Assembly: GCA_903912525.1 (NCBI GenBank)
Contig: CAIWHK010000032.1
Span: forward strand, 124,001 to 188,000
DNA: 64,000 bases
Source of the DNA: an uncultured bacterium
GTDB taxonomy: Bacteria > Krumholzibacteriota > Krumholzibacteriia > LZORAL124-64-63
Direction of reading: 5' to 3'
The notes beneath the pieces are model-generated. The model was not told the DNA's origin, did no database searches, and saw only the letters and a program-made list of their open reading frames with translations. Below, one piece after another: positions 1-64,000 of this stretch (position 1 is its first letter; every line of letters starts with the position of its first letter). A program made the position numbers and the translations under genes.

Positions 1-1581
1 CATCTTGCGGCCCTGGCCGTCGCGGACGATGCCGGTGAACAGCACCTCGCCGAACGGCTTTTCGCCCAGGAACTCGTAGCTGGCCATCACCATGCGGGCG
101 ACCCAGAAGAAGATGATGTCCGCCGCCGTGACCAGCACCGAGGTCGGGTGGAACCGTTCGAGGTCCTCCGTCTTGTCCGGCCAGCCGAGCGGCGAGAAGG
201 TCCACAGCCAGCTGCTGAACCAGGTGTCCAGCACGTCGGGATCGCGCAGCAGGTTCGTGCCGCCGCACTTGTCGCAGACCGTCGGCTCGGACGCCGCCGC
301 GATCTCGGCCCCGCAACCCTGGCAATACCAAACCGGGATCTGGTGCCCCCACCACAACTGCCGGCTGATGCACCAGTCGCGGATGTTCACCATCCAGTTG
401 TTGTAGACGCCTACCCAGCGGTCCGGGTACAGGCGGATCTCGCCGTCGGCCACCGCCGCGAGCGCCGGCTTGGCCAACTGGTCCATGCGCAGGAACCACT
501 GCTTCGACAGGTACGGCTCGATGATGGTGCCGCAGCGGTCATGATGACCAACCTGGTGTACGTGCTTCTCGACCTTGTCGAGCAGCCCTTCCGCTTCGAG
601 CGCAGCGACGACTTCCTTGCGGGCTTTCTTGCGGTCGAGCCCGGAAAAACGCCCCGCCTGCTCGTTCATGACTCCCGCCGGCGTCATGCAGATGACCTGC
701 GGCAGGCCATGTCGCCGCCCGACCTGGAAGTCGTTCGGGTCGTGCGCCGGCGTGATCTTGACGAATCCTGTGCCCTTCTCCGGGTCGGCATGATGGTCCC
801 CGATCACGGGGATCTCGCGATCGGTCAGCGGCAACTTCACGAGCTTGCCGATGAACTGCTTGCGCTCCGGGTCGTTCGGGTGCACGGCGACCGCGACATC
901 GCCGAACATCGTTTCCGGCCGCGTCGTGGCCACGGTCACGTACCCCGAGCCGTCTGCGAGTGGATACCGAAGGTGCCACAGGCTGCCCTCGACCTCGCGG
1001 TGTTCCACCTCGTCATCGCTGATAGCGGTCAGGTCGTGCGGGCACCAGTTCACCAGGTAGACGTCGCGGTAGATGAGGTCCTTCGCGCGCAGGCGAAGGA
1101 ACGCCTCGGTCACCGCGCGGTTGCGCGCCTCGTCCATCGTGAACGCTTCGCGGCTCCAGTCGAGTGAACAGCCCAGCCGCCTGATCTGCGTCGTGATGCG
1201 GCCGTGCGTGTGTTCCTTCCACTCCCAGGCGCGGCGAAGGAACTCCTCGCGGCCGGCATCGCGCTTGTCGAGTCCCTGCTCCGCCATTTGCCGCGACACC
1301 ACCTGCTCGGTCGCGATGCTGGCGTGGTCGGTGCCGGGCACCCACAGCGTCGGCCGACCCTTCATGCGCGCCCAGCGGATGAGCGTGTCCTGGACCGAGT
1401 TGCCCAGGCAATGCCCCATGTGAAGGATGCCGGTCACATTCGGCGGCGGCAGCGTGATCACGAACGGGTCGCCAACGGCGTCTGCAGCCGGGCTGAACAG
1501 GCCGGCTTCCTCCCACTGCCGGTACCACTTTTCCTCAAGGCCACCGGGGGTGTATTGGGCCATCTCACGAAGGTCAGCCAA
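1..1581 (-). CDS. valS: Valyl-tRNA synthetase, N-terminal 527 codons (runs off the window)
   Basis: Charges tRNA-Val with valine in the cytoplasm (class I aminoacyl-tRNA synthetase). Reading the minus strand gives an N-terminus with the HIGH-type motif HMGH in PPPNVTGILHMGH, then GTDHASIATEQ, the editing domain, and WCISRQLWWGHQIPVW. The last visible residues are GRKM, so the window edge cuts exactly into the KMSKS ATP-binding loop. The family is about 880-950 residues, so roughly 40 percent is missing. I place the start at TTG 1581 because AGGAG lies 7 nt upstream; the in-frame ATG at 1563 has no Shine-Dalgarno site. Identity is certain; the start is inferred. Confidence 0.96.
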   Translation of the reverse strand, partial: MADLREMAQYTPGGLEEKWYRQWEEAGLFSPAADAVGDPFVITLPPPNVTGILHMGHCLGNSVQDTLIRWARMKGRPTLWVPGTDHASIATEQVVSRQMAEQGLDKRDAGREEFLRRAWEWKEHTHGRITTQIRRLGCSLDWSREAFTMDEARNRAVTEAFLRLRAKDLIYRDVYLVNWCPHDLTAISDDEVEHREVEGSLWHLRYPLADGSGYVTVATTRPETMFGDVAVAVHPNDPERKQFIGKLVKLPLTDREIPVIGDHHADPEKGTGFVKITPAHDPNDFQVGRRHGLPQVICMTPAGVMNEQAGRFSGLDRKKARKEVVAALEAEGLLDKVEKHVHQVGHHDRCGTIIEPYLSKQWFLRMDQLAKPALAAVADGEIRLYPDRWVGVYNNWMVNIRDWCISRQLWWGHQIPVWYCQGCGAEIAAASEPTVCDKCGGTNLLRDPDVLDTWFSSWLWTFSPLGWPDKTEDLERFHPTSVLVTAADIIFFWVARMVMASYEFLGEKPFGEVLFTGIVRDGQGRKM

Positions 1582-1645
1582 GGATCCACTCCTGTCGCCG
1601 CGGTCGCCCGCGCGGGCGGAAATGTCAACGGTCAAGCGAGTTGGC

Positions 1646-1674
1646 AAATTAGCATTCGCGTCAGACGTGGGCAA
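1646..1674 (-). promoter_or_regulatory. Weak sigma-70-like promoter candidate for valS
   Basis: On the minus strand TTGCCC (-35) is followed after 17 nt by TAATTT (-10). The -35 matches the consensus at four positions and the -10 at three, so this is only a candidate. It would give a leader of about 60 nt before the TTG start. Confidence 0.28.
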
Positions 1675-1689
1675 CGGGATTACCATCAG

Positions 1690-1719
1690 GGACGCCCGAC
1701 ACCGACAGATCGGGCGTCC
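1690..1719. repeat. Perfect 10-bp inverted repeat
   Basis: GGACGCCCGA (1690-1699) and TCGGGCGTCC (1710-1719) pair perfectly around a 10-nt loop. The plus-strand side is followed by a short T-rich stretch (TCTTTTGAGG). It lies between two divergent promoter candidates, so it may be an operator or a structure separating the units. No function is assigned. Confidence 0.55.
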
Positions 1720-1731
1720 AGATGGGGTCTT

Positions 1732-1761
1732 TTGAGGTCGCATGTGATGTTTTGCTAAATT
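1732..1761 (+). promoter_or_regulatory. Sigma-70-like promoter candidate for the secreted-protein gene
   Basis: TTGAGG (1732-1737), an 18-nt spacer and TAAATT (1756-1761); the bases before the -10 are TTTGC, giving an extended -10-like context. The predicted leader is about 150 nt, AT-rich, and contains the ACGTCC/GGACGT hairpin before the start codon. Confidence 0.38.
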
Positions 1762-1916
1762 AACGGACGAAGGATCAAGTAAATTTACCCTTATTCCGAA
1801 AAATATGCTTCCGACTGCCTAGAAAATGGAGTAAGTTCACAAGTGGAGAGCGCAGGAAATCGCCCTTAACGTCCCGCTCTGAAAGGACGTGGGACTAACA
1901 TCAGTGGGGGATCCAC

Positions 1917-2507
1917 ATGCGAAAGTTTCTACTCGGATTGTTCATGCTTCTGGCTCTGGCTGGCAACGCGTCGGCCCAGCTCGACCCGGATAATGATGGC
2001 ATCGGCGTCTACTTTGACCCCTGCGCCTGCAACAACTGCATCACGATGCCGGCTGGGGCGCACCGGGCGTTCCTCGTCATCACCCATCCCACCAGCCCTG
2101 CGGGCGTGCATGGATGGGAAGCCAAGATGTGGGCGGAGGGTCCCGTCTTCATCACCAACGTCGACGTGCTGGGCAATAACATCAACGTCGGCACGGCGCC
2201 TGAGTACATGGTCGGCATCGTAGATCCTCTGATCAACCCGTTCACCTATCCTGCGGTGGTCGTGGCGATCATTGATTTCTACGTGACGAGCACGGCGTCC
2301 CCGACGTACTTCTACATCGACGGCATCCGCTTCCACTCGCTGGCGGAAAAGATGCCTGCTTACCTGGACGGATCGAACACCGATGTCATCAAGCTGCTGC
2401 GGCAGTCGACTGGTGGCCGGACCTTCCCGGTGGCCACGATCAACGGCGAATGCGCGGTCCCGGCCGAGACCGAGACCTGGGGCGGGGTCAAGTCCCTGTT
2501 CCGCTAG
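1917..2507 (+). CDS. Secreted hypothetical protein with CACNNC cluster and WGxVKSLFR tail
   Basis: A 196-residue protein of unknown function. Residues 1-20 form a signal peptide (basic MRK, hydrophobic core, cleavage near ASA-Q), so it is exported. The mature N-terminus reads DPDNDGIGVYFDPCACNNC: an Asp-rich segment followed by three closely spaced cysteines. The rest has alternating hydrophobic residues typical of beta structure and a Pro-linked C-terminus ending WGGVKSLFR. From memory, short exported proteins with a GVYFDP-type start and a W-G-x-V-K-x-L-[FY]-R end recur in FCB candidate phyla, but I cannot verify this here. Start: ATG preceded by GGGGGATCCAC. It is followed by a strong terminator and appears monocistronic. 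Confidence 0.8.
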   Translation: MRKFLLGLFMLLALAGNASAQLDPDNDGIGVYFDPCACNNCITMPAGAHRAFLVITHPTSPAGVHGWEAKMWAEGPVFITNVDVLGNNINVGTAPEYMVGIVDPLINPFTYPAVVVAIIDFYVTSTASPTYFYIDGIRFHSLAEKMPAYLDGSNTDVIKLLRQSTGGRTFPVATINGECAVPAETETWGGVKSLFR

Positions 2508-2534
2508 TTCACTGACGCGTGCCGTCTGACGATT

Positions 2535-2569
2535 GCGGGGCCCGGCGATAAGCGGGCCCCGCTTCTTTT
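2535..2569 (+). terminator. Rho-independent terminator after the secreted-protein gene
   Basis: GCGGGGCCCG (2535-2544) pairs with CGGGCCCCGC (2553-2562) around an 8-nt loop and is followed by TTCTTTT. It sits 28 nt after the stop codon. Confidence 0.85.
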
Positions 2570-2608
2570 GCCGCCACGCCCCACGGCCGCCGGGCCATGA
2601 TCCGGCGC

Positions 2609-2636
2609 TTGGCAGGAACAGCGCACATGCTACAAT
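2609..2636 (+). promoter_or_regulatory. Sigma-70 promoter for the PP2C phosphatase gene
   Basis: TTGGCA (2609-2614), a 16-nt spacer and TACAAT (2631-2636); each hexamer matches five of six consensus positions. The predicted transcript starts near 2643, about 57 nt before the TTG start. The same stretch also has GG-N10-GC spacing, but the sigma-70 reading fits better. Confidence 0.6.
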
Positions 2637-2699
2637 GATCGCCAGCCACGGTCGTGACCGTGAGGCATTGAACGGGCCCCCACGCGCGGAGCGCACGAC

Positions 2700-5219
2700 T
2701 TGCGGCACCCGGCGGGCTATCGGCAGACCAGGTTCGAACGGCTTTCACGCGGCGCCGCCCTCCTGCTCGCCGCCCCTCTCCTGCTCGCTCTCTCGCTACC
2801 CACCGCGTTCCACATCGTCAAGCGCGCCGAATACGGTTTTGCCGTGCTCGACATGCACGTCCTGCGCGTCGACCCCGATGGCCCGGCCGAGCGGGCCGGC
2901 ATCCGCGCGAAGGACCGTCTGGTTGCCGTGAACGACCGGCCTGTGGCGCGGATGTTCGACTACTATGCGGCGACGGCCGGACATTATCGGCACGAAATGC
3001 TGACGCTCCGACTGGCGCGGGGAACGGCCGAATTCGAGGCGCATGTCGTCCCCGACACGCCCGACCAGTCCGCAATGGTCACGCAGTACACGCAGTGGAT
3101 CAGCGGCCTCGCCTTTCTCCTGATCGGCTGGTGGGTACTGGCGCGCAGGGCCGATCCGGTGGCGCGCAATTTCTTCGCCATGTGCGGCATCTTCGCCTTC
3201 TTCCTCATCGACATCCCGGAAATCGACAACAGCGTCTACGTCGTCCTGAAGTACCACGCGCGCGCGCTGCTGCAACTGCTCCTGCCGGCCTATGTGCTGC
3301 TGTTCTTCCTGCAGTTCCCCACCCCCTGGCGCGCCGGCGCCCCGCAACACGCGCGCCTGCGGTGGGTGCTGCTGCCGGCCTGGTTCCTGTTCCTGCTGGC
3401 GACGATGAACGAAGCCCTTCGCGGCGCCCGACCGACCGGCCTGCCGGACCAGGCGATCGCGGCCGTGTCCCTCGCCTACATGCTCGCGTGCTTCATCATC
3501 GGCCTCGGGCGTTTCGCGCGCGGCACGCTGCGGCGTGATCGCCCCATCCTGCGCACGAAGATGCTCGTCATCCTCGTCGGATTGACCGCCGGCCTCGTCC
3601 CGTTCCTGGTGACGATGGCGCTCGGGACGATCGCCCCCGGCGCCAGCGTCCCCCACCTGCGCTACCTCGGGTTGTCGCTGCTCCTGGTCCCGGCCAGCTT
3701 CGCGCTGGCGATCATGCGCTACGGTGCCCTCGATACGGCGTTCGTCGTGCGCATCGGCCTGATCTACGGCACGCTCACGTCACTGATTGTCGTGGGCTAC
3801 CTGTCGGTGACGGTGGCCGTCGGCACCTTCCTGTCGTCGCGCTTCGCCGTCGATTCCTCGCAGGTGCTCGTCTTCCTGGTTGCCGGCACGGCCCTGGTCA
3901 TCGCCCCGCTCCGCAACCGGATCCAGGCGCTGGTCGACCGGGCCTTCTACCCGTCGCGCCGCGCCAATCGCGACGCCATCGCCCGCCTGACCGACCGCCT
4001 CACCGGGTTGATCGAGGTCCAACCGGTCCTCGATCATCTCGCGGCGTCGCTCGGCGAGCTCTTTCGCCCCCGCACGTTCGCCATCGTCCTGGCCACCCCT
4101 GGTCCGCAGCGCGGCTTTGCCGTCCGCACCTTCTGGTCACCGTCGCCGGAAACGCCCCCCGGGCCCTGGCCGGCCCTTCCGGCCGAGAACCTCCTGGCGC
4201 CGCTGCTGAACCGGGTCCGCCGCCCCGTGTTCTGCGAAGAGCTTGAGGACCAGGGACCCGAGCAGTCCGCCGATCCCGCGTGGCCCCTGCTGCACCAGCT
4301 CCAGGCCGAACTCCTGGTGCCCCTGGTCTCGGGAAACCGACTGCTGGGCTTCCTGGCCTTCGGTCCCAAGTGCGGGGGACAACTCTACGGCCAGGAGGAC
4401 GTGAGCAACCTGCAGATGCTCGCACTCCAGGCCGGCCCCGTCGTCGAGAGCCGCCAGCTCTACGAGGACCGCCTGCGGGGCAAGCGCCTGGAGACCGAAC
4501 TGGCCGTCGCCCGGGGCATCCAGGCCAATCTTTTGCCTGTGGCGCCCCTGGTCCTGCCGACGTGCACCATCTGCGGGCGCAACGAACCCTGCCGCACGGT
4601 GGGCGGCGACTACTTCGACTATTTCGCTGTCGAGAACGGAGGCGTCGCGCTGGCGATCGGCGACGTGTCGGGAAAGGGCATCCCCGCCGCGCTGATGATG
4701 AGTTCGCTCCGCGTGGCCTTCCGCCTGGCCGCCGAGGCCGCCGCCTCCCCGCGGGACGTGGTCGCGCGCATGAACCCGGTCGTCGCCTCGCTCGTGGGCC
4801 CGAGCAACTTCATCTGCTTCTTCTACGCGGTCTGGAGCCCGACCGAAAGCCTGCTGCGCTACTGCAATGCCGGCATGGACCCGCCGGTCGTCCTGCGCCC
4901 CGGCGCGTCCCACCGGCAGTACCTGCGCAAGGGTGGCCCGGTGCTCGGGGTCGAACCGGAGTTTGCCTATCGCGAGGGCGCCATCTCCCTGGCCCCCGGC
5001 GACCGCATCTTTCTCTATACCGACGGCCTGACCGAACAACGCGATCCCCAGGGGCGTTTCTTTGATGCCGAGCGCCTGATCGAGCTGGTCGAGCAGGATG
5101 CCACCCGCCCACCTGAGGCCATCCTCGAGCACGTCTTTGCCACTGTGAATGCTTTCGGCCACCAACACCGCTCGGACGATCAGACCGCCATGTTGATGCA
5201 AATCCACAAGTTGGACTGA
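2700..5219 (+). CDS. Membrane PP2C-type (SpoIIE) serine phosphatase with PDZ and GAF domains
   Basis: An 839-residue signalling phosphatase expected to dephosphorylate a Ser/Thr-phosphorylated partner, by analogy with RsbU/SpoIIE. Order: signal-anchor helix (about 19-36); a PDZ-like domain predicted outside the membrane (about 48-120, with GPAERAGIRAKDRLVAVND); about eight membrane helices (128-385); a coiled stalk; a GAF-like domain (about 440-590); and a SpoIIE phosphatase domain. The metal-binding Asp residues are seen in GGDYFDYF (about 636), IGDVSGKGIPAA (about 653), TDGLTE (about 773) and DDQT (about 826). The start is TTG with GGAG 8 nt upstream. No anti-sigma or anti-anti-sigma partner lies nearby, so the target is unknown. 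Confidence 0.85.
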   Translation: MRHPAGYRQTRFERLSRGAALLLAAPLLLALSLPTAFHIVKRAEYGFAVLDMHVLRVDPDGPAERAGIRAKDRLVAVNDRPVARMFDYYAATAGHYRHEMLTLRLARGTAEFEAHVVPDTPDQSAMVTQYTQWISGLAFLLIGWWVLARRADPVARNFFAMCGIFAFFLIDIPEIDNSVYVVLKYHARALLQLLLPAYVLLFFLQFPTPWRAGAPQHARLRWVLLPAWFLFLLATMNEALRGARPTGLPDQAIAAVSLAYMLACFIIGLGRFARGTLRRDRPILRTKMLVILVGLTAGLVPFLVTMALGTIAPGASVPHLRYLGLSLLLVPASFALAIMRYGALDTAFVVRIGLIYGTLTSLIVVGYLSVTVAVGTFLSSRFAVDSSQVLVFLVAGTALVIAPLRNRIQALVDRAFYPSRRANRDAIARLTDRLTGLIEVQPVLDHLAASLGELFRPRTFAIVLATPGPQRGFAVRTFWSPSPETPPGPWPALPAENLLAPLLNRVRRPVFCEELEDQGPEQSADPAWPLLHQLQAELLVPLVSGNRLLGFLAFGPKCGGQLYGQEDVSNLQMLALQAGPVVESRQLYEDRLRGKRLETELAVARGIQANLLPVAPLVLPTCTICGRNEPCRTVGGDYFDYFAVENGGVALAIGDVSGKGIPAALMMSSLRVAFRLAAEAAASPRDVVARMNPVVASLVGPSNFICFFYAVWSPTESLLRYCNAGMDPPVVLRPGASHRQYLRKGGPVLGVEPEFAYREGAISLAPGDRIFLYTDGLTEQRDPQGRFFDAERLIELVEQDATRPPEAILEHVFATVNAFGHQHRSDDQTAMLMQIHKLD

Positions 5220-5378
5220 TTTCCTCCATCAGGCCCTGAATTTGCTGAAGGTTTCCCGGACAGGGTGGCGCCGCCTGCCGCCCGCCGGCCAATGGAAAAC
5301 CTCAAGGAACGCAACGGCCGACCGATCCCTAAGCAAGGAACTCCTGAATCCTCGAACTGGAGAAAGGGGGGGATCGAG

Positions 5379-5444
5379 ATGGAAAGTGGGATGATCCTGT
5401 TGACGTTGTCGTTGCTCGATCTCTTTTGGTGGTTGAGAAAATGA
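5379..5444 (+). CDS. Candidate 21-residue hydrophobic small protein
   Basis: ATG at 5379 begins a 21-codon frame, MESGMILLTLSLL then DLFWWLRK and TGA. It is preceded by a strong purine-rich site (GGAGAAAGGGGGG, ending 6-7 nt before the ATG) and followed 14 nt later by a strong terminator. The peptide would be one short hydrophobic helix with a WW aromatic belt and a basic end, as in single-pass membrane micropeptides. I see no clear promoter between it and the phosphatase gene, so it may share that transcript. Too short to judge by coding statistics. Confidence 0.4.
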   Translation: MESGMILLTLSLLDLFWWLRK

Positions 5445-5458
5445 CCAGCGCTCGCTAG

Positions 5459-5501
5459 CCCCTGGCTGCTGGCACCATGCCACAGCCAGGGGTATTTTTT
5501 T
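5459..5501 (+). terminator. Rho-independent terminator
   Basis: CCCCTGGCTG (5459-5468) pairs with CAGCCAGGGG (5483-5492) and is followed by TATTTTTTT. It ends the plus-strand unit of phosphatase plus small ORF before the convergent TlpA-like gene. Confidence 0.88.
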
Positions 5502-5539
5502 GCCCGGTCGCGAACACGATCGCACCCGGACTTCCGCAT

Positions 5540-6076
5540 TCACGGCCGCAGCAGACCCTCGACAGCATGCTGATAGGTCGCCAGCGACTGCGCACCGATC
5601 CAACGCCGACGAATGACGCCATCCGGACCCACCAGGAATGTCGTGGGCAACTGGTCGATGTTCCCGAAGGCGGGCGTCAGGTCGGGCTGGGCACCCTGCA
5701 TCGCGACCGGAATCGTCAACGCCTGCCGCGCCACCACCGACCGCACCTTCCCCTCCCCCTCCTGCCCGATCGCCACGGCGATGACCAGGAGGCTGTCCGG
5801 ATGGGCCCGACTGAGTTCCTGGAGATGGGGTAACGCCCGCAGGCAGGGACCGCACCAGGTATCCCAGAAATCGACGATGACGACCTTGCCGCGCTGCGCA
5901 CCCAGATCCACGGACTTGCCCTCCAGGGTCGTGAGCGTCAGGGCCGGCACAACCGTGCCCTCGCGGCCTCCGCTCACCTTCGCCGCCGATGCGGCACGGC
6001 AGCCCGCCAGTGCCAGGGCGGCCACGACCATTGCGGCCACGGCCGGTCGCCACTGGGACCTCGAGATCTGAGCCAT
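5540..6076 (-). CDS. TlpA/ResA-like thioredoxin lipoprotein
   Basis: A 178-residue envelope thiol-disulfide protein. A lipoprotein signal ends at Cys26 (ALALAGC), followed by a flexible Ala/Ser/Gly stretch and a thioredoxin fold with the redox motif WCGPC (Cys75, Cys78) in VDFWDTWCGPC. The cis-proline region is LPTTFLVGPDG. TlpA/ResA proteins reduce protein thiols outside the cytoplasm and usually take electrons from DsbD or CcdA; a DsbD gene is divergently transcribed next door, which supports a shared redox route. Start: ATG 6076 with AAAGG upstream, which gives a clean lipoprotein signal; a longer upstream frame exists but lacks one. Confidence 0.88.
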   Translation of the reverse strand: MAQISRSQWRPAVAAMVVAALALAGCRAASAAKVSGGREGTVVPALTLTTLEGKSVDLGAQRGKVVIVDFWDTWCGPCLRALPHLQELSRAHPDSLLVIAVAIGQEGEGKVRSVVARQALTIPVAMQGAQPDLTPAFGNIDQLPTTFLVGPDGVIRRRWIGAQSLATYQHAVEGLLRP

Positions 6077-6148
6077 GCGCGTCTGCCTTTCTTCATGAGC
6101 CGGGCGGCAGGCGCCGCCCAGACCCACGGTTAGTCCCGGAACCAATCC

Positions 6149-6176
6149 TTGTCCATCGGGCTATATCGCTTATTCT
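6149..6176 (+). promoter_or_regulatory. Sigma-70-like promoter candidate for dsbD
   Basis: TTGTCC (6149-6154), a 16-nt spacer and TATTCT (6171-6176). Four of six positions match in each hexamer. Predicted leader about 58 nt. Confidence 0.38.
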
Positions 6177-6240
6177 AGGCGCGCCCCGGCCCCAAGCGCC
6201 ACCAGTGAGTTCCGAACAGCGTTCCAGGAAGAGGCTCCTG

Positions 6241-8076
6241 ATGCATGCCAACCGTCGGCTATGGCCGTTGTTCCCCCGGCGCCGTCGCACCCTCCGGGCT
6301 GCGGGCCTCATGGCCTGCCTCCTGGCCGTTGCCGCGCCCCAGGCCCACGCGCTTGACATCGCCGTGACGGTGCGCGGAAATGCCGTCGAAATCGGCCGCG
6401 ACCTCGTCCTGGACATCGTGGTCACCCCTGCGGCAAGCGAGTTCCTCGACTCCGGCAGCCTCAAGCTCGAGGTGAACACTCCGGACGACAGCGCCCTGCT
6501 CGGCACACCCTACCCCCCGAAAGTGACCGCCGGCGACGGAGGCGCGCTCGTCATCGAGTGGGCCGCTCCCGTCACCGGCAAGGGACGCCCGGGCGGGCAC
6601 GGCCTGTCGGTGCGCGCCGCCGCCAGCACGGTCGACGGCCAACCGCTGTCCGCTGCCTGGGACGGCAAGATCACGGCGGCCTATGGCAAGGGCTGGTCCG
6701 CCGACCGCATCCAGAACTTCCTGGACCGCCGCGGACTGCCGTTCTTCCTGGTCCTCGTCTTCGGCTTCGGCCTGCTGATGAGCCTGTCGCCGTGCATCTA
6801 CCCGATGATCCCGATCACCCTGGCGGTCATCGGCGCGCGCAGCCAGGAGAAGGGCGCACTCCACGGCCTCGGCCTGTCGGCCACCTACGTGCTGGGCATG
6901 GCCCTTGTCTACGCGATCCTCGGCGCCCTGAGCGCCTCGGTGTTCAGCGGCATCACGGCCTTCATGCAGAGTCCGGTGGTGGTCGGCCCGATCGCCGTGC
7001 TCCTGCTGGTGCTCGCTTTCAGCATGTTCGGCGCCTTCGAACTGCAGGCCCCTTCCTTCCTGCGTGACCGGCTGTCCGGCCCCGGCGGCGCCAAGGGCGG
7101 TCTTCTCGGCGTGTTCGCCATGGGCCTGGTCGCCGGGCTCGTCGCCTCGCCCTGCGTCGGCCCTTTCCTCGCCGCGCTCCTTGTCTGGGTGGCCACGACC
7201 GGCAACTGGGTGCTCGGCTTCTTCGCCCTGCTCACCTTCGGCCTCGGCATGGGCATGCTGCTGATCGGCGTCGGCACCTTCCCCGCGCTGCTGGGCACGC
7301 TCCCGCGCAGCGGCGGCTGGATGGACACGGTCAAGCGGGGCATGGGCCTGCTGCTGGTGGTCATGGCGTTCTGGTTTGTGCGGCCCGGCGTGGTCCTTCC
7401 CGCCGCCGTGTACTACCCGCTCGCCGGCGCGGCCGCGATCGTCACGGCCGTATTCATGGGCGCCTTCGATCGTCCACAGGAGTCCTGGGGTTGGTGGCCG
7501 CGCGCGCGCATGGCGCTGGGACTGGTCGTGTTCCTGGCCGGCGTGTGGTTCATGCTGGGCTCGTTCCTCGCCCACGGGTTCCTGATGCCATCGCCGTTCG
7601 GCGCGGCAACGACCTCCGTCGGCGAGGCGCCGCCCGCGACCGCTTCGACGGCCGTGTCGCGTCCGGACGCCGCACCCGCCGGCGCCCCGGCGGCGCATGC
7701 CAAGGTCGCCTGGGAAGTCGTCACCACCGGCCCCGATGCGCGCCCGCGCCTCGATGCGCTGCGCGCGGCCGCGAAGGCCGAGGGCAAGCCCGTCATCATC
7801 GACTTCTGGGCCTCGTGGTGCATCTACTGCAAGAAGCTGGACAAGCTCGTGTGGACCGACGCGGCCGTGGTTGCCGAGTCGGCGCGTTGGAAGACAATCA
7901 AGGTCGACGCCACCGCGACCGACGACGCCGACATGACCGCGATCAAGGAAGAGATGGGCGTGACCGGGCTGCCCCGCGTCGTGTTCATCGACAGCCAGGG
8001 AACGATCCTGCAGGACCGCTCGTCGGGCTTCGTGCCGGCGACCGACATGCTCGCCCTCATGCAGGGCGTGCGCTGA
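6241..8076 (+). CDS. dsbD: Thiol:disulfide interchange protein DsbD
   Basis: A 611-residue transmembrane electron carrier that moves reducing power from cytoplasmic thioredoxin to envelope thiol proteins. Layout: basic N-terminus and signal peptide (cleavage near HAL), an N-terminal immunoglobulin-like domain (about 36-150), a membrane core of about eight helices with the two conserved cysteines in SPCIYPM (about Cys185) and SPCVGPF (about Cys305), an Ala/Pro-rich linker, and a C-terminal thioredoxin domain with CIYC (527-530) in DFWASWCIYCKKLD. Start: ATG 6241 after AGGAAGAGG; an in-frame extension back to 5989 has no signal peptide. The cytoplasmic donor TrxB system is encoded at 50.5 kb. 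It ends 9 bp from a convergent gene. Confidence 0.93.
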   Translation: MHANRRLWPLFPRRRRTLRAAGLMACLLAVAAPQAHALDIAVTVRGNAVEIGRDLVLDIVVTPAASEFLDSGSLKLEVNTPDDSALLGTPYPPKVTAGDGGALVIEWAAPVTGKGRPGGHGLSVRAAASTVDGQPLSAAWDGKITAAYGKGWSADRIQNFLDRRGLPFFLVLVFGFGLLMSLSPCIYPMIPITLAVIGARSQEKGALHGLGLSATYVLGMALVYAILGALSASVFSGITAFMQSPVVVGPIAVLLLVLAFSMFGAFELQAPSFLRDRLSGPGGAKGGLLGVFAMGLVAGLVASPCVGPFLAALLVWVATTGNWVLGFFALLTFGLGMGMLLIGVGTFPALLGTLPRSGGWMDTVKRGMGLLLVVMAFWFVRPGVVLPAAVYYPLAGAAAIVTAVFMGAFDRPQESWGWWPRARMALGLVVFLAGVWFMLGSFLAHGFLMPSPFGAATTSVGEAPPATASTAVSRPDAAPAGAPAAHAKVAWEVVTTGPDARPRLDALRAAAKAEGKPVIIDFWASWCIYCKKLDKLVWTDAAVVAESARWKTIKVDATATDDADMTAIKEEMGVTGLPRVVFIDSQGTILQDRSSGFVPATDMLALMQGVR

Positions 8077-8085
8077 GGACAGCGA

Positions 8086-8901
8086 CTACTGGAACCGGAT
8101 CTCGCGGCGGCCGCCGATGTCGAAGACCTTGAGCGGCCCGCCGTCGGGGTTCTCCGTCAGCACTTCCACCACGCCGTTGCCGTCGAGATCGAACAGTTCA
8201 ATGCGGCCGAAGAACGGCTCGTCCTCCCACTTGATGTCGCCGGAACGCGCATCGATGACCTTACCAGAATTCAAGACGACATCAGCGCGCCCGTCCCCGT
8301 CCACGTCGCCGCAGCGGACCTCGGTCGCCGCATACTCGGCGATGCTCGTGAACTGCTTCGTGAACGTGCTCCCGTCGACATAGACCAGCCGCGCGTCGGC
8401 GATCATGACGATCTCGGCCGCCGGATCCTCGTCGACGTTCGCCGCCGTGAAGGCGGTGATCTGGCTATACTCGCCCGAGAGCGATTCCCACAGCGGCGCG
8501 AAGCCGTCGAGTGCCCAGGCATAGACCCGCGCTCCGCCGGTCCGGCAGAGCAGCGCGTCGTCGAGCCCATCGCCGCTCAGGTCGGCCACGAGCACTTCCT
8601 CGGGGATGCCCGCCAGTTGATTGCTTTTCCAGATCGTCCGCGAGCCGCGACCGTCCATCTTGACGACCTGCACGGTGCCGAAACGCTCGGCGACCGCAAA
8701 GTACATCCCGGTCTCGCCCTGCAGCGGCTCGAACTGCACGAAGTGGTCCAGCCCGTCCGCCATCCGCGACAGGTCGCGGTACTGGCGGTAGCTCAATTCG
8801 GTCTGGGCGCCGGCGGAAAGCGACAACCCCGCCACCGAAGCGACGACCAGGGCAACGAACGCGCAACGACGGCGCGAGCAGGGAGAAAGCAGGGCACGCA
8901 T
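8086..8901 (-). CDS. Secreted FG-GAP/VCBS-type repeat protein
   Basis: A 271-residue exported protein. After a signal peptide (MRALLSPCSRRR, hydrophobic stretch, cleavage near AGAQ) there are several blades of the FG-GAP type, each with a calcium-binding-like Asp cluster: VADLSGDGLDDALL, ANVDEDPAAEIVMI, GDVDGDGRADVVL and FDLDGNGVVEVL. Such repeats build beta-propellers on cell-surface or extracellular proteins. No catalytic domain is seen. Start at ATG 8901 with GAGG 5 nt upstream; an upstream frame exists but would bury the signal peptide. It lies 132 bp downstream of the outer-membrane protein gene on the same strand. Confidence 0.82.
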   Translation of the reverse strand: MRALLSPCSRRRCAFVALVVASVAGLSLSAGAQTELSYRQYRDLSRMADGLDHFVQFEPLQGETGMYFAVAERFGTVQVVKMDGRGSRTIWKSNQLAGIPEEVLVADLSGDGLDDALLCRTGGARVYAWALDGFAPLWESLSGEYSQITAFTAANVDEDPAAEIVMIADARLVYVDGSTFTKQFTSIAEYAATEVRCGDVDGDGRADVVLNSGKVIDARSGDIKWEDEPFFGRIELFDLDGNGVVEVLTENPDGGPLKVFDIGGRREIRFQ

Positions 8902-9033
8902 GCGAACCTCGGTCCGCGCCTGCATCCGGGCGCGGTGGACTGGCGTGACACATTGACTAGACAAGCCAGGGGATCTTCGTGAGCGGAGTATAGTCGATCC
9001 GCGCGGCGCGACCACTCCTTTGCCGCAGGGCGC

Positions 9034-9702
9034 CTAGAACGGAAACGGCAGTCCCGCCCCGGCGGCCACCGTCCAGGCCGTGTAGTCGACACCGCCTTTG
9101 TGGAAGTAGCGCAGCTGGCCCTTCACCATGAGCAGCCTGCCGCTGGCGAACCGCCACTCCCGACCGTACTCGGCGACCAGCGACCAGTACTTGAGCGGCA
9201 GGGCCCCCGCATCCTCCCCGCCATCAGCGCTGCTGGCCCCGATGCCGCCACCCCAGAACGGCACGGCAACCCGGTCCCCATTGCCGGTCCCGGCGCCCAG
9301 GCGTTGGTAGCGCCGCAGGATCAGGTCGGCCGACAGCGTCCGTCCACCCTGGCCCAGCGACAGCCGTTCCGCCTGCAGGACCATGCCGGTGTTCCAGTCG
9401 TAGAGGAAATCAAGAAAACCCGCGGCTTCCGCCGGGCGGAAGATGACGCCGCCGCCAACGACCGGCTGCCCCTGATCGTGGTCGAACGCGCCTCCAAGGC
9501 CGAGGGTTCCAAAGACCACCGGCGCTTCGTCGGGAGAGCGATTCAGGCGGCTGGCCGGCAGCGCCAGCCGGGAGTTCGCAGCGGACTTCGGCTCGGCTGC
9601 CGTGGCCAGGCCCGGCCCACCGAAGACGCCCGCCAGCACCGTCGCCAGCGCCAGCGACCGCGCGAAGCGGGAAACGGACCCATTCAACAGATCGTCTCGC
9701 AC
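9034..9702 (-). CDS. Probable outer-membrane beta-barrel protein, sigma-54 promoter candidate upstream
   Basis: A 222-residue exported protein of unknown function. A signal peptide (about 1-35, cleavage near LATAAEP) is followed by segments of alternating polar and hydrophobic residues with Gly/aromatic turns (FGTLGLGGAFD, YWSLVAEYGREWRF, LMVKGQLRYFHKGG), as in small outer-membrane barrels, and a C-terminal end in aromatic Phe (LPFPF), the usual barrel-assembly signal. Start: GTG 9702 with AAAGGA upstream. A near-perfect -24/-12 element lies 66-81 bp upstream. I do not recognise the family. Confidence 0.7.
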   Translation of the reverse strand: MRDDLLNGSVSRFARSLALATVLAGVFGGPGLATAAEPKSAANSRLALPASRLNRSPDEAPVVFGTLGLGGAFDHDQGQPVVGGGVIFRPAEAAGFLDFLYDWNTGMVLQAERLSLGQGGRTLSADLILRRYQRLGAGTGNGDRVAVPFWGGGIGASSADGGEDAGALPLKYWSLVAEYGREWRFASGRLLMVKGQLRYFHKGGVDYTAWTVAAGAGLPFPF

Positions 9703-9767
9703 AGGGATTCCTTTCTTCGACGCCCGGGAGCGGCGCACCGCGGCGCCAACACAATCCCGGGAGTTCA

Positions 9768-9783
9768 TGCAAGGCCGGTGCCA
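9768..9783 (-). promoter_or_regulatory. Sigma-54 promoter candidate (near-perfect -24/-12)
   Basis: The minus strand reads TGGCACC-GGCC-TTGCA. It matches TGGCACG-N4-TTGC[AT] at every position but one, with correct GG-N10-GC spacing. Predicted transcription start near 9757, 54 nt before the GTG of the outer-membrane protein gene. A 6-bp inverted repeat (CGGCAA at 9804-9809, TTGCCG at 9814-9819) lies just upstream. Confidence 0.65.
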
Positions 9784-9920
9784 GACAGTGCCGCAAACGA
9801 CGACGGCAAAGCCTTGCCGCACAAGCACCTGCGGTGTACCCTGAAAGGGCGCGCGCCCGGCAGGGCCGGCCGCTGACCTCAATCCTGACATGCGCCGGGG
9901 AGCCGCCCAGTGAGCATCCA

Positions 9921-10556
9921 GTGAACAGCCCAGCCGTCCCACCGGACGCCGTGCGGATCCTCGGCGGCGATGGATCCGCAGAAATGACGGAACAGCGGTC
10001 CCGGTTCCTGGGCTACGCCTTCGCCGCCGACAGCGAGGATGCCGCGCGCGACGCCATCGCCGCCATCGCGAAGCGCCACCACGATGCGCGCCATACCTGC
10101 AGCGCGTGGCGACTCGGCTCACCGCCCCCGCCACGCGAATACCGGAACGACGATGGCGAACCGTCCGGCACCGCAGGCGAACCCCTGCTGGCGTCGATCC
10201 GCAAGCTGGACCTGACCAACACTGTCGTCGTGGTCGTTCGCTGGTTCGGCGGTGTCAAGCTGGGTCCTGGCGGACTCGCGCGCGCCTACGGCCGGACGGC
10301 GACCATGGCCCTCGAAGCGGCCCCTGTCGCGCTGCTGCCTCTGGGGCGCACGTACGAGCTGCGCTTCCCGTATCACCTGCGGCAGGCCGTCGAGCGGCTG
10401 GTGACCCTGCGGGGCGGCCTGACGCGCACGGCCAACTACGGTGTGGATGTCGCGTGGGATGTCTGGCTGCCCCACTCCGGCTGCCCCGGTTTCGCGGAGG
10501 CGGTCGTCGAGGCGACCGCCGGGCTTGTCGTTGCGCGGGAAACCACCGCGGACTGA
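9921..10556 (+). CDS. yigZ: YigZ/IMPACT family protein
   Basis: A 211-residue cytoplasmic protein of the YigZ (UPF0029/IMPACT) family. The N-terminal half carries the family signature HHDARHTCSAWRLG, DDGEPSGTAGEPLL and VVVVVRWFGGVKLGPGGLARAYG; the C-terminal part is the ferredoxin-like domain (DUF1949 type). The bacterial role is not settled; eukaryotic IMPACT acts on translational control. The length fits the family (about 205). Start at GTG 9921; in-frame upstream sequence is not conserved in character. A strong terminator follows within 45 nt, so it is monocistronic. Confidence 0.9.
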   Translation: MNSPAVPPDAVRILGGDGSAEMTEQRSRFLGYAFAADSEDAARDAIAAIAKRHHDARHTCSAWRLGSPPPPREYRNDDGEPSGTAGEPLLASIRKLDLTNTVVVVVRWFGGVKLGPGGLARAYGRTATMALEAAPVALLPLGRTYELRFPYHLRQAVERLVTLRGGLTRTANYGVDVAWDVWLPHSGCPGFAEAVVEATAGLVVARETTAD

Positions 10557-10597
10557 GCGGGCGCGGGACCACAGCCCAACCGACGCCGCAGAAACGA

Positions 10598-10634
10598 CGG
10601 GGCCCCGGTCACTGACCGGGGCCCCGTTTGTTCG
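10598..10634 (+). terminator. Rho-independent terminator after yigZ
   Basis: CGGGGCCCCGGTC (10598-10610) and GACCGGGGCCCCG (10614-10626) form a perfect 13-bp stem with a 3-nt loop, followed by TTTGTTCG. It may also protect the convergent sigma-factor gene, though its minus-strand tail is not T-rich. Confidence 0.82.
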
Positions 10635-10722
10635 CTCGTTCGTCTGCTCGTCCATCCGCGCGCCCTGTTCCCCGGGACCGGTGAGCCGCACCGGCCGCGT
10701 GAAAGGGCGTGTCGGTCCGCCC

Positions 10723-11721
10723 TCAGACCTGCCGGTCCTCGGCGTAATCCTGCATGTACTTGAACGTCTTGCTGCACCGGATCTTCTCGAACGCCTCTTC
10801 CTTGATCTGGCGGATGCGCTCGCGCGTCAGGCCCATGATCTGCCCGATTTCCTCGAGCGTCAGTTCCTGATCCGTCCCGAGCCCGTAGTACAGCTTGAGA
10901 ACCTTGGCCTCGCGGTCCTTCAGGTCACCCAGCATGCGCCCGATGCTCGTGTTCAGGTCGTCGTCCATCACCTTGGCGTCAGGGCCCTCGCTCCCCGTGT
11001 CCTCCAGGAAGTCGAGGTAGGTGCTGTCCTCGTCGTTGCCCACGAAATCATCCAGGAAGAAATTGTCCTGCATGAGGGGCAGTGTGTCCTTGACCTCGTC
11101 GACCGAAAGACCGAGGAACTTCGCGATCTCCTCCGGCTCCGGCTTGCGACGCAGCTTCTGCTGCAGCTCGCTGCTGGCCTTCTTGATCTGGTTCAGCACG
11201 CGCGCGCGGTTCAGCGGCATGCGAACGATCTTGCTGTGGTTCGCCAGCGCGGCCAGGATCGACTGGCGGATCCACCACACCGCGTACGAGATGAACTTGA
11301 AGCCGCGCGTCTCGTCGAAGCGCTGCGCCGCCTTCAGCAGGCCCAGGTTGCCCTCGTTGATGAGGTCCTCCAGGGGTACGCCGTAGTGCGCATATTCCTT
11401 CGCGATCGACACCACGAAACGAAGGTTCGCCTTCACCAGCTTGTGCAGGCTCTCGTTGTCGTTGGCGTGGATGCCGCGGGCCAGTTCGCATTCCTCGTCG
11501 CGGGTCAGCAGCGAGTACGCCTTGACCTCCTGGAAGTACAGGTCGAGGTTGCTCATCAGCTGCGCAGCGGGAGCGGCCTGCTCCTGCGCTGCACGGGTGC
11601 CCCGGCGCGCCTTGGCGCGCGGGCGCGGGGCCGGCTTCACATTCGCCGTCGCAGCCGACGCTGCCTTGCCGCCGGCAGCAACCTTCTTCGCTGCCCGGAC
11701 CTGCTTGACCGCCTTGGCCAT
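10723..11721 (-). CDS. rpoD: Primary-type sigma factor (RpoD/SigA family)
   Basis: A 332-residue sigma-70 family factor directing core RNA polymerase to promoters. It has a Lys/Ala-rich low-complexity N-terminus, then region 1.2 (DLYFQEVKAYSLLTRDEE), region 2 with NLRFVVSIAKEY, the core-binding DLINEGNLGLLKA and melting helix RGFKFISYAVWWIRQSI, region 3 and region 4 with LTLEEIGQIMGLTRERIRQI. It lacks the long region 1.1, like short primary or group 2 factors, so it could be either. I start it at ATG 11721 (GAGG 7 nt upstream); an in-frame ATG nine codons earlier lacks a ribosome site. Confidence 0.93.
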   Translation of the reverse strand: MAKAVKQVRAAKKVAAGGKAASAATANVKPAPRPRAKARRGTRAAQEQAAPAAQLMSNLDLYFQEVKAYSLLTRDEECELARGIHANDNESLHKLVKANLRFVVSIAKEYAHYGVPLEDLINEGNLGLLKAAQRFDETRGFKFISYAVWWIRQSILAALANHSKIVRMPLNRARVLNQIKKASSELQQKLRRKPEPEEIAKFLGLSVDEVKDTLPLMQDNFFLDDFVGNDEDSTYLDFLEDTGSEGPDAKVMDDDLNTSIGRMLGDLKDREAKVLKLYYGLGTDQELTLEEIGQIMGLTRERIRQIKEEAFEKIRCSKTFKYMQDYAEDRQV

Positions 11722-12066
11722 GATCTGCCTCTTTTCGCGCTTGCCCATGTGGGGGCCCGGCGACCGGCGCCGGGATGTTGTTCTCGTTTCTTGATCGCCC
11801 TATTACAAGTTGCATACCACTGAAGTCGATTTCGGCGCACCTTTGTATACTTTTGCAACCTTCTCAATGCCAGCATGTTACGACGCTCACTGGCCGACTC
11901 TCGCGAGCCTGCCGGAGCACGCTGTTTCCGGCTTTGTCAATTTGTCAAAACGAGCCCGTCGTCCTCCGTCAGAATGTCAATGGACCTGCGCCTGCGGACG
12001 GTCTGGTGCCGCGCCCGGGCCCCTGTTACTGTTGGCCGCCGAACCACCAGCGAAAGCGGCTGCCCG
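11722..12066. other. Divergent intergenic region between rpoD and the membrane TPR gene
   Basis: These 345 bases hold no convincing gene. The part next to rpoD is AT-richer and contains possible -10-like hexamers on the minus strand (TGTAAT), but no pair I would call. The in-frame open sequence from 11875 to the chosen start of the TPR protein has no coding character that I can defend. Confidence 0.4.
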
Positions 12067-14274
12067 ATGCTTCCGGACCGGAAAGAACCCACGCGGCCGA
12101 CCCCCCCCCTGGCTGGACCGTCGCGGGCGACGATGCCTGCGCAGGCGTTGACGGCGCTCATCGTCATGACCCTCGCCTGTGTACTCTCCTGGCATCCGCT
12201 CGAGGATCTCGACATCTGGTTCCACGACCGCGCGGGCGCCGATTTCATGGCGACCGGACCCCTTCCCGCCCAGAACCACTACAGCTTCACCGAGCCCACC
12301 CATGCCTGGCTGAACCACGAATGGGCCTTTCAACTGCTGGCGCACGCCGCCGGCCCGCACGGCCACGCCACCGAGGGCGCGGTCGCCGGCTGGAACCTGT
12401 TGCGGTTGCTGCTGGCGGCGGCAATCGTCGCCGCTCTCCTGTTGGGCGACGGCGGCCTGCGCCGCCTGCGTGGCGAAGGGAGCGCACTGGCCGCCGCCTG
12501 GCACGGGCCGCTCCTGCTGGGCAGCCTGACACTGCTCTGGCCCCGCTTGCTGCTCCGGCCCGAACTCGTGTCCTACGTCGCGCTCGTGTTCCTCGTCCGC
12601 TGGACCGAGGACCTCCGCACCGACCTGTCGAACGACGGGATGGTCGGCCTTCACGCGCGCGACCTGGTCGACCCGCGCCACCGGGCCGGGCGCCTGTTCT
12701 GGCTGACGCTCGTCTGGGCACAGTGCCATGGTTTCTCGGCTGCGGCCCCGCTGCTGGTGGCCCTTGGGCTGCTTGCGCCGGCCCCAGGGCAGGCCCTGTG
12801 CCTTCCCAATGGCCGCTCCCTGCGCGCAGCCGGTCTTGTCGTCGCCGCCACACTGGTGGCCCTCGTGGCAACGCCCAACGGCCTGCAGGGGCTGGCGTTC
12901 CCCTTGCGCGCGATCGGACAGTTCGGCGGGGGCGCCAACCTGCGGAACACGATCGCCGAACTGGCGCCGCTCCTGCGCACGCCGGACATGCTCGGCCTGA
13001 CAACCGCCTTCTTCGAGGCCAGCCTGGCCGTGGGCGCCGCCATGGTCATCGCCGGCTGGCGCCGCATCGGTGTGCTGAGGATCGTGCTGTGGCTGGCGAT
13101 GGCGGCGGCGACGTTCAGCAGCCAGCGGGCGTTGGGCCCCTATGGCATCGCCTTCGCCCTGCTGGGCCTGCGGGGGACCTTGCCGAACGCCCTGCGCGCA
13201 AGATTCGGATCACGCGGTGCCGGGGCCCTGGTGTGCGCCGGCGCCGCCACCGGCCTGGTGACGGCCATCCTGTGGGGCGCAGCCGTGACCAGCGACCGAT
13301 TCTACCTGGCCGAGGGCGTGACGCGCCGCTTTGGCAATGGACTGGCGACGGCACAGTACCCGGTGGAAGCCGCCGCGACACTCGCCGGGCGCCCGGGTGC
13401 CCACGTTTTCGCCAACCTCGGCGCCAGCGGCCTGCTCCTGGGTACCACGCGGGCCCTGCCGTTCGTCGACGGGCGCACGGAAGCCTATTCCCCGGTGCTG
13501 TGGCGCGAATACCTCGACATCAAGTCCGCGGGCGACCGCGCGCTGTCGTTGTTGGACGCCCGCCAAGTCGAAGCCGTTTGCCTGGCCAACCCCGGTGGTC
13601 CGTTCGCGGCGTTGGCGGCGGACCTTGTCGCCTCCCACCGCTGGAACCTTGCCGCCGCCGAGGGCGCCGGCCTGCTCTTCGTGCGCGAAACCCTGCCCTT
13701 CGGCCCGGACGCCGCCGAGCGCATGGAGACCGCCAAGCGCGCCGTGCTCCTGGAAGCGGCCGATCGCCAGCAGGCTGCGGCCCGCACGCCGTCGCTGTCG
13801 CCGGCACGGGCCGCCGACGGCCTTCTGGCCGCCGCCACGCTGTACCGCCTTGCCGGGGCTGACGACCAGCGACGAGAATGTCTTTCGGCCGCGGCCGCCC
13901 GCTCGCCGCGCCATGCACTCGCGCGCCACAACTACGGCAATCAGCTGCTGGCCGACGGACGACCCGATGCCGCACTGGTCGAGTTCCGTGCCGCAGCAGC
14001 AGCCAACCGGCGAATGGCCGGGCCGCGCCTGAACGCAGGTGTCTGCCTGATGAAGCTGCAGCAACCGGCCGAGGCCGCCCGTTGGTTTGCCCGGGCCACG
14101 CGCGTCGATTCGCAGTCGTTCGAGGCCTGGGCCAATCTGGCGGTGGCCCGAAACGCAGCGGGGGACCGGGCCGGCGCGTTGTCGGCTGTCGACCGCGCCC
14201 TGGCCCTGTCCCCCGCCAATGCCCGCCTGGCAGGCTTGCGTGATTCCCTGCGCCGGGGCGCCCCCGCTCAGTAG
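12067..14274 (+). CDS. Polytopic membrane protein with C-terminal TPR repeats
   Basis: A 735-residue inner-membrane protein of unknown function. Roughly the first 420 residues hold about ten hydrophobic helices. The first loop contains EDLDIWFHDRAG and HYSFTEPTHAWLNHEW, with an acidic/aromatic pattern reminiscent of the first periplasmic loop of GT-C glycosyltransferases; this likeness is weak inference. The C-terminal 150 residues contain TPR-like repeats (HALARHNYGNQLLADGRPDAAL, RLNAGVCLMKLQQPAEAARW, EAWANLAVARNAAGDRAGAL). Start uncertain: ATG 12067 was chosen; ATG 12133 would begin just before the first helix. Its stop overlaps the convergent DUF4139 gene by 7 bp. Confidence 0.7.
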   Translation: MLPDRKEPTRPTPPLAGPSRATMPAQALTALIVMTLACVLSWHPLEDLDIWFHDRAGADFMATGPLPAQNHYSFTEPTHAWLNHEWAFQLLAHAAGPHGHATEGAVAGWNLLRLLLAAAIVAALLLGDGGLRRLRGEGSALAAAWHGPLLLGSLTLLWPRLLLRPELVSYVALVFLVRWTEDLRTDLSNDGMVGLHARDLVDPRHRAGRLFWLTLVWAQCHGFSAAAPLLVALGLLAPAPGQALCLPNGRSLRAAGLVVAATLVALVATPNGLQGLAFPLRAIGQFGGGANLRNTIAELAPLLRTPDMLGLTTAFFEASLAVGAAMVIAGWRRIGVLRIVLWLAMAAATFSSQRALGPYGIAFALLGLRGTLPNALRARFGSRGAGALVCAGAATGLVTAILWGAAVTSDRFYLAEGVTRRFGNGLATAQYPVEAAATLAGRPGAHVFANLGASGLLLGTTRALPFVDGRTEAYSPVLWREYLDIKSAGDRALSLLDARQVEAVCLANPGGPFAALAADLVASHRWNLAAAEGAGLLFVRETLPFGPDAAERMETAKRAVLLEAADRQQAAARTPSLSPARAADGLLAAATLYRLAGADDQRRECLSAAAARSPRHALARHNYGNQLLADGRPDAALVEFRAAAAANRRMAGPRLNAGVCLMKLQQPAEAARWFARATRVDSQSFEAWANLAVARNAAGDRAGALSAVDRALALSPANARLAGLRDSLRRGAPAQ

Positions 14275-15665
14275 CGGACGTCGACCGTGTAGGTCAGCAC
14301 CGTCTCGCCGCCGGCAGCCACGGGCACGGCGAACGAAATGGTCGAGGCATCGACCTTCTTCGCGGGCAGCGACGACGCCTTCATTTCCCAGAATCCGCCC
14401 ACCGACTCGACAACCTCCACAACCACCGACTCGGTCTTGTGATTGCGCAGCGTGATCGCGAAGCTGTAGCGGTAACGATCATCCGCCACCTTGCTGCTGT
14501 CGGTGCGCACGCGCTTCGCGACCAGGTCGAACGCATTCCCGGTGTGCAACTGGACGGTCTCGTCGACCGGCGTGTGGTTGATCCGGTCCTCGCCCAGCAG
14601 TTGGCGACCGCCGCTGGCCGACTTCCCGTACACCCGCACGACGCCCGCCGGCAACGGCTTGCCCAGCGCGTTCGACGCGCGGTTGGCGAAAGAGTAGAAC
14701 ACCTCGACCGGGGGGGCCTGTGACATGTCACCCATGCCGCGGAAATAGTACTCCTGCCCCGTCAGGCGATAGTGCCGCTCGACCTTCATGCCCTGCGCCT
14801 CGAACAGGGCGATCTGCTTGATCTGGTTGTCGAGCAGCGTGGTCGGGCGTTGCAGCGTGTACATGTGGTAGTCGTACAGTTCCTCCTGCACGAACCCGCC
14901 GTCGCGCGTGGCCATCATCGACATTTCCGCCATCATCACCTGCTTGGGCGCCACCTGGTTGACGTCGCCCGCGACCAGCAGCAGCTTCGCGTCCTCGAAC
15001 GCGCCCCCGCTGCGGTTGTCGACCGACACCCACGCCTGCAGGTCGCCGCGCTGGCCGGCGGCATCCAACTGCAGCACGTAGTCGGCCTGCCAGGACATGC
15101 CGTGCGTCACGTACGAAGCCTCGAGGTCCGTCGCGCCCTTGCGCTCGCTGCTCGCCAGCCAGACCAGTGTCGGCCGGTCGCGCAGGTTCGCCGGCAGCGC
15201 AGGCAGCGCCAGCCGACCCGGCACGTCGAACACGATCTCGCCGCCGACCCGGAACACCGGGCCGTCGCTCATGCCCAGCAATGTGCCCTGCACGCGCTTG
15301 CCATCTTCCTGGATCCAGGACAGGTCCTTGCCCACGTACTTCTCGAGGATCCGCTGGCGCGACATCAGGTCGAATTCGTAGTTCTGCTCGAGCAGGTCGA
15401 ACGACTTGTCGCCCGGCGCATTGACCAGCAACGTCACCGGGTCGATCTGCGCCGGCACGTCCCGGAACTCCAGCCGGAACACCCCTGCGGGAAGGTCCAC
15501 CGCACGGGTCTCCCGGACCAGGGCCAGGTCGCGGTTGTAGACCGTGACGTCCACCCCGCGCCGCGCGGCAGCGCCGCTGACGACCGGCGGCGGCGCGTCG
15601 GCGGCCAGGACCGCAACCGCCTGCAGGGCGACGATGAACCAGGGAGCTACAAACCTGGGCGTCAT
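14268..15665 (-). CDS. Exported DUF4139-type protein
   Basis: A 465-residue secreted or periplasmic protein. After a signal peptide (cleavage near VLAADA) comes an N-terminal segment DVTVYNRDLALVRETRAVDLPAG typical of the DUF4139 (mucoidy-inhibitor-like) family, then a beta-rich domain with WQADYVLQLD, DLQAWVSVDNRSGGAFEDAKLLLVAGDVN, and the C-terminal FAITLRNHKTESVVVEVVE block. The function is unknown in bacteria. Start: ATG 15665 with AGGAGG 8 nt upstream, an optimal ribosome site. The promoter region is shared with the divergent CheY-like gene. Confidence 0.82.
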   Translation of the reverse strand: MTPRFVAPWFIVALQAVAVLAADAPPPVVSGAAARRGVDVTVYNRDLALVRETRAVDLPAGVFRLEFRDVPAQIDPVTLLVNAPGDKSFDLLEQNYEFDLMSRQRILEKYVGKDLSWIQEDGKRVQGTLLGMSDGPVFRVGGEIVFDVPGRLALPALPANLRDRPTLVWLASSERKGATDLEASYVTHGMSWQADYVLQLDAAGQRGDLQAWVSVDNRSGGAFEDAKLLLVAGDVNQVAPKQVMMAEMSMMATRDGGFVQEELYDYHMYTLQRPTTLLDNQIKQIALFEAQGMKVERHYRLTGQEYYFRGMGDMSQAPPVEVFYSFANRASNALGKPLPAGVVRVYGKSASGGRQLLGEDRINHTPVDETVQLHTGNAFDLVAKRVRTDSSKVADDRYRYSFAITLRNHKTESVVVEVVESVGGFWEMKASSLPAKKVDASTISFAVPVAAGGETVLTYTVDVRY

Positions 15666-15851
15666 GAGCCAACCTCCTGAAATTGCCTGCAACTGCCGGG
15701 ATGCGCCCCCGAATCGGGGTAAAGTCGCTCCCGTCCGGGCCGATCACCTTGCTGCCCCGGGGAAGATCATGCCGGAACCGCGAGCCCGCCACCGGCGGGG
15801 CGCGATTACGGTGAACAGGGTAGCGCCATCGGCGTTCCCGCGGAGGATCCT

Positions 15852-16238
15852 GTGAGCCACGCCGTCCTGATCGTCGATGACGCCGACTTCATGCGTGACA
15901 TCCTGCGCGAAATCGTCCAGGACCTGGGTTGGACCGTCGCCGCCGAGGCGGCGGACGGTACGCAGGCGATCGCGCTCTACCGCCAGCAGAAGCCCGATCT
16001 CGTTCTGCTCGACATCACCATGCCCGGCATGGACGGCAACGAGGCGCTCCAGGCGATCCTCGAGCACGATCCTGCAGCCCGCGTGGTGATGATCACGGCT
16101 CTCGGCCAGAAAGAGCAGGTGCTGGCGGCGATCAAGCTGGGCGCCCGCGACTTCGTCATCAAACCGTTCGACACCGAACGCGTCGCGGCGACCCTCACCC
16201 GCCTGCTCGGCATGCCCCAGCCCGTAGGCGCGCCCTGA
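15852..16238 (+). CDS. CheY-like single-domain response regulator
   Basis: A 128-residue stand-alone receiver domain. The acidic pocket is Asp9/Asp10 (LIVDDADF), the phosphorylation site is Asp54 (LVLLDITMPGMDG), the switch Thr is in VVMITALG and the Lys in FVIKPFD. There is no output domain, so it must act by protein contact, as CheY does on motors or kinases. No histidine kinase is encoded in the window. Start is GTG 15852 with GGAGG 5 nt upstream. It could work with the nearby MglA-like/TPR pair, but that is only proximity. Confidence 0.92.
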   Translation: MSHAVLIVDDADFMRDILREIVQDLGWTVAAEAADGTQAIALYRQQKPDLVLLDITMPGMDGNEALQAILEHDPAARVVMITALGQKEQVLAAIKLGARDFVIKPFDTERVAATLTRLLGMPQPVGAP

Positions 16239-16275
16239 GCCGGAAACATCGACCGATCACAGCCCGCAGAACCGG

Positions 16276-17151
16276 CTAGTTCGCGCCGCGCTGTTCGCGC
16301 GCGGCGCGCGCCTGGCTGTAATGCAGGCGCGCCTGTTGCGGCATGCCCAGGGCGTCGCAGGTAAGTGCGAGCTGGTAGTGCAGGCGCCCGTCCTCGGGCG
16401 TGTATTCGAGAGCCTGTTCCAGCGCCAGACGCGCCTCTTCGTAGCGCTCCAGCTTGTGCAGGCAGGTCCCCAGGTAATACGGCACGCGAACCAGGCGTGG
16501 GTCCAGCTTCCACGCAGCCTCGAAACGCTTGCAGGCATCGGCGTACATACCGCACTTCATCAGGCACAGCGCCGCGTAGTACTGCCCGCGGGTGAAGCCG
16601 GCATCGCAGCCGAGCGCCCGCTCGAAACACTCCAGCGCGCGCGTGTATTCCGCCTCGCCGTAGTGCACGAGCCCGAGATTATGGTAACCCTCCGCATCGG
16701 GTTCGATGGCGATGGCCGCCTCGAAGGCACGGATCGCCTCCAGCGTTCGGCCGGCCTCGGCATAGATCGCCCCGAGGTTGTGGTGGGCCACCGCGCTGTC
16801 GTTGCCCTTTTGCGTGGAACGCCGGTACCACAGCACGGCCTCGTCGCGGCGACCGAGGCGGTCGCAGCACACGCCCAGGTTCGTCAGGTAGGCCGTCGCA
16901 TCCGGCTGCAGTTCCACGGCCTGCCGCAGGACCAGTTCCGCGTCCTGCGGCTGGTCCAGCTTCATCAGCACGCAGCCCAGCCGGTACAGCCAGTCGTGGC
17001 GCCGGGAATCCTCCGCCAGGGCCAGCTCATAGGCTCGGCGCGCTTCGTCCAGGCGACCGGCATTTTCAGCCAGGCGCCCATTCTCGAAAAGCGCGGCTCC
17101 CGACGGGTTGTCGTTCCCTTGGGGCCTGTTGTCTTGTTCGCGGGAAGTCAT
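16276..17151 (-). CDS. TPR repeat protein downstream of the MglA-like gene
   Basis: A 291-residue soluble protein made almost wholly of tetratricopeptide repeats (about seven to eight 34-residue units: LFENGRLAENAGRLDEARRA, AYLTNLGVCCDRLGRRDEAV, AVAHHNLGAIYAEAGRTLEA and so on). TPR arrays are protein-binding scaffolds. It has no signal peptide. It lies 64 bp behind the MglA-like gene on the same strand without a visible terminator, so it is probably co-transcribed from the sigma-54 promoter candidate at 18116-18131. No Shine-Dalgarno site is obvious at the ATG. Confidence 0.85.
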   Translation of the reverse strand: MTSREQDNRPQGNDNPSGAALFENGRLAENAGRLDEARRAYELALAEDSRRHDWLYRLGCVLMKLDQPQDAELVLRQAVELQPDATAYLTNLGVCCDRLGRRDEAVLWYRRSTQKGNDSAVAHHNLGAIYAEAGRTLEAIRAFEAAIAIEPDAEGYHNLGLVHYGEAEYTRALECFERALGCDAGFTRGQYYAALCLMKCGMYADACKRFEAAWKLDPRLVRVPYYLGTCLHKLERYEEARLALEQALEYTPEDGRLHYQLALTCDALGMPQQARLHYSQARAAREQRGAN

Positions 17152-17215
17152 TGCGGGAATCTAGCGGCCATGCCGACGATGGTCAATCGAGTTCGCTCTT
17201 CAGGCAGCAGCAACC

Positions 17216-18049
17216 CTACAGCGGGGATTCGTCGTCGATCACGACCTCCAGGAGCAGCCTTACCGGCTCCCTCCCCTGCAGGAGGCGCCTCGGGATACGC
17301 ACCGGGACGACCACCGACGGCCGCAGCTCGTGGTAGATGGCCTCACTCAACGCGCGGGTCGTCTCGCCGATTTCCGTGCCCGGCAGGGGCGGCCCGTAGT
17401 CCAGCCCCAACGGGCTGGCCGGCTCGGGCTGCGCCATGGGGGCCGGCTCGGGCGCCACGGGCACCAGCGCAGGCGCCGCCGCCGACGGGTTGGCCGCCAG
17501 GTGGTTCACGGTCAGGCCGAGAATGGCCTTGAGGGTCTCGCGCGCGCCGTCTCCGTTGGCAGCGTTGGCGGGGAACGAGAGCAGCCCCCAGGGATTCAGG
17601 AGGCTCTCGAGGCGGTCCACGGGCAACGTGTCGGCCCGGTCACGACGGTTGTACTGGATGACGATGGGCACTCGCATGAGATCGAGGTCCCACGACTCGA
17701 GGTACGACTTGAGTGCCTCCAGAGCCGCCAGGCTCTGGTCAAGCATGGCCGCACTGGAGTCCACGACGAACACGACCCCGTCAAACGGGGGATGCATGTC
17801 GCGGCCGGCGGCGCGCGGCCGCTCACGCCCCGCGTCGATGGCCTGCACGAGAACCTGCCAGTCACCCTGGCCCCCGTGCCGGACCCGGAAGGCGATCTGC
17901 CGCTCCGGATCGTCCGTTGCCAGCAGCAGGCGCTGCTCCGGCGGGATCGACCGGTGGATCACCCTCAGGTTGGCGCGCTTGCCGGCGCTGGCGGGCCCGT
18001 AATAGAGCACGCGGCAGGTCCGGGTGGCTGTCAGCTGCGAGGTGGTCAC
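17216..18049 (-). CDS. MglA-like small GTPase homologue with degenerate P-loop
   Basis: A 277-residue protein whose first 190 residues resemble MglA/Ras-like GTPases of gliding and polarity systems (VLYYGPASAGK at 14-24, YNRRD in the base-recognition position near 133-137). The P-loop reads GPASAGKR: the Ser/Thr that binds magnesium is Arg25. The G3 motif (DxxG or PGQ) is not seen, while NRRD keeps the NKxD pattern. So it probably does not hydrolyse GTP normally, or binds nucleotide differently. A Pro/Ala linker (about 195-225) leads to a C-terminal extension. Start is GTG 18049 after AGGAAGGG. A perfect sigma-54 promoter lies 67-82 bp upstream. Confidence 0.75.
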   Translation of the reverse strand: MTTSQLTATRTCRVLYYGPASAGKRANLRVIHRSIPPEQRLLLATDDPERQIAFRVRHGGQGDWQVLVQAIDAGRERPRAAGRDMHPPFDGVVFVVDSSAAMLDQSLAALEALKSYLESWDLDLMRVPIVIQYNRRDRADTLPVDRLESLLNPWGLLSFPANAANGDGARETLKAILGLTVNHLAANPSAAAPALVPVAPEPAPMAQPEPASPLGLDYGPPLPGTEIGETTRALSEAIYHELRPSVVVPVRIPRRLLQGREPVRLLLEVVIDDESPL

Positions 18050-18115
18050 GGCACCCTTCCTGGGCTCACGGTTGGCAGCCCCGTCATCATGCCGGCGGCG
18101 CTGTCGGCCAGTTCA

Positions 18116-18131
18116 AGCAAGCCACGTGCCA
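18116..18131 (-). promoter_or_regulatory. Sigma-54 promoter, perfect consensus, for the MglA-like/TPR pair
   Basis: The minus strand reads TGGCACG-TGGC-TTGCT, an exact match to TGGCACG-N4-TTGC[AT] with GG-N10-GC spacing. Predicted start near 18105, 55 nt before the GTG. It diverges from a second candidate at 18188-18203; the 56 bp between hold an ACAAG-N6-CTTGT inverted repeat (18139-18154). Confidence 0.72.
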
Positions 18132-18187
18132 CGAAACAACAAGCATCTTCTTGTCATTTCATCAGATCACGCGCCGTCCCCGGCAAC

Positions 18188-18203
18188 GGGCAAGCATTTT
18201 GCA
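18188..18203 (+). promoter_or_regulatory. Sigma-54 promoter candidate for the orphan 147-residue protein
   Basis: GGGCAAG-CATT-TTGCA: the GG-N10-GC core is exact and TTGCA is exact; the first base and the C of CACG differ from consensus. Predicted start near 18214, 68 nt before the ATG at 18282. No sigma-70 pair is seen in this spacer. Confidence 0.55.
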
Positions 18204-18281
18204 ACATCGACCGGGAATCACAGGGCAGTCCGGCACACGGGGCCACCCCGAAGACCGGCCACCACCCGGCAGGAGCAGTTC

Positions 18282-18725
18282 ATGACGACGACGAATACGG
18301 ACAAGATCCTCAAGACCATGTTCTCGCGGTTGTTGCAGGTCGAGGTCGACGAGCCCCTGCTGCACAAGCTCTGTGCGGTCATCGACAGCGTCACCGAGCG
18401 CGTGGGCGGCAATTTCGACCTCGAGACCGTTCAGGGCCAAAACACCTTCCGGGCGCTGCTATGCTCGATGGTCGTCCACGGCTGGGGAAACGGCATGCAC
18501 CCCTTCCACAATCCGCAGACCAACCAGGACGGCAACCCCGTCGAGGTCCGGGTCAGCAAGGACATCCTGATGTCGATGCAGGACCTGCAGGCGCTGCGCT
18601 ACGTGAAGAAGGACTCGCAGGGCCGGGTCAAGCAGGCCCTGTTCGAGCCCGACCACAACGTGCGGGTCCGCCAGCAGATCGACGACATCCTGTCGGAAAT
18701 CAGCCAGGACAAGTGGAATTCCTAG
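18282..18725 (+). CDS. Orphan hypothetical protein, 147 residues
   Basis: I do not recognise this family. The protein is soluble, has no signal peptide and is mixed helical: an N-terminal helical segment (TDKILKTMFSRLL), a central part with VVHGWGNGMHPFHNPQTNQDG (two His, Gly/Asn-rich, loop-like) and a helical C-terminus (VRVRQQIDDILSEISQDKW). It is a single-gene unit: a sigma-54-type promoter candidate upstream and a long, symmetrical terminator 22 nt after the stop. Start at ATG 18282 with AGGAG upstream; longer upstream reading frames cover the promoter and are unlikely. Confidence 0.75.
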   Translation: MTTTNTDKILKTMFSRLLQVEVDEPLLHKLCAVIDSVTERVGGNFDLETVQGQNTFRALLCSMVVHGWGNGMHPFHNPQTNQDGNPVEVRVSKDILMSMQDLQALRYVKKDSQGRVKQALFEPDHNVRVRQQIDDILSEISQDKWNS

Positions 18726-18738
18726 CCGCTTCCGTCCG

Positions 18739-18790
18739 GAATTGAAAAGAGCCGACCGCACCGTCAATGGTGCGGTCGGCTCTATTTGTC
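18739..18790. terminator. Bidirectional Rho-independent terminator
   Basis: AGAGCCGACCGCACC (18748-18762) and GGTGCGGTCGGCTCT (18769-18783) form a perfect 15-bp stem with a 6-nt loop. The plus side is followed by ATTTGT and the minus side by TTTTCAATT, so it can end both the orphan gene and the convergent zinc-ribbon gene. Confidence 0.88.
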
Positions 18791-18801
18791 CGTCCGAGAG
18801 A

Positions 18802-19365
18802 TCAGAATACCTGAGTGCCCCCCGCCAGAATCTCGTTCAGGGCATCACGGAAGTACTCGGTGGAACCGGCCACCTCGGGCGTGACCTTGTCCTTGTACAG
18901 CTCCCACGACTTCTTGATCTCGGGACCGAGCGCCTCCAGCAGGTTGCCGTCGGCAAGCGCCCTCTCGTAGACCTCGCGGTTGTAGACCTTGATGTCCGAC
19001 ACGAGGGCGCGCGCGAGCATCTCTTCCTTGCTCCGGCGACGGCGGGTCTGGACAGGCTGGTCCATGACTGCCGTCCCGGTCGGCGCGCCCGGCCGCTCGA
19101 GTGACGCGGCAGGTGCGAACGTCGCCGCCGACGCCTGCGCGCGAGGCGCCAGGCCGACAGGCTCGAACGGGTCAGCCACGGTCTGGACCGGCTCGGGAGC
19201 CCTGGTCACAGCCTCCACGGCCTCTACTGCCTCCGTCTCGCGCGCGGTCCCGTCCAGGACGAAGACCCCGCGACAGGACGGGCAACGGACGCGGACCTGG
19301 CGCGGCGGCACGCGCTCGGGATCCAGGCGATAGCGCGCGTGGCAATCGGTGCACGAGGTGATCAT
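18802..19365 (-). CDS. MJ0042-type zinc-ribbon protein
   Basis: A 187-residue protein beginning with a zinc ribbon of the MJ0042 type: CTDCHARYRLDPERVP followed by VRVRCPSCRGVF, giving two CxxC knuckles. A low-complexity Ala/Pro/Glu linker (about 40-115) leads to a helical C-terminal domain (SKEEMLARALVSDIKVYN ... FRDALNEIL). Such proteins in myxobacteria and relatives are often regulatory or adaptor proteins with unknown partners. Start at ATG 19365, with GGAG 7 nt upstream. An insertion sequence begins 84 bp upstream, so it may have displaced or altered this gene's control region. Confidence 0.82.
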   Translation of the reverse strand: MITSCTDCHARYRLDPERVPPRQVRVRCPSCRGVFVLDGTARETEAVEAVEAVTRAPEPVQTVADPFEPVGLAPRAQASAATFAPAASLERPGAPTGTAVMDQPVQTRRRRSKEEMLARALVSDIKVYNREVYERALADGNLLEALGPEIKKSWELYKDKVTPEVAGSTEYFRDALNEILAGGTQVF

Positions 19366-19449
19366 CAACCCGCTCCTTTGGGATGGCTGGAAACCGGACT
19401 CCGGGCCCGTCAGGTTTCGGCCGCTGCCGTCAGGAATTTAGCAAAGATT

Positions 19450-19478
19450 GGGTTGTGCCATCGAGATTGTGTCTGGCC
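19450..19478 (+). repeat. Left terminal inverted repeat of the IS
   Basis: Begins GGGTTGTGCC, then a variable 6-mer (ATCGAG), then ATTGTGTC and TGGCC. It matches the right repeat at 23 of 29 positions, with the first ten and the ATTGTGTC block exact. Confidence 0.88.
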
Positions 19479-19500
19479 CGGGCCATGCCCGGGCCAGACA
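19470..19500 (+). promoter_or_regulatory. Perfect 14-bp hairpin abutting the transposase start codon
   Basis: TGTCTGGCCCGGGC (19470-19483), loop CAT, GCCCGGGCCAGACA (19487-19500). Its last base is the A of the ATG, and its left arm overlaps the inverted repeat. In RNA read from outside the element it would occlude the start region, as in IS10-type protection against read-through; that role is inference. Confidence 0.7.
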
Positions 19501-20600
19501 TGAAACACACCGACGATTCATTCAATCCGCCCCACTGCCCAAACGCCAAATGCCAATTCCACGGGCAGTTGCACGCGGGTTGGCGCTTCAAACGCATTGG
19601 CACCTTTGAGCGACAGGCCGCCCCACACTGTATCCAGCGGTTCCTCTGCCTTCACTGCCACCGGTCTTTCAGCACCCAGACCTTCTCGACCACTTACTGG
19701 CTCAAGCGCCCTGATGTCCTGCCCCAGCTCCTGACCAAAACCAACGGCTGCATGGCAAACCGACAGATCGCCAGGGACTTGAGGGTCGCCCCCTCGACCA
19801 TCGACGGGCAGCTCGCCAGGCTCGGCCGCCATTGCCTGCTCTACCACGCGGAGCGGATGACGACGGCGGTTCCGGTGAGCCGCGTCGCCATCGACGGATT
19901 CGTCACCTTCGAGCACTCCCAGTTCTGGCCGTTCCATCACCACCTGGCCGTCGAGCCCGAATCGGATTTCATCGTCTACTTCACCGACAGCGAGGTCCGC
20001 CGTTCCGGATCCATGACGCCAGCCCAGAAGCGCAAGCGCGAACGATTGGAGACCGCTCTGGGCCGACCGGACCCGAAGGCGGTGTACAAGGATGTGAAGC
20101 ACCTGCTCGAGGTGGTGGCCGGCAGCCAGCCGCACCTGACCATTTTGAGCGATGAGCATCGGACCTATCCGCAGGCGATCAAGTCACTTGGGTGTGCAGT
20201 GACACATCTGGTGACCTCGAGCAAGGAGCGCCGCGATGCCGGCAACCAGCTGTTCCCGGTAAACCTGGCGGATCTCCTGCTGCGGCACAGCAGTGCGAAC
20301 CACAAGCGTGAGACGATCGCTTGGTCGAAGCGTCGGCAGGCGAGCGCGGAGCGGCTGGCGATATTTCTGGTCTGGCGGAACTACATGAAGAGCCGACGGG
20401 AGAAGCGGCCCCGAGGGCCGACGCCGGCCGAGGTTCGGGGGATTGTCGATCATCGAGTTACGGTCGAGGAGTTGCTGGAGCAGCGGATCTTCGTCAGTCG
20501 GACCAGCCTGCCCGCGCGGTGGGTCGACTACTATTGGCGAGAGATTGAGACAAGGGCTCTTCCGCAGCAGCGGCGGCACGCGCTCAGTTACGCGGCCTGA
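19500..20600 (+). CDS. Transposase with zinc ribbon and DDE-type core
   Basis: A 366-residue transposase. The N-terminus carries a four-cysteine zinc ribbon (CPNAKCQFHG ... CIQRFLCLHCHRSF), followed by a helix-turn-helix-like segment (TNGCMANRQIARDLRVAPSTIDGQLARLG). Candidate catalytic acids are Asp in VAIDGFVTFE, Asp in LTILSDEHRTY and Glu in RQASAERLAIFLVWRNYMK, consistent with an RNase H-like DDE enzyme. The frame is intact. Start is ATG 19500 right after the hairpin; an upstream in-frame extension would run out through the inverted repeat into host DNA, so it is unlikely. It has no clear Shine-Dalgarno site, which fits low expression. Confidence 0.82.
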   Translation: MKHTDDSFNPPHCPNAKCQFHGQLHAGWRFKRIGTFERQAAPHCIQRFLCLHCHRSFSTQTFSTTYWLKRPDVLPQLLTKTNGCMANRQIARDLRVAPSTIDGQLARLGRHCLLYHAERMTTAVPVSRVAIDGFVTFEHSQFWPFHHHLAVEPESDFIVYFTDSEVRRSGSMTPAQKRKRERLETALGRPDPKAVYKDVKHLLEVVAGSQPHLTILSDEHRTYPQAIKSLGCAVTHLVTSSKERRDAGNQLFPVNLADLLLRHSSANHKRETIAWSKRRQASAERLAIFLVWRNYMKSRREKRPRGPTPAEVRGIVDHRVTVEELLEQRIFVSRTSLPARWVDYYWREIETRALPQQRRHALSYAA

Positions 20601-20637
20601 TCTGCGAAAGAGAACCGGCCGCGCCCTTCTGCTGCGC

Positions 20638-20666
20638 GGTCGGACACAATTTCAGCGGCACAACCC
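20638..20666 (-). repeat. Right terminal inverted repeat of the IS
   Basis: Read on the minus strand it begins GGGTTGTGCC, then GCTGAA, then ATTGTGTC and CGACC, mirroring the left end at 23 of 29 positions. It lies 38 bp after the transposase stop. Confidence 0.88.
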
Positions 20667-20677
20667 GGGCCGTCGGT

Positions 20678-21637
20678 TCAGGGGCGGTAGACGAGGTCAG
20701 CGACCAGTCGGCCGGCCTGCTGGAGTGAGGCCGCCGAGCAGAATTCCGGCCGGTCGGCTGTGGTATGCCAGCGCGGGTCGTCGAAGTCGATCAGGTCGAC
20801 GGCAGGCACGCCCGCCTGCAGGAACGGCACGTGGTCGTCGTAGACCTGCCGCCCCGGGACGGGCTCGAACATGTCCAGCCCCAGGCCGGCGGCCCGCTCG
20901 AAGACCGCGGCGGTCCAGTCCGGGGCCAGCGCCAGCGAGTAGCCTTCCTGCGGAACGCGCGCACCGGCCCTGCCGACCATGTCCAGCAGGACCAACCCGC
21001 GGCAACGCGTCGCATCCAGCGGGCTGCCGAATGCCCCCAGCGACGCCGCCAGATACCGGCTTCCATGGCAAAAACCTGCGGCATCGTGCTGCCGACCCGA
21101 ATCCTCGGCGTCCAGGAACAGGAGGTCGACGCCCCGGGGCGGCGGCGATGCTCCCAGCAACTCGATCAGGTGCAACAGAACTGCCGTGCCGCTGCCGCCG
21201 TCGTTGGCGCCGGGAACGGGCTCGGTACGGCGGGCAGGCACGGGATCCTGGTCCGCCCATGGTCGCGTGTCGTAGTGCGCCGCGAGCCACAGGCGCTCGC
21301 CTCCCTCGGGCCCTGCCGAGACAATGATGTTGCAGGCGTCGACACCGCTGCCCTTCGGCCCCAGCGGAGCGCTGAAGTGCTGTTCGCTGACCCTGAGGCC
21401 GGCCTTGCGCGCGGCGTCGATGACCATGGCGCGCAGGGCCAGGTTTCCCGCCGAACCAGGCGTCCGCGGACCGAGCGCACATTGCCGGCGAACAAGGTCC
21501 AGGGCGCGGTCTCCGGAAAACGCGGGCACGGCAACCGGTGCCCCTGCATGCGCCGGCGCAATGACAGCCGCCCCGAGGACTGCAGCCACGGCCAGCCCGC
21601 GCAAACGGCGCGCAACGAATGGCGTCCTAGAAAACAA
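20678..21637 (-). CDS. Secreted M28-family peptidase / glutaminyl-cyclase-like protein
   Basis: A 319-residue exported zinc hydrolase-fold protein. Signal peptide (about 1-32), then the M28 core: LWLAAHYDTRPW, GANDGGSGTAVLLHL (metal Asp), LLFLDAEDSG and, near the end, DDHVPFLQAGVPAVDLIDFD with WHTTADRPEF. The order and the C-terminal DH...H pattern resemble glutaminyl cyclases (N-terminal pyroglutamate formation) as much as aminopeptidases, so I leave both open. The start is TTG 21637, with GGAGG 6 nt upstream inside the end of sprA, overlapping its stop by 11 nt: translational coupling to SprA. Many SprA/T9SS cargo proteins start with pyroglutamate in Bacteroidetes, which makes a cyclase role attractive but unproven. 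Confidence 0.85.
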   Translation of the reverse strand: MFSRTPFVARRLRGLAVAAVLGAAVIAPAHAGAPVAVPAFSGDRALDLVRRQCALGPRTPGSAGNLALRAMVIDAARKAGLRVSEQHFSAPLGPKGSGVDACNIIVSAGPEGGERLWLAAHYDTRPWADQDPVPARRTEPVPGANDGGSGTAVLLHLIELLGASPPPRGVDLLFLDAEDSGRQHDAAGFCHGSRYLAASLGAFGSPLDATRCRGLVLLDMVGRAGARVPQEGYSLALAPDWTAAVFERAAGLGLDMFEPVPGRQVYDDHVPFLQAGVPAVDLIDFDDPRWHTTADRPEFCSAASLQQAGRLVADLVYRP

Positions 21638-24600
21638 AAGTCGCCTCCACTCCGAGGCCGAGAGTCGTGCTGTGCTGTCCGGTGGCGATGTTGTTGCTCC
21701 GGGCGAATTTGAAACGGAGCGCCCCGTTCAGGTTCTTGGATATCTGGTATGTAAAGCGCGGGTCCAGGCTGAGGCGCTTCTGCCCTGTCGGCGCCGTGTC
21801 CGCGAAACCGGGATTCACACGGTCGGTCCGGTCCGACTGGTACGCCAAGTCGACGTCAAGCGTAACGTTCTGGCTCGAGCCGGGTCGGTACAGGCCCATC
21901 TTCGCCAGGAACTGCTCGGCGCGGAACTGGTGGCGCACCTGCAGCCCGTACCTCGCCTGGTTGGTCTTGGTCATGACGCCGTTGCCGCGCACCTCGTCCC
22001 ACTTCAGGTTCGCATTGAGCGTCGCCGACAAACCACTCGGGAAGGTGAACGACCAACGGGGCTGGACCGTCGTCGAGTAGGTCGGACTGAAGACCGTCGC
22101 AGTGTAGCCGTTCACCGTCAGGCTCTTCTTGTAGCCGACATTGAAGCTGGACGAACGGAACCAGCCTTCCCCCTCCTTGCCGCCTCCGCCAAGCAGTCGC
22201 CACTTCTCGATACCCGACAGGGAAACCTGGACGTCGGGCCACTCCTCCCGCAGGCTGCGCGATTCCGAACCCACTTGTTCCCGCACGGTGTTGTTGCTGG
22301 CATACTTGAGATCCAGCGACAATTGCCGGGTCAATTTCGTGTTGGTGGCCAGGGTCACGGACTCCTGTTCGTCGAAGCCGCGCGCCGCAAACCGCGTTGC
22401 GTCGACATCGAGTCCTGACGTGAAGCCGGCCTCGTACCAGAAGCTCGCCGGATCCAACAGGCGGACGTAGCTGCTGTTCCGCCGCCGGGTCAGCGTCACC
22501 TTCACCGGTTGCGTATTGCGCAGGGCCGAGACAAACGGCTCGACCAGCGTGCGCGGCCCGAAGCCGTGGCCAGCGCCGGTCGTCGCCTCAGAGGCGGGCG
22601 GCGGCCCTGCACCCGGGACGACGACACCGGTCGCCGCGCCGCCGCGCTGCTCCTCCTGCTCCCGCGCGATCCGTTCCTCGGCGGCCGCGATGAGCCGTTC
22701 ATCCTCGCGGCGCTGCCGCTCATCGGGCGTCAGCAGCAGGTCGTCTTCCGCGGCAACGGGTGTCGTCGCCCTCGTCTCCGGCGTACCGGCGCCTCCCCGG
22801 GACTGCGCCGTGTCGCCGACCGCGGGTGCCGTATTCGGCATCGTCGGCGACGCTCCGGGAGGCCGGCGGGATTCGCGTTCCTCGAGGCGGCGCTGCTGCG
22901 CGAGCATCTGATCGCGCTGGGAATCGGACCGGCGCTGCTCAGGGAAGACGGCCTTGACGGCATCACCGACGGGCACCTGCAACCGCAGGTCCCAGCCGCC
23001 CGAATTGGACACCGAACGCACACCTTCGGGATCACCGGGCTGGCGTGTCGCCGGATCGTGAATGTCGGCGAATCCCCCTGTGAACTGCAGCGAAGGATTG
23101 AGCCGGTCGACCAGGCGCAGGGCCAGCCGGGCCGGCACGAGGAACGGGCTGGACGACAGCTTCACGCCCTTGGGCGGCGCGAAGGTGATGCGCAGGTCGT
23201 AGCTCCGCCGGTTCTCCTGGCCGATATTGACGCCGCCCACCTTCTCCTCCCGCATCAGGTCACGGTCGGAGTTCACGCCGAACGCGATGTCGGCGATCGA
23301 CAACGGGGAATAGTCCAAGGCCCCGGTGAGCTTGCCGATCCGCTTGCGGTCGACCGGGCGCACCGTCACCAAACCGTTCTCGGCGATCGTCGTGGTCGCA
23401 CCCTCCGTCGAACTGAAGCTGGCGCCGAGGGCGACGCGACGAGGCACGACGGAAAGGCCCTTGATGATCGGGAACCAGCGGAACACCGGATAGGCACCAA
23501 GGGTGTAGGAGCCCTGGATGCGAAGGTCGAAATTCAACGAGCCCTGCAGGCTCTTGCTGCGGAGGAGCTGCAGAGGGCTGTCCGTCTTCTCGCGCGAGCC
23601 GCTCAACTGCACGGACCAGGGGTCGACCATGTATCGCAGCAGCGCCGCCTTCGCCGGGGTGTGGTTGAGGCGGGCCGAGAACTGCTCGCGAGTGGAGATC
23701 GTCGACATCGCCGACAGCATGTCGGGGTCGATGATCTCGATGTCGCTGTTCGTGACGTACTTCGGCCGGTCAATCGACTGTCGGCGGCTTCCGTTGACAG
23801 GCAACCGGAAGCCGGCCAGCGGCAGAAAGTCCTCGACATTAAAGCTGTTCGTCAGGTTCCACTCGCCCTTGTCGACACCGCTGCCGGTGCGCTTATCCAA
23901 GCCGTGGTATTCGTCGTCGGTGTGACGCCAGTCGAAATCGACCTTGAAGACGTCGGCCATGTTCAGGCGCACGCCGGCGCGCTCGGCCACGCCCTGGTCC
24001 CGCTTGATCCCCTCCAGCCTGACGTCATTGATGTAGAAGTACCCGTTGGCCGGTGCGCTCAGGGCGTTGTTGGCCACGCAGACGAAATAGCGGCGGACCC
24101 GACGCAGGTCGGGACGGCCGACGACCCGGACGCGGTACTCGTCCCCCGACTCCATATCGGGCACGATCGCATGCAGGCTTCCATCCTCGGCCAGGTCGCC
24201 CGTCTTCGCGTTCGACAGCTCGGCAAGGCCGATCGAGGACCGGTGCCAACCGGTCTTGGCGGCACCGTCGCTGAAGCGGTAGGCCACCTCGTAGTAGTTG
24301 AGCGAGTCGGCGCCGACCCGGAACAGCAGGTCGAGGTCGGCGGTGCCGTGCGACGGGTTGAACCAGTACCATGACATGTTCCGGTAGCTCGTGTAGTCGT
24401 CGCCGCGCGGAGAGACCTGCTTGCTGATGCGCATCAGGTGACCGCGTTCGAGGTCCTGGAAGTTCAGGACCAGCGACTGCTCCTTGTCCGGGATGTTGTT
24501 CTCGACATGCACGCTGAACGGGGGCGAATAATCGGGGTTCTCCTTGTTGTTCACTTCGCCGAGGAAGAACTCCTCGTCCGGCAGCCGTTCACCGCGGCTG

Positions 24601-27600
24601 AGCAGTTGTTCGCCGTCGATGCGGCGGACGCCCTCGCGTTCCCACCGGCTGCCCAGGAAACGGAGGTCCGACAGTTGCAGGTGGACGGTCGACGGCGCGC
24701 CGGCAGTCTCGTTCTCGTACCAGACGCGCGCGTGCGTCACCGCCTTGATGTTGGCGACCGTTCCCGCCGAGACCGAATCGAGCGCGGCAAGCGGGATGCG
24801 GTACTTACGCCAGGCGATCCCGGCCGCCACGAGATCCCCGACGTTGTCGTAGTCACGCACGACGTCGACCAGAGCCGGCGTTTCCTTCAGGTCGATCGCC
24901 ACGGTGTAGAAGCCGTCATCCTTGTCCAACCGCCCGTTGGCGTTCAGGTCCTCGGTATCCTCGCGGTTGTTGCGCGCGGTGTTGTTGATGCGCGGGAACG
25001 GGTCGTCGGCGCCGACGAAATCGGCGTCATAGAGCTTTCCATCGGAAGCATCGCCGTCCAGGCCGATGTCCTCGTCATAGGTCCACACGCCGTCAGGCTG
25101 GTTGTTGACAATGCCGTCTTCCCGCTGGAGCGAATCGGTGACCAGGTTGCCTTGCGTATCCTTGGGCCAGAACCCGTCCTCGTTGATGTAGCCGAAATCG
25201 AAGTGCAGTGTTCCCGACCGCAGGGTCGTATCCGGCACTGCATCGTTGACCCAGACCTCCACGAACTGCGACTTCGACAGGTCCAGCCCGGTCCGGCTGA
25301 TGCCGCGCATGATGCCGCCCCAGTTCTCCGGTCTCCAGAGGCCGTCGGCGCGCAGGTAGAGATCCATAGCCGTCTGGGTCTCATCCCGCTCCTGGTTGAC
25401 CAGGTCCGGGTTCAGGTAGCGCCGCAGCACGCGCTCCTTGGGCAGGAACCAGCGCAGCGTCGGGACACGATCCTCGGGCTCGAACTTCCGCGAGTCGATA
25501 TGTTCGGTCAACCAGCCGGCTCCCAGTATGGGCTGACTGGCCCACGACCAGCCCAGGCGGTTGAGGGAGACCATGTCGGAGGCGTCCACGCCCTCGAAGT
25601 CCTCCAGGTAGACCTGGCCCTTGGTGTTTGGGTTGGGCATGCTGAGCGCCAGCTCACCCAGAAACTGGAGGCTGCTTTCGCGCTCTGAGTCGTTCCGGCT
25701 GAGGAAGTTCGCCACCGACGTCAGGAACCGCGGCTTGAACGTGTGCAGCAGGTTCACGTTGCCGACCATGTTCTTGCTCGGCTCCTCGCCCAGCTTCGCT
25801 TTCTCGCCGACGATCGCCTCGCTCTGGTACAGCAGGCTCGTCGCCAGCTTGCTGTCGCGCCCGAGGTCGTAGCCCAGGCTGAGGCCCATCAGGCTGGTGT
25901 TCCCGCCGCCCATGAACGGCGCGAACTGGTAGTCGACCGAGATCTTGCTGTCGGCCGTCAGGTTCGCGGCATCACCCTTCAACTGGATCTCGCCGAAGGT
26001 GTAGTCGATCTCGTAGTCCACGTTGCGTGTCAGGGTCCGCCCGTCGACAGTGACCGTCTCCGAGCCTTCCTCGATATTCGAGGCGCCCAGGCTGATGCTG
26101 CTGCTGGCCGCCGCGTGGCGGGCCACGATGTTGAATTCGCTGTGGGTGACCAGTTCGCTCTGCTGGGTATCCTCGGCGTAAATGCGGCTGAGGCCGGCGA
26201 TGCTCAACTGCAGGAACGTCCCCGTCCACGCGAAGTTCTCCACGTCGGCGTACTCCGCGTACTTCTCCGGCGGCGCGTTGAACGGCTCGGGAAAATCGAG
26301 GGGGAACTTCAGCAGCCCCTTCACGAGGTCGATCAGGTACGGGTTGTCGGCGTCGGCGAGCCCGTCATGTATCGTCTCACCCTGCGGGTTGGTCCGGTCC
26401 AGGCCGAAGACGCGGATGTAGTCGATCTTGTTCGCGCTGTCCTGCGCCGGCTGGCTACTGCCGGGATCATTCTTCTCGATGCGCAACTCGAACGTGGCAG
26501 GATCGATGTTCGCGCCGCCCAGCGAATAGATGTTCCGCAGCACGTACTTGAAGACGTGCGGAACCGTGTCCGTGGACAGCGACTTCAGGAGCTTCATGCG
26601 GTAATAGCTGCCGGTGCCGCCGGTGACGGTCTGCACCGGCGAGCCGATGACCTCGGGATTGTCGCCGATCCGTGCGACTTCGCCGCCCTGCGCGTCCTCG
26701 ACGATGTAGACCACAGCCAGCACGTCGGAGGCGTCCATCTGCGTGCGCATGTCGATGGCGATGAGACCGCCGTTGCTGTCGAGCATCGGGTCGAACGCCG
26801 TATATTCACGCCAGCGCGGGCCGTAATCGTGCGGCGCGGTAAAATCGATGCTGCCGTCACCCCACGCCCCGAAGCCGAGGCTGTCGACATAGACCGCCAC
26901 GTTGGAGATGTCACCGGGCTGGAACGTCCCGGTGGGCATCAGTTCGAACACCTTGACCGAACTGTACCGGATGCGCTCCCCGTTCCGGCGCCCGAAGGGC
27001 TCGGACTCGGGCAGGTCGAGGCGGAAGAAGCGGTTGTTGAGGTACGCGTACGCGGGGATGATGTTGTCGGAAACCTGCCCACCCTTGGCGTTGAACTGCT
27101 TGGAACTGGACTCCGCCTTCTGCTTGGACGCGACGACGGTGAATTCGGCGCGCCCGACCTGGCCGGTGACCTTAACGCCGAACAGGCCGGATTTGTTCGA
27201 GCTGTAGCCCATCAGCTGGCTGCCCGGCAGGGTCAGGCCGACGTCGCCCGTTTCGATCGTCTTGATGATCTCGTCGTCCAGGCCGCGGTACATCAACTTG
27301 ATCTTCGTGGCGTCCGGGCCCATCTGCTGGCTGTTGTGGTCGACCTCGAGGATGATCTTCTCGCCGATGGTGCCCGAGAGGTTGATCGACAGCTGCTGCT
27401 CCATGTCGAGCGTCGGGAACAGGGACTGGCTGCTGACGCGCTCGCTGGCGACGAACGGCTTGGTCACCGTGCTCTCGCCGCTGAGGGCGATGTGCTCGCG
27501 TCCAGTGATCTTGATCTGGGTCTTCTCGCCCTTGCCGATGATCTTCTCGAGTGTGCGCGGCAGCTTCACGGGAATCGTCAGGTTGATCAGGCCCGAGTCC

Positions 27601-28217
27601 TGCGTCCCCTTGGATCCACCAGTCACGTTCAGCGCGTCGGTCCGTCCGAGTGTCGTCGCCACGGTATAGCTGCGCAGCGAGTAGGCGCCGATGTCGTCGA
27701 CGAACAGGTCCACCACGTCGTCCCCAACCGGTCGCGGCGGGTACCACGTGAACCCGCCGGGCAGGGTGTCGGCGAGAGGCATCAGGTTGAAGTAGCGCGG
27801 GTGCCTGACCCGGGTGACGATGCCCAGCAGGTCATTGTATTCGACCAGGCTCTCCTGCCGCACGAGATCGACGTTGGCGCGCTGGCGCCACTGGCGACGC
27901 CAGATCGTGGACGCGTCCGGCTGCCGTCCCGGCTCGCGCAGCGGATCGACACCCTGCCGGAGCAGGCGCTCCCGCAGGATCAGGCGCTCAGGGCCAAGGA
28001 GGCGCGGGTCATCCGTGGTCCGCAACAGGACGTCCAGGCCGGGCACCGGCGCGCCGGCTGGCGCGGCCGCGTCGACGGGCGCATCACTCTGGGCCTGGGC
28101 CCCCGCCGGCAGGCACGCGAACCACGCCAGGGCAGCCACCACGGACCACAGCCGGCAACCGGCGGGGAACCAGCCCCGCCAACATGGGTTTCCGAGCCTG
28201 CCAGATGACCGGGACAA
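21627..28217 (-). CDS. sprA: SprA, giant outer-membrane translocon of type IX secretion
   Basis: A 2196-residue protein matching the gliding-motility/T9SS protein SprA in length (usually 2300-2500) and character. SprA is the outer-membrane conduit for T9SS cargo. A signal peptide (cleavage near AGAQAQ) is followed by very long beta-rich sequence with motifs such as NLTIPVKLPRTLEKIIGKG, YAYLNNRFFRLDLPESEPFG, GQVYLEDFEGVD and DIRLEGIKRD-like edges, and it ends in Phe-Val-Phe. A charged, Arg/Glu/Pro-rich insert of about 125 residues (1762-1885) interrupts the barrel. Start is TTG 28217 (AAGGAG 8 nt upstream). No other T9SS core gene is visible here. Confidence 0.88.
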   Translation of the reverse strand: MSRSSGRLGNPCWRGWFPAGCRLWSVVAALAWFACLPAGAQAQSDAPVDAAAPAGAPVPGLDVLLRTTDDPRLLGPERLILRERLLRQGVDPLREPGRQPDASTIWRRQWRQRANVDLVRQESLVEYNDLLGIVTRVRHPRYFNLMPLADTLPGGFTWYPPRPVGDDVVDLFVDDIGAYSLRSYTVATTLGRTDALNVTGGSKGTQDSGLINLTIPVKLPRTLEKIIGKGEKTQIKITGREHIALSGESTVTKPFVASERVSSQSLFPTLDMEQQLSINLSGTIGEKIILEVDHNSQQMGPDATKIKLMYRGLDDEIIKTIETGDVGLTLPGSQLMGYSSNKSGLFGVKVTGQVGRAEFTVVASKQKAESSSKQFNAKGGQVSDNIIPAYAYLNNRFFRLDLPESEPFGRRNGERIRYSSVKVFELMPTGTFQPGDISNVAVYVDSLGFGAWGDGSIDFTAPHDYGPRWREYTAFDPMLDSNGGLIAIDMRTQMDASDVLAVVYIVEDAQGGEVARIGDNPEVIGSPVQTVTGGTGSYYRMKLLKSLSTDTVPHVFKYVLRNIYSLGGANIDPATFELRIEKNDPGSSQPAQDSANKIDYIRVFGLDRTNPQGETIHDGLADADNPYLIDLVKGLLKFPLDFPEPFNAPPEKYAEYADVENFAWTGTFLQLSIAGLSRIYAEDTQQSELVTHSEFNIVARHAAASSSISLGASNIEEGSETVTVDGRTLTRNVDYEIDYTFGEIQLKGDAANLTADSKISVDYQFAPFMGGGNTSLMGLSLGYDLGRDSKLATSLLYQSEAIVGEKAKLGEEPSKNMVGNVNLLHTFKPRFLTSVANFLSRNDSERESSLQFLGELALSMPNPNTKGQVYLEDFEGVDASDMVSLNRLGWSWASQPILGAGWLTEHIDSRKFEPEDRVPTLRWFLPKERVLRRYLNPDLVNQERDETQTAMDLYLRADGLWRPENWGGIMRGISRTGLDLSKSQFVEVWVNDAVPDTTLRSGTLHFDFGYINEDGFWPKDTQGNLVTDSLQREDGIVNNQPDGVWTYDEDIGLDGDASDGKLYDADFVGADDPFPRINNTARNNREDTEDLNANGRLDKDDGFYTVAIDLKETPALVDVVRDYDNVGDLVAAGIAWRKYRIPLAALDSVSAGTVANIKAVTHARVWYENETAGAPSTVHLQLSDLRFLGSRWEREGVRRIDGEQLLSRGERLPDEEFFLGEVNNKENPDYSPPFSVHVENNIPDKEQSLVLNFQDLERGHLMRISKQVSPRGDDYTSYRNMSWYWFNPSHGTADLDLLFRVGADSLNYYEVAYRFSDGAAKTGWHRSSIGLAELSNAKTGDLAEDGSLHAIVPDMESGDEYRVRVVGRPDLRRVRRYFVCVANNALSAPANGYFYINDVRLEGIKRDQGVAERAGVRLNMADVFKVDFDWRHTDDEYHGLDKRTGSGVDKGEWNLTNSFNVEDFLPLAGFRLPVNGSRRQSIDRPKYVTNSDIEIIDPDMLSAMSTISTREQFSARLNHTPAKAALLRYMVDPWSVQLSGSREKTDSPLQLLRSKSLQGSLNFDLRIQGSYTLGAYPVFRWFPIIKGLSVVPRRVALGASFSSTEGATTTIAENGLVTVRPVDRKRIGKLTGALDYSPLSIADIAFGVNSDRDLMREEKVGGVNIGQENRRSYDLRITFAPPKGVKLSSSPFLVPARLALRLVDRLNPSLQFTGGFADIHDPATRQPGDPEGVRSVSNSGGWDLRLQVPVGDAVKAVFPEQRRSDSQRDQMLAQQRRLEERESRRPPGASPTMPNTAPAVGDTAQSRGGAGTPETRATTPVAAEDDLLLTPDERQRREDERLIAAAEERIAREQEEQRGGAATGVVVPGAGPPPASEATTGAGHGFGPRTLVEPFVSALRNTQPVKVTLTRRRNSSYVRLLDPASFWYEAGFTSGLDVDATRFAARGFDEQESVTLATNTKLTRQLSLDLKYASNNTVREQVGSESRSLREEWPDVQVSLSGIEKWRLLGGGGKEGEGWFRSSSFNVGYKKSLTVNGYTATVFSPTYSTTVQPRWSFTFPSGLSATLNANLKWDEVRGNGVMTKTNQARYGLQVRHQFRAEQFLAKMGLYRPGSSQNVTLDVDLAYQSDRTDRVNPGFADTAPTGQKRLSLDPRFTYQISKNLNGALRFKFARSNNIATGQHSTTLGLGVEATFVF

Positions 28218-28465
28218 ACGCGGGATCTCCTTGATGGCGCGGAGTCGGCCGGCAAAATACTGCTGGTCCGGCCGTCGCCCGTCTACGAAAATGGTCAGGC
28301 TGTGCCCTCGGAGGGGCCCATCCTTCCGGCTCCCGCACCGGGAGTCGTGAAAAGTCCGGCTCGGACAGGCCATCCCGGAACGCTCGGCACCCGGTTCGCC
28401 GGACGTCGGCGACGGGGCGCACGCGGCCTCAGCGGCTTGCCGCCGCCACAACCACGAAAGCGTCT

Positions 28466-29872
28466 ATGCGCTTGATTAACAGGCACTTGCTCACTGCGAC
28501 CGCAGGGCCCTTTGTCTTCGGCTGGGTCGTGATCACGTTCCTGCTGATGATAGATGTCCTGTTCAGGTACGTCGATCTGTTTGTCACCAAGGGCGTTCCG
28601 TTCCTCCTGGCCACACGGGTCCTGGGCCTGAGCCTGGGGCATACTTTTGCATTGTCCGTGCCAATGGCGGTGCTGGTCGGCGTGCTGATGGGCGTCGGGC
28701 AACTGGCCGCCGATCATGAAATTACGGCGATGCGCGCCAGCGGGCTCAGCCTGTGGTCGATCGCCCGCCCGCTGTTCCTGGCCGCCGCCCTGATCACGGC
28801 CACCCAGGCAGCCTACAACCACTACGTCTACCCCCGGTCCAACCACCTGCTGGTCAACCTGTTGCAGGACATCGGCCGGCAGAAACCGATGCTGGAAATC
28901 CGCGAGCACCAGTTCACCGACCTCAATGACAAGCTGACCATCTACGTGCGGCACAAGGACGACCGGACCGGCGTCATCGGCGAAGTGTCCATTTTTGAAA
29001 AGGCCCAGCCCGGCGACCCGTCACCGCGGCTGACGATCGCCGCGCGCGGCCGGATCATCCCCGACCACGACCAGAACCTGCTGCGGATCGAACTCGAAGA
29101 CGGGGAAATCCACGAGATCCCCGATGCCCAGAAACCCGGGACCTACCAGCTGACCCGGTTCAAGCGGCACAGCCTCGTCGTCGAGCACATGGAACAGGAT
29201 TTCCAGGAATCCGACCGGACGGCCCGCGGCGACCGCGAGATGGACCTGAAGGAACTGCGCGCGGCGATGCGGCAGGAGATCGGCCACCAGGACGACGTGC
29301 GCGCCCGCGTCCGCGAACTCGCGGCCGGCGTGATCGACGAGCAGTGGAAGGCCCTCGACGCCGACGGACGCGACGACCTGATCAGCGCGGGCGCCGCCGG
29401 GGACCGGCCCCCGGCGCAGGTGCTTGACGGGCGGTTCCGGGTGACCCGGCAGAAAGTCGAGCGGGCGCTCGAGCAGGACCGTTACCAGGTGCGCCTGTTC
29501 GAGAGCTACCAGATGAAGGCGAACAAGTACGGCGTCGAGTACCACAAGAAGTTCGCCATTCCGGTCGCGTGCGTGGTTTTCGTGCTGCTGGGGGTGCCCA
29601 TGGCGGTGGCCGGCTCCCGCAGCGGCCGGGGCATCAGTGTCTCCCTGGCGCTCGCGGTGTACCTCATCTACTACGCGTTCCTGATGGGCGGAGAAAAGCT
29701 CGCTGACCGCGGCAAGCTGGACCCCATCGTGGCCATGTGGAGCGCCAACGTCGTCCTGACCGCGATCGGCATCCCGCTGTTCGCGCACACCGTGCGCGAA
29801 GGCCGCCTGCCGGACCTGCCGCGACCGTGGCGGCGGCGCGCCGTGCACGACGGCACGACTGGGGCGCACTGA
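28466..29872 (+). CDS. lptF: LPS export permease LptF
   Basis: A 468-residue YjgP/YjgQ-family inner-membrane permease of the LptB2FG transporter that extracts lipopolysaccharide. It has three N-terminal membrane helices (INRHLLTATAGPFVFGW, FALSVPMAVLVGVLMGVGQLA with the DHEITAMRASG coupling helix), a periplasmic beta-jellyroll, and three C-terminal helices (FAIPVACVVFVLLGVPMAVAG). Compared with its partner LptG it is about 110 residues longer, owing to a charged helical stretch (about 241-358) before the fourth helix. Stop and LptG start overlap (TGATG). Upstream lies the divergent sprA. Partners LptB and LptC are encoded at 42-43 kb. Confidence 0.92.
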   Translation: MRLINRHLLTATAGPFVFGWVVITFLLMIDVLFRYVDLFVTKGVPFLLATRVLGLSLGHTFALSVPMAVLVGVLMGVGQLAADHEITAMRASGLSLWSIARPLFLAAALITATQAAYNHYVYPRSNHLLVNLLQDIGRQKPMLEIREHQFTDLNDKLTIYVRHKDDRTGVIGEVSIFEKAQPGDPSPRLTIAARGRIIPDHDQNLLRIELEDGEIHEIPDAQKPGTYQLTRFKRHSLVVEHMEQDFQESDRTARGDREMDLKELRAAMRQEIGHQDDVRARVRELAAGVIDEQWKALDADGRDDLISAGAAGDRPPAQVLDGRFRVTRQKVERALEQDRYQVRLFESYQMKANKYGVEYHKKFAIPVACVVFVLLGVPMAVAGSRSGRGISVSLALAVYLIYYAFLMGGEKLADRGKLDPIVAMWSANVVLTAIGIPLFAHTVREGRLPDLPRPWRRRAVHDGTTGAH

Positions 29873-30945
29873 TGGCCATCATCCACCGCCGCCTCCTGCT
29901 GACCTTCCTGCGCTACCTCGGGTTGGGGCTGGTGGGTGCGCTGATCCTGTTCACGCTTGTGGACCTGCTCGAGCACATGGGCAGCCTGGTCGACAATTCG
30001 GCCACCACCAGCGAGATCCTGCGGTACTACCTCTACAAGGCCGCCTGGATCGTCGACATCGTCCTGCCGATCGCCATGCTCATGGCCACGCTGTTCTCGG
30101 TGGGCCAGATGGCCCGTTACCTGGAGCTGACCGCCCTGTTCGCCGCCGGCTGGTCCCTGATGCGGGTCACCCGCCCGTTGGTTGTTCTCGCCGCCGGGGT
30201 GTCACTGATGTCCCTCGGCTGGCGCGAGTTCGTGCTCCCCAAGGCCAACGTCGAGCGCGACCGGGTATGGGAAGTGGAGATCCACGGCCGCGCCGACCTG
30301 ATCCGGCCGACCCAGAACATCGCCCTGACGGGGCCGGACGGACGACTCTACTACGCTCGGCGGTATGACCCGGGCAACAGCCTGCTGACCGGCCTGAAGA
30401 TCGTGACACGCCAGGGTGCGCGGATCACCGAACGGATCGACGCCGCGCGCGCCGAATGGGATGGCGAGCACTGGACGCTGGTCGACGGCACGCGCCGTGT
30501 GTTCGAAGGCGATGCCGAGCGGCTGACGACCTTCACGCGCCTGACCGCCACCGACCTGACCATCAAGCCGAAGGCCTTCGAACGGGACCGCATCGCGCAG
30601 GAGGACATGAACATCCGCCAGCTGCGGGAATACGTCGGCCTGGTGCGCCAGACGGGCGGCAACCCCCGCTCAGCCGAGGTGGACCTCCAGTTCAACCTGG
30701 CGTTCCCGCTGGTCAACCTGATCGTCGTGCTGATGGGTATCGTCCTGGCCTCCGGGCCCCGGAAGACCACGGTTGCCTCGGGATTCGGGCTGACCATCGC
30801 CGTCAGCTTCGGGTACTACCTGTTCATGAACTTCGGCCGGGCGCTGGGGCACGCCGGCGTGGCGCCCCCGGTCCTGGCCGCCTGGGCCGGCAACCTGTTC
30901 TACGGATTGGCCTTTGCCGGACTGTTCCTGCGGGCCCGGCGCTAG
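29872..30945 (+). CDS. lptG: LPS export permease LptG
   Basis: A 357-residue YjgP/YjgQ permease, second half of LptB2FG. N-terminal helices (FLRYLGLGLVGALILFTLVDLLEH; IVLPIAMLMATLFSVGQMAR with ELTALFAAGWSLMRV), a periplasmic jellyroll (about 95-260) and three C-terminal helices (FNLAFPLVNLIVVLMGIVLASG). Normal length for the family. It starts at the ATG overlapping the lptF stop by one base, so the two are translationally coupled. Confidence 0.93.
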   Translation: MAIIHRRLLLTFLRYLGLGLVGALILFTLVDLLEHMGSLVDNSATTSEILRYYLYKAAWIVDIVLPIAMLMATLFSVGQMARYLELTALFAAGWSLMRVTRPLVVLAAGVSLMSLGWREFVLPKANVERDRVWEVEIHGRADLIRPTQNIALTGPDGRLYYARRYDPGNSLLTGLKIVTRQGARITERIDAARAEWDGEHWTLVDGTRRVFEGDAERLTTFTRLTATDLTIKPKAFERDRIAQEDMNIRQLREYVGLVRQTGGNPRSAEVDLQFNLAFPLVNLIVVLMGIVLASGPRKTTVASGFGLTIAVSFGYYLFMNFGRALGHAGVAPPVLAAWAGNLFYGLAFAGLFLRARR

Positions 30946-30976
30946 GGACCGATGGCGGCTGATTTGGCTGGACTCC

Positions 30977-31005
30977 TTGCCTGGGCCGTCCTAGCTTGGT
31001 AAATT
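30977..31005 (+). promoter_or_regulatory. Sigma-70-like promoter candidate for the PKD lipoprotein gene
   Basis: TTGCCT (30977-30982), exactly 17 nt, then TAAATT (31000-31005); four of six matches in each. Predicted leader about 84 nt. Confidence 0.42.
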
Positions 31006-31095
31006 GAATGCACAGGCAGACCGGTCCCGGGCCGCGTCCCGGGATCGCTGATCGGCACCGCCTCAGGCGACCCCACAGGGAGAGCAAGCTAGCCC

Positions 31096-31776
31096 ATGAA
31101 ACGCGTTTCCATCCGCCTGGCGATCTGCCTCGCCTCCGTCCTGCTGGCCCTGCTCGGAGCGGGCTGCAAGGAAAACAGCAAGCCGCGCATCACCCGCATC
31201 AACGTCAGCCCTGCCTGCGGGGTGGTGCCGGTCGAAGTCGTGGCCACCGCCTACGCTTCCGGCGGCGACGAGTCGGGCGACCCGCTCGGCGGCAACAACA
31301 ACCTCGAGATGAACTGGGCCTTCGGCGACGGCGGCAACGGTTCCACCTCGGTGGCGTACCACACGTTCAACCAGGCAGGGACCTACAACGTCGTCGTGAC
31401 GGCTGTCGATCCCGCCGGGGAAACGGCCAGCGCCACGGTGCCGGTGACGGTGCTCCCGGACAGCCTCGTGGTCGAGCCTTCGACCAACTTCCCGTCCGGC
31501 ACGGTCACCACGAGCGACATCGTCCACTTCGCGGCCGCGGTGACCACCTGCGACGTCGATTTCCCCGGCGTGCCCGGCGACGCCGTGAAGTTGTCGTTCC
31601 GCTGGCAGATGAATGACGCGACCCACCAGGTCTACACCGGCTCGAACCCGTCCTTCAGGTTCGTCACGGCCGGCGAGTACGACGTGAACCTGACGGTGAC
31701 CTATGCGGCCTGGGCCGTGACCCGGCACAGCACGATCCACCTCACGGTCACCGCGCCGCCGACCGGGGCCAACTGA
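31096..31776 (+). CDS. Lipoprotein with PKD domains
   Basis: A 226-residue envelope lipoprotein. The signal ends in a lipobox LLGAGC (Cys24). Two immunoglobulin-like PKD domains follow: the first has the signature NWAFGDGGNGSTSVAYHTFNQAG and ends with TYNVVVTAVD; the second contains FRWQMNDATHQVY and a matching AGEYDVNLTVTY. PKD domains are adhesive or structural units of surface proteins. No enzyme domain is present. Start: ATG after GGGAGAG. It is a single-gene unit with its own promoter candidate and terminator. Confidence 0.85.
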   Translation: MKRVSIRLAICLASVLLALLGAGCKENSKPRITRINVSPACGVVPVEVVATAYASGGDESGDPLGGNNNLEMNWAFGDGGNGSTSVAYHTFNQAGTYNVVVTAVDPAGETASATVPVTVLPDSLVVEPSTNFPSGTVTTSDIVHFAAAVTTCDVDFPGVPGDAVKLSFRWQMNDATHQVYTGSNPSFRFVTAGEYDVNLTVTYAAWAVTRHSTIHLTVTAPPTGAN

Positions 31777-31818
31777 CCTCACGTCGGGCGCCCCCGGGCG
31801 ACCCGAACTGATGAAAGC

Positions 31819-31855
31819 AGCGGCGGGGCTCCGGGAGCCCCGCCGCTTTCGTTTG
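31819..31855 (+). terminator. Terminator between the PKD lipoprotein gene and metK
   Basis: AGCGGCGGGGCT (31819-31830) pairs with AGCCCCGCCGCT (31836-31847) around a 5-nt loop, followed by TTCGTTTGTC. It may also stop metK transcription from the other side, but that tail is less T-rich. Confidence 0.82.
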
Positions 31856-31873
31856 TCTTCTTCGTTTGTCTTC
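31848..31873 (+). repeat. Perfect 13-bp tandem duplication
   Basis: TTCGTTTGTCTTC occurs twice head to tail (31848-31860 and 31861-31873) directly after the terminator stem. It doubles the T-rich tail; probably a slippage duplication. Confidence 0.8.
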
Positions 31874-31893
31874 CGTCGTTCGTCGAAGGCGCC

Positions 31894-33039
31894 TCAGCGC
31901 ACAGCGGCCTTGAGCTTGTCCGCGAGGTCGCGACGCTCCCACGAGAAGTCCTGGTCGTCGCGCCCGAAGTGGCCGTAGGCTGCCGTCGGCGAGAACACCG
32001 GCTTGCGCAGGTCCAGACGGGTGATGATGCCCTTGGGCGTCATGTCCGCCACCTCGCGGATTGCCGCGACGATCTTCTCCTCGGGCACCTTCGCCGTGCC
32101 GAAGCAATCGACATTGATCGACACCGGCTCGGCGACGCCGATCGCATAGGCCACCTGCACCTGGCAGCGGTCGGCCAGGCCGGCCGCCACCACGTTGACG
32201 GCCAGATGCCGGGCCGCGTAGGCGCCAGAGCGGTCAACCTTCGTGGGATCCTTGCCGCTGAACGCGCCGCCGCCATGGCAAGCACTGCCGCCATAGGTGT
32301 CGACGATGATCTTGCGGCCGGTCAGGCCGCAGTCACCCTGCGGGCCGCCCACGACGAAGCGACCGGTCGGGTTGATGTGCTTCTTGTAGCCCGCGTGGTC
32401 GACCTTGAATTCCTTCAGGACCGGCTCGATCACGTGCACCGTAATCGCTTCCTGCAGGTCGGACAGCTTGACGGCATCATCGTGCTGCGTCGAGACGACG
32501 ACCGTCTCGACCTTGACCGGCAGGTTGTTCTCGTAGAGGCAGGTGACCTGCGTCTTGCCGTCCGGGCGCGCCCAGGGCAGCGTCCCGTCCTTGCGTCGGG
32601 CCGCCAGGCGCTGCGCCATGCGGTGCGCCAGGGTGATCGGCAGCGGCATCAGGACGTCGGTCTCGCGGCAGGCGTAGCCGAACATCAGGCCCTGGTCGCC
32701 GGCGCCGCCCGGGTCGACGCCCATGGCGATGTCCGGCGACTGCTTGTCGATCGACACCAGCACGGCGCACGAGTCCGCGTCGAAGCCGATCGCGGAGGAC
32801 GTATAGCCGATGCGCCGGATCGTATCGCGAACCAGGGTCGGGATGTCTACGTACGTCGAGGTCGTGATCTCGCCGGCAAGGCAGGCCATGCCCGTGGTGA
32901 CCAACGTCTCGCAGGCGATGCGACCGGTCGGGTCCTTCGCCAGGATGGCGTCGACGACCGCATCGGAGATCTGGTCGGCCACCTTGTCGGGATGACCCTC
33001 GGTCACCGACTCGCTCGTGAACAGGTACTGGTTACTCAT
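31894..33039 (-). CDS. metK: S-adenosylmethionine synthase
   Basis: A 381-residue cytoplasmic enzyme making S-adenosylmethionine from methionine and ATP. Signature segments: [13 protein letters not shown] (N-terminus), [51 protein letters not shown] and the phosphate loop [20 protein letters not shown]. Length is normal. Start is ATG 33039 with AAGGA upstream. It is the last gene of the long minus-strand run, 52 bp after the sugar isomerase gene, and I see no SAM riboswitch in that short gap. Confidence 0.97.
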
Positions 33040-33091
33040 GTCGACGATCCTTCCCCTCGTATCCGGGCCGCCCACGCTGTGGCGACCGGCC

Positions 33092-34171
33092 TCAAACGTT
33101 GTGCGCCCTTGCGAGCGCCTCCTTCAACCTGACGATGCGATCGACCGGGACCGGGTCCACGTTAGCAAGAACCGCCAGATGGCAGCTCAGATAGTCGCCG
33201 TACTGCACCAGTGACATGACCCTCGACAGGGCATCAGCCCCTCCGCCCCGCAACTCATGCACCACGCCGAACTGCCCGGTCAGCAGTTCGCGGGTCAGCC
33301 CGACGCGCAATGACGTCCGGGGATGCTCGTCGGCCGCGCGCAGGATCAGCAGCGCGAACCGCTCGCGGTCCGCGGGATCGAGGCACCAGCCCACGAGGTC
33401 GTTGTGGTCCAGCTCGGGAAACGCCGCCAAAAGGGCCGGCAGCTTGCTGTTCTCGTTCAACTGCGCCTTCAGGCGCATGCCTGCAGCGTGGCTTTCTCCC
33501 CCGCAAGTGTAGATCACCGGCACACGGCCCGCCAGTTCGCGGGCCAGGGCACCGGCCGCCACGTTCCCCTCCGGATCGCTCTCCCAGCCGGCGACCTCCG
33601 GACCCCACGGGCGACGGCGCGCGGGGTCGGCGCGGTCGAGCGCGGCGGCCGCCGCCTCGAGCGCCACAGCCGGGTCGGCAATGACCCCCAGCCGGCCCAG
33701 GACGCGGACCAGGGCCCCGAACCCGTAGCCGACGCTGGCGCGGGGCGGCAGCCCGCCCGGCAGCACGACGATCGGCACACCATCTGTCGCGGCCAGGGCC
33801 GCCAGTTCCCCGCCGGTGGTCACCGCCAGGCGCCGGCAACCGCGCTGCCCTGCAGCCGTGTAGGACGAAAGGGTCTCTTCCGTGCCGCCGGAATAGCTGG
33901 CGGCGATCACCAGGTCGTCGGCACCCACCCATGCGGGCAGACCGTAGTCGCGCCAGACGGTCAGGGACACGCCACCGGCCGCCAGCAGTGGCTGCGCCAA
34001 GTCGCCCGCGATGGCCGAGCCTCCCATGCCGCACATCACGATCCGCCGGACGCCTGGGGCCGGCGTGATCGTCTCGAGGCCGGCCAGACCCGCGCTCTCA
34101 CGCAACTGCCCCGGCAGCGCCGCGACCAGCTGGAACATCCGCCCCGCCCCACCCTCGGGCCAACGGCTCAT
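33092..34171 (-). CDS. Bifunctional phosphoglucose/phosphomannose isomerase
   Basis: A 359-residue SIS-fold isomerase interconverting fructose 6-phosphate with glucose 6-phosphate and probably mannose 6-phosphate. N-terminal SIS domain with [27 protein letters not shown] and the second SIS domain with [27 protein letters not shown] and [12 protein letters not shown], which are diagnostic of the bifunctional family rather than classical Pgi. Placed right after Enzyme I with a 4-bp ATGA overlap, so it is coupled to the PTS genes; that links sugar uptake to entry into glycolysis. Start: ATG 34171 with GGAGG upstream. Confidence 0.92.
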
Positions 34172-35925
34172 GCCGGACCTCCCTCTGCCGCGCGCTCGCG
34201 CTTCCGGGTGGCGATATAGTCCGCCAGCCAGGCGTCGGCCTCGTCCGCCGTGGTCATGGCCAGCAGGTGGTCGGCCACCGAGCGCGCCTCGGAATAGGGT
34301 GTCCAGCGGATGACCTGCTTGACCTTCGGCAAAGCGGCGCCGTGCGTACTGATCTCGTCGAGGCCCAACCCGAACAGCACCTCCGCCAGGCGCGTCTCCG
34401 CGCTCATCTCGCCGCACAGGCCCGCCCAGATACCGGCATTATGGGCAGCGTCGACCGTGAGCTTGATCGAGCGCAACACCGCCGGGTGCAAGGGGCGATA
34501 CAGGTAGGAGACCCGGCTGTTGCCACGGTCCATGGCCAGCGTGTACTGGATGAGGTCGTTGGTGCCGATGCTGAAGAAGTCGCACTCGCGGGCCAGAAGG
34601 TCCGCCGCCAGCACCGCTGCGGGAGTCTCAATCATCACGCCAACCTGGATGTCCGGTACGTGCGGTTTGCCTTCGGCCGCCAGCTCGGCCACGGCCTCGG
34701 CGCAGACTTCGCGCGCCTGCCGCAACTCCTCCACACCGGTGATCATCGGGAACATCAGCTTGGCCGAACCGGCCGCGGCCGCGCGGTAGATGGCCTTGAC
34801 CTGCGTCTTGAACAGAACGCGATTGGCCAGCGAGAAGCGGATGCCCCGCCACCCGAGGAACGGGTTGTACTCGCGCTTGGCGCCCAGGTAGTCGGAGACC
34901 TTGTCGCCGCCGACGTCGAGCGTGCGGAAGATGACGGGGCGTCCCCCCATGCGGCGCACGATCTCGTTGTAGATGCGGACCTGGTCGTCCTCGGTCGGGA
35001 TCGTGCCATGCTGGAAGAACAGGTACTCGGTCCGCAGCAGGCCGATGCCCTCGGCGCCGCGCGCCAGCGCCTCCTCGACCTCGATCGGCAGCTCGATGTT
35101 GGCCATCATCTGCACGCGGCGACCGTCAGGCGAGATTGCGGGCAGGTCCCGCAGGTACGCAAGCTTCTCGTTGACGACGACCTGCTGACGCGTCAGGACG
35201 CTGAAACGCTGGCGAGTGTCGTCATCCGGCTCGACCAGCACCTGTCCCCCGGTGCCGTCGACGGCGACAATGTCGCCAACCGCCAGCTGCGCCGCGGCGC
35301 CGCGCAGACCCACGACCGCGGGCACGCCCAACGAACGCGCGAGGATGGCGACATGGCTGGTGTTGCCGCCCTCGTCCATCACGAAGCCGAGCACGTTGTA
35401 GCGCCCGAGCGCCGCCGTGTCGGACGGGGTCAGGTTCCGCGAGGCGATGATGCTGGGCACCGCCGGCGGCACCGGGCCGACCACGGCGCCGTCGGTGAAC
35501 CCGCGCAGCACGCGCTGTTCGACGTCACGCAGGTCGTTGACGCGGTCGCGGAAGGTCGCATCCTCGATCTCGAGGAAGCGCGCCGCGAGGTCGCCCACCG
35601 TGCGCGCGAAAGCCGCCTCGGCGTTGATGCGCTCGAGGCGGATGGCCGCCAGGGTGGCGTCCCAGATCATCTCGTCTTCGAGGATCAGCAACTGGCTGGA
35701 AAGGATGGCGCCTTCTTCGCTGCCCAGTTCGTGGGTCAGCTGCTCGCTGAGGTCACGGATCTGGTCGCGGGCGCGCTCGACCGCGACGCGGAAGCGCTCG
35801 ATCTCGACCGGCACATCCTTGACGGCCACGGCGCGGCGCCGCGGCACGATGGTGGCAAGGCGGATCGTGTGGATGGGTCCGAGAGCGAAACCGGGTGAGG
35901 CGCCGATGCCCGCAAGGGTCCGCAC
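34168..35925 (-). CDS. ptsI: PTS Enzyme I (phosphoenolpyruvate-protein phosphotransferase)
   Basis: A 585-residue cytoplasmic kinase that takes phosphate from PEP and passes it to HPr. The phospho-acceptor His lies in GGNTSHVAILARSLGVPAV (near residue 190, as in the family), the PEP-binding barrel shows LLRTEYLFF, GGRPVIFRTLDVGGDK, MIETPAAVL and FFSIGTNDLIQYTLAMDR. Length is typical (570-590). Start GTG 35925 with GGAGG upstream and only one base after the HPr stop, so it is coupled to ptsH. The isomerase gene overlaps its end. Confidence 0.96.
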   Translation of the reverse strand: MRTLAGIGASPGFALGPIHTIRLATIVPRRRAVAVKDVPVEIERFRVAVERARDQIRDLSEQLTHELGSEEGAILSSQLLILEDEMIWDATLAAIRLERINAEAAFARTVGDLAARFLEIEDATFRDRVNDLRDVEQRVLRGFTDGAVVGPVPPAVPSIIASRNLTPSDTAALGRYNVLGFVMDEGGNTSHVAILARSLGVPAVVGLRGAAAQLAVGDIVAVDGTGGQVLVEPDDDTRQRFSVLTRQQVVVNEKLAYLRDLPAISPDGRRVQMMANIELPIEVEEALARGAEGIGLLRTEYLFFQHGTIPTEDDQVRIYNEIVRRMGGRPVIFRTLDVGGDKVSDYLGAKREYNPFLGWRGIRFSLANRVLFKTQVKAIYRAAAAGSAKLMFPMITGVEELRQAREVCAEAVAELAAEGKPHVPDIQVGVMIETPAAVLAADLLARECDFFSIGTNDLIQYTLAMDRGNSRVSYLYRPLHPAVLRSIKLTVDAAHNAGIWAGLCGEMSAETRLAEVLFGLGLDEISTHGAALPKVKQVIRWTPYSEARSVADHLLAMTTADEADAWLADYIATRKRERAAEGGPA

Positions 35926-35926
35926 C

Positions 35927-36205
35927 TCAGCCCTCCGATTCCGGTTGCCCCAGGCCGACTTCAATCAGGTGCTTCAGCGCCGCCAGAGCGGCCACCTCGT
36001 CGGGCCCATCGACCTCGACCAGGACGACCGTGCCGTATTCCGCCGCCAGACTGGCCAAACCCATGATGCTCTTGGCGTTGGCGATGCGACCCTCGAAGCG
36101 GATGGTCACTTCGGAGGCAAACGACTTCGTCAGCTTGACGATCCGCCCAGCTGCTCGCAGGTGGAATCCGACCGGGTCGGACACTCGGGCCGTCGCCGAC
36201 GTCAC
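35927..36205 (-). CDS. ptsH: Phosphocarrier protein HPr
   Basis: A 92-residue PTS carrier. With the GTG 36205 start the two key residues fall at their canonical numbers: His15 (GFHLRAAG, phosphorylated by Enzyme I) with Arg17, and Ser46 (NAKSIMGLASLAA, target of HPr kinase). The usual Pro after Arg17 is Ala. Presence of Ser46 together with hprK in the same run implies HprK control. The start codon lies inside the stop of a 16-codon leader ORF (GTGA) and has no good Shine-Dalgarno site of its own, so it depends on coupling. Confidence 0.94.
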   Translation of the reverse strand: MTSATARVSDPVGFHLRAAGRIVKLTKSFASEVTIRFEGRIANAKSIMGLASLAAEYGTVVLVEVDGPDEVAALAALKHLIEVGLGQPESEG

Positions 36206-36252
36206 AATGTGCGCTTTCGGTGGAAGGCAGTTTTGAAACCAGGATTCAGCAT
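36202..36252 (-). CDS. 16-residue leader ORF coupling IID to HPr
   Basis: One base after the IID stop (TAA) an ATG begins a 16-codon frame, MLNPGFKTAFHRKRTL, ending in TGA that overlaps the GTG start of ptsH. It has its own site, AAAGGGAG, 5 nt upstream. HPr has no clear site, so ribosomes finishing this peptide probably reinitiate on HPr. The peptide is basic; its own function, if any, is unknown. Confidence 0.5.
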   Translation of the reverse strand: MLNPGFKTAFHRKRTL

Positions 36253-36253
36253 A

Positions 36254-37066
36254 TTAACTCCCTTTGGGGCCCAACGCAAAGGCCAGCAGCAGGGCCAGGA
36301 CCCCGGTGGCCAGCACCATGAATTCGCCCGCCCAGCGTCGCCGGACCACGACCGGCAGGCCCAGGGCAGCGACGAGAACGGCCAGAAGCGCCCACGGCGT
36401 TGTTCCGACCTGCCCGCTGCCCTCCCAGGCATGGCGCAGCAGCCAGCCGGCCGAAAGACCGGCCAGCACCCTGACCGCCCGCTTGGCCCCGGCGATCGCC
36501 CGGTGCCAGCGCGGGTCGCCCAGGAGCGAGACGATGTCGTAGCCGGCCGCGTAGCCGCGCCCGAGCGCTCGCCAGCGCCAGACCAACTGCCCCGCACCCA
36601 CGACCAGACCCAGGGCGACCACGAGCCAAACCTGGCCCGCCAGCGCCAGGGCGCAGCCGAGCAGGGCCACCATCGGGCGCAGGCCCAGCCAGAACAACTG
36701 GTCCCCCAGCGATGCCAGCGCACGCGCCAGGGAATCACGGAAGATTTGCGCCTGGCCCCGGGGCAAGCCCCCGACGCCTTCACGTTCGCGCTCCAGCCTG
36801 AGCAGCCCGCCGATGACGTAACCGGCCAGGTAGGGGTTCGTGTTGAAGAACTCGTAGTACCGGCGGCAGAACAGCCGGTCGCGCTCCGGATCGCGTTCGC
36901 GGCCACGCAGCCACGGCATCAGGCAGACCAACAAGCCCAGGTTCTGCATACGCTGGTGGTTCCAGGAAGCCTGCAGCCCCAGCGAGCGGAAGAACACGGC
37001 GCACCGCAGCCCCTTCGGCAGGCTGGCCACGGTGTCACTGGCGCCGGGCCTGACCGGTCCACTCAC
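36254..37066 (-). CDS. Mannose-family PTS component IID
   Basis: A 270-residue inner-membrane subunit of a mannose-type PTS. Early sequence FFRSLGLQASWNHQRMQNLGLLVCLMPWL matches the conserved IID start, followed by FCRRYYEFFNTNPYLAGYVIGG and QAQIFRDSLARALASLGDQLFWLGLRP, and several C-terminal membrane helices. Start GTG 37066 overlaps the IIC stop by 4 bp (GTGA). IID and IIC together form the sugar channel; the substrate cannot be told from sequence. Confidence 0.88.
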   Translation of the reverse strand: MSGPVRPGASDTVASLPKGLRCAVFFRSLGLQASWNHQRMQNLGLLVCLMPWLRGRERDPERDRLFCRRYYEFFNTNPYLAGYVIGGLLRLEREREGVGGLPRGQAQIFRDSLARALASLGDQLFWLGLRPMVALLGCALALAGQVWLVVALGLVVGAGQLVWRWRALGRGYAAGYDIVSLLGDPRWHRAIAGAKRAVRVLAGLSAGWLLRHAWEGSGQVGTTPWALLAVLVAALGLPVVVRRRWAGEFMVLATGVLALLLAFALGPKGS

Positions 37067-37830
37067 GTCAGCACCCCCAGCGCCCAGCCCGCGATCGCGC
37101 CGGCGCCGACCCAGCGCCAGTGCCGACCGACTCCGTAGCGCTCCAGGACCGCTCCCACGCCCAGCGCGGAGGCGAGCACGGGTACCCAGGCCATCGCGCC
37201 CCTCAGCCCCGCCGGAAGCGCCTCGAAGGCAGGCACCCACAGCCCCGCCATCGCCAGCACGCCCACTCCGCCGTAGAGCACGCCGCGCACCAGCGTGGCA
37301 GCCAGGCATCGCCCGTGGATTCTCTCCACCCGCGAGAGGTTCCCGTCGCGCAGCGTCCGGCGCCCCTGCAGCATCCAGATGAGATGCAACCGGCGCTCGG
37401 CCTGAATCAGGGGATGCCCACCGAGGCTCCACAGGGCTGCCCCCAACAGCAGCCAGCCGGTCAGCGCCAGATCACCGCGCGGCGCCCCTTCGGTCAGGCC
37501 GTGGAACCCCCCGAGCGCCGCCGGCACCTTGCCGGCGAGAATCGCGCCGCCCACCGCGGCCACGGCGCCGGCCGAGGCGTCCCCGGTCACCGTCTGGCCC
37601 ACGGGAAGGTTCATCACCAGCGCGAGCTGGAGCGGCAGCCCGACAGCCAGCCCGAGCAGCGGATGTCCGCACACCAGGCCCGCCACCGCGGCGGCCGGCA
37701 AGGGTTGGCTCAGCCAGGTCTGCCCGAGCGCCGTGTCATCGAGCGCGAGCAGACCCGACAACAAAGCCAGCCAGCCCAGGAGCGCCCAATGCGCCCCGGT
37801 GAACCCGCCCATCATGTCGATGGCGGTCAC
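37063..37830 (-). CDS. Mannose-family PTS component IIC
   Basis: A 255-residue polytopic membrane subunit. Recognisable IIC features: the LALDDTALGQTWLSQPLPAAAVAGLVCG opening, LGLAVGLPLQLALVMNLPVG and GDASAGAVAAVGGAIL. Around seven hydrophobic segments. Start GTG 37830 overlaps the IIB stop by 4 bp. Works with IID for sugar translocation and is phosphorylated sugar-side by IIB. Confidence 0.85.
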   Translation of the reverse strand: MTAIDMMGGFTGAHWALLGWLALLSGLLALDDTALGQTWLSQPLPAAAVAGLVCGHPLLGLAVGLPLQLALVMNLPVGQTVTGDASAGAVAAVGGAILAGKVPAALGGFHGLTEGAPRGDLALTGWLLLGAALWSLGGHPLIQAERRLHLIWMLQGRRTLRDGNLSRVERIHGRCLAATLVRGVLYGGVGVLAMAGLWVPAFEALPAGLRGAMAWVPVLASALGVGAVLERYGVGRHWRWVGAGAIAGWALGVLT

Positions 37831-38324
37831 AGGCGCGGCTCCATGGCGGCCAGTTGCTCGGCTCCCAGCACATGCTCGCGCCCGCCAGGGACCTGCTGTG
37901 CGTAAAGGGTCAGGCCCGCGACCAGAAGGCGGCGCATCGCCTCGATGTCCAGCCTGTCGATGAAGACGAAAGGAAGCATCTCGACCTTGCCCGTCCCAAA
38001 ATGCATCCCGCCGATGTTCACCGACGGCAGCGGCGCGCCGAGATGGGCCAGGTCGCTCATTTCAGCGGGTGTCGCGGTCAGGACGATGATGCGTTCGCTG
38101 ACGGTCTCGCCGCCGCGCAGCGCCGCCGCCGCGCGGGCCAACGACAGGACCGAGACGGCAATGGAAGGCGGCACCGAACTGGCGTAGACACGGCTCTGCC
38201 AGGGGTCGGCGGCGATTTCGTTGCTGGCCAGGATGATGCGATCCGGGCGCAGGCGCTCGCTCCAGCCGACGGTGACCTGCCCGTGGATCAGGCGGTCGTC
38301 GACGCGGGCCAGGACGACGGGCAT
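37827..38324 (-). CDS. Mannose-family PTS component IIB
   Basis: A 165-residue cytoplasmic subunit with the family start ARVDDRLIHGQVTVGW; His14 is the phosphorylated residue. Later NIGGMHFGTGKVEMLPFVF matches the conserved second half. It passes phosphate from IIA to the incoming sugar. The gene begins immediately after the IIA stop with no gap. Confidence 0.94.
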   Translation of the reverse strand: MPVVLARVDDRLIHGQVTVGWSERLRPDRIILASNEIAADPWQSRVYASSVPPSIAVSVLSLARAAAALRGGETVSERIIVLTATPAEMSDLAHLGAPLPSVNIGGMHFGTGKVEMLPFVFIDRLDIEAMRRLLVAGLTLYAQQVPGGREHVLGAEQLAAMEPRL

Positions 38325-38720
38325 CTAGCGGCCCCCGACCAGCGTGATCGCCTCGCGACCCTTGCGCACGAGGCGACTGACGAGTTCGTCGAACTCGTCG
38401 TTCTCGCGCCAGGTCAGGAAGCCGAGCAGCATGGCGAGGTTCACCCCGCTGATGATGGCCCGCCCCGGCTCGTGGCCGCAGGCCAACTGGGCAGCCGTGG
38501 CGCAGCTGCCGCCGTAGTCGTCGACGAGGATCACGCCGCCCGGAGAGCCGGTCGCGCTCCCTTCCTCCAGCCAGGCCGTGAGATCGGCCTTGAGGTCGGG
38601 CAGCGACTTTCCGCTGTTGCTCATGGCCGTCAGGCCCTCGACCGGTCCGAGGATGAGCCCGGTGACCCGCACCAGTTCGGCGCCGATGTTCCCGTGCGTG
38701 ATGACAAGGCAGCGGATCAT
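38325..38720 (-). CDS. Mannose-family PTS component IIA
   Basis: A 131-residue cytoplasmic subunit. The phosphorylated His9 is in LVITHGNIGAELV; the fold signature DDYGGSCATAAQLA and ISGVNLAMLLGFL are present. In proteobacterial relatives this domain can act as a regulator when the permease is missing; here IIB, IIC and IID are all present, so a working transporter is expected. It lies 25 bp after hprK. Confidence 0.92.
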   Translation of the reverse strand: MIRCLVITHGNIGAELVRVTGLILGPVEGLTAMSNSGKSLPDLKADLTAWLEEGSATGSPGGVILVDDYGGSCATAAQLACGHEPGRAIISGVNLAMLLGFLTWRENDEFDELVSRLVRKGREAITLVGGR

Positions 38721-38745
38721 CCCGCCATCCTTCCCGCGGAGCGCG

Positions 38746-39714
38746 TCATTCGCGGTCCTGCTCGAGGTAATCGCGCAGCCGGCTGCTCGAACGCATCGAC
38801 TCGAGGATGCGCTCGTTGAGCACCTGCGCCGCGTCGTAGCCGTAGATCTTCAACATGAAGTTCAGGGCGATGACTTCGCTGATCACCGTGATGTTCTTGC
38901 CCGGGAACAACGGCACAGCCACCTGCGGGATGCGCACGCCCAGGATCTCGGTCTGCCGGTTCTCCAGCCCCATACGCTCGTAGTCGGCTGCGTCGTCCCA
39001 CTCCTGAAGCTGCACTTCGACCTCGACGCGCTTCTGCATGCGGATGGCGCGGATGCCGAAGATGGCCTGGACATCGATCACGCCGACGCCGCGGATCTCC
39101 AGATGGTGGCGGAGCACCTCGCGGTGGCCGCCGATGAGGACGTCCTCGGCGGTGCGGCGAATCTCGACGATGTCGTCGGCAACCAGTCGGTGGCCGCGCT
39201 CGATCAGGTCGAGCGCGCATTCGCTCTTGCCGATGCCGCTCCGCCCGGTGAAGAGCAGGCCCACGCCGTACACGTCCACGAGCGTGCCGTGGACCTCGGT
39301 CCGCGGTGCGAACCGGCGCTCGAGGTTGTGGGCGAGCTCGGTCATGAATTCGACCGCCGGCAGCGTCGAGCGGATAAGCGGAAAGTCGCGCTCGCGGGCC
39401 AGCGACAGGACGCCCTCGGGCACCGTCTGGTCCATGGCGATGAAGATCACCGGCGGGTCCAGGCTGAGCACGCGCTCGACGGCGACCCGCTGCTCAGCCT
39501 CCGAGAGCGTCGCCAGGTAGGCCGTCTCGGACTCGCCGAAGACCTGGATGCGGGAGGGCAGGAAGTTCTCGGCGAAACCCATCAGGGCCATGCCGGGACG
39601 GTGGACGTCGGGAGCCAGCACCGGCAGCGGCCGCGCAGGCAGCGGCACGAGCGGTTCCAGCAACAGGGTCTCCCGGAGTTCCTGGAAGAGGCCCTGGACC
39701 GTCACGTTGGACAT
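38746..39714 (-). CDS. hprK: HPr kinase/phosphorylase
   Basis: A 322-residue bifunctional enzyme that phosphorylates HPr on Ser46 and removes the phosphate, adjusting PTS flux to the energy state. N-terminal receiver-like domain, then the P-loop GRSGIGKSE (about 157-165), HRLVADDIVEIRR and the C-terminal MGLENRQTEILGVRIPQVAVP and FPGKNITVISEVIALN signatures. Start ATG 39714 (MSNVTVQ) with GGGAG upstream. Directly follows hpf and precedes the PTS genes; rapZ, often found here in proteobacteria, is absent. Confidence 0.95.
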   Translation of the reverse strand: MSNVTVQGLFQELRETLLLEPLVPLPARPLPVLAPDVHRPGMALMGFAENFLPSRIQVFGESETAYLATLSEAEQRVAVERVLSLDPPVIFIAMDQTVPEGVLSLARERDFPLIRSTLPAVEFMTELAHNLERRFAPRTEVHGTLVDVYGVGLLFTGRSGIGKSECALDLIERGHRLVADDIVEIRRTAEDVLIGGHREVLRHHLEIRGVGVIDVQAIFGIRAIRMQKRVEVEVQLQEWDDAADYERMGLENRQTEILGVRIPQVAVPLFPGKNITVISEVIALNFMLKIYGYDAAQVLNERILESMRSSSRLRDYLEQDRE

Positions 39715-39775
39715 CGGTGCGTCTCCCGCCTTCAAACGCAGGGCGGGGACCCGTCGGCCCCCGCCCCCGTCACGT

Positions 39776-40303
39776 TCAGTCCTGGGTCGGTTCCATGTGA
39801 CCCAGGGCGCCGTCGGCGCGCCGGTAGATCACGCCCAGCCGGGAATTGGCCGAGTTGCGGAACACCAGGAATGGCACCGAACCGCCGGCGAACCGCGCCT
39901 TGGCCTCGTCAATGTCGAGGTCAGGCAGGACCAGGCCCTCCGCCTCGTCGATGCTGATGGCGCCGAGGTCGCCGTCCAGAAGCGCCCGGCCGAGGCCACC
40001 GTCCTCGCCCTTGTGGCGGTCGGTCATGCGATCCTTGAACTTCGTCAGCTGCTTCTTGAGGCTTTCGACCATCTCATCGACAGCGTATTCGGGCTCCTGG
40101 CCCTCGCCCGTGGCCCGGAACTCGTGGTTCTTGAGGTGGAGCACCGAATCGGCCACGAACTGCCCGGCATCGTGGTCGATATTGATTTTGAAACTCTGGA
40201 CCGGTCGCGGAATGAACTTCTCCAGTTTCCCGATCGCCGCCTCTACGGTCTCCCGCTGGTCATCCTTGAGGGTGAAGTGGCGGGCCTTGATTTCCATCAG
40301 CAT
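39776..40303 (-). CDS. hpf: Ribosome hibernation promoting factor, long form
   Basis: A 175-residue ribosome-binding protein that stores idle ribosomes as dimers. N-terminal domain (about 1-100) starts MEIKARHFTLKDDQRETVEAAIGKL; the C-terminal domain (about 120-170) with PFLVFRNSANSRLGVIYRRADGALGHMEP is the dimerisation module of the long form. Start: ATG 40303 with GGAGG 5 nt upstream. The rpoN-hpf pair is the classic arrangement in proteobacteria. Confidence 0.94.
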   Translation of the reverse strand: MLMEIKARHFTLKDDQRETVEAAIGKLEKFIPRPVQSFKINIDHDAGQFVADSVLHLKNHEFRATGEGQEPEYAVDEMVESLKKQLTKFKDRMTDRHKGEDGGLGRALLDGDLGAISIDEAEGLVLPDLDIDEAKARFAGGSVPFLVFRNSANSRLGVIYRRADGALGHMEPTQD

Positions 40304-40369
40304 GGCGTCCTCCTCGCTGGCTGGCGAATTCTCCGCGCTGCAGTCCGGTTTCCCGTGACTGAACCGATT

Positions 40370-41854
40370 CTAGAACTGCTTGCGCATACGCGCACTCAAA
40401 ATCCCCATCTGTTCCCTGTATTTGGCCACCGTACGCCGGGCAATTTTCAGGCCCCCTTCCTGGAGCATATCGACAATTTTCTTGTCCGACAAAGGCCGGG
40501 CCGTGTTTTCGGCGTCAATGATCTCCCGGATCATGATCTTGACGGCCTTGGCCGACACGTCCTCGCCGGTGTCGGAGTCCAGGCCGGCGCTGAAGAAGAA
40601 CTTCAGGGGGAACACCCCGCGCGGGGTCTGCACGTATTTCTGACGTGTCACGCGCGAGACGGTCGACTCGTGCATCCCAATCGTCGAGGCGACCTGCTGC
40701 AGGGTGAGCGGGCGCAGCGCGATGGCGCCCTTCTCGAAGAACTCGCGCTGCTCACCGACGATCGCCTCCATCACCTTGATCATGGTGCGGCGGCGCTGCT
40801 CGATGGTCTTGATGACCCACTCCGCATGACGCTTGCGTTCGTCGATGAACTTGACCGCATCCTCGCTCGTCTGGACGGTGCCCTCGTAGGCCTGGCTCAC
40901 CCGCAACCGCGGGATATTGCCGTCATTCAGGTAGACGGCGTACTCGAGCCCGTCCTCGTCGACCTTCACGACCTCCAGGTCGGGCACGATGGCGCGCGCG
41001 CCCACGGTGTTCAGCGAGAGACCCGGTCGCGGATCGAGTTCACCGATGCGCTGGGCGACTTCCTGCACCTGCTTGACCGTCAGGTGCAGGTCGCGGGCGA
41101 TGTCGTTGAACTTGTGGTTCTTCAGGGCCTCGAAATGTTCCTTGACCACCGTGGCCTCGTCCGATTCGGCCAACCCGTGGGCCTCCAGCTGCAGCAGGAG
41201 GCATTCCTGGAGGCTTCGCGCAGCGACGCCGGGCGGGTCGAACCCCTGCACCACGCGGAGCACCGCCTCGACGGCCGCCTGGGAGACGTCGAAGTAGGTC
41301 GCGATCTCCTCCACGCTGCAGCCGAGGAGCCCGTCCTCGTTGAGACAGCCGATGATGTACTCGCCGATCGAGCGCTCGATTCCATCGGGCACGGCCAGGT
41401 GCAGCTGGTCGGTCAGGTCCTCCTGGCCGCTCGGCACGTATTTCTGGGGACGTTCAAGTTCGTCCTCTTCGTCCCAGCCCTGGTCCAGCGACACGGACTG
41501 GAAGCCGTCGTCGAAACTGTCGGCCCAGTCGCGCCGCTCTTCCATGTTGTCACCCACGCCGTCGTCGGCGCCGTCGCGCAGATCCTCGTCCGCATCCGGC
41601 CCTTGCTCGGAATCCGGATCACGCTCGTCGGCCGCCGCGCCGTCCGGGCTGTCCTCGGACTGGTCGCTGCCGTCCGGTTCCTCGTCCGCTTCGATCTCTT
41701 CGAGCAGCGGATTGCCCTGGAGTTCCAAGCGCAGGATCTGCTCGAGCTCCAGCGTCGGCACCTGCAGCAGCTTGAGGGCCTGTTGCAGGCGCTGGGTCAT
41801 GACCAGCTGCTGGCGCAGCTGCATGCTCTGTCGCAATCCGAGATTCGGTGCCAT
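40370..41854 (-). CDS. rpoN: RNA polymerase sigma-54 factor
   Basis: A 494-residue alternative sigma factor that needs AAA+ activators. Region I is Gln/Leu-rich (LRQQLVMTQRLQQALKLLQVPTLELEQ), region II very acidic (about 55-130), then the core-binding domain and the C-terminal RpoN box ARRTVAKYR for -24 recognition. An activator with GAFTGA is encoded at 58986-60515, and four -24/-12 promoter candidates occur in this window, so the system is likely active. Located between lptB and hpf as in proteobacteria. Confidence 0.97.
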   Translation of the reverse strand: MAPNLGLRQSMQLRQQLVMTQRLQQALKLLQVPTLELEQILRLELQGNPLLEEIEADEEPDGSDQSEDSPDGAAADERDPDSEQGPDADEDLRDGADDGVGDNMEERRDWADSFDDGFQSVSLDQGWDEEDELERPQKYVPSGQEDLTDQLHLAVPDGIERSIGEYIIGCLNEDGLLGCSVEEIATYFDVSQAAVEAVLRVVQGFDPPGVAARSLQECLLLQLEAHGLAESDEATVVKEHFEALKNHKFNDIARDLHLTVKQVQEVAQRIGELDPRPGLSLNTVGARAIVPDLEVVKVDEDGLEYAVYLNDGNIPRLRVSQAYEGTVQTSEDAVKFIDERKRHAEWVIKTIEQRRRTMIKVMEAIVGEQREFFEKGAIALRPLTLQQVASTIGMHESTVSRVTRQKYVQTPRGVFPLKFFFSAGLDSDTGEDVSAKAVKIMIREIIDAENTARPLSDKKIVDMLQEGGLKIARRTVAKYREQMGILSARMRKQF

Positions 41855-41928
41855 TGATGTGTGCCTTCCCTGGCCCGCCGCCCGGTTCCGTCCGGGGGCG
41901 CCTGTTTCGGCCTTGCGGGCCGGAACGT

Positions 41929-42669
41929 CTAGAGCCGGAACTTCTCGCCCAGGTAGATCTCCCGGGCCTTGGGTGATGATACGATCTCGGCGGCGCTGCC
42001 CGCCAGTTCGATGCGTCCCTCGAACAGGATATACGCGCGATCGGTGATCGTCAGCGTCTCGCGGACGTTGTGGTCCGTGATCAGGACCCCCAGGCCGCGG
42101 TCCCGCAGGGCGGAAACCACGCTTTGCAGGTCAGCGACCGCAATCGGGTCGATTCCCGCGAACGGCTCGTCCAGCAGCATGAACTTGGGTTCGGTGACCA
42201 GCGCGCGCGCGATTTCCACCCGCCGGCGCTCGCCGCCGGAAAGTTCGTAGCCGCGGCTGCGCCGGATGTGGGTCACGCCCATCATCTCCAGCAGTTCCTC
42301 GAGCCGGCGCCGGCGGTCCGCGCCACTGAGCTTCCGGCTCTCGAGAATCGCCATCACGTTCTGCTCGACGGTCAACCGCCGGAAGATGGACGAGTCCTGC
42401 GGCAGGTAGCCGATGCCCAGGCGCGCCCGCTTGTACATGGGCAGGCGCGAAAGGTCGCGTCCGTCCAGGCTGACTCTGCCGCTGTCGGGCGTGATGAAGC
42501 CGACGATCATGTAGAATGACGTGGTCTTGCCCGCCCCGTTCGGACCGAGAAGGCCGACCACCTCGCCCTGCCGCAACTCGAGGTCGACGTTGTCGACGAC
42601 GGCGCGGCTGCGGTAGACCTTTCGCAGGCCCTCGGCCCGGAGCACCGAATTGTTGCCCGTTTCGCTCAT
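41929..42669 (-). CDS. lptB: LPS export ATPase LptB
   Basis: A 246-residue ABC ATPase powering LPS extraction. Walker [11 protein letters not shown]-loop [17 protein letters not shown], signature [15 protein letters not shown] and Walker [17 protein letters not shown], plus [10 protein letters not shown] (switch His), which is typical of LptB. Overlaps the lptC stop by 4 bp (ATGA), so it is coupled to lptC. The permeases LptF/LptG are encoded at 28-31 kb. Confidence 0.95.
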
Positions 42670-43277
42670 GGGCGCTCCCCTGCTGCGGTGGCCGGGTCCG
42701 CCACCTCGGCCTTCACGTCGCGTTTGATCTCGACGTACTCGAGATCCGGCGTGGCGTCGAGCCCGTTTCCGGTCAGCACGTCCGTCCCGCGAGTGAAGCG
42801 GTTGGCAACGTCGTTGCGGATGCGGCCCGTCTCGTTGTCGAAGAACAGCTCGGGCGTCTGCAGCCGCCGGCCATCGTCGGTCGTGATGTCGACTGTGCCC
42901 CAGACGTGGACAGCGCGCGTGCGCTGGTTCACCTTGCCGCTGTCGGCGTCCAGCACAGACCAGTGCTCGCCGGCGCGGTAGAAATCCATGTGCACATCGA
43001 CCAGGTCGACGTCCTCGCGATCGGCGAAGCGGCGCATCGACTGGCTGCCGAGCACCCAGGCACGCACGCCCTGCTCGGTCTCCGTCAGCGTGTAGTCCGT
43101 GAACTCCTGGACGGGCCCCTCCGGACGGACGGACGGTACCCCGCGTACGGCGGCTCCGCCCGAAGCCGGCTGGTCCGATCGCCCGCAACCGCCAAGAGCC
43201 AGGAAGCCGGTGGCTGCCAGGCAGACAGCTGCCGCCGGCAGGCTGCGGCTTTGGTTGTGGCGTCGGAAGTCGCTCAT
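42666..43277 (-). CDS. lptC: LptC-like lipoprotein
   Basis: A 203-residue envelope protein. The N-terminal signal ends ALGGC, a lipobox, so it is probably a lipoprotein rather than a simple membrane-anchored LptC. The rest is a beta-jellyroll-type sequence ([61 protein letters not shown]) as in LptC/LptA. No lptA lies between it and lptB, its usual place. Start ATG 43277 overlaps the acyltransferase stop (ATGA). Confidence 0.82.
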
Positions 43278-44392
43278 GACCCGCCCTTGTCGACCGGCGC
43301 CGCCGGCGCCGTCTCCACGTTCCATCGTCGGTGGTACCAGACCCACTCCGCCGGGTTCCGGCGAATGCGGGCCTCGAGGTGGCTGTTCATCCATTGCAGG
43401 CAGGCCGTCACCTGCTCCTGCCGTGGCGCCGCGTCTTCGGCCCGCCACGGCGGCGCATGCCAGACCTCGTGACCCCGGCCGTCGACGGTCCTGGCCATGG
43501 CCGTGACGACCACCGTCGCCTGCAACCCCACCGCCAGGCGCGCCGGCCCCGTCGGCGTCGGCGCCGGCCGGCCGAAGAACGGCACCGGCGCGCTGTCAAC
43601 GGCCGTGTTCTGGTCCACCAGGATCGCCGCCACTCCACCGCTGCGCAGGCAGGCCAGCAGCGGCCCCGCACCATCCTCGCGCCGCAGAAGGGACAACCCC
43701 AGCGACTCGCGCCGGCGCGCAAGCCACCGATCGACCGCCGGGTTGCGGACCGTGCCGGTTACCACGTGCAGGGGCCCCGCACCGCGTGCCGCCAGCTCCC
43801 GCCCCAGCCAGGCGCCGTGGAGTTCCCAGCAGCCCAGATGCCCCGAGAGCACGAGCACCGCGCGCCCGGCCGCACGTTCGGCCACGATCAGGTCCACCAG
43901 GCCCCGGCCATCGGCATCCGGCAGGTCTGTGACCGCCGCTGGGCCGTCCAGCAGCCGTCCGGCCACGAGTGTGTCGAACAGGTTGCTTCCGGCAGCGTCG
44001 GCGCTGGCCCGCAGCAACTGCGTTCGCCGGCGGTCGTCCAGTTCGGGCAGCGCCCAGGCGAGGTTCGCCGCCGCCTGGGCCCGTTCGCGCGGCCGCACCA
44101 GCAACGCCAACCGGGCCAATGCACGCCCGCAGGCCCTACCCACCGGGACCGGGAGCAGATCCGCCACGCCAGCCACCGCCAACAGCAACAGCCAATACAG
44201 GCGCCGACGCAGGCGCCGCCACCAGGGCAATCGCTGATGGCCGTTCCGGCCGCGACCGCCCCCGCCCGGGTTACGGAAGGCCCGCACCGCGGCGCCCCGC
44301 GCCTTTCGGCCCCGGTTCACAGGATCCGGGCGCAGGGGAGCGGCCGTCAAGCAGGAAATGTGCCATGCATTTAATTGATTGAGAGACGCCAT
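43274..44392 (-). CDS. LpxL/HtrB-type lysophospholipid acyltransferase
   Basis: A 372-residue inner-membrane acyltransferase of the lipid A biosynthesis family, which adds secondary acyl chains. One N-terminal membrane anchor ([21 protein letters not shown]), the catalytic HX4E motif in [16 protein letters not shown] and [19 protein letters not shown], and a C-terminal WVWYHRRW, all typical. The start is unsure: ATG 44392 was taken, ATG 44413 is also possible and neither has a good ribosome site. It is sandwiched between the Kdo and Lpt genes. Confidence 0.88.
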
Positions 44393-44444
44393 GTTAGCGC
44401 TCAGGCGCAGCATTTCGGCGTCAGCCGCCGGCGGCAGGCGAGAA

Positions 44445-45461
44445 TCACAGCAACCCCGCTCGCAGGATGTCGTGGATATGCAGGAGCCCGGCCGGCCGGC
44501 CAGCGGCGTCCGAAACGATCAGCAGGGTGACCGCACCGCCCTCACGGCGCTCCATCAGGCGAAGGGCGCGGATCGCCAGTTCCCCCGGCCCGATCGTCAG
44601 TGGCCTGGGGTTCATGACCTCGGTGATCGGCAGGTCCAGCGCCTCGCCACGGTCGAGCAACACCCGCTTGATGTCGCCGTCGACGCACAGCCCCACCAGA
44701 AGGCCGTCGTCATCCACGACGCAGGCGCCGCCGAGGCGCTTGCCGACGATCTCGGGCAGCGACTGGCGCAGCGTGAAGCGATGGGAGACGACCGGCAGTT
44801 CATCGCCGGCGTGCATCAGTTCGCCCGCCGTCAGCAGCAGGCTGCGGCCGAGCGCGCCGCTCGGGTGGAACATCGCGAAGTCCTCGGCGGCGAAACCGCG
44901 CTGCCGGATCAGGGCGACGACCAGCGCATCGCCCATCGCCATCGCCGAGATCGCGGAAGTCGTCGGCGTCAGGTTCAGCGGGCAGGCCTCGCGCTCGAAC
45001 GGTGTGTGCAGCACGACGTCGGCCGCGCGGGCGGCATCGCTCAGCGCGTCGGCTGTGATGACGATCGCCTGCATGCCGAAGGTGTGGCAGAACGCCAGCA
45101 ACGCCGTCACCTCGGGGTTGGCGCCGCTGCGCGAGACGGCCACCAGCACGTCGCTGCCGCTGACGATCCCGAGGTCACCGTGCGCCGCCTCGACCGGGTG
45201 GATGAATTGGCTGGGCGTTCCCGTGCTCGTCAACGTGGCCGCGAGCTTCCGCGCGACGAATCCGCTCTTGCCGAGACCCGTCACCAGCACGCGCCCCTGC
45301 GCACCGAGAAGCAGCCGAACGGCAGCACCAAACGAGGCGTCGAGCGAGGCCGCCACCATCTCAAGCGCGTCGGCTTCCTGTCGGATCGCATCGCGTCCGA
45401 TGGCGACCAGCTCGTCGTCCGCAAGCTCGGGCACCGGACGCCCCGGTTCGGGCCGGCTCAT
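44445..45461 (-). CDS. kdsD: D-arabinose 5-phosphate isomerase (KpsF/GutQ family)
   Basis: A 338-residue enzyme making arabinose 5-phosphate, the first step to Kdo. An N-terminal SIS domain carries VLVTGLGKSGFVARKLAATL, HPVEAAHGDLGIVSGSD and SRSGANPEV, followed by two CBS domains (about 215-335) such as MNPRPLTIGPGELAIRALRL. Start ATG 45461 with GGAGG; overlaps the kdsC stop by 4 bp. Confidence 0.95.
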   Translation of the reverse strand: MSRPEPGRPVPELADDELVAIGRDAIRQEADALEMVAASLDASFGAAVRLLLGAQGRVLVTGLGKSGFVARKLAATLTSTGTPSQFIHPVEAAHGDLGIVSGSDVLVAVSRSGANPEVTALLAFCHTFGMQAIVITADALSDAARAADVVLHTPFEREACPLNLTPTTSAISAMAMGDALVVALIRQRGFAAEDFAMFHPSGALGRSLLLTAGELMHAGDELPVVSHRFTLRQSLPEIVGKRLGGACVVDDDGLLVGLCVDGDIKRVLLDRGEALDLPITEVMNPRPLTIGPGELAIRALRLMERREGGAVTLLIVSDAAGRPAGLLHIHDILRAGLL

Positions 45462-46132
45462 GCTTCCTCCGGGGCGTTGCCTTGGTCCGAAGAGAGTTCG
45501 CGGTGGTTCGGCTGCCAGGCCTTGTCCCGCAACCGCTCGAGCGCCAGGCCGTACAGGCCGGCGCTCTTGAGCACGAGGTCGACGACCTCGCGCACGGCAC
45601 CCGCTCCCCCACGGGCCTGCGTCACGTACAGGCACTGGTGACGGACCTCCTGCGGCGCGTCGGGAACAGCGACCGGCACGCCTACCTGGTGCAGGGCCGG
45701 CAGGTCGATGACGTCGTCGCCCATGTAGAGCGCATCGGCCGCGGCGCAACCGGTCTCGCGCAGGATCTCGCCAAGGGCCTCGACCTTGTCGAAGCGCCCG
45801 AGCTTGATCGCGTCGAAGCGCAGTTCGGTGCAACGGCGCTCGACGACGGCGCTGTGGCGGCCGGTCAGCACGGCCAGCTTGATTCCGGCCACCCGGCCCA
45901 GGACCAGGCCCAGGCCGTCGCGGCTGTGGAACGCCTTGTAGGCCTCGCCCTGCGCTCCGTAGATCATGCGGCCGTCGGTGAGCACGCCGTCGGCGTCGAG
46001 CACGATCAGGCGTACGCGGGCCAACAGGTCGGCCAGGTCGTTTCCGGCGCGCACGACGGCTTCCTGCCGGTAGTCCTCGTCGCTGGACGGCGGCCAGGCG
46101 AAGTCCCGCGGGTAGGTGGGCTTGTCGGTCAT
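45458..46132 (-). CDS. kdsC: 3-deoxy-manno-octulosonate-8-phosphate phosphatase
   Basis: A 224-residue HAD-family phosphatase producing free Kdo. HAD motif I is LIVLDADGVLTDGRM, motif II VLTGRHSAVVERR, and motif IV YMGDDVIDLPAL. It carries extra N- and C-terminal segments compared with the usual 170-190 residues. ATG overlaps the kdsA stop. Confidence 0.94.
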   Translation of the reverse strand: MTDKPTYPRDFAWPPSSDEDYRQEAVVRAGNDLADLLARVRLIVLDADGVLTDGRMIYGAQGEAYKAFHSRDGLGLVLGRVAGIKLAVLTGRHSAVVERRCTELRFDAIKLGRFDKVEALGEILRETGCAAADALYMGDDVIDLPALHQVGVPVAVPDAPQEVRHQCLYVTQARGGAGAVREVVDLVLKSAGLYGLALERLRDKAWQPNHRELSSDQGNAPEEA

Positions 46133-46980
46133 CGGCCTTCGCTTTCGAGGAAGAGTTCGCGCCCGCGCGCGAGTTGCGTCAGCAACGGCGCCGCCGCCTC
46201 GAGCGGCAACTGGCTGGCCGCGTCGCTGCGGGCCCGGGCGGGCTCAGGATGGACTTCGAGGAAGATCGCATCGGCGCCGGCGGCGATGCCGCAGCGCGCC
46301 AGCAGCGGGATCATCTCCGGCTGACCACCGGTGACCTGGCCCGTGCTGCCGGGCGACTGCACGGCGTGCGTCGCATCCATCACCACCGGGCATCCGAGGG
46401 CGCGCATGGACGCGATGCCGCGAAAGTCCACGACCAGGTCGCGGTAGCCGAAGAACGAGCCGCGCTCGGTCAGAAGCACGCCGCCGCCCCCGGCCGCACG
46501 CACCTTGCGCGCCGCGTGGCCAAGGTCGCCGGGCGCCAGGAACTGGCCCTTCTTCACGTTGACGATGCGACCGGTGCGGCCCGCGGCCTCAAGCAGCGAG
46601 GTCTGTCGGCAGAGGAAGGCGGGTATCTGCAGCACCGTGGCCACCTCGGCAGCGGCCACCGCCTCGTCCGGTTGATGGATGTCCGTCAACACCGGAACGC
46701 CGGTTTCCCTGCCGATGCGCTCGAGCAACCGCAGGCCCTCCTGTGCGCCGGGCCCGCGGTAGCTGTCGCCGCTGGTCCGGTTGTCCTTCGCGTAGCTGGC
46801 CTTGAAGCAGTACCCGAGCCCGAGCCCACGGCAGAGCTCGGCCAGGTGGGCCGCAACCGCGAGCATCTCGTCGGGATCCTCAAGGACGCACGGACCCGCG
46901 ATCACGAACAACGGCAGCCCGCGACCGACGCGGTGGGCACCGATGGCGACCGGCTCGGCCACGCGCAGGTTGTCTTCCAT
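46129..46980 (-). CDS. kdsA: 2-dehydro-3-deoxyphosphooctonate aldolase (Kdo-8-phosphate synthase)
   Basis: A 283-residue enzyme condensing PEP with arabinose 5-phosphate. Signatures: FVIAGPCVLEDPDEML, CFKASYAKDNRTSGDSYRGPG, VLTDIHQPDEA, LCRQTSLLEAAGRTGR, VNVKKGQFLAP and VVMDATHAVQSPG. Start is ATG 46980 or the GTG just before it (AAAGGA upstream fits both). Lies 21 bp behind pyrG. Confidence 0.96.
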   Translation of the reverse strand: MEDNLRVAEPVAIGAHRVGRGLPLFVIAGPCVLEDPDEMLAVAAHLAELCRGLGLGYCFKASYAKDNRTSGDSYRGPGAQEGLRLLERIGRETGVPVLTDIHQPDEAVAAAEVATVLQIPAFLCRQTSLLEAAGRTGRIVNVKKGQFLAPGDLGHAARKVRAAGGGGVLLTERGSFFGYRDLVVDFRGIASMRALGCPVVMDATHAVQSPGSTGQVTGGQPEMIPLLARCGIAAGADAIFLEVHPEPARARSDAASQLPLEAAAPLLTQLARGRELFLESEGR

Positions 46981-47001
46981 CACGATGGGATCCTTTCGGC
47001 A

Positions 47002-48657
47002 CTAGCCTGCCGCGCTCTCGGCGGCCGGGGACGATTTGCCGTCGCGATGCCCCACGGCCGCGGCCACGAAGGCGCGGAACAATGGGTGCGGGCGACGCGG
47101 GCGCGACTTGAGTTCGGGGTGGAACTGCGCCGCGATGAAGAACGGGTGCCCCGGCAGCTCGATGATCTCGGCGAGCAGGCCGTCCGGCGACAGGCCGGAG
47201 AAGACAACACCCGCGCGCGCGAATACCTCGCGGTAGTCGTTGTTGACCTCATAGCGGTGACGGTGGCGCTCGGAGATCTCGATCCGCCCGTAGCAGCGGT
47301 GCGCGAGCGTGCCAGGCTCGATCTGGCAGGGATAGGCCCCCAGCCGCATCGTGCCGCCGAGGTTGACGATGCCCTTCTGCTTCTCCATCAGGTGGATGAC
47401 CGGGTGCGGCGTGCCCGGGTCGAACTCGGCGCTGCCGGCCCGCTCGAGGCCGACGATGTCACGGCCGATCTCGATCATCGCGCACTGCAGGCCCAGGCAG
47501 ATGCCGAGGAACGGGATGCCCTGTTCACGCGCGAAGCGGACGGCGTTGACCTTGCCCGGGATGCCGCGATCGCCGAAGCCGCCGGGCACCAGGATGCCGT
47601 GGCAGCCGGCGAAGATCTCGCGCAGCCGCGCGTCGCCGACATCGGGACCCTCGAGCGATTCCGAATCGACCCACACCTGGTCGACACCCACGTGGTTGGG
47701 AATGCCGGCGTGGATGAACGCCTCGCTGACGCTCTTGTAGGCGTCCTTCAGCTCGATGTACTTGCCGACGATGGCAATGCGCACGCGGTCGGGCGGGTTG
47801 AGGATGAGCCCCACCATGCGCCGCCACTCGGTCAGGTCGGGCTCCGGCGTGACGAGCGCCAGCTTCTTGCAGAGCAGCCGGTCGAAGTCCTGCTCGTGCA
47901 TCGTCAGCGGCACTTCGTAGATGCTGGCCACGTCGCGGCCGTCGATGACGTTCGCGTACGGCAGGTTGCAGAACAGCGCGATCTTGCGGCGCGCCTCCTC
48001 GCCGATCGGCTGGCTGGTGCGGCACATCAGGAAGTCCGGCTGGATACCGATGCTGCGCAGCTCGCGCACCGAATGTTGCGTGGGCTTGGTCTTGATTTCC
48101 CCGGCGGCGGCGATGTAGGGCACCAGCGTCAGGTGCAGCGAGGCTGTGTCCTCCGGTTCGCTCTCGAGGCGGAACTGGCGAATGGCCTCGAGGAACGGCA
48201 GGCTCTCGATGTCGCCGACGGTGCCGCCGATCTCGGTGATGACGACGTCGACCGAGGGGTCGCTCTGCGCCGGCAGCAGGATGCGACGCTTGATCTCATC
48301 GGTGACGTGCGGGATCACCTGCACCGTGCGGCCGAGGTACTCGCCCTTGCGTTCCTTGGCGAGGATGGTCTCGTAGACGCGGCCGCTGGTCAGGTTGTGG
48401 ATCTGCGCAAGGTCGGTGTCGGTGAAGCGCTCGTAGTGACCGAGGTCCAGGTCGCATTCGGCGCCGTCGTCGAGCACGAACACCTCGCCGTGCTGGAACG
48501 GGCTCATCGTGCCGGGGTCGACGTTCAGGTAGGGGTCGAACTTCTGCAGGACGACCTTCAGCCCGCGCGCCTTCAGCAGGTTGCCCAACGAGGCGCTCGC
48601 GATGCCCTTACCCAGGGCCGAAACGACCCCGCCGGTCACGAATACGTACTTGGCCAT
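47002..48657 (-). CDS. pyrG: CTP synthase
   Basis: A 551-residue enzyme that aminates UTP to CTP; CTP is needed for CMP-Kdo, which explains the pairing with kds genes. N-terminal synthetase domain KYVFVTGGVVSALGKGIASASLG and DPYLNVDPGTMSPFQHGEVFV; C-terminal glutaminase domain with the nucleophile Cys in FLGICLGLQ. Normal length. Start ATG 48657. Confidence 0.97.
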   Translation of the reverse strand: MAKYVFVTGGVVSALGKGIASASLGNLLKARGLKVVLQKFDPYLNVDPGTMSPFQHGEVFVLDDGAECDLDLGHYERFTDTDLAQIHNLTSGRVYETILAKERKGEYLGRTVQVIPHVTDEIKRRILLPAQSDPSVDVVITEIGGTVGDIESLPFLEAIRQFRLESEPEDTASLHLTLVPYIAAAGEIKTKPTQHSVRELRSIGIQPDFLMCRTSQPIGEEARRKIALFCNLPYANVIDGRDVASIYEVPLTMHEQDFDRLLCKKLALVTPEPDLTEWRRMVGLILNPPDRVRIAIVGKYIELKDAYKSVSEAFIHAGIPNHVGVDQVWVDSESLEGPDVGDARLREIFAGCHGILVPGGFGDRGIPGKVNAVRFAREQGIPFLGICLGLQCAMIEIGRDIVGLERAGSAEFDPGTPHPVIHLMEKQKGIVNLGGTMRLGAYPCQIEPGTLAHRCYGRIEISERHRHRYEVNNDYREVFARAGVVFSGLSPDGLLAEIIELPGHPFFIAAQFHPELKSRPRRPHPLFRAFVAAAVGHRDGKSSPAAESAAG

Positions 48658-48727
48658 GCTTGCCTTTCGCTTGTGATCCCGTGGCGATCCCGGTAAAAGC
48701 GCATCGACCCGCGGACGTGCCGCGCGG

Positions 48728-49537
48728 TCAGCGTTCCGTGGGCCAGCAGGCGCGGACGCGCTCAAGGTCGGCCGGCGTATCGACGCCCACCGGCCCGGAC
48801 CCGATGGTCACGACGCCGATGCGCATGCCGTTCTCCAGGGCGCGGAGCTGTTCGAGGCCCTCGGCCTGTTCGAGCGGCGTGGGCGCCAGCGAGGCGAACC
48901 GCAGGAGGGCCTCGCGCCGGAAGGCGTAGATCCCGACATGCCGGAGGGCGACCTGGTGGCCCACCTCTTCCCTGCCGGGGAACATACCGGGAATCGGCGC
49001 CCGCGAAAAGTACAAAGCCCGACCGTCCCGGCCGGTGACGACCTTCACGACGTTGGGTTCGCGCCAGGGGCCGGCTTCGGCGAAGCGGTGCCCACACGTG
49101 CCGATGTCCCAGCCGGGCTCGTTCTGCATGAACGCGATCAGGGCCTCGACGTCGCCTGGCGGCAGCAGGGGTTCGTCGCCCTGCAGGTTGACCACGAGGT
49201 CCTCGGCGTGGCGGGCGGCGATCTCGGCGATGCGGTCGGTGCCGGTGGGGTGTTCGGCGGTCATCTCGCAGGGCAGGCCCGCGGCCGTGACCACGTCGAG
49301 GATGCGCCGGTCGTCGGTGGCGACCAGCACGCGGTCGGCCGTCCGCACACGCATCGCGTTCTCGGCCACGCGCACGATGAGCGGCTTGCCGGCGACATCG
49401 GCCAGGGCCTTGCCGGGGAAACGGGACGAGCCGTAGCGGGCGGGGATGACGACCAGGACGCCACCGGGGCTCCGGCCGTGGCCAACAACGAAGCCCACCC
49501 CGGGCGGGGTGGGCTTGGTGTTCTTGTCGCTGTTCAT
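48728..49537 (-). CDS. kdsB: CMP-Kdo synthetase with 26-residue N-terminal extension
   Basis: A 269-residue cytidylyltransferase activating Kdo. Core motifs VVIPARYGSSRFPGKALADVAGKPL, VATDDRRIL, NLQGDEPLLPP, and YFSRAPIPG are typical. The family normally starts at about the VVIPAR strand; here ATG 49537, 3 nt after the rpmA stop, adds 26 residues encoded across a strong hairpin (49493-49514). Either the extension is real or the true start is an internal codon. No good Shine-Dalgarno precedes the ATG. Confidence 0.9.
   Translation of the reverse strand: MNSDKNTKPTPPGVGFVVGHGRSPGGVLVVIPARYGSSRFPGKALADVAGKPLIVRVAENAMRVRTADRVLVATDDRRILDVVTAAGLPCEMTAEHPTGTDRIAEIAARHAEDLVVNLQGDEPLLPPGDVEALIAFMQNEPGWDIGTCGHRFAEAGPWREPNVVKVVTGRDGRALYFSRAPIPGMFPGREEVGHQVALRHVGIYAFRREALLRFASLAPTPLEQAEGLEQLRALENGMRIGVVTIGSGPVGVDTPADLERVRACWPTER
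49481..49514 (-). terminator. Terminator-like hairpin inside the start of kdsB, after rpmA
   Basis: GCCCACCCCG (49493-49502) pairs with CGGGGTGGGC (49505-49514), a 10-bp stem. On the minus strand the hairpin is followed by TTCGTTGTTGG. It sits 26 nt after the rpmA stop, where a terminator for rplU-rpmA would be expected, yet inside the annotated kdsB frame. It could be an attenuator that lowers downstream transcription. Confidence 0.5.
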
Positions 49538-49540
49538 GGG

Positions 49541-49795
49541 CTACAGCGGCAGGATGTTGACCCGCTTCTTGGTCCCGCGGAAGTCCTGATACTCCACGGT
49601 CCCGTCGACGAGCGCGTACAAGGTGTCATCGCTACCCTTGCCCACGTGCTTGCCCGGGTGGATGCGGGTGCCGCGCTGCCGCACGATGATCGTGCCGGCG
49701 CTGACCGTCTGGCCGCCGAACCGCTTGACGCCCAAGTTCTGCGGATTGGAATCGCGCCCGTTCCGGGTTGATCCGCCAGCTTTCTTATGAGCCAT
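49541..49795 (-). CDS. rpmA: Ribosomal protein L27
   Basis: An 84-residue large-subunit protein near the peptidyl-transferase centre. Starts [16 protein letters not shown], the conserved direct N-terminus without the cleaved leader of Firmicutes; [29 protein letters not shown] is diagnostic. Follows rplU by 61 bp. Confidence 0.97.
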
Positions 49796-49856
49796 GTCGC
49801 ACCTTCTCCTGTCGTGGTCCCGCGCGGCCGTCCGGCTCGCTGCGGGCCGATTCGTC

Positions 49857-50168
49857 TCAGCCGGTGATGCCGGTGATGCGGATCTGCGTGAACGGCTGAC
49901 GGTGGCCGGTCTTGCGACGGTAGTTCTTCCGCCGCTTCTTCTTGAAAATGACGACCTTGCGGCTCAGCCCGTGGGCGATAACCTCGGCCTTGACCGAAGC
50001 CCCGGCAACGATCGGGCTGCCGACCTTGACCGACGCGCCATCCGACACCATCAGGACCTGGTCGAAGCTCAGCATGGCGCCGACTTCGTCCGCCAGCAGC
50101 GGCACCTGCAAGGTGGTGTCCGGCATGACCCGGAACTGCTGCTCCTTGATCTTGACTACAGCGTACAT
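49857..50168 (-). CDS. rplU: Ribosomal protein L21
   Basis: A 103-residue large-subunit protein. Starts [14 protein letters not shown], and contains [24 protein letters not shown], the L21 rRNA-binding end. Start ATG 50168 with AGGA upstream (the GTG just before is less likely). A strong promoter lies 130-160 bp upstream; the leader of about 120 nt is GC-rich and could hold a regulatory structure. Confidence 0.96.
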
Positions 50169-50297
50169 CACGTTCCTAACCCGTTAGGTGGGCAAAAGGA
50201 CGCGCGGGCGCACCCGGGCGTCCCGCCAGCCGGCCCGGCCCGTCCGGCCAACCCCCGAAAAGGGGACCGGGGCCTGCCGCCTTTGACACAAGCGGGA

Positions 50298-50327
50298 ATA
50301 ATAGTGCCGCGCCGGCGGGGCCGTCAA
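50298..50327 (-). promoter_or_regulatory. Sigma-70 promoter for rplU-rpmA
   Basis: The minus strand reads TTGACG, 18 nt, TATTAT: five of six matches in each hexamer. It is the best sigma-70 promoter in the window and probably begins the long minus-strand run. Confidence 0.68.
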
Positions 50328-50374
50328 GGCCCGGGAGGGTGATTTTTCGACCACCCGCCCCCTCCCGTGACAGG

Positions 50375-50402
50375 TTGACATCAGGCTGGGCGGCCTTAAT
50401 CT
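50375..50402 (+). promoter_or_regulatory. Sigma-70 promoter for trxB
   Basis: TTGACA (perfect), a 16-nt spacer and TAATCT. It diverges from the rplU promoter 48 bp away. The predicted leader is about 63 nt, which also argues against the TTG at 50412 as the trxB start. Confidence 0.62.
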
Positions 50403-50471
50403 GAGGAGAGATTGCCATTTCCACCGGTCCGGCCGCGGCCGCCCGCCCCCTTTCCCGGGAGTCCAGACAGC

Positions 50472-51380
50472 ATGAGTGCGTCCCCCGACTTCAAGGCCAT
50501 CATCATCGGTTCGGGCCCTGCGGGCCTGACGGCGGCCATCTACCTGAGCCGCGCCAACATCCCGAACCTGCTCTTCGAGGGCCAGCAGCCCGGCGGGCAG
50601 CTGACCATCACCACCGAAGTCGAGAATTTCCCGGGCTTTCCCGAAGGCATCACCGGGCCCGAACTCATGCTGAAACTGCGCGCCCAGGCCGAGCGTTTCG
50701 GGACCGTGCTCCGCGGCGAGACGGTCGAGGCCGTCGATCTCTCGGCGGGCCCCTACTCCGTACGGACCAACGAGAGCACCTACACGGCCCCGGTGGTCAT
50801 CATCGCCTCGGGCAGCACGGCCCGCTGGCTGCACCTGCAGGACGAGGAGAAATTCCACGGCAAAGGGCTGAGTGCCTGCGCCACCTGCGACGGATTCTTC
50901 TTCCGCGGCCAGGAGATCGCCGTCGTCGGCGGCGGCGATACCGCCCTCGAGGAGGCCATCTACCTGACGAACTTCGCCTCGAAGGTCACCCTGATCCACC
51001 GACGCGACGCCTTCCGGGGCTCGAAGATCATGCAGGATCGTGCCCTGGCGAACCCGAAGATCGAGGTCGCGTGGAACTCCGTGCCGAAGCAGTACCAGGC
51101 CGACGAAAAGGGCAACCTGACCGGGCTCGTGCTGCAGGACACAACGGGCGGCCCGGACCGCCACCTGACGGTCACCGGCTGCTTCATCGCCATCGGCCAC
51201 ACGCCGAACACCGCGTTCCTGAACGGCCAGCTGCCGACCGACGCGTCGGGCTACCTGGTGACGGTGCCGGGCACGACCTCGGTCGGCCACCCCGGCGTCT
51301 ACGCCTGCGGCGACGTGCAGGACCACGTGTACCGGCAGGCGATCACGTCGGCGGGCACCGGCTGCATGGCGGCGATCTAG
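50472..51380 (+). CDS. trxB: Thioredoxin reductase, ended early by an amber codon
   Basis: A flavoenzyme reducing thioredoxin with NADPH. FAD motif IIGSGPAGLTAAIYLSRAN, the redox pair CATC (136-139), NADPH motif VVGGGDTALEEAIYL and the C-terminal GVYACGDVQDHVYRQAITSAGTGCMAAI. The frame then hits TAG (51378-51380), but it continues with AERWLAGGGH and a second TAG at 51411-51413. The family normally has Glu there (MAAxEAERWL), so a single GAG-to-TAG change removes the last 11 residues, part of the FAD-domain C-terminal helix. Start ATG 50472. Function may survive; see findings. Confidence 0.93.
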   Translation: MSASPDFKAIIIGSGPAGLTAAIYLSRANIPNLLFEGQQPGGQLTITTEVENFPGFPEGITGPELMLKLRAQAERFGTVLRGETVEAVDLSAGPYSVRTNESTYTAPVVIIASGSTARWLHLQDEEKFHGKGLSACATCDGFFFRGQEIAVVGGGDTALEEAIYLTNFASKVTLIHRRDAFRGSKIMQDRALANPKIEVAWNSVPKQYQADEKGNLTGLVLQDTTGGPDRHLTVTGCFIAIGHTPNTAFLNGQLPTDASGYLVTVPGTTSVGHPGVYACGDVQDHVYRQAITSAGTGCMAAI

Positions 51381-51449
51381 GCCGAGCGGTGGCTGGCGGG
51401 CGGCGGCCACTAGCCCGATCCCGACGCGCGATCGTCGGTGACAATTGGA

Positions 51450-51486
51450 AGGCCGGCCCGGGGAGCACCCGGGCCGGCCTCTTTCA
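51450..51486 (+). terminator. Terminator after trxB
   Basis: AGGCCGGCCCGGG (51450-51462) and CCCGGGCCGGCCT (51468-51480), a perfect 13-bp stem with a 5-nt loop, then CTTTC. The T-tail is short. Confidence 0.75.
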
Positions 51487-51525
51487 TGCGTGCGTTGATT
51501 CGCGCGGCCCCGGGCCGCCCCAAGC

Positions 51526-52563
<1,038 letters not shown>

Positions 52564-52625
52564 TCACCCTTCGTGGCGCGCCGGGATCGCCCCGCGCGCC
52601 GCCCCGCCTGGTTTCCAGGCTTCAA

Positions 52626-52654
52626 TGGTTAGCCAAGCCGCGTCGGGGCGTCAA
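52626..52654 (-). promoter_or_regulatory. Weak promoter candidate for gapA
   Basis: On the minus strand TTGACG is followed after 17 nt by TAACCA. The -35 is good but the -10 matches at only two positions, so this is a low-confidence call. Confidence 0.3.
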
Positions 52655-52702
52655 TCGCGATTCCCCCGTGCGCGTCCCGGCCGCTCCCCTTCAGTTCCGG
52701 TC

Positions 52703-53245
52703 CTAGTCGCGGATCAGGTTCAGGAATTCCCCGCGCGTCTTGGGGCTCTTCTTGAAGCAGCCGAGCATCTCGCTCGTCACCGCGTACGAATTCTGCTTCT
52801 GCACGCCGCGCATCATCATGCACAGGTGCTGCGCCCGCAGCACGACGGCCACGCCCATCGGCTCGAGGTTCTCCATCAGGCACTGGGCGATCTGCGCGGT
52901 CATGCGCTCCTGCACCTGCAGGCGGCGGGCATACGCTTCGACCACACGCGCCATCTTCGACAACCCCACGATGCGCCCGTTCGGGATGTAGGCCACGGAG
53001 GCCTTGCCGAAGAACGGCAGCAGGTGATGCTCGCAGGTGCTGTAGAAGTCGATGTTGTTGACGACGACCATTTCCTTGCTCTCGGCCTCGAACAACGCGC
53101 CGCGCACCATGGCGCCCGCATCCTGCGAGTAGCCGACAGTGAGCTCGCCCCACGAGCGACTGACGCGCGACGGGGTCTTGACCAGACCCTCGCGGTCGGG
53201 GTCCTCGCCCAGGCCGACGAGCATCTGGCGGATGAGATCTTCCAT
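52703..53245 (-). CDS. folE: GTP cyclohydrolase I
   Basis: A 180-residue enzyme opening the GTP ring for folate or pterin synthesis. Zinc ligands in [12 protein letters not shown] and in [36 protein letters not shown] and TPSRVSRSW are family hallmarks. Start ATG 53245; an upstream in-frame extension to 54163 is spurious. Same strand as gapA, 154 bp upstream of it. Confidence 0.96.
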
Positions 53246-53693
53246 GCGGATTCCCGGTCCTTTCGCAGCGGGCCTTGCAGGGCGCACGGCGTCCCGGTCG
53301 CGCCCGGCGCCTCCGCAGCGCGGCTTGAAACGGCGCAAACGGCTTGGACGCTGCAAGATCAGGGCGCGCCGGGGCGGCGTCAAGGGCTGCGGACCGGCGG
53401 CGGCACACTCCATGCAATTCCCAGAGCGACGCTGATGCGTCCGTCCACGTGACAAGGGGCCGCTGCTCGAATCCACAGGCCTGCCGGGCGCCCCCCCCGC
53501 CCGTTGGGCCGGGTCCAGGCGGCCCCTTGATCTTCTTAGCACCTGCCGCGCCAAGTCGTTGAAAACGCTAATCATTGTCACAGTTTTGCGCTTGCATGCC
53601 CCGCACCGGGCCGTAACTTTGCCGCGAACATCCGTTCGCGCGGCCCTTCCGGCCGTCGCCGACCGAAAGCCCACCGTGCCCAAGGAGCTTGCC
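53246..53693. other. Divergent intergenic region folE/nfnA with large stem-loop
   Basis: 448 bases without a convincing gene. A wide inverted repeat is present (next entry) and a C8 run. A weak -24/-12-like sequence (CGGCACA-CTCC-ATGCA, 53401-53416) points to nfnA but would leave a 267-nt leader, so I do not call it. No good sigma-70 promoter is visible. Confidence 0.5.
53453..53529. repeat. 11-bp inverted repeat around a 55-nt loop
   Basis: CAAGGGGCCGC (53453-53463) and GCGGCCCCTTG (53519-53529), with a GC-rich loop containing C8, followed by ATCTTCTT. It could be a leader structure of nfnA, a terminator, or a short mobile-element relic; the sequence alone does not decide. Confidence 0.55.
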
Positions 53694-54557
53694 GTGGGGA
53701 ACAAGATCGTCCGCGTCCAGGAACTGGCGCCGCGCACCCGACTCTTCGAGATCGAGGTGCCGCACATCGCCCAGCGCGGCAAGGCGGGCCAGTTCGTCAT
53801 CCTCCGCGTCAATGACGAGGGCGAGCGCGTGCCGCTGACCCTTGCCAGCCGCGACCCCGGCAAGGGCACCATCACCCTGGTCTTCCAGGAGGTCGGCAAG
53901 ACGACCGAGATGCTCGGTCGCCTCCAGGTCGGGCAGGAGATCCACGACCTGGCGGGCCCGCTCGGCAAGCCGACCGAGATCCCCACCGGCAAGACGGTCG
54001 TCTGCGTGGGCGGCGGCATCGGCAACGCCGTGGTCTGGCCGCAGGTGCAGGCCCTGAAGGAAGCGGGCAACCGCTGCATCGCCATCCTCGGCGCGCGCAC
54101 GAAGGAACTGCTCATCCTCGAACACGAGATCCGCGCGCTGGCCGACGAAACGATCATCACCACCGACGACGGCAGCTACGGCCGCAAGGGCATGGTCACC
54201 CACGCCCTGACCGACCTCATCGAGGGCGGCGAGAAGGTGGACGAGGTCATCACCATCGGCCCGGTCGTGATGATGAAATTCGTCTGCCGCGCCACGCAGC
54301 CCTTCGGCATTCCCACGCAGGCCTCGCTGAACCCGCTCATGGTCGACGGCACGGGCATGTGCGGCGCCTGCCGCGTCACCGTGGGCGGCAAGACGCGCTT
54401 CGCGTGCGTCGAGGGCCCCGAATTCGACGGCCACCAGGTCGACTTCGACGAGTTGATCACGCGGTTGGCCTACTACCAGCCGGAAGAGCGCGCTTCGCTC
54501 GACAGCTACCACCGTTGCCGCCTCGAAGCCGCCGCCGACCGGCTGCAGAACCCGTAG
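53694..54557 (+). CDS. nfnA: NADH-dependent ferredoxin:NADP oxidoreductase, small subunit (NfnA-like)
   Basis: A 287-residue FAD and iron-sulfur subunit of the electron-bifurcating transhydrogenase NfnAB (also named sulfide dehydrogenase beta). An FAD-binding domain with [20 protein letters not shown], the NAD domain [19 protein letters not shown], and the cluster-binding end [31 protein letters not shown]. Start GTG 53694 after AAGGAG. Directly precedes nfnB (10-nt gap). Confidence 0.9.
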
Positions 54558-54567
54558 GAGGACCGCC

Positions 54568-56058
54568 ATGAGCGACGAGAGCCCGAAGCCCAAGAAGGTC
54601 CTCAACAAGTCGAAAGTGAAGACGCCGATGCGCGAGCAGGACGCTGCCGCGCGCATCTTCAACTTCGAAGAGGTGCCCCTCGGCTACAACGAGCAGGAAG
54701 CGACCGTCGAGGCACTGCGCTGCATCGACTGCAAGGACAAGCCCTGCGTGGCCGGCTGCCCGGTCGGCATCGACATTCCCGCCTTCCTGCAACTGGTTGG
54801 CGCAAAGGATTTCGAGGGCGCGCTGCGCAAGATCAAGGAGAAGAACTTCCTGCCGGCGATCTGCGGCCGCGTCTGCCCGCAGGAGGACCAGTGCGAGATG
54901 GTCTGCACGCTGAACCGGCCGGACAAGGGCCGCGAGGCGGGCGGCATCGGTCGCGTCGAGCGCTTCCTGGGCGACTACGCGATGGAGCACAACCTGACCA
55001 TCACGCCGACGGTGGCCCCTTCGACGGGCAAGCGCGTCGCGGTCATCGGCTCGGGCCCGGCCGGCCTGACCGCGGCCAGCGACATGGTGCAGAAGGGCCA
55101 TGCGGTCACGGTCTTCGAGGCCCTGCACAAGCCCGGCGGCGTGCTGTTCTACGGCATCCCCCAGTTCCGCCTGCCGAAGGAAATCCTGATGCGCGAGGTC
55201 TACGGCCTGCGCGACATGGGCGTCGAATTCGTCATGAACTACCCGGTGGGCAAGGCCGAATCGCTCGACAGCATCCGCGAGCGCTTCGACGTCGTGTTCG
55301 TCTCGACGGGCGCGGGCCTGCCCTGGTTCCTCGGGATTCCCGGCGAGAACCTCAACGGCGTCTACAGCGCCAACGAGTTTCTGACGCGCGTGAACCTGAT
55401 GGGCGGGTACAAATTCCCCGACGGCGCGGACACGCCCGTCAAGAAGATCAAGCGCATCGCGGTGATCGGCGCCGGCAACACGGCGATGGACTCGGCGCGC
55501 ACGGCCAAGCGGCTGCAGCCCGAAGTCGTGTACCTGGTCTATCGGCGCAGCCGCCTGGAGATGCCCGCCCGCGTCGAGGAGATCCACCACGCCGAGCAGG
55601 AGGGCGTCGAGTTCAACCTGCTGCACTCGCCGCTGGAACTCGTCAACGACGGCAAGGGCGCTGTCGGCGCGATCCGTTGCCAGGAGATGGAACTGGGCGA
55701 GCCGGATGCCAGCGGGCGCCGCAAGCCTGTGCCCATCGAGGGCAAGGTGCGCGAGTTCGCGGTCGACACCGTGGTCATCGCCATCGGCCAGGGTCCCAAC
55801 CCCCTGCTGACGGCCGACTGCCCCGAACTGACGCGCGACCCGAAGAAGGGCACGATTCTGATCAACGACGTGATGCAGACGAGCCTGCCGAATGTGTTTG
55901 CCGGCGGCGACATCGTCACCGGCGGCGCCACCGTGATCCTGGCCATGGGCCAGGGCCGCGTGGCCGCCGACGCGATGCACCGCTACCTGATGACCGGCGA
56001 CCCGCGCGACCCGTTCGCGACGGCCGGCGGCTCCGGGGTCTGCCCGAACCTGACGTAG
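54568..56058 (+). CDS. nfnB: NfnB-like / glutamate synthase small-subunit family flavoprotein
   Basis: A 496-residue partner of NfnA that holds the bifurcating FAD and two [4Fe-4S] clusters. N-terminal cysteines CIDCKDKPCVAGCPVGIDIP and CGRVCPQEDQCEMVC, then FAD motif VAVIGSGPAGLTAASDM and NADPH motif IAVIGAGNTAMDSARTA. On its own it could be GltD-like, but the small subunit in front argues for NfnAB, which exchanges electrons among NADH, ferredoxin and NADPH. Start ATG with GGAGG. A terminator follows. Confidence 0.93.
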   Translation: MSDESPKPKKVLNKSKVKTPMREQDAAARIFNFEEVPLGYNEQEATVEALRCIDCKDKPCVAGCPVGIDIPAFLQLVGAKDFEGALRKIKEKNFLPAICGRVCPQEDQCEMVCTLNRPDKGREAGGIGRVERFLGDYAMEHNLTITPTVAPSTGKRVAVIGSGPAGLTAASDMVQKGHAVTVFEALHKPGGVLFYGIPQFRLPKEILMREVYGLRDMGVEFVMNYPVGKAESLDSIRERFDVVFVSTGAGLPWFLGIPGENLNGVYSANEFLTRVNLMGGYKFPDGADTPVKKIKRIAVIGAGNTAMDSARTAKRLQPEVVYLVYRRSRLEMPARVEEIHHAEQEGVEFNLLHSPLELVNDGKGAVGAIRCQEMELGEPDASGRRKPVPIEGKVREFAVDTVVIAIGQGPNPLLTADCPELTRDPKKGTILINDVMQTSLPNVFAGGDIVTGGATVILAMGQGRVAADAMHRYLMTGDPRDPFATAGGSGVCPNLT

Positions 56059-56083
56059 TCCGGTTCGCGCGGTCGACGACAAG

Positions 56084-56117
56084 GCCCCCTGCGGCGCACG
56101 CTGCAGGGGGCTTTGCC
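56084..56117 (+). terminator. Terminator after nfnB
   Basis: GCCCCCTGC (56084-56092) and GCAGGGGGC (56103-56111) with TTTGCC after it. A 9-bp stem with a 10-nt loop. Confidence 0.75.
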
Positions 56118-56141
56118 ATGATCAGCGGGGAAGGACGCGCA

Positions 56142-56735
56142 TCAGTCCCCTGCGAGCCCACGCGCCAGTTCCGCCAGCACCGCGGGGTAGAGTTCGCACT
56201 CGGCGGCAAACACGCGCGCAGCGAGGCTGCCCACGTCGTCGTGGGCCAGGACGGGCACGCGCTTCTGCGCGAGGATGCGGCCGCTGTCGTAGCGATCGTC
56301 CACCAGATGCACGGTGCAACCGCTCTCGGTATCGCCGGCCGCGAGCACCGCCTCGTGAACACGGTCGCCGTAGTAGCCCTGTCCCCCGTGCTTCGGCAGC
56401 AATGCGGGGTGGATGTTGACGACAGGTCCGTTGAAGTCTTTCGGCGCCGCGTAAAGGCACAGGTATCCGGCCAGCACAATGATCTGCGGCCGGTGCGGCG
56501 CCAGCCAGGCGTTGATGGCCGCGTTGTGCGTCGCCGTGTCGGGATAGTCGCGCCGGCGGAAGCTGGCGACGGGCAGGCCCGCCTCGCGGGCGACATCGAT
56601 GCCCCGCACGTCCGGGCGACTGGCCACGACGGCGGCGATCTCGAGCGGCAACGTCCCCTGCTCGATGTGCTCGAGGAAGTTCGCAAGCGTGCGCCCGCTG
56701 CCCGACAGGAGAACGGCCGCGCGGACGGGCGTCAC
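56142..56735 (-). CDS. purN: Phosphoribosylglycinamide formyltransferase
   Basis: A 197-residue enzyme of purine synthesis that formylates GAR with 10-formyl-THF. Motifs VLLSGSGRTLANF, LAGYLCLYAAPK, NIHPALLPKHGGQGYYG (His and Gly-rich substrate site) and HLVDDRYDSGRILAQ (catalytic Asp). Start GTG 56735 overlaps the NUDIX stop by 4 bp. Its pathway partner purM is encoded at 60.8 kb. Confidence 0.94.
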   Translation of the reverse strand: MTPVRAAVLLSGSGRTLANFLEHIEQGTLPLEIAAVVASRPDVRGIDVAREAGLPVASFRRRDYPDTATHNAAINAWLAPHRPQIIVLAGYLCLYAAPKDFNGPVVNIHPALLPKHGGQGYYGDRVHEAVLAAGDTESGCTVHLVDDRYDSGRILAQKRVPVLAHDDVGSLAARVFAAECELYPAVLAELARGLAGD

Positions 56736-57268
56736 GGCGTTTCCCCCGCAGTCGCGGCCTGGTCGCGGTGCAGGCGCTCGAGCACGCGGCGATGGGCGGC
56801 GAACGCGATGGGGCCGGGCATCTCGTCGAGCGCGAAGAAGCCGACCTCCTCGGCGTCGTCGCCGGCCAGGAGGTTGCCGCCGGTTTCCTCGGCCGTGTAG
56901 AAGATGACGACCACGGGCGTGTCGGGCGGCAGGACGCCGGACTCGACGGCATACAGCCCGGTCAGTGTGACCTCGAGGCCGGTCTCCTCAAGCGCCTCGC
57001 GGCGCGCCGTTTCGGCCGGGTCCTCGCCCCACTCCATGAATCCCGTCGGGAACGTCCACTCGCCCTGCCTGGGCGCGAAGCGGCGCTTGACCAGGCAGAC
57101 ACGCCCCTCGCGCAGCAGGACGATGCCTGCCGCCGGCGCCGGGTTCAGGTATTGCACGACGCCGCAGGCCGGACACACGGGGCGTTCCTCGCTGCCTTCG
57201 CGCCGGCGCGTCATCTCGGTGCGGCACTGCGGGCACCAGTGCCAGACATGGCGTTCCGAAGGGATCAT
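56732..57268 (-). CDS. NUDIX hydrolase with N-terminal zinc ribbon
   Basis: A 178-residue nucleotide pyrophosphohydrolase. A zinc ribbon (HWCPQCRTEMT ... PVCPACGVV) precedes the Nudix domain, and the Nudix box is complete: GFMEWGEDPAETARREALEE then TGLE. The ribbon resembles NudC-like or ADP-sugar hydrolases, but the substrate is undetermined. Overlaps the lnt stop by one base (TGATG); coupled. Confidence 0.9.
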   Translation of the reverse strand: MIPSERHVWHWCPQCRTEMTRRREGSEERPVCPACGVVQYLNPAPAAGIVLLREGRVCLVKRRFAPRQGEWTFPTGFMEWGEDPAETARREALEETGLEVTLTGLYAVESGVLPPDTPVVVIFYTAEETGGNLLAGDDAEEVGFFALDEMPGPIAFAAHRRVLERLHRDQAATAGETP

Positions 57269-58911
57269 CACGTTCCTTTGCTGGCGCCGGCATCGCGGCG
57301 CGGCCAGGGGCCGAACAGGGCCACCGCCAGCCAGGCAGCGACGAACGCGGCGACCGGCCAGGCGCCCCACCGCACCCATCCCGTGCGGGCAGTGCCGGGC
57401 AAGACCGCCGCGGAAACAGCGCCACGCTGTCCGAGGTCGAGCCAGTCCAGGATGCGGCCATCCTGGTCGCAGATGAAGCTGATGCCGTTGTTGGCGCAAC
57501 GGACGACCGGCACCCCGCACTCGACCGCGCGCAGGCGCGCCAGCCACGCGTGCTGCCGCGGGCCCGCCGTGCGCCCGAACCAGCCGTCGTTCGTGATGAC
57601 GACCAGGCAGCGGCTGCCGCGCCGCACGCTGTCACGCGCCAGCGAGCCGAACACCGACTCGAAGCAGATGAGTCCGCTGAACGGGAACCGCCCGTCGGGC
57701 CGCGTGACGACCATCGCCTGCGGCGGGTCGCCCGGGTCCCACTCCGCCTGCCCCACGTTCAGCTGGCCGAGGAACGGCAGGTAGCGCTGGAAGGGCATCG
57801 CCTCGCCGATGGGCAGCAGGTGGTGCTTCGCGTAGCGGTCGGCGATGATGCCGTCGGGCTGGAACAGGCCGGACGAGTTGTAGAGCCGCATGCGCCCGTC
57901 GGGCGCGCGCTCGCCGTCCGGGAACCCGATGTAGTACCAGGCGCCGGTCTCGCGCACGAGCCGGCGCATCCAGTTGAGGGACGCGGCGTCGAAGCGCATG
58001 TAGCCCGGCAGAGCCGTCTCGGCCCAGACCACGAACTCGGCGCCGGCCGCGGCCTCGCGCGTGGAGAGATTGTGGTACGGGACGCGGCTCGAGTCGATGC
58101 GCGCCGGCTCCCACTTGTCGGCCAGCGCGACGTTCGCCTGCACCGCCGACACCCGCAGGGGCCGGCCGAGCAGCGAGTCGCCGGTCGCCAGGGCCAGCTT
58201 GGCGCCTTCGGGAATCGGCGGCGCCGGGTGGACGCCACTGGCCGCCAGCAGCGCCAGCCATGCCATCGCGGCAGCCGTCGTCAGGGGCCAGCGCGCGGCG
58301 CGCCGCACGGCGCCGGCCTCGCCCGCGCCGCCCAGCCAGGCGACCAGCGTCGCGGCCGCCAGCGCGATGCCGAGCCCCAGCCCCAGCTCGCCCGCGCCCC
58401 GCACCAGCACCATCAGCGGCGTCCCGATCGCGCACGAACCGGTCAGGCACCACGGGAAGCCCATTTCGCCGACGCTGCGGGCCGCCTCCATGGCAATCCA
58501 CAGGGCCGGCATCGCCAGCAGCGCGCGCGTCGGGCCGAGCCGGTCGCGCACGAGTCCGCACGCGCGCCCCCAGGCCAGGGTGAAGACCGCCACGTAGAGG
58601 ATCGTCAGGATGGCCTGGATCGGGACCAGCGCGCGCGTGGGGATGCTCTTGGCGGGGTCCAGAAGGAACATCCAGTAGAGCAGCGTCGACTGGTGGGCCA
58701 GCGCGAAGTACCAGGCCGTCCGCGCCGGGCGCGGCGATTCCAGGACGACGGCCATCAGGATCGCGATGCCGGCCGGCACCAGGACACCCGTCCACGCGTG
58801 CGGCGGGAGGCCGCCGGTGACCATGACGCCGGCGACCAGCGCCAGCCCCGTGGCACGTGAGGGGATTCCGGGACGCCGGAGCCGCGGCAGGGTCGGTTTT
58901 GGGATCTTCAT
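57268..58911 (-). CDS. lnt: Apolipoprotein N-acyltransferase
   Basis: A 547-residue inner-membrane enzyme adding the third acyl chain to lipoproteins; the window's lipoproteins (TlpA-like, LptC, PKD protein) are its likely clients. About eight N-terminal membrane helices (1-230), then a nitrilase domain with catalytic Glu in VWAETALPG (about 298), Lys in YAKHHLLPIGE (about 358) and Cys in LICFESVFG (about 413). A strong hairpin lies upstream. Confidence 0.94.
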   Translation of the reverse strand: MKIPKPTLPRLRRPGIPSRATGLALVAGVMVTGGLPPHAWTGVLVPAGIAILMAVVLESPRPARTAWYFALAHQSTLLYWMFLLDPAKSIPTRALVPIQAILTILYVAVFTLAWGRACGLVRDRLGPTRALLAMPALWIAMEAARSVGEMGFPWCLTGSCAIGTPLMVLVRGAGELGLGLGIALAAATLVAWLGGAGEAGAVRRAARWPLTTAAAMAWLALLAASGVHPAPPIPEGAKLALATGDSLLGRPLRVSAVQANVALADKWEPARIDSSRVPYHNLSTREAAAGAEFVVWAETALPGYMRFDAASLNWMRRLVRETGAWYYIGFPDGERAPDGRMRLYNSSGLFQPDGIIADRYAKHHLLPIGEAMPFQRYLPFLGQLNVGQAEWDPGDPPQAMVVTRPDGRFPFSGLICFESVFGSLARDSVRRGSRCLVVITNDGWFGRTAGPRQHAWLARLRAVECGVPVVRCANNGISFICDQDGRILDWLDLGQRGAVSAAVLPGTARTGWVRWGAWPVAAFVAAWLAVALFGPWPRRDAGASKGT

Positions 58912-58923
58912 CGGCGCAACATA

Positions 58924-58966
58924 CCCCGCGCCCGCGGCCCTGTCCAGACGGGCCGCGGGCGCGGGG
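58924..58966 (-). terminator. Perfect 17-bp hairpin between the sigma-54 activator gene and lnt
   Basis: CCCCGCGCCCGCGGCCC (58924-58940) and GGGCCGCGGGCGCGGGG (58950-58966) with a 9-nt loop. On the minus strand it is followed by TATGTTG rather than a T-run, so it is either an imperfect terminator or a processing or protecting structure just before lnt. Confidence 0.6.
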
Positions 58967-58985
58967 CAGCGTCGTCAACGTGCGG

Positions 58986-60515
58986 TCACGAGGCCCCGCC
59001 CGCGATGAGGTCCACCATCCAGTAGCGGGCGATTTTCTTGTACAGCCCCTGCCGCGAAAGGCCCAGACTGCGGGCAGCGGCGGCCTTGCGGCCGTTGCAG
59101 GCCGCGATCGCCTTGCGGATGAGGTAGCGCTCGAGCAATTCACCGGCCTGGTCCAGCGCGCGCAGCGTGCCAAGGTCCGTGGCCTCCACCAGGTGGGGAT
59201 CGGCGCCCCTCACCTCGCCGGACAGATGCGTCAGGCGGATCACGGCCTCGTCGGGATAGAGGGCCGAAAGGCGTTGGGCCTCGTTCTCGAGTTCGCGCAC
59301 GTTCCCTGGCCAGCGCCAGCGCTGAAGCGCCGAAAGTGCATCCTCGGAAATCCTAATTTTGTCGATGTTTCGACCATTTTTCTTCAGGAAATACGCGAAC
59401 AGCGGCGCGACGTCCTCCGGGCGATGGCGAAGCGGCGGGATCACGATCGCCACGACTTTCAACCGGTAGAAGAGGTCCAGCCGGAAGCGACCGTCGCGGA
59501 TCTCGGCGGTCAGGTCCTTGTGGGTGGCCGACACGAACCGCAGGTCGACCGGGACACTTTTGAGGTCGCCGATCCGCCGGACCTGCCGTTCCTGCATGAC
59601 GCGCAGGAGCTTGATCTGGAGCGCCAGGGGCATGTCCCCGATCTCATCCAGGAAGAACGTCCCGCCGCTGGCCGCCGCGAGCAGCCCCTTCTTTTCGGAC
59701 GCCGCCCCGGTGAAGGCGCCGGCGCGGTGCCCGAAGAGCTCCGACTCGAACAGCGTCTCGGGCAGCGCCGCGCAGTTCTGGGCGATGAACGGCCCCGCCT
59801 GCCGGTCGCTCGCCACGTGCAACGCGTGCGCGATGATCTCCTTGCCGGTGCCGCTCTCGCCGTGCAGCAGCACGTTCACGTCGCTGCGTGCGATGTTGGC
59901 CAACCGCAGGCCCAGACGCACCATCTCGGCGCTGACCCCCACGCAGCCGGGAATGCCCGGCACGGTCGCCGGTCGTGGCAGCGGCACGACCAGGGCCTCT
60001 TTTGCTCCCGAAGCCCCGCCAGGACGCACTGTGGCGTTCGCTGCCGCGACGCGGCCCGGAGCCACTGCCGGCAACGGGAACAGTGTGGGCTGTCCCGGGG
60101 ACTCGCCGGGCAGGGGCCCCTGCGGCTCGAACAGGCCGAGCACCGGCACCAGTCGCGGCACCAGACGCTGGCCCCACAGGAAGATGCCCTCGCGCCAGGG
60201 CTCGGCGGCGTCGAACCAGATCCCCAGGCAGCCGACCACCGCCCCGCGCTGCCGCAGGGGCTCGACCCAGAGGGCGGTGTCCCGTCCGCGACGGATGAGT
60301 TCCTCGCGATCATCAGCCATCGCCCGCAGGAGCGCGCCGAGCGGCGGCTTGCCCGCCAGCCCGTCGCGACGCGCGTTCCCGCAGTCCCAGGTCTTCAGCA
60401 ATTGCAGCGGCGCGGCCGGATCCTGCGCGCTGCGGCGCACGACCCAGACGGCGGCGCCCCGGCCGCCGTGCGGGAACGCGCGCAGTTCCTCGTCCCAGAA
60501 TGCCCGGTGATCCAT
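58986..60515 (-). CDS. Sigma-54-dependent transcriptional activator (bEBP), orphan
   Basis: A 509-residue enhancer-binding protein. The N-terminal 200 residues form a sensory region (GAF-like in feel; no receiver domain), a Pro/Gly-rich linker, then the AAA+ domain with Walker A HGESGTGKEIIAHAL (about 218), the sigma-54 contact loop HRAGAFTGA (about 266), Walker B GGTFFLDEIGDMP, and the arginine-finger region. The C-terminus has a Fis-type helix-turn-helix (AAAARSLGLSRQGLYKKI). No histidine kinase is adjacent, so it senses a ligand or protein. Start ATG with GGAGGAGCC. Candidate own promoter and enhancer lie upstream. Confidence 0.95.
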   Translation of the reverse strand: MDHRAFWDEELRAFPHGGRGAAVWVVRRSAQDPAAPLQLLKTWDCGNARRDGLAGKPPLGALLRAMADDREELIRRGRDTALWVEPLRQRGAVVGCLGIWFDAAEPWREGIFLWGQRLVPRLVPVLGLFEPQGPLPGESPGQPTLFPLPAVAPGRVAAANATVRPGGASGAKEALVVPLPRPATVPGIPGCVGVSAEMVRLGLRLANIARSDVNVLLHGESGTGKEIIAHALHVASDRQAGPFIAQNCAALPETLFESELFGHRAGAFTGAASEKKGLLAAASGGTFFLDEIGDMPLALQIKLLRVMQERQVRRIGDLKSVPVDLRFVSATHKDLTAEIRDGRFRLDLFYRLKVVAIVIPPLRHRPEDVAPLFAYFLKKNGRNIDKIRISEDALSALQRWRWPGNVRELENEAQRLSALYPDEAVIRLTHLSGEVRGADPHLVEATDLGTLRALDQAGELLERYLIRKAIAACNGRKAAAARSLGLSRQGLYKKIARYWMVDLIAGGAS

Positions 60516-60551
60516 GGCTCCTCCCGTCGGGTGGGGGTACGGGACTCCTCA

Positions 60552-60568
60552 GGCACATGCCGTGCCCC
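60552..60568 (-). promoter_or_regulatory. Sigma-54 promoter candidate for the activator gene
   Basis: Minus strand GGGCACG-GCAT-GTGCC; the GGCACG block is exact and GG-N10-GC spacing is right, but the first base, one T of TTGC and the following base differ. Predicted start near 60541, 25 nt before the ATG with its ribosome site well placed. The core is itself a 5-bp palindrome (GGCAC...GTGCC). Confidence 0.5.
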
Positions 60569-60650
60569 GCGGCGAGTGAGCGCTCGGCTGTCTTGCAAGA
60601 AGCGAAGGCAGAGGCATTTGGCGGGACGGAGATCGCGTCGCCACGAACGC

Positions 60651-60715
60651 GTGTCCCATTTCGTGTCCCATCGCCGGGGTTATCCACAAGCGGCGCGGGA
60701 CACCCGATGGGACAC
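60651..60715. promoter_or_regulatory. Four mirrored GTGTCCC sites, candidate enhancer/operator
   Basis: GTGTCCC at 60651-60657 and 60663-60669 (direct, 12-bp period) and the reverse complement GGGACAC at 60697-60703 and 60709-60715 (again 12-bp period). The two pairs mirror each other about position 60683, where TTATCCACA (a DnaA-box match, 60680-60688) lies. Relative to the predicted start site the sites span about -110 to -174, the usual distance for a sigma-54 enhancer. Confidence 0.65.
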
Positions 60716-60759
60716 GCCCAGAGGCGGGTCAGGCGGCCGGGTCGCTGCTGACCCGCATC

Positions 60760-60800
60760 ATCATCAGGGCAGGCTCACATGATCACCAGGGCAGGCTCAC
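60760..60800. repeat. 22-bp tandem duplication across the purM stop codon
   Basis: ATCATCAGGGCAGGCTCAC (60760-60778) recurs at 60782-60800 with one mismatch. The second copy encodes the last residues of PurM on the minus strand and the first copy lies just after its stop, so the gene's 3' end was duplicated. Confidence 0.75.
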
Positions 60801-61796
60801 GCGCTGCTCGCCTGCGCACACCTCGCCGATCAGCCGAGCTTCCACGCCCGGCACGCCGCCGGGATCGCAGTCGGGCGGCGTGATCACGACAAGGCCGATG
60901 CCCATGTTGAACACGCGGTACATCTCGGGCGGGGCCACGCCCCCCAACCGGCTGATGAGGTGGAAGATGGGCAGCGGAGCCCAGGCCGAAGGATCGATGT
61001 GCACGCACAGGCCGTCGGGCACGACGCGCGGGATGTTGTCGTAGAAGCCGCCACCGGTGATGTGCACCAGTCCGTGCACCGCCGCGCGTCCCCAGGCTTC
61101 CCAGATTGCGCGCACGGCCGGCAGGTAGCTGCGGTGGACCGCCAGCAACGCATCGCCGACGGTGGCGCCGCCCAGTTCAACCGGCGCATCGTCGACCCGC
61201 AGGCCGGCGCGATCGAGCAGCACGGCCCGCGCCAGCGAATAGCCGTTCGTGTGCAGGCCGGTACTCGGCAGCCCCCAGACACGATCGCCGGCCTTGATCG
61301 CGCTGCCGTCGATGACATGCTCGGGCAGGACGCGCCCGACGATGGTCCCGGCCAGGTCAAACTCGCCGGCAGCATAAACGCCGGGCATCTCGGCCGTCTC
61401 GCCGCCCAGCAGCGCGCAGCCGTTTTCGCGGCAAGCCTTGGCGAAACCGGCCAGGACCTCGGGCAGGACGGCCTCGTCGAGCTTCGCCGTGGCGAAGTAG
61501 TCCAGGAAGAACAGCGGCTCGGCGCCCTGCACCAGGATGTCGTCGACGCAGTGGTTGACCAGGTCCTGCCCCACGGTGTCATAGCGGCCGCACAGGGAAG
61601 CCACCATCACCTTGGTGCCGACACCGTCGACGCTCGCCACCAGCAGGGGCTCACCCGGCGACGGCTGGAACAGCCCGCCGAAGGCGCCGATCTCGTTGCG
61701 GACGCGCGCGTCCCAGGTCGAGCGGACGTGGTCGCGGCTGCGGGCCAGCGCCCGCGTGGCGGCGTCGATATTGACCCCGCTGTCGGCATACTTCAT
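60783..61796 (-). CDS. purM: Phosphoribosylformylglycinamidine cyclo-ligase (AIR synthetase)
   Basis: A 337-residue ATP-dependent enzyme closing the imidazole ring in purine synthesis. Motifs YADSGVNIDAA (N-terminus), SVDGVGTKVMVA, LVNHCVDDILVQGAEPLFFLDY, LGGETAEMPGVY, STGLHTNGYSL and HITGGGFYDNIPRV are typical of PurM. Start ATG 61796 with AAAGGA upstream. A 22-bp tandem repeat covers its end. Confidence 0.96.
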   Translation of the reverse strand: MKYADSGVNIDAATRALARSRDHVRSTWDARVRNEIGAFGGLFQPSPGEPLLVASVDGVGTKVMVASLCGRYDTVGQDLVNHCVDDILVQGAEPLFFLDYFATAKLDEAVLPEVLAGFAKACRENGCALLGGETAEMPGVYAAGEFDLAGTIVGRVLPEHVIDGSAIKAGDRVWGLPSTGLHTNGYSLARAVLLDRAGLRVDDAPVELGGATVGDALLAVHRSYLPAVRAIWEAWGRAAVHGLVHITGGGFYDNIPRVVPDGLCVHIDPSAWAPLPIFHLISRLGGVAPPEMYRVFNMGIGLVVITPPDCDPGGVPGVEARLIGEVCAGEQRVSLPW

Positions 61797-61940
61797 GGCG
61801 GTCCTTTCGCGGGACACCGGGACACGGGAACAGGGGACCGGTACCTTGGGTCGGGCAGGTGCCGCTGGACGCAGGACCGCCGGCCAGCGGGCATGATAGG
61901 CCCACTCGGCCGGCGGTTCAAGGAGGGTCGGGCGCCGCGT

Positions 61941-62822
61941 TCAGCCTTCGGCCGATTCCCGCAGGGCGAACAGGCCCAGGCGCCGGTTGAGCGCTCCCAG
62001 CACGGCGTGCACGACGGCCTGTTGGCGGTTGTGGCGCGCGGCGCAGGCGCCCAGAAGAGTCTCTGTCCGGCGCGACTCCACGAGGTCGACCGCGACCAGC
62101 ACCGTGGCCTGGTCGCCGACGGTGTCGAGGCGGACCTCCCGCAGGTGCAACACCAGCGGCAGGGCGAGCAGACACCCGACGGCATCCACGGTCGCGCGTG
62201 CGATGCAGAGGATATCGCTGTCCGCGTGGTTGGGGCTCTCGGCCAGGCCGACGGCCTCGCGCCCGCCCGAGGCGAGCCGCACTTCGGCGCGGACGCCGGC
62301 ATCGGAGCTGACCAGGCCGACGCTGCGGCAGATCGGCCGCGGGAAGGCATCCTCGGCCACCAGGATGGCCGGCATCGGGGGCGCGGCAGGCATGGCTGCG
62401 GGCGCGGCGGCAGGCGCCGCGACGCGGGCGGCGGGCTCCCGGGGCTCGATAACGGCGTCGACGCGCGGAGGCAGGAACGTCACGCCACGCGGTGTGATAC
62501 CGGCGGCGGCAGCCGCTGCGCCACTGACAGCACGCAACTGCGACTCGGCGGCAGCCGCGGCGGCATCGGGCCCGCTCTCGAGCACCTGGACCACGCCGAT
62601 CTTCTTGTAGTAGACATCCATCTGCAGGCGGGCCTTCAGCAGGCTCTCGACGTCGCGCACGATGTGGCGCGGGTCACGGTCCATCCCCGCGACCACGTGG
62701 ACGCCAGCGATATCGCCCTGTTCATCAAGGTCGATCTTACACTGGAGCACGCCCTTGATCTGGCTGATCCAGCGCTGCGCATCGGCCACCCAGGCGTCAC
62801 GCTCGTTTGGCTCCCACTCCAA
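61941..62822 (-). CDS. Two-domain conserved hypothetical protein
   Basis: A 293-residue soluble protein of unknown function. The N-terminal domain (about 1-85) reads like a widespread unknown module: KIDLDEQGDIAGVHVVAG, DPRHIVRDVESLLKARLQMD, YYKKIGVVQVL. A low-complexity Ala/Pro linker (about 88-175) leads to a C-terminal domain (SSDAGVRAEVRLASGGREAV ... ARATVDAVGCLL ... AVVHAVLGALNRRLGLFAL) often paired with it. From memory the pair is seen in several phyla without known function. Start TTG 62822 with GGGAG upstream. A terminator hairpin for the upstream pfkB separates it. Confidence 0.7.
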   Translation of the reverse strand: MEWEPNERDAWVADAQRWISQIKGVLQCKIDLDEQGDIAGVHVVAGMDRDPRHIVRDVESLLKARLQMDVYYKKIGVVQVLESGPDAAAAAAESQLRAVSGAAAAAAGITPRGVTFLPPRVDAVIEPREPAARVAAPAAAPAAMPAAPPMPAILVAEDAFPRPICRSVGLVSSDAGVRAEVRLASGGREAVGLAESPNHADSDILCIARATVDAVGCLLALPLVLHLREVRLDTVGDQATVLVAVDLVESRRTETLLGACAARHNRQQAVVHAVLGALNRRLGLFALRESAEG

Positions 62823-62919
62823 GTTAGGCGGCTCCCAGGCTGCAGGGGTCGTTCCGTATCTGATGACAGGCGGATGTTACCACACCGCTATTCTTCCCAC
62901 AACCGGCATTTCCATCTGA

Positions 62920-62954
62920 CAAAACAGCAAGGAGTCCGCCTCGCGACGGACTCC
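62920..62954 (-). terminator. Terminator after pfkB-type gene
   Basis: GGAGTCCG (62931-62938) pairs with CGGACTCC (62947-62954) around an 8-nt loop; read on the minus strand it is followed by TTGCTGTTTTG. Confidence 0.78.
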
Positions 62955-62999
62955 CCGGCGGCCGGCGCGAAAGCGTCGCCGAATCGACCCTGGCGGCCC

Positions 63000-63905
63000 C
63001 TAGGGTGTCATCATCCCGCGCAACTCGCGAAGGCGGGCGGCGTACGCGGCATCGTCCACCTTGAGCAGGCCCTCGACGCTGAAACCCTCGGGGCAGAAAC
63101 TCGCGGTGACCGTGCCGTCGATCATGGCCTGTCGGAAAGCCGCATCCGGGGCGTCACGTCCGACCCCCGCCTCGGCGAGCGAACCCATGAAGCCGCCGGC
63201 GAAGCAGTCGCCGGCTCCGGTCGGGTCGACGACGTCGTCCAGCACCAGAGCGGGCACGGCGAGCGTCGAGTCGCGCCCGAAGAACAGCGCGCCGTGCTCA
63301 CCCTTCTTGACGACCACCCGCGCCGGCCCCATCTCCCGGATGGCCGCCGCCGCGCGCGCCAGGCTGCGCTCGCCGGTCAGCAGGCGCGCCTCGCTCTCGT
63401 TGACCAGCAGCACGTCCACGCGGCGAAGAATATCGCGCAGCAGGTCGCCCGTCGTCTCGATCCACAGGTTCATCGTGTCCAGCGCCACCAGTCGGGGACC
63501 ACGCATCAGGTCCAGGACGCCCGCCTGGAGGGCCGGGTGGATGTTGGCCAGGAACAGGTATTCCGCGTCACGCCAATCAGCCGGGATGTCCGGCTGGAAA
63601 TCGGCGAACACGCCCAGTTCGGTAGCCAGCGTGTCGCGCTCGATCAGGTCGGCATGGTACCGGCCCGACCAGTGGAAACTGCGGCCCGGGACGCGACGGA
63701 TGCCCGCGATGTCGGCATGGCGGCCGAGCAGGTCGAGGTCCTCGTCGCGGAAGTCGTCGCCGACGACCCCGACACAACGCACGGTCCCGCGGCCGCGGGC
63801 CGCGACTGCGAAGAAACTCGCACTGCCGCCGAGCTGCCGTTCGCGACGCTCGCGCGGGGTCTCCACAGTGTCATAGGCAACCGAGCCCACCACCACGATC
63901 GACAT
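63000..63905 (-). CDS. PfkB-family carbohydrate kinase
   Basis: A 301-residue ribokinase-fold sugar or nucleoside kinase. N-terminal SIVVVGSVAYDTVETP, a GGSASFFAVAA sugar-binding loop, VVVKKGEHGALFF and the catalytic DPTGAGDCFAGGFMGSLAE near the C-terminus. Substrate unknown. It starts one base after the argS stop, with AGAGGGAC serving as ribosome site, so it is coupled to argS. Confidence 0.92.
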   Translation of the reverse strand: MSIVVVGSVAYDTVETPRERRERQLGGSASFFAVAARGRGTVRCVGVVGDDFRDEDLDLLGRHADIAGIRRVPGRSFHWSGRYHADLIERDTLATELGVFADFQPDIPADWRDAEYLFLANIHPALQAGVLDLMRGPRLVALDTMNLWIETTGDLLRDILRRVDVLLVNESEARLLTGERSLARAAAAIREMGPARVVVKKGEHGALFFGRDSTLAVPALVLDDVVDPTGAGDCFAGGFMGSLAEAGVGRDAPDAAFRQAMIDGTVTASFCPEGFSVEGLLKVDDAAYAARLRELRGMMTP

Positions 63906-63906
63906 G

Positions 63907-64000
63907 TCAGTCCCTCTTTTCCATCTTCTCGGGCGCCTCGACGCCGATCAGGTCCATCAGTACGCGAATCACGTGCCGCGTCACCAGACTGAGCTGCAGT
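63907..64000 (-). CDS. argS: Arginyl-tRNA synthetase, last 31 residues (runs off the window)
   Basis: The minus strand enters the window in frame and reads LQLSLVTRHVIRVLMDLIGV then EAPEKMEKRD and TGA. This matches the ArgRS C-terminal helix (L-x-L-V-x-x-x-R-x-V-L-x-x-x-L-D-L-L-G-V-x-A-P-E-x-M). Only the end is present, so the call rests on that short signature. Confidence 0.85.
   Translation of the reverse strand, partial: LQLSLVTRHVIRVLMDLIGVEAPEKMEKRD

Follow-up and report, generated by a model that had tools for sequence, protein, structure and literature searches.

A mirrored GTGTCCC array upstream of a sigma-54 activator gene: a probable self-activated enhancer whose half-site recurs at two predicted small RNA loci

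The window, that is the whole stretch of 64,000 nucleotides that was analysed, contains a spacer between purM (60783–61796) and the gene for a sigma-54 activator of 509 amino acids, a bEBP of the NtrC family (58986–60515), all on the minus strand. In this spacer the heptamer GTGTCCC occurs four times within 65 bp, at 60651–60657 and 60663–60669 on the plus strand and, facing these, at 60697–60703 and 60709–60715 on the minus strand; coordinates and strands were re-checked and agree with the preliminary description, which had reported two mutually facing pairs with a 12-bp period each. Over the whole window GTGTCCC was found 11 times as compared to 12.4 expected occurrences, which amounts to no enrichment, so that it is the clustering that is unusual: nowhere else in the window do 65 bp contain four copies of any heptamer, and when the spacer was shuffled 20,000 times with its dinucleotides preserved, four copies were reached only once. 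The activator gene is preceded by a candidate -24/-12 promoter for sigma-54 (GGGCACGGCATGTGCC, 60552–60567, minus strand) with GG-N10-GC spacing. The array lies about 84–148 bp upstream of the -24 box, a spacing that suits an enhancer, and with the promoter at this position the sites are located 110–174 bp upstream of the predicted start (~60541), as had been proposed. At the centre of the array lies TTATCCACA (60680–60688, plus strand), the core of which, GGAYAACC, is conserved in the genus and which exactly matches the DnaA-box consensus of E. coli. A DnaA box was dismissed as a general part of such arrays, since the exact box is present at only two of the 44 promoters compared below.

The assignment of the gene downstream of the array as a sigma-54 activator is borne out by its domains, comprising an N-terminal domain, an AAA+ domain with GAFTGA (Pfam Sigma54_activat, E=1.2e-65), an AAA lid and a C-terminal Fis-type HTH (HTH_8, E=3.9e-11). 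The GAFTGA loop is intact in the translation (ELFGHRAGAFTGA), and the recognition-helix region of the HTH (LGLSRQGLYKKI) is conserved. For the first ~190 residues there is no match in Pfam, no receiver domain was matched in the Pfam domain search and the protein falls short of the cut-off for all NCBIfam models shown; its closest solved chain is ZraR (1ojl). The AAA+ domain has about 18 matches in the organism's own genome, and the DNA-binding domain of the sigma-54 factor itself (rpoN, 40376–40852, minus strand) is encoded in the same window. The 5' leader of the activator gene with its ribosome-binding site (GTACCCCCACNCGACGGGAGGAG, 60516–60540, minus strand) is near-identical in four congeners, a conservation that exceeds the needs of a ribosome-binding site alone and suggests post-transcriptional control of the activator. 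In one relative (G007:C92:33421-45966) the activator gene was matched in two parts of a single contig separated by about 11 kb, as if split by an insertion or a misassembly. On the other side of the spacer, purM has a sigma-70-like promoter, read from the sequence as TTGAAC-N17-TATCAT (61893–61921, minus strand), downstream of which the purM leader carries a second tandem GTGTCCC pair with an 8-bp period (61811–61817 and 61819–61825, minus strand). This pair is partly kept in congeners and is possibly a further site of the same regulator, which could let it affect purM.

Alignment of the spacer from the organism's own genome with those of three congeners (G001–G003; protein identity 87, 87 and 82%) revealed four conserved blocks, namely the heptamers, the central GGAYAACC, the -24/-12 element (GGCACG-N4-TGCC) and a stretch of 25 nt that surrounds the ribosome-binding site, outside of which the spacer has diverged. 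All three congeners keep all four sites in a mirrored array of four to five copies together with the -24/-12 element, and the conservation in close relatives that the preliminary description had named as a check is thus observed. One congener (L003) carries three left and two right heptamer copies and another has an 11-bp heptamer period, both of which fit protein half-sites rather than an RNA hairpin. A correctly spaced sigma-54-like site, often CGGC-N8-CTGCA, is also found 41–127 bp before the start of most other orthologues in the family, and clustered TGTCCC/GGGACA copies lie upstream of the activator gene in seven genera (g1, g2, g5, g7, g8, g9 and g12). The activator promoter in g10 lacks an array, although one is present in this genus at a second locus (sRNA1, see below), while g3, g6 and g13 contain an activator orthologue and no exact TGTCCC arrays, the motif having drifted or being missing. 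Judged by this pattern of sequence conservation, the array is a real, conserved control element before the activator gene.

Among the 38 genomes of the family, clustered TGTCCC/GGGACA copies upstream of sigma-54 promoters recur at three loci: the activator gene, an RNA before ilvE (sRNA1) and an RNA after an HD-domain gene (sRNA2). A three-copy pattern, TGTCCC-N3..8-TGTCCC-N4..34-GGGACA, run over 80 genomes with the reversed pattern as control, gave 45 matches, confined to 17 genomes that all belong to this family, against a single control match. The matches fall into 28 distinct places, 22 of which are one of the three recurrent loci (ten at activator/purM, eleven at sRNA1, ten of these upstream of ilvE, and one after the HD-domain gene); the remaining six lie elsewhere in genus g7, mostly without a clear promoter. 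Genome G044 carries extra TGTCCC arrays near the genes for pyruvate kinase and triosephosphate isomerase and a GH92-like gene (L225, L226, L227, L231), a lineage-specific expansion mostly without a clear -24/-12 element. At least two exact copies are present within 260 bp at all 41 listed promoters, which are not an unbiased sample because some loci were found via their arrays, whereas at most one copy is present at each of 18 further sigma-54-like sites in the window. Copy number per promoter ranges from two to six. GGGACA is the top enriched hexamer upstream of the promoters, occurring at 43 of 44 (6.2 expected) in a set that includes own-genus promoters with only degenerate copies at sRNA1, and the half-site can be extended to G-TGTCCC-R-Y. 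Facing copies tend to be about 24, 35, 45 or 56 bp apart, corresponding to a period of 10.5–11 bp (R=0.54, p ~1e-7, which is only nominal because copies share loci and ancestry), while same-direction spacings vary between 7 and 13 bp.

The suggestion that the spacer holds the motif of a regulon hence gains support from the clustering of a (G)TGTCCC(R) half-site upstream of the sigma-54 promoters that serve two further conserved transcription units; the targets found are candidate small RNAs rather than protein operons. In the organism's own genome, for which a search for paired GTGTCCC near other -24/-12 elements had also been suggested, exact tandem pairs (4–8 bp between hexamers) failed as a regulon marker, being restricted to the array spacer and two unrelated places; at the sRNA2 promoter of this genome exact copies occur with another spacing. 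Since such pairs are near-unique in this genome, the regulon becomes visible only with looser spacing. A perfect GTGTCCC...GGGACAC palindrome (G000:C46 and G001:C262) was set aside, as it follows directly on a stop codon and has the appearance of a common terminator-type hairpin. A literature search for TGTCCC or GTGTCCC as a known motif returned nothing relevant.

At the sRNA1 locus, a strong -24/-12 promoter (e.g. CGGCACCATCTTTGCT) lies behind the array, often with one extra motif copy a few bases before the -24 box, and precedes an RNA of about 135 nt with three covarying hairpins. Every hairpin has an RGCGA loop, and the third runs into a U-rich tail. Pairs changed on both sides number 21 of 34, and the covariation score is 0.344, whereas shuffles gave 0.190 and slid controls no more than 0.151. 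According to a covariance model, sRNA1 occurs essentially once per genome in eight genera (g1, g2, g5, g7, g8, g9, g10 and g12), and outside these the model gave only three weak matches (G008, G051 and G058), GC-rich stretches lacking array and promoter that were taken as chance. In the organism's own genome sRNA1 lies at about 4.6 kb of contig C26 (G000, L258) behind the promoter CGGCACCGGATATGCT, at which all copies of the site carry one mismatch. Most genera share a conserved block, CTTGATTTCA...TGACGAAATTT (L184-L203), located after the sRNA1 terminator and before ilvE, which is possibly ilvE's own promoter.

Whether sRNA1 acts on its own or as part of the ilvE transcript bears on what the activator would control. 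In all genera but one, ilvE follows on the same strand after about 130 nt and sRNA1 is closed by a terminator, as would be the case for an attenuating, riboswitch-like leader through which the activator regulates ilvE. In contrast, sRNA1 in G004 stands alone with its own array and promoter and a convergent gene opposite, and it is therefore tentatively read as a small RNA and not as a leader of ilvE. In this genome the contig with ilvE breaks off 101 bp ahead of the gene, so that a second copy of sRNA1 might lie there. We regard the leader function as a possibility, albeit a rather doubtful one.

The sRNA2 locus shows a similar order, with the array and the -24/-12 element downstream of the HD-domain gene; about 40 nt further on come a hairpin and then a second one. 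The first hairpin exposes an invariant CUGGGAGG loop, all ten of its stem pairs change on both sides and its covariation score is 0.669, as against 0.275 in shuffles. The copy in the organism's own genome is found at about 51.5 kb of contig C19 (G000, L280, L297), where exact motif copies, spaced differently, precede the promoter TGGCCGGTCGCTTGCA. A pattern combining promoter and loop detects sRNA2 also in g4 and in four species of g6, in which the upstream motif has drifted, with the GTGTC core partly kept. Neither RNA was matched in an Rfam search, which gave one sub-threshold hit elsewhere in a flank; sRNA1 and sRNA2 are previously undescribed conserved structured RNAs belonging to no family of the RNA library searched.

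The array, the -24/-12 element, the conservation of both, their recurrence at three loci and the covarying RNA structures are thus features that can be read from the genomes, and the presence of the same element at three loci most likely points to a regulon made up of the activator, which would turn on its own gene, and of two regulatory RNAs that it would likewise turn on. In such a circuit a multimer of the activator would bind the helically phased (G)TGTCCC(R) half-sites and loop to the sigma-54 RNA polymerase at 60552–60567, raising its own transcription, and the same protein would also drive sRNA1 and sRNA2 from their sigma-54-dependent promoters. We consider it probable that the array is the activator's own sigma-54 enhancer with a regulon of these two RNAs; the autoregulated enhancer of the preliminary description is likewise favoured by the conservation of the array in congeners and by clustered copies at the promoters of activator orthologues in six more genera. 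Binding by this very activator would be the simplest interpretation, since its own promoter is among the three recurrent loci, its HTH is conserved and the array-bearing genera nearly coincide: of the eight genera with an array at sRNA1, all except g10 also have one at the activator promoter. The exception of g10, the one-mismatch copies at the sRNA1 promoter of the organism's own genome and the variable same-direction spacings speak against this scheme. That the protein activates rather than represses and that the two RNAs act in trans is what we infer from this arrangement.

The main rival to self-binding is that another bEBP or DNA-binding protein occupies the enhancer and that the activator gene is merely one target in a cascade. 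This would account for the genera with an orthologue and no arrays and for the array genomes without a detectable orthologue, although the six array-bearing genomes in which none was found are fragmentary (65–94% complete). A half-site geometry unusual for a Fis-type dimer also points in this direction. However, the recurrent loci number only three and include the activator promoter, autoregulation offers the simplest reading, and no other activator gene lies beside an array at the loci examined, so that binding by a different protein appears unlikely. A function as dispersed, REP-like intergenic repeats without regulatory role could explain the few arrays (mostly in G044, G017 and G045) at other genes without a clear -24/-12 element; it is very improbable given that 22 of the 28 places belong to three orthologous sigma-54 loci that are maintained across genera and show phased spacing, and that the spacer beyond the sites is neither conserved nor repeated. 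That the array is an RNA hairpin or terminator at the 3' end of purM can practically be discounted, for although its arms form inverted repeats directly after the purM stop, the bases between the heptamers do not covary in pairs, a T-tract is absent, copy numbers in L003 are unequal on the two sides and single and tandem copies occur at unrelated genes.

With its proposed autoregulated enhancer, the activator resembles NtrC, NorR, ZraR and PspF, which act at their own enhancers, in the GAFTGA-containing AAA+ domain, the HTH_8 domain and several sites about 100 bp upstream of a -24/-12 promoter. It differs from them in that one heptamer is used in tandem and facing clusters with variable, helically phased spacing and no fixed palindrome, whereas a classical bEBP operator is a palindrome of 16–19 bp, and in that its N-terminal domain has no Pfam match. 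To our knowledge, activator-driven sigma-54 small RNAs have been described mainly in proteobacteria; GlmY and GlmZ are sigma-54-dependent with a bEBP, and CrcZ carries a repeated motif, of which the repeated RGCGA loops of sRNA1 are reminiscent. The bEBP LuxO (and SypG) is described to drive the sigma-54-dependent Qrr small RNAs of vibrios (PMC10162802), CbrB the sigma-54-dependent RNA CrcZ of Pseudomonas (PMC6296734), and GlrR is linked in enterobacteria to the two small RNAs GlmY and GlmZ, one of which is a decoy (PMC7073468). By analogy, the circuit proposed here would functionally resemble these three; it is not a member of any of them, because no receiver domain was matched in the activator, unlike in LuxO, and because sRNA1 and sRNA2 match no Rfam family, be it Qrr, GlmY/GlmZ or CrcZ, the last of which differs also in motif and lineage. 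If the proposal holds, it represents an independent case of an activator with small RNAs and an operator architecture of its own, and it leads from the observation of a single promoter to a regulon that can be tested in a little-studied lineage, with a defined half-site and three candidate promoters per genome.

How the two RNAs might act together is a more speculative matter. The CCUCC 5' end of sRNA1 with its three RGCGA-loop hairpins and the exposed loop of sRNA2 could form, together with the activator, a family-specific circuit based on CCUCC:GGAGG pairing, in which sRNA2 would be a decoy of sRNA1 in the manner of GlmY/GlmZ; we put this forward very tentatively, and perhaps the activator's own leader pairs in the same scheme as well. 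As a separate observation, the activator leaders in g12 (L007, L215, L216, L218, L219) contain CCCTCC(T/C)(G/A), which resembles the 5' end of sRNA1 and is complementary to the sRNA2 loop, making an RNA feedback on the activator possible in this genus.
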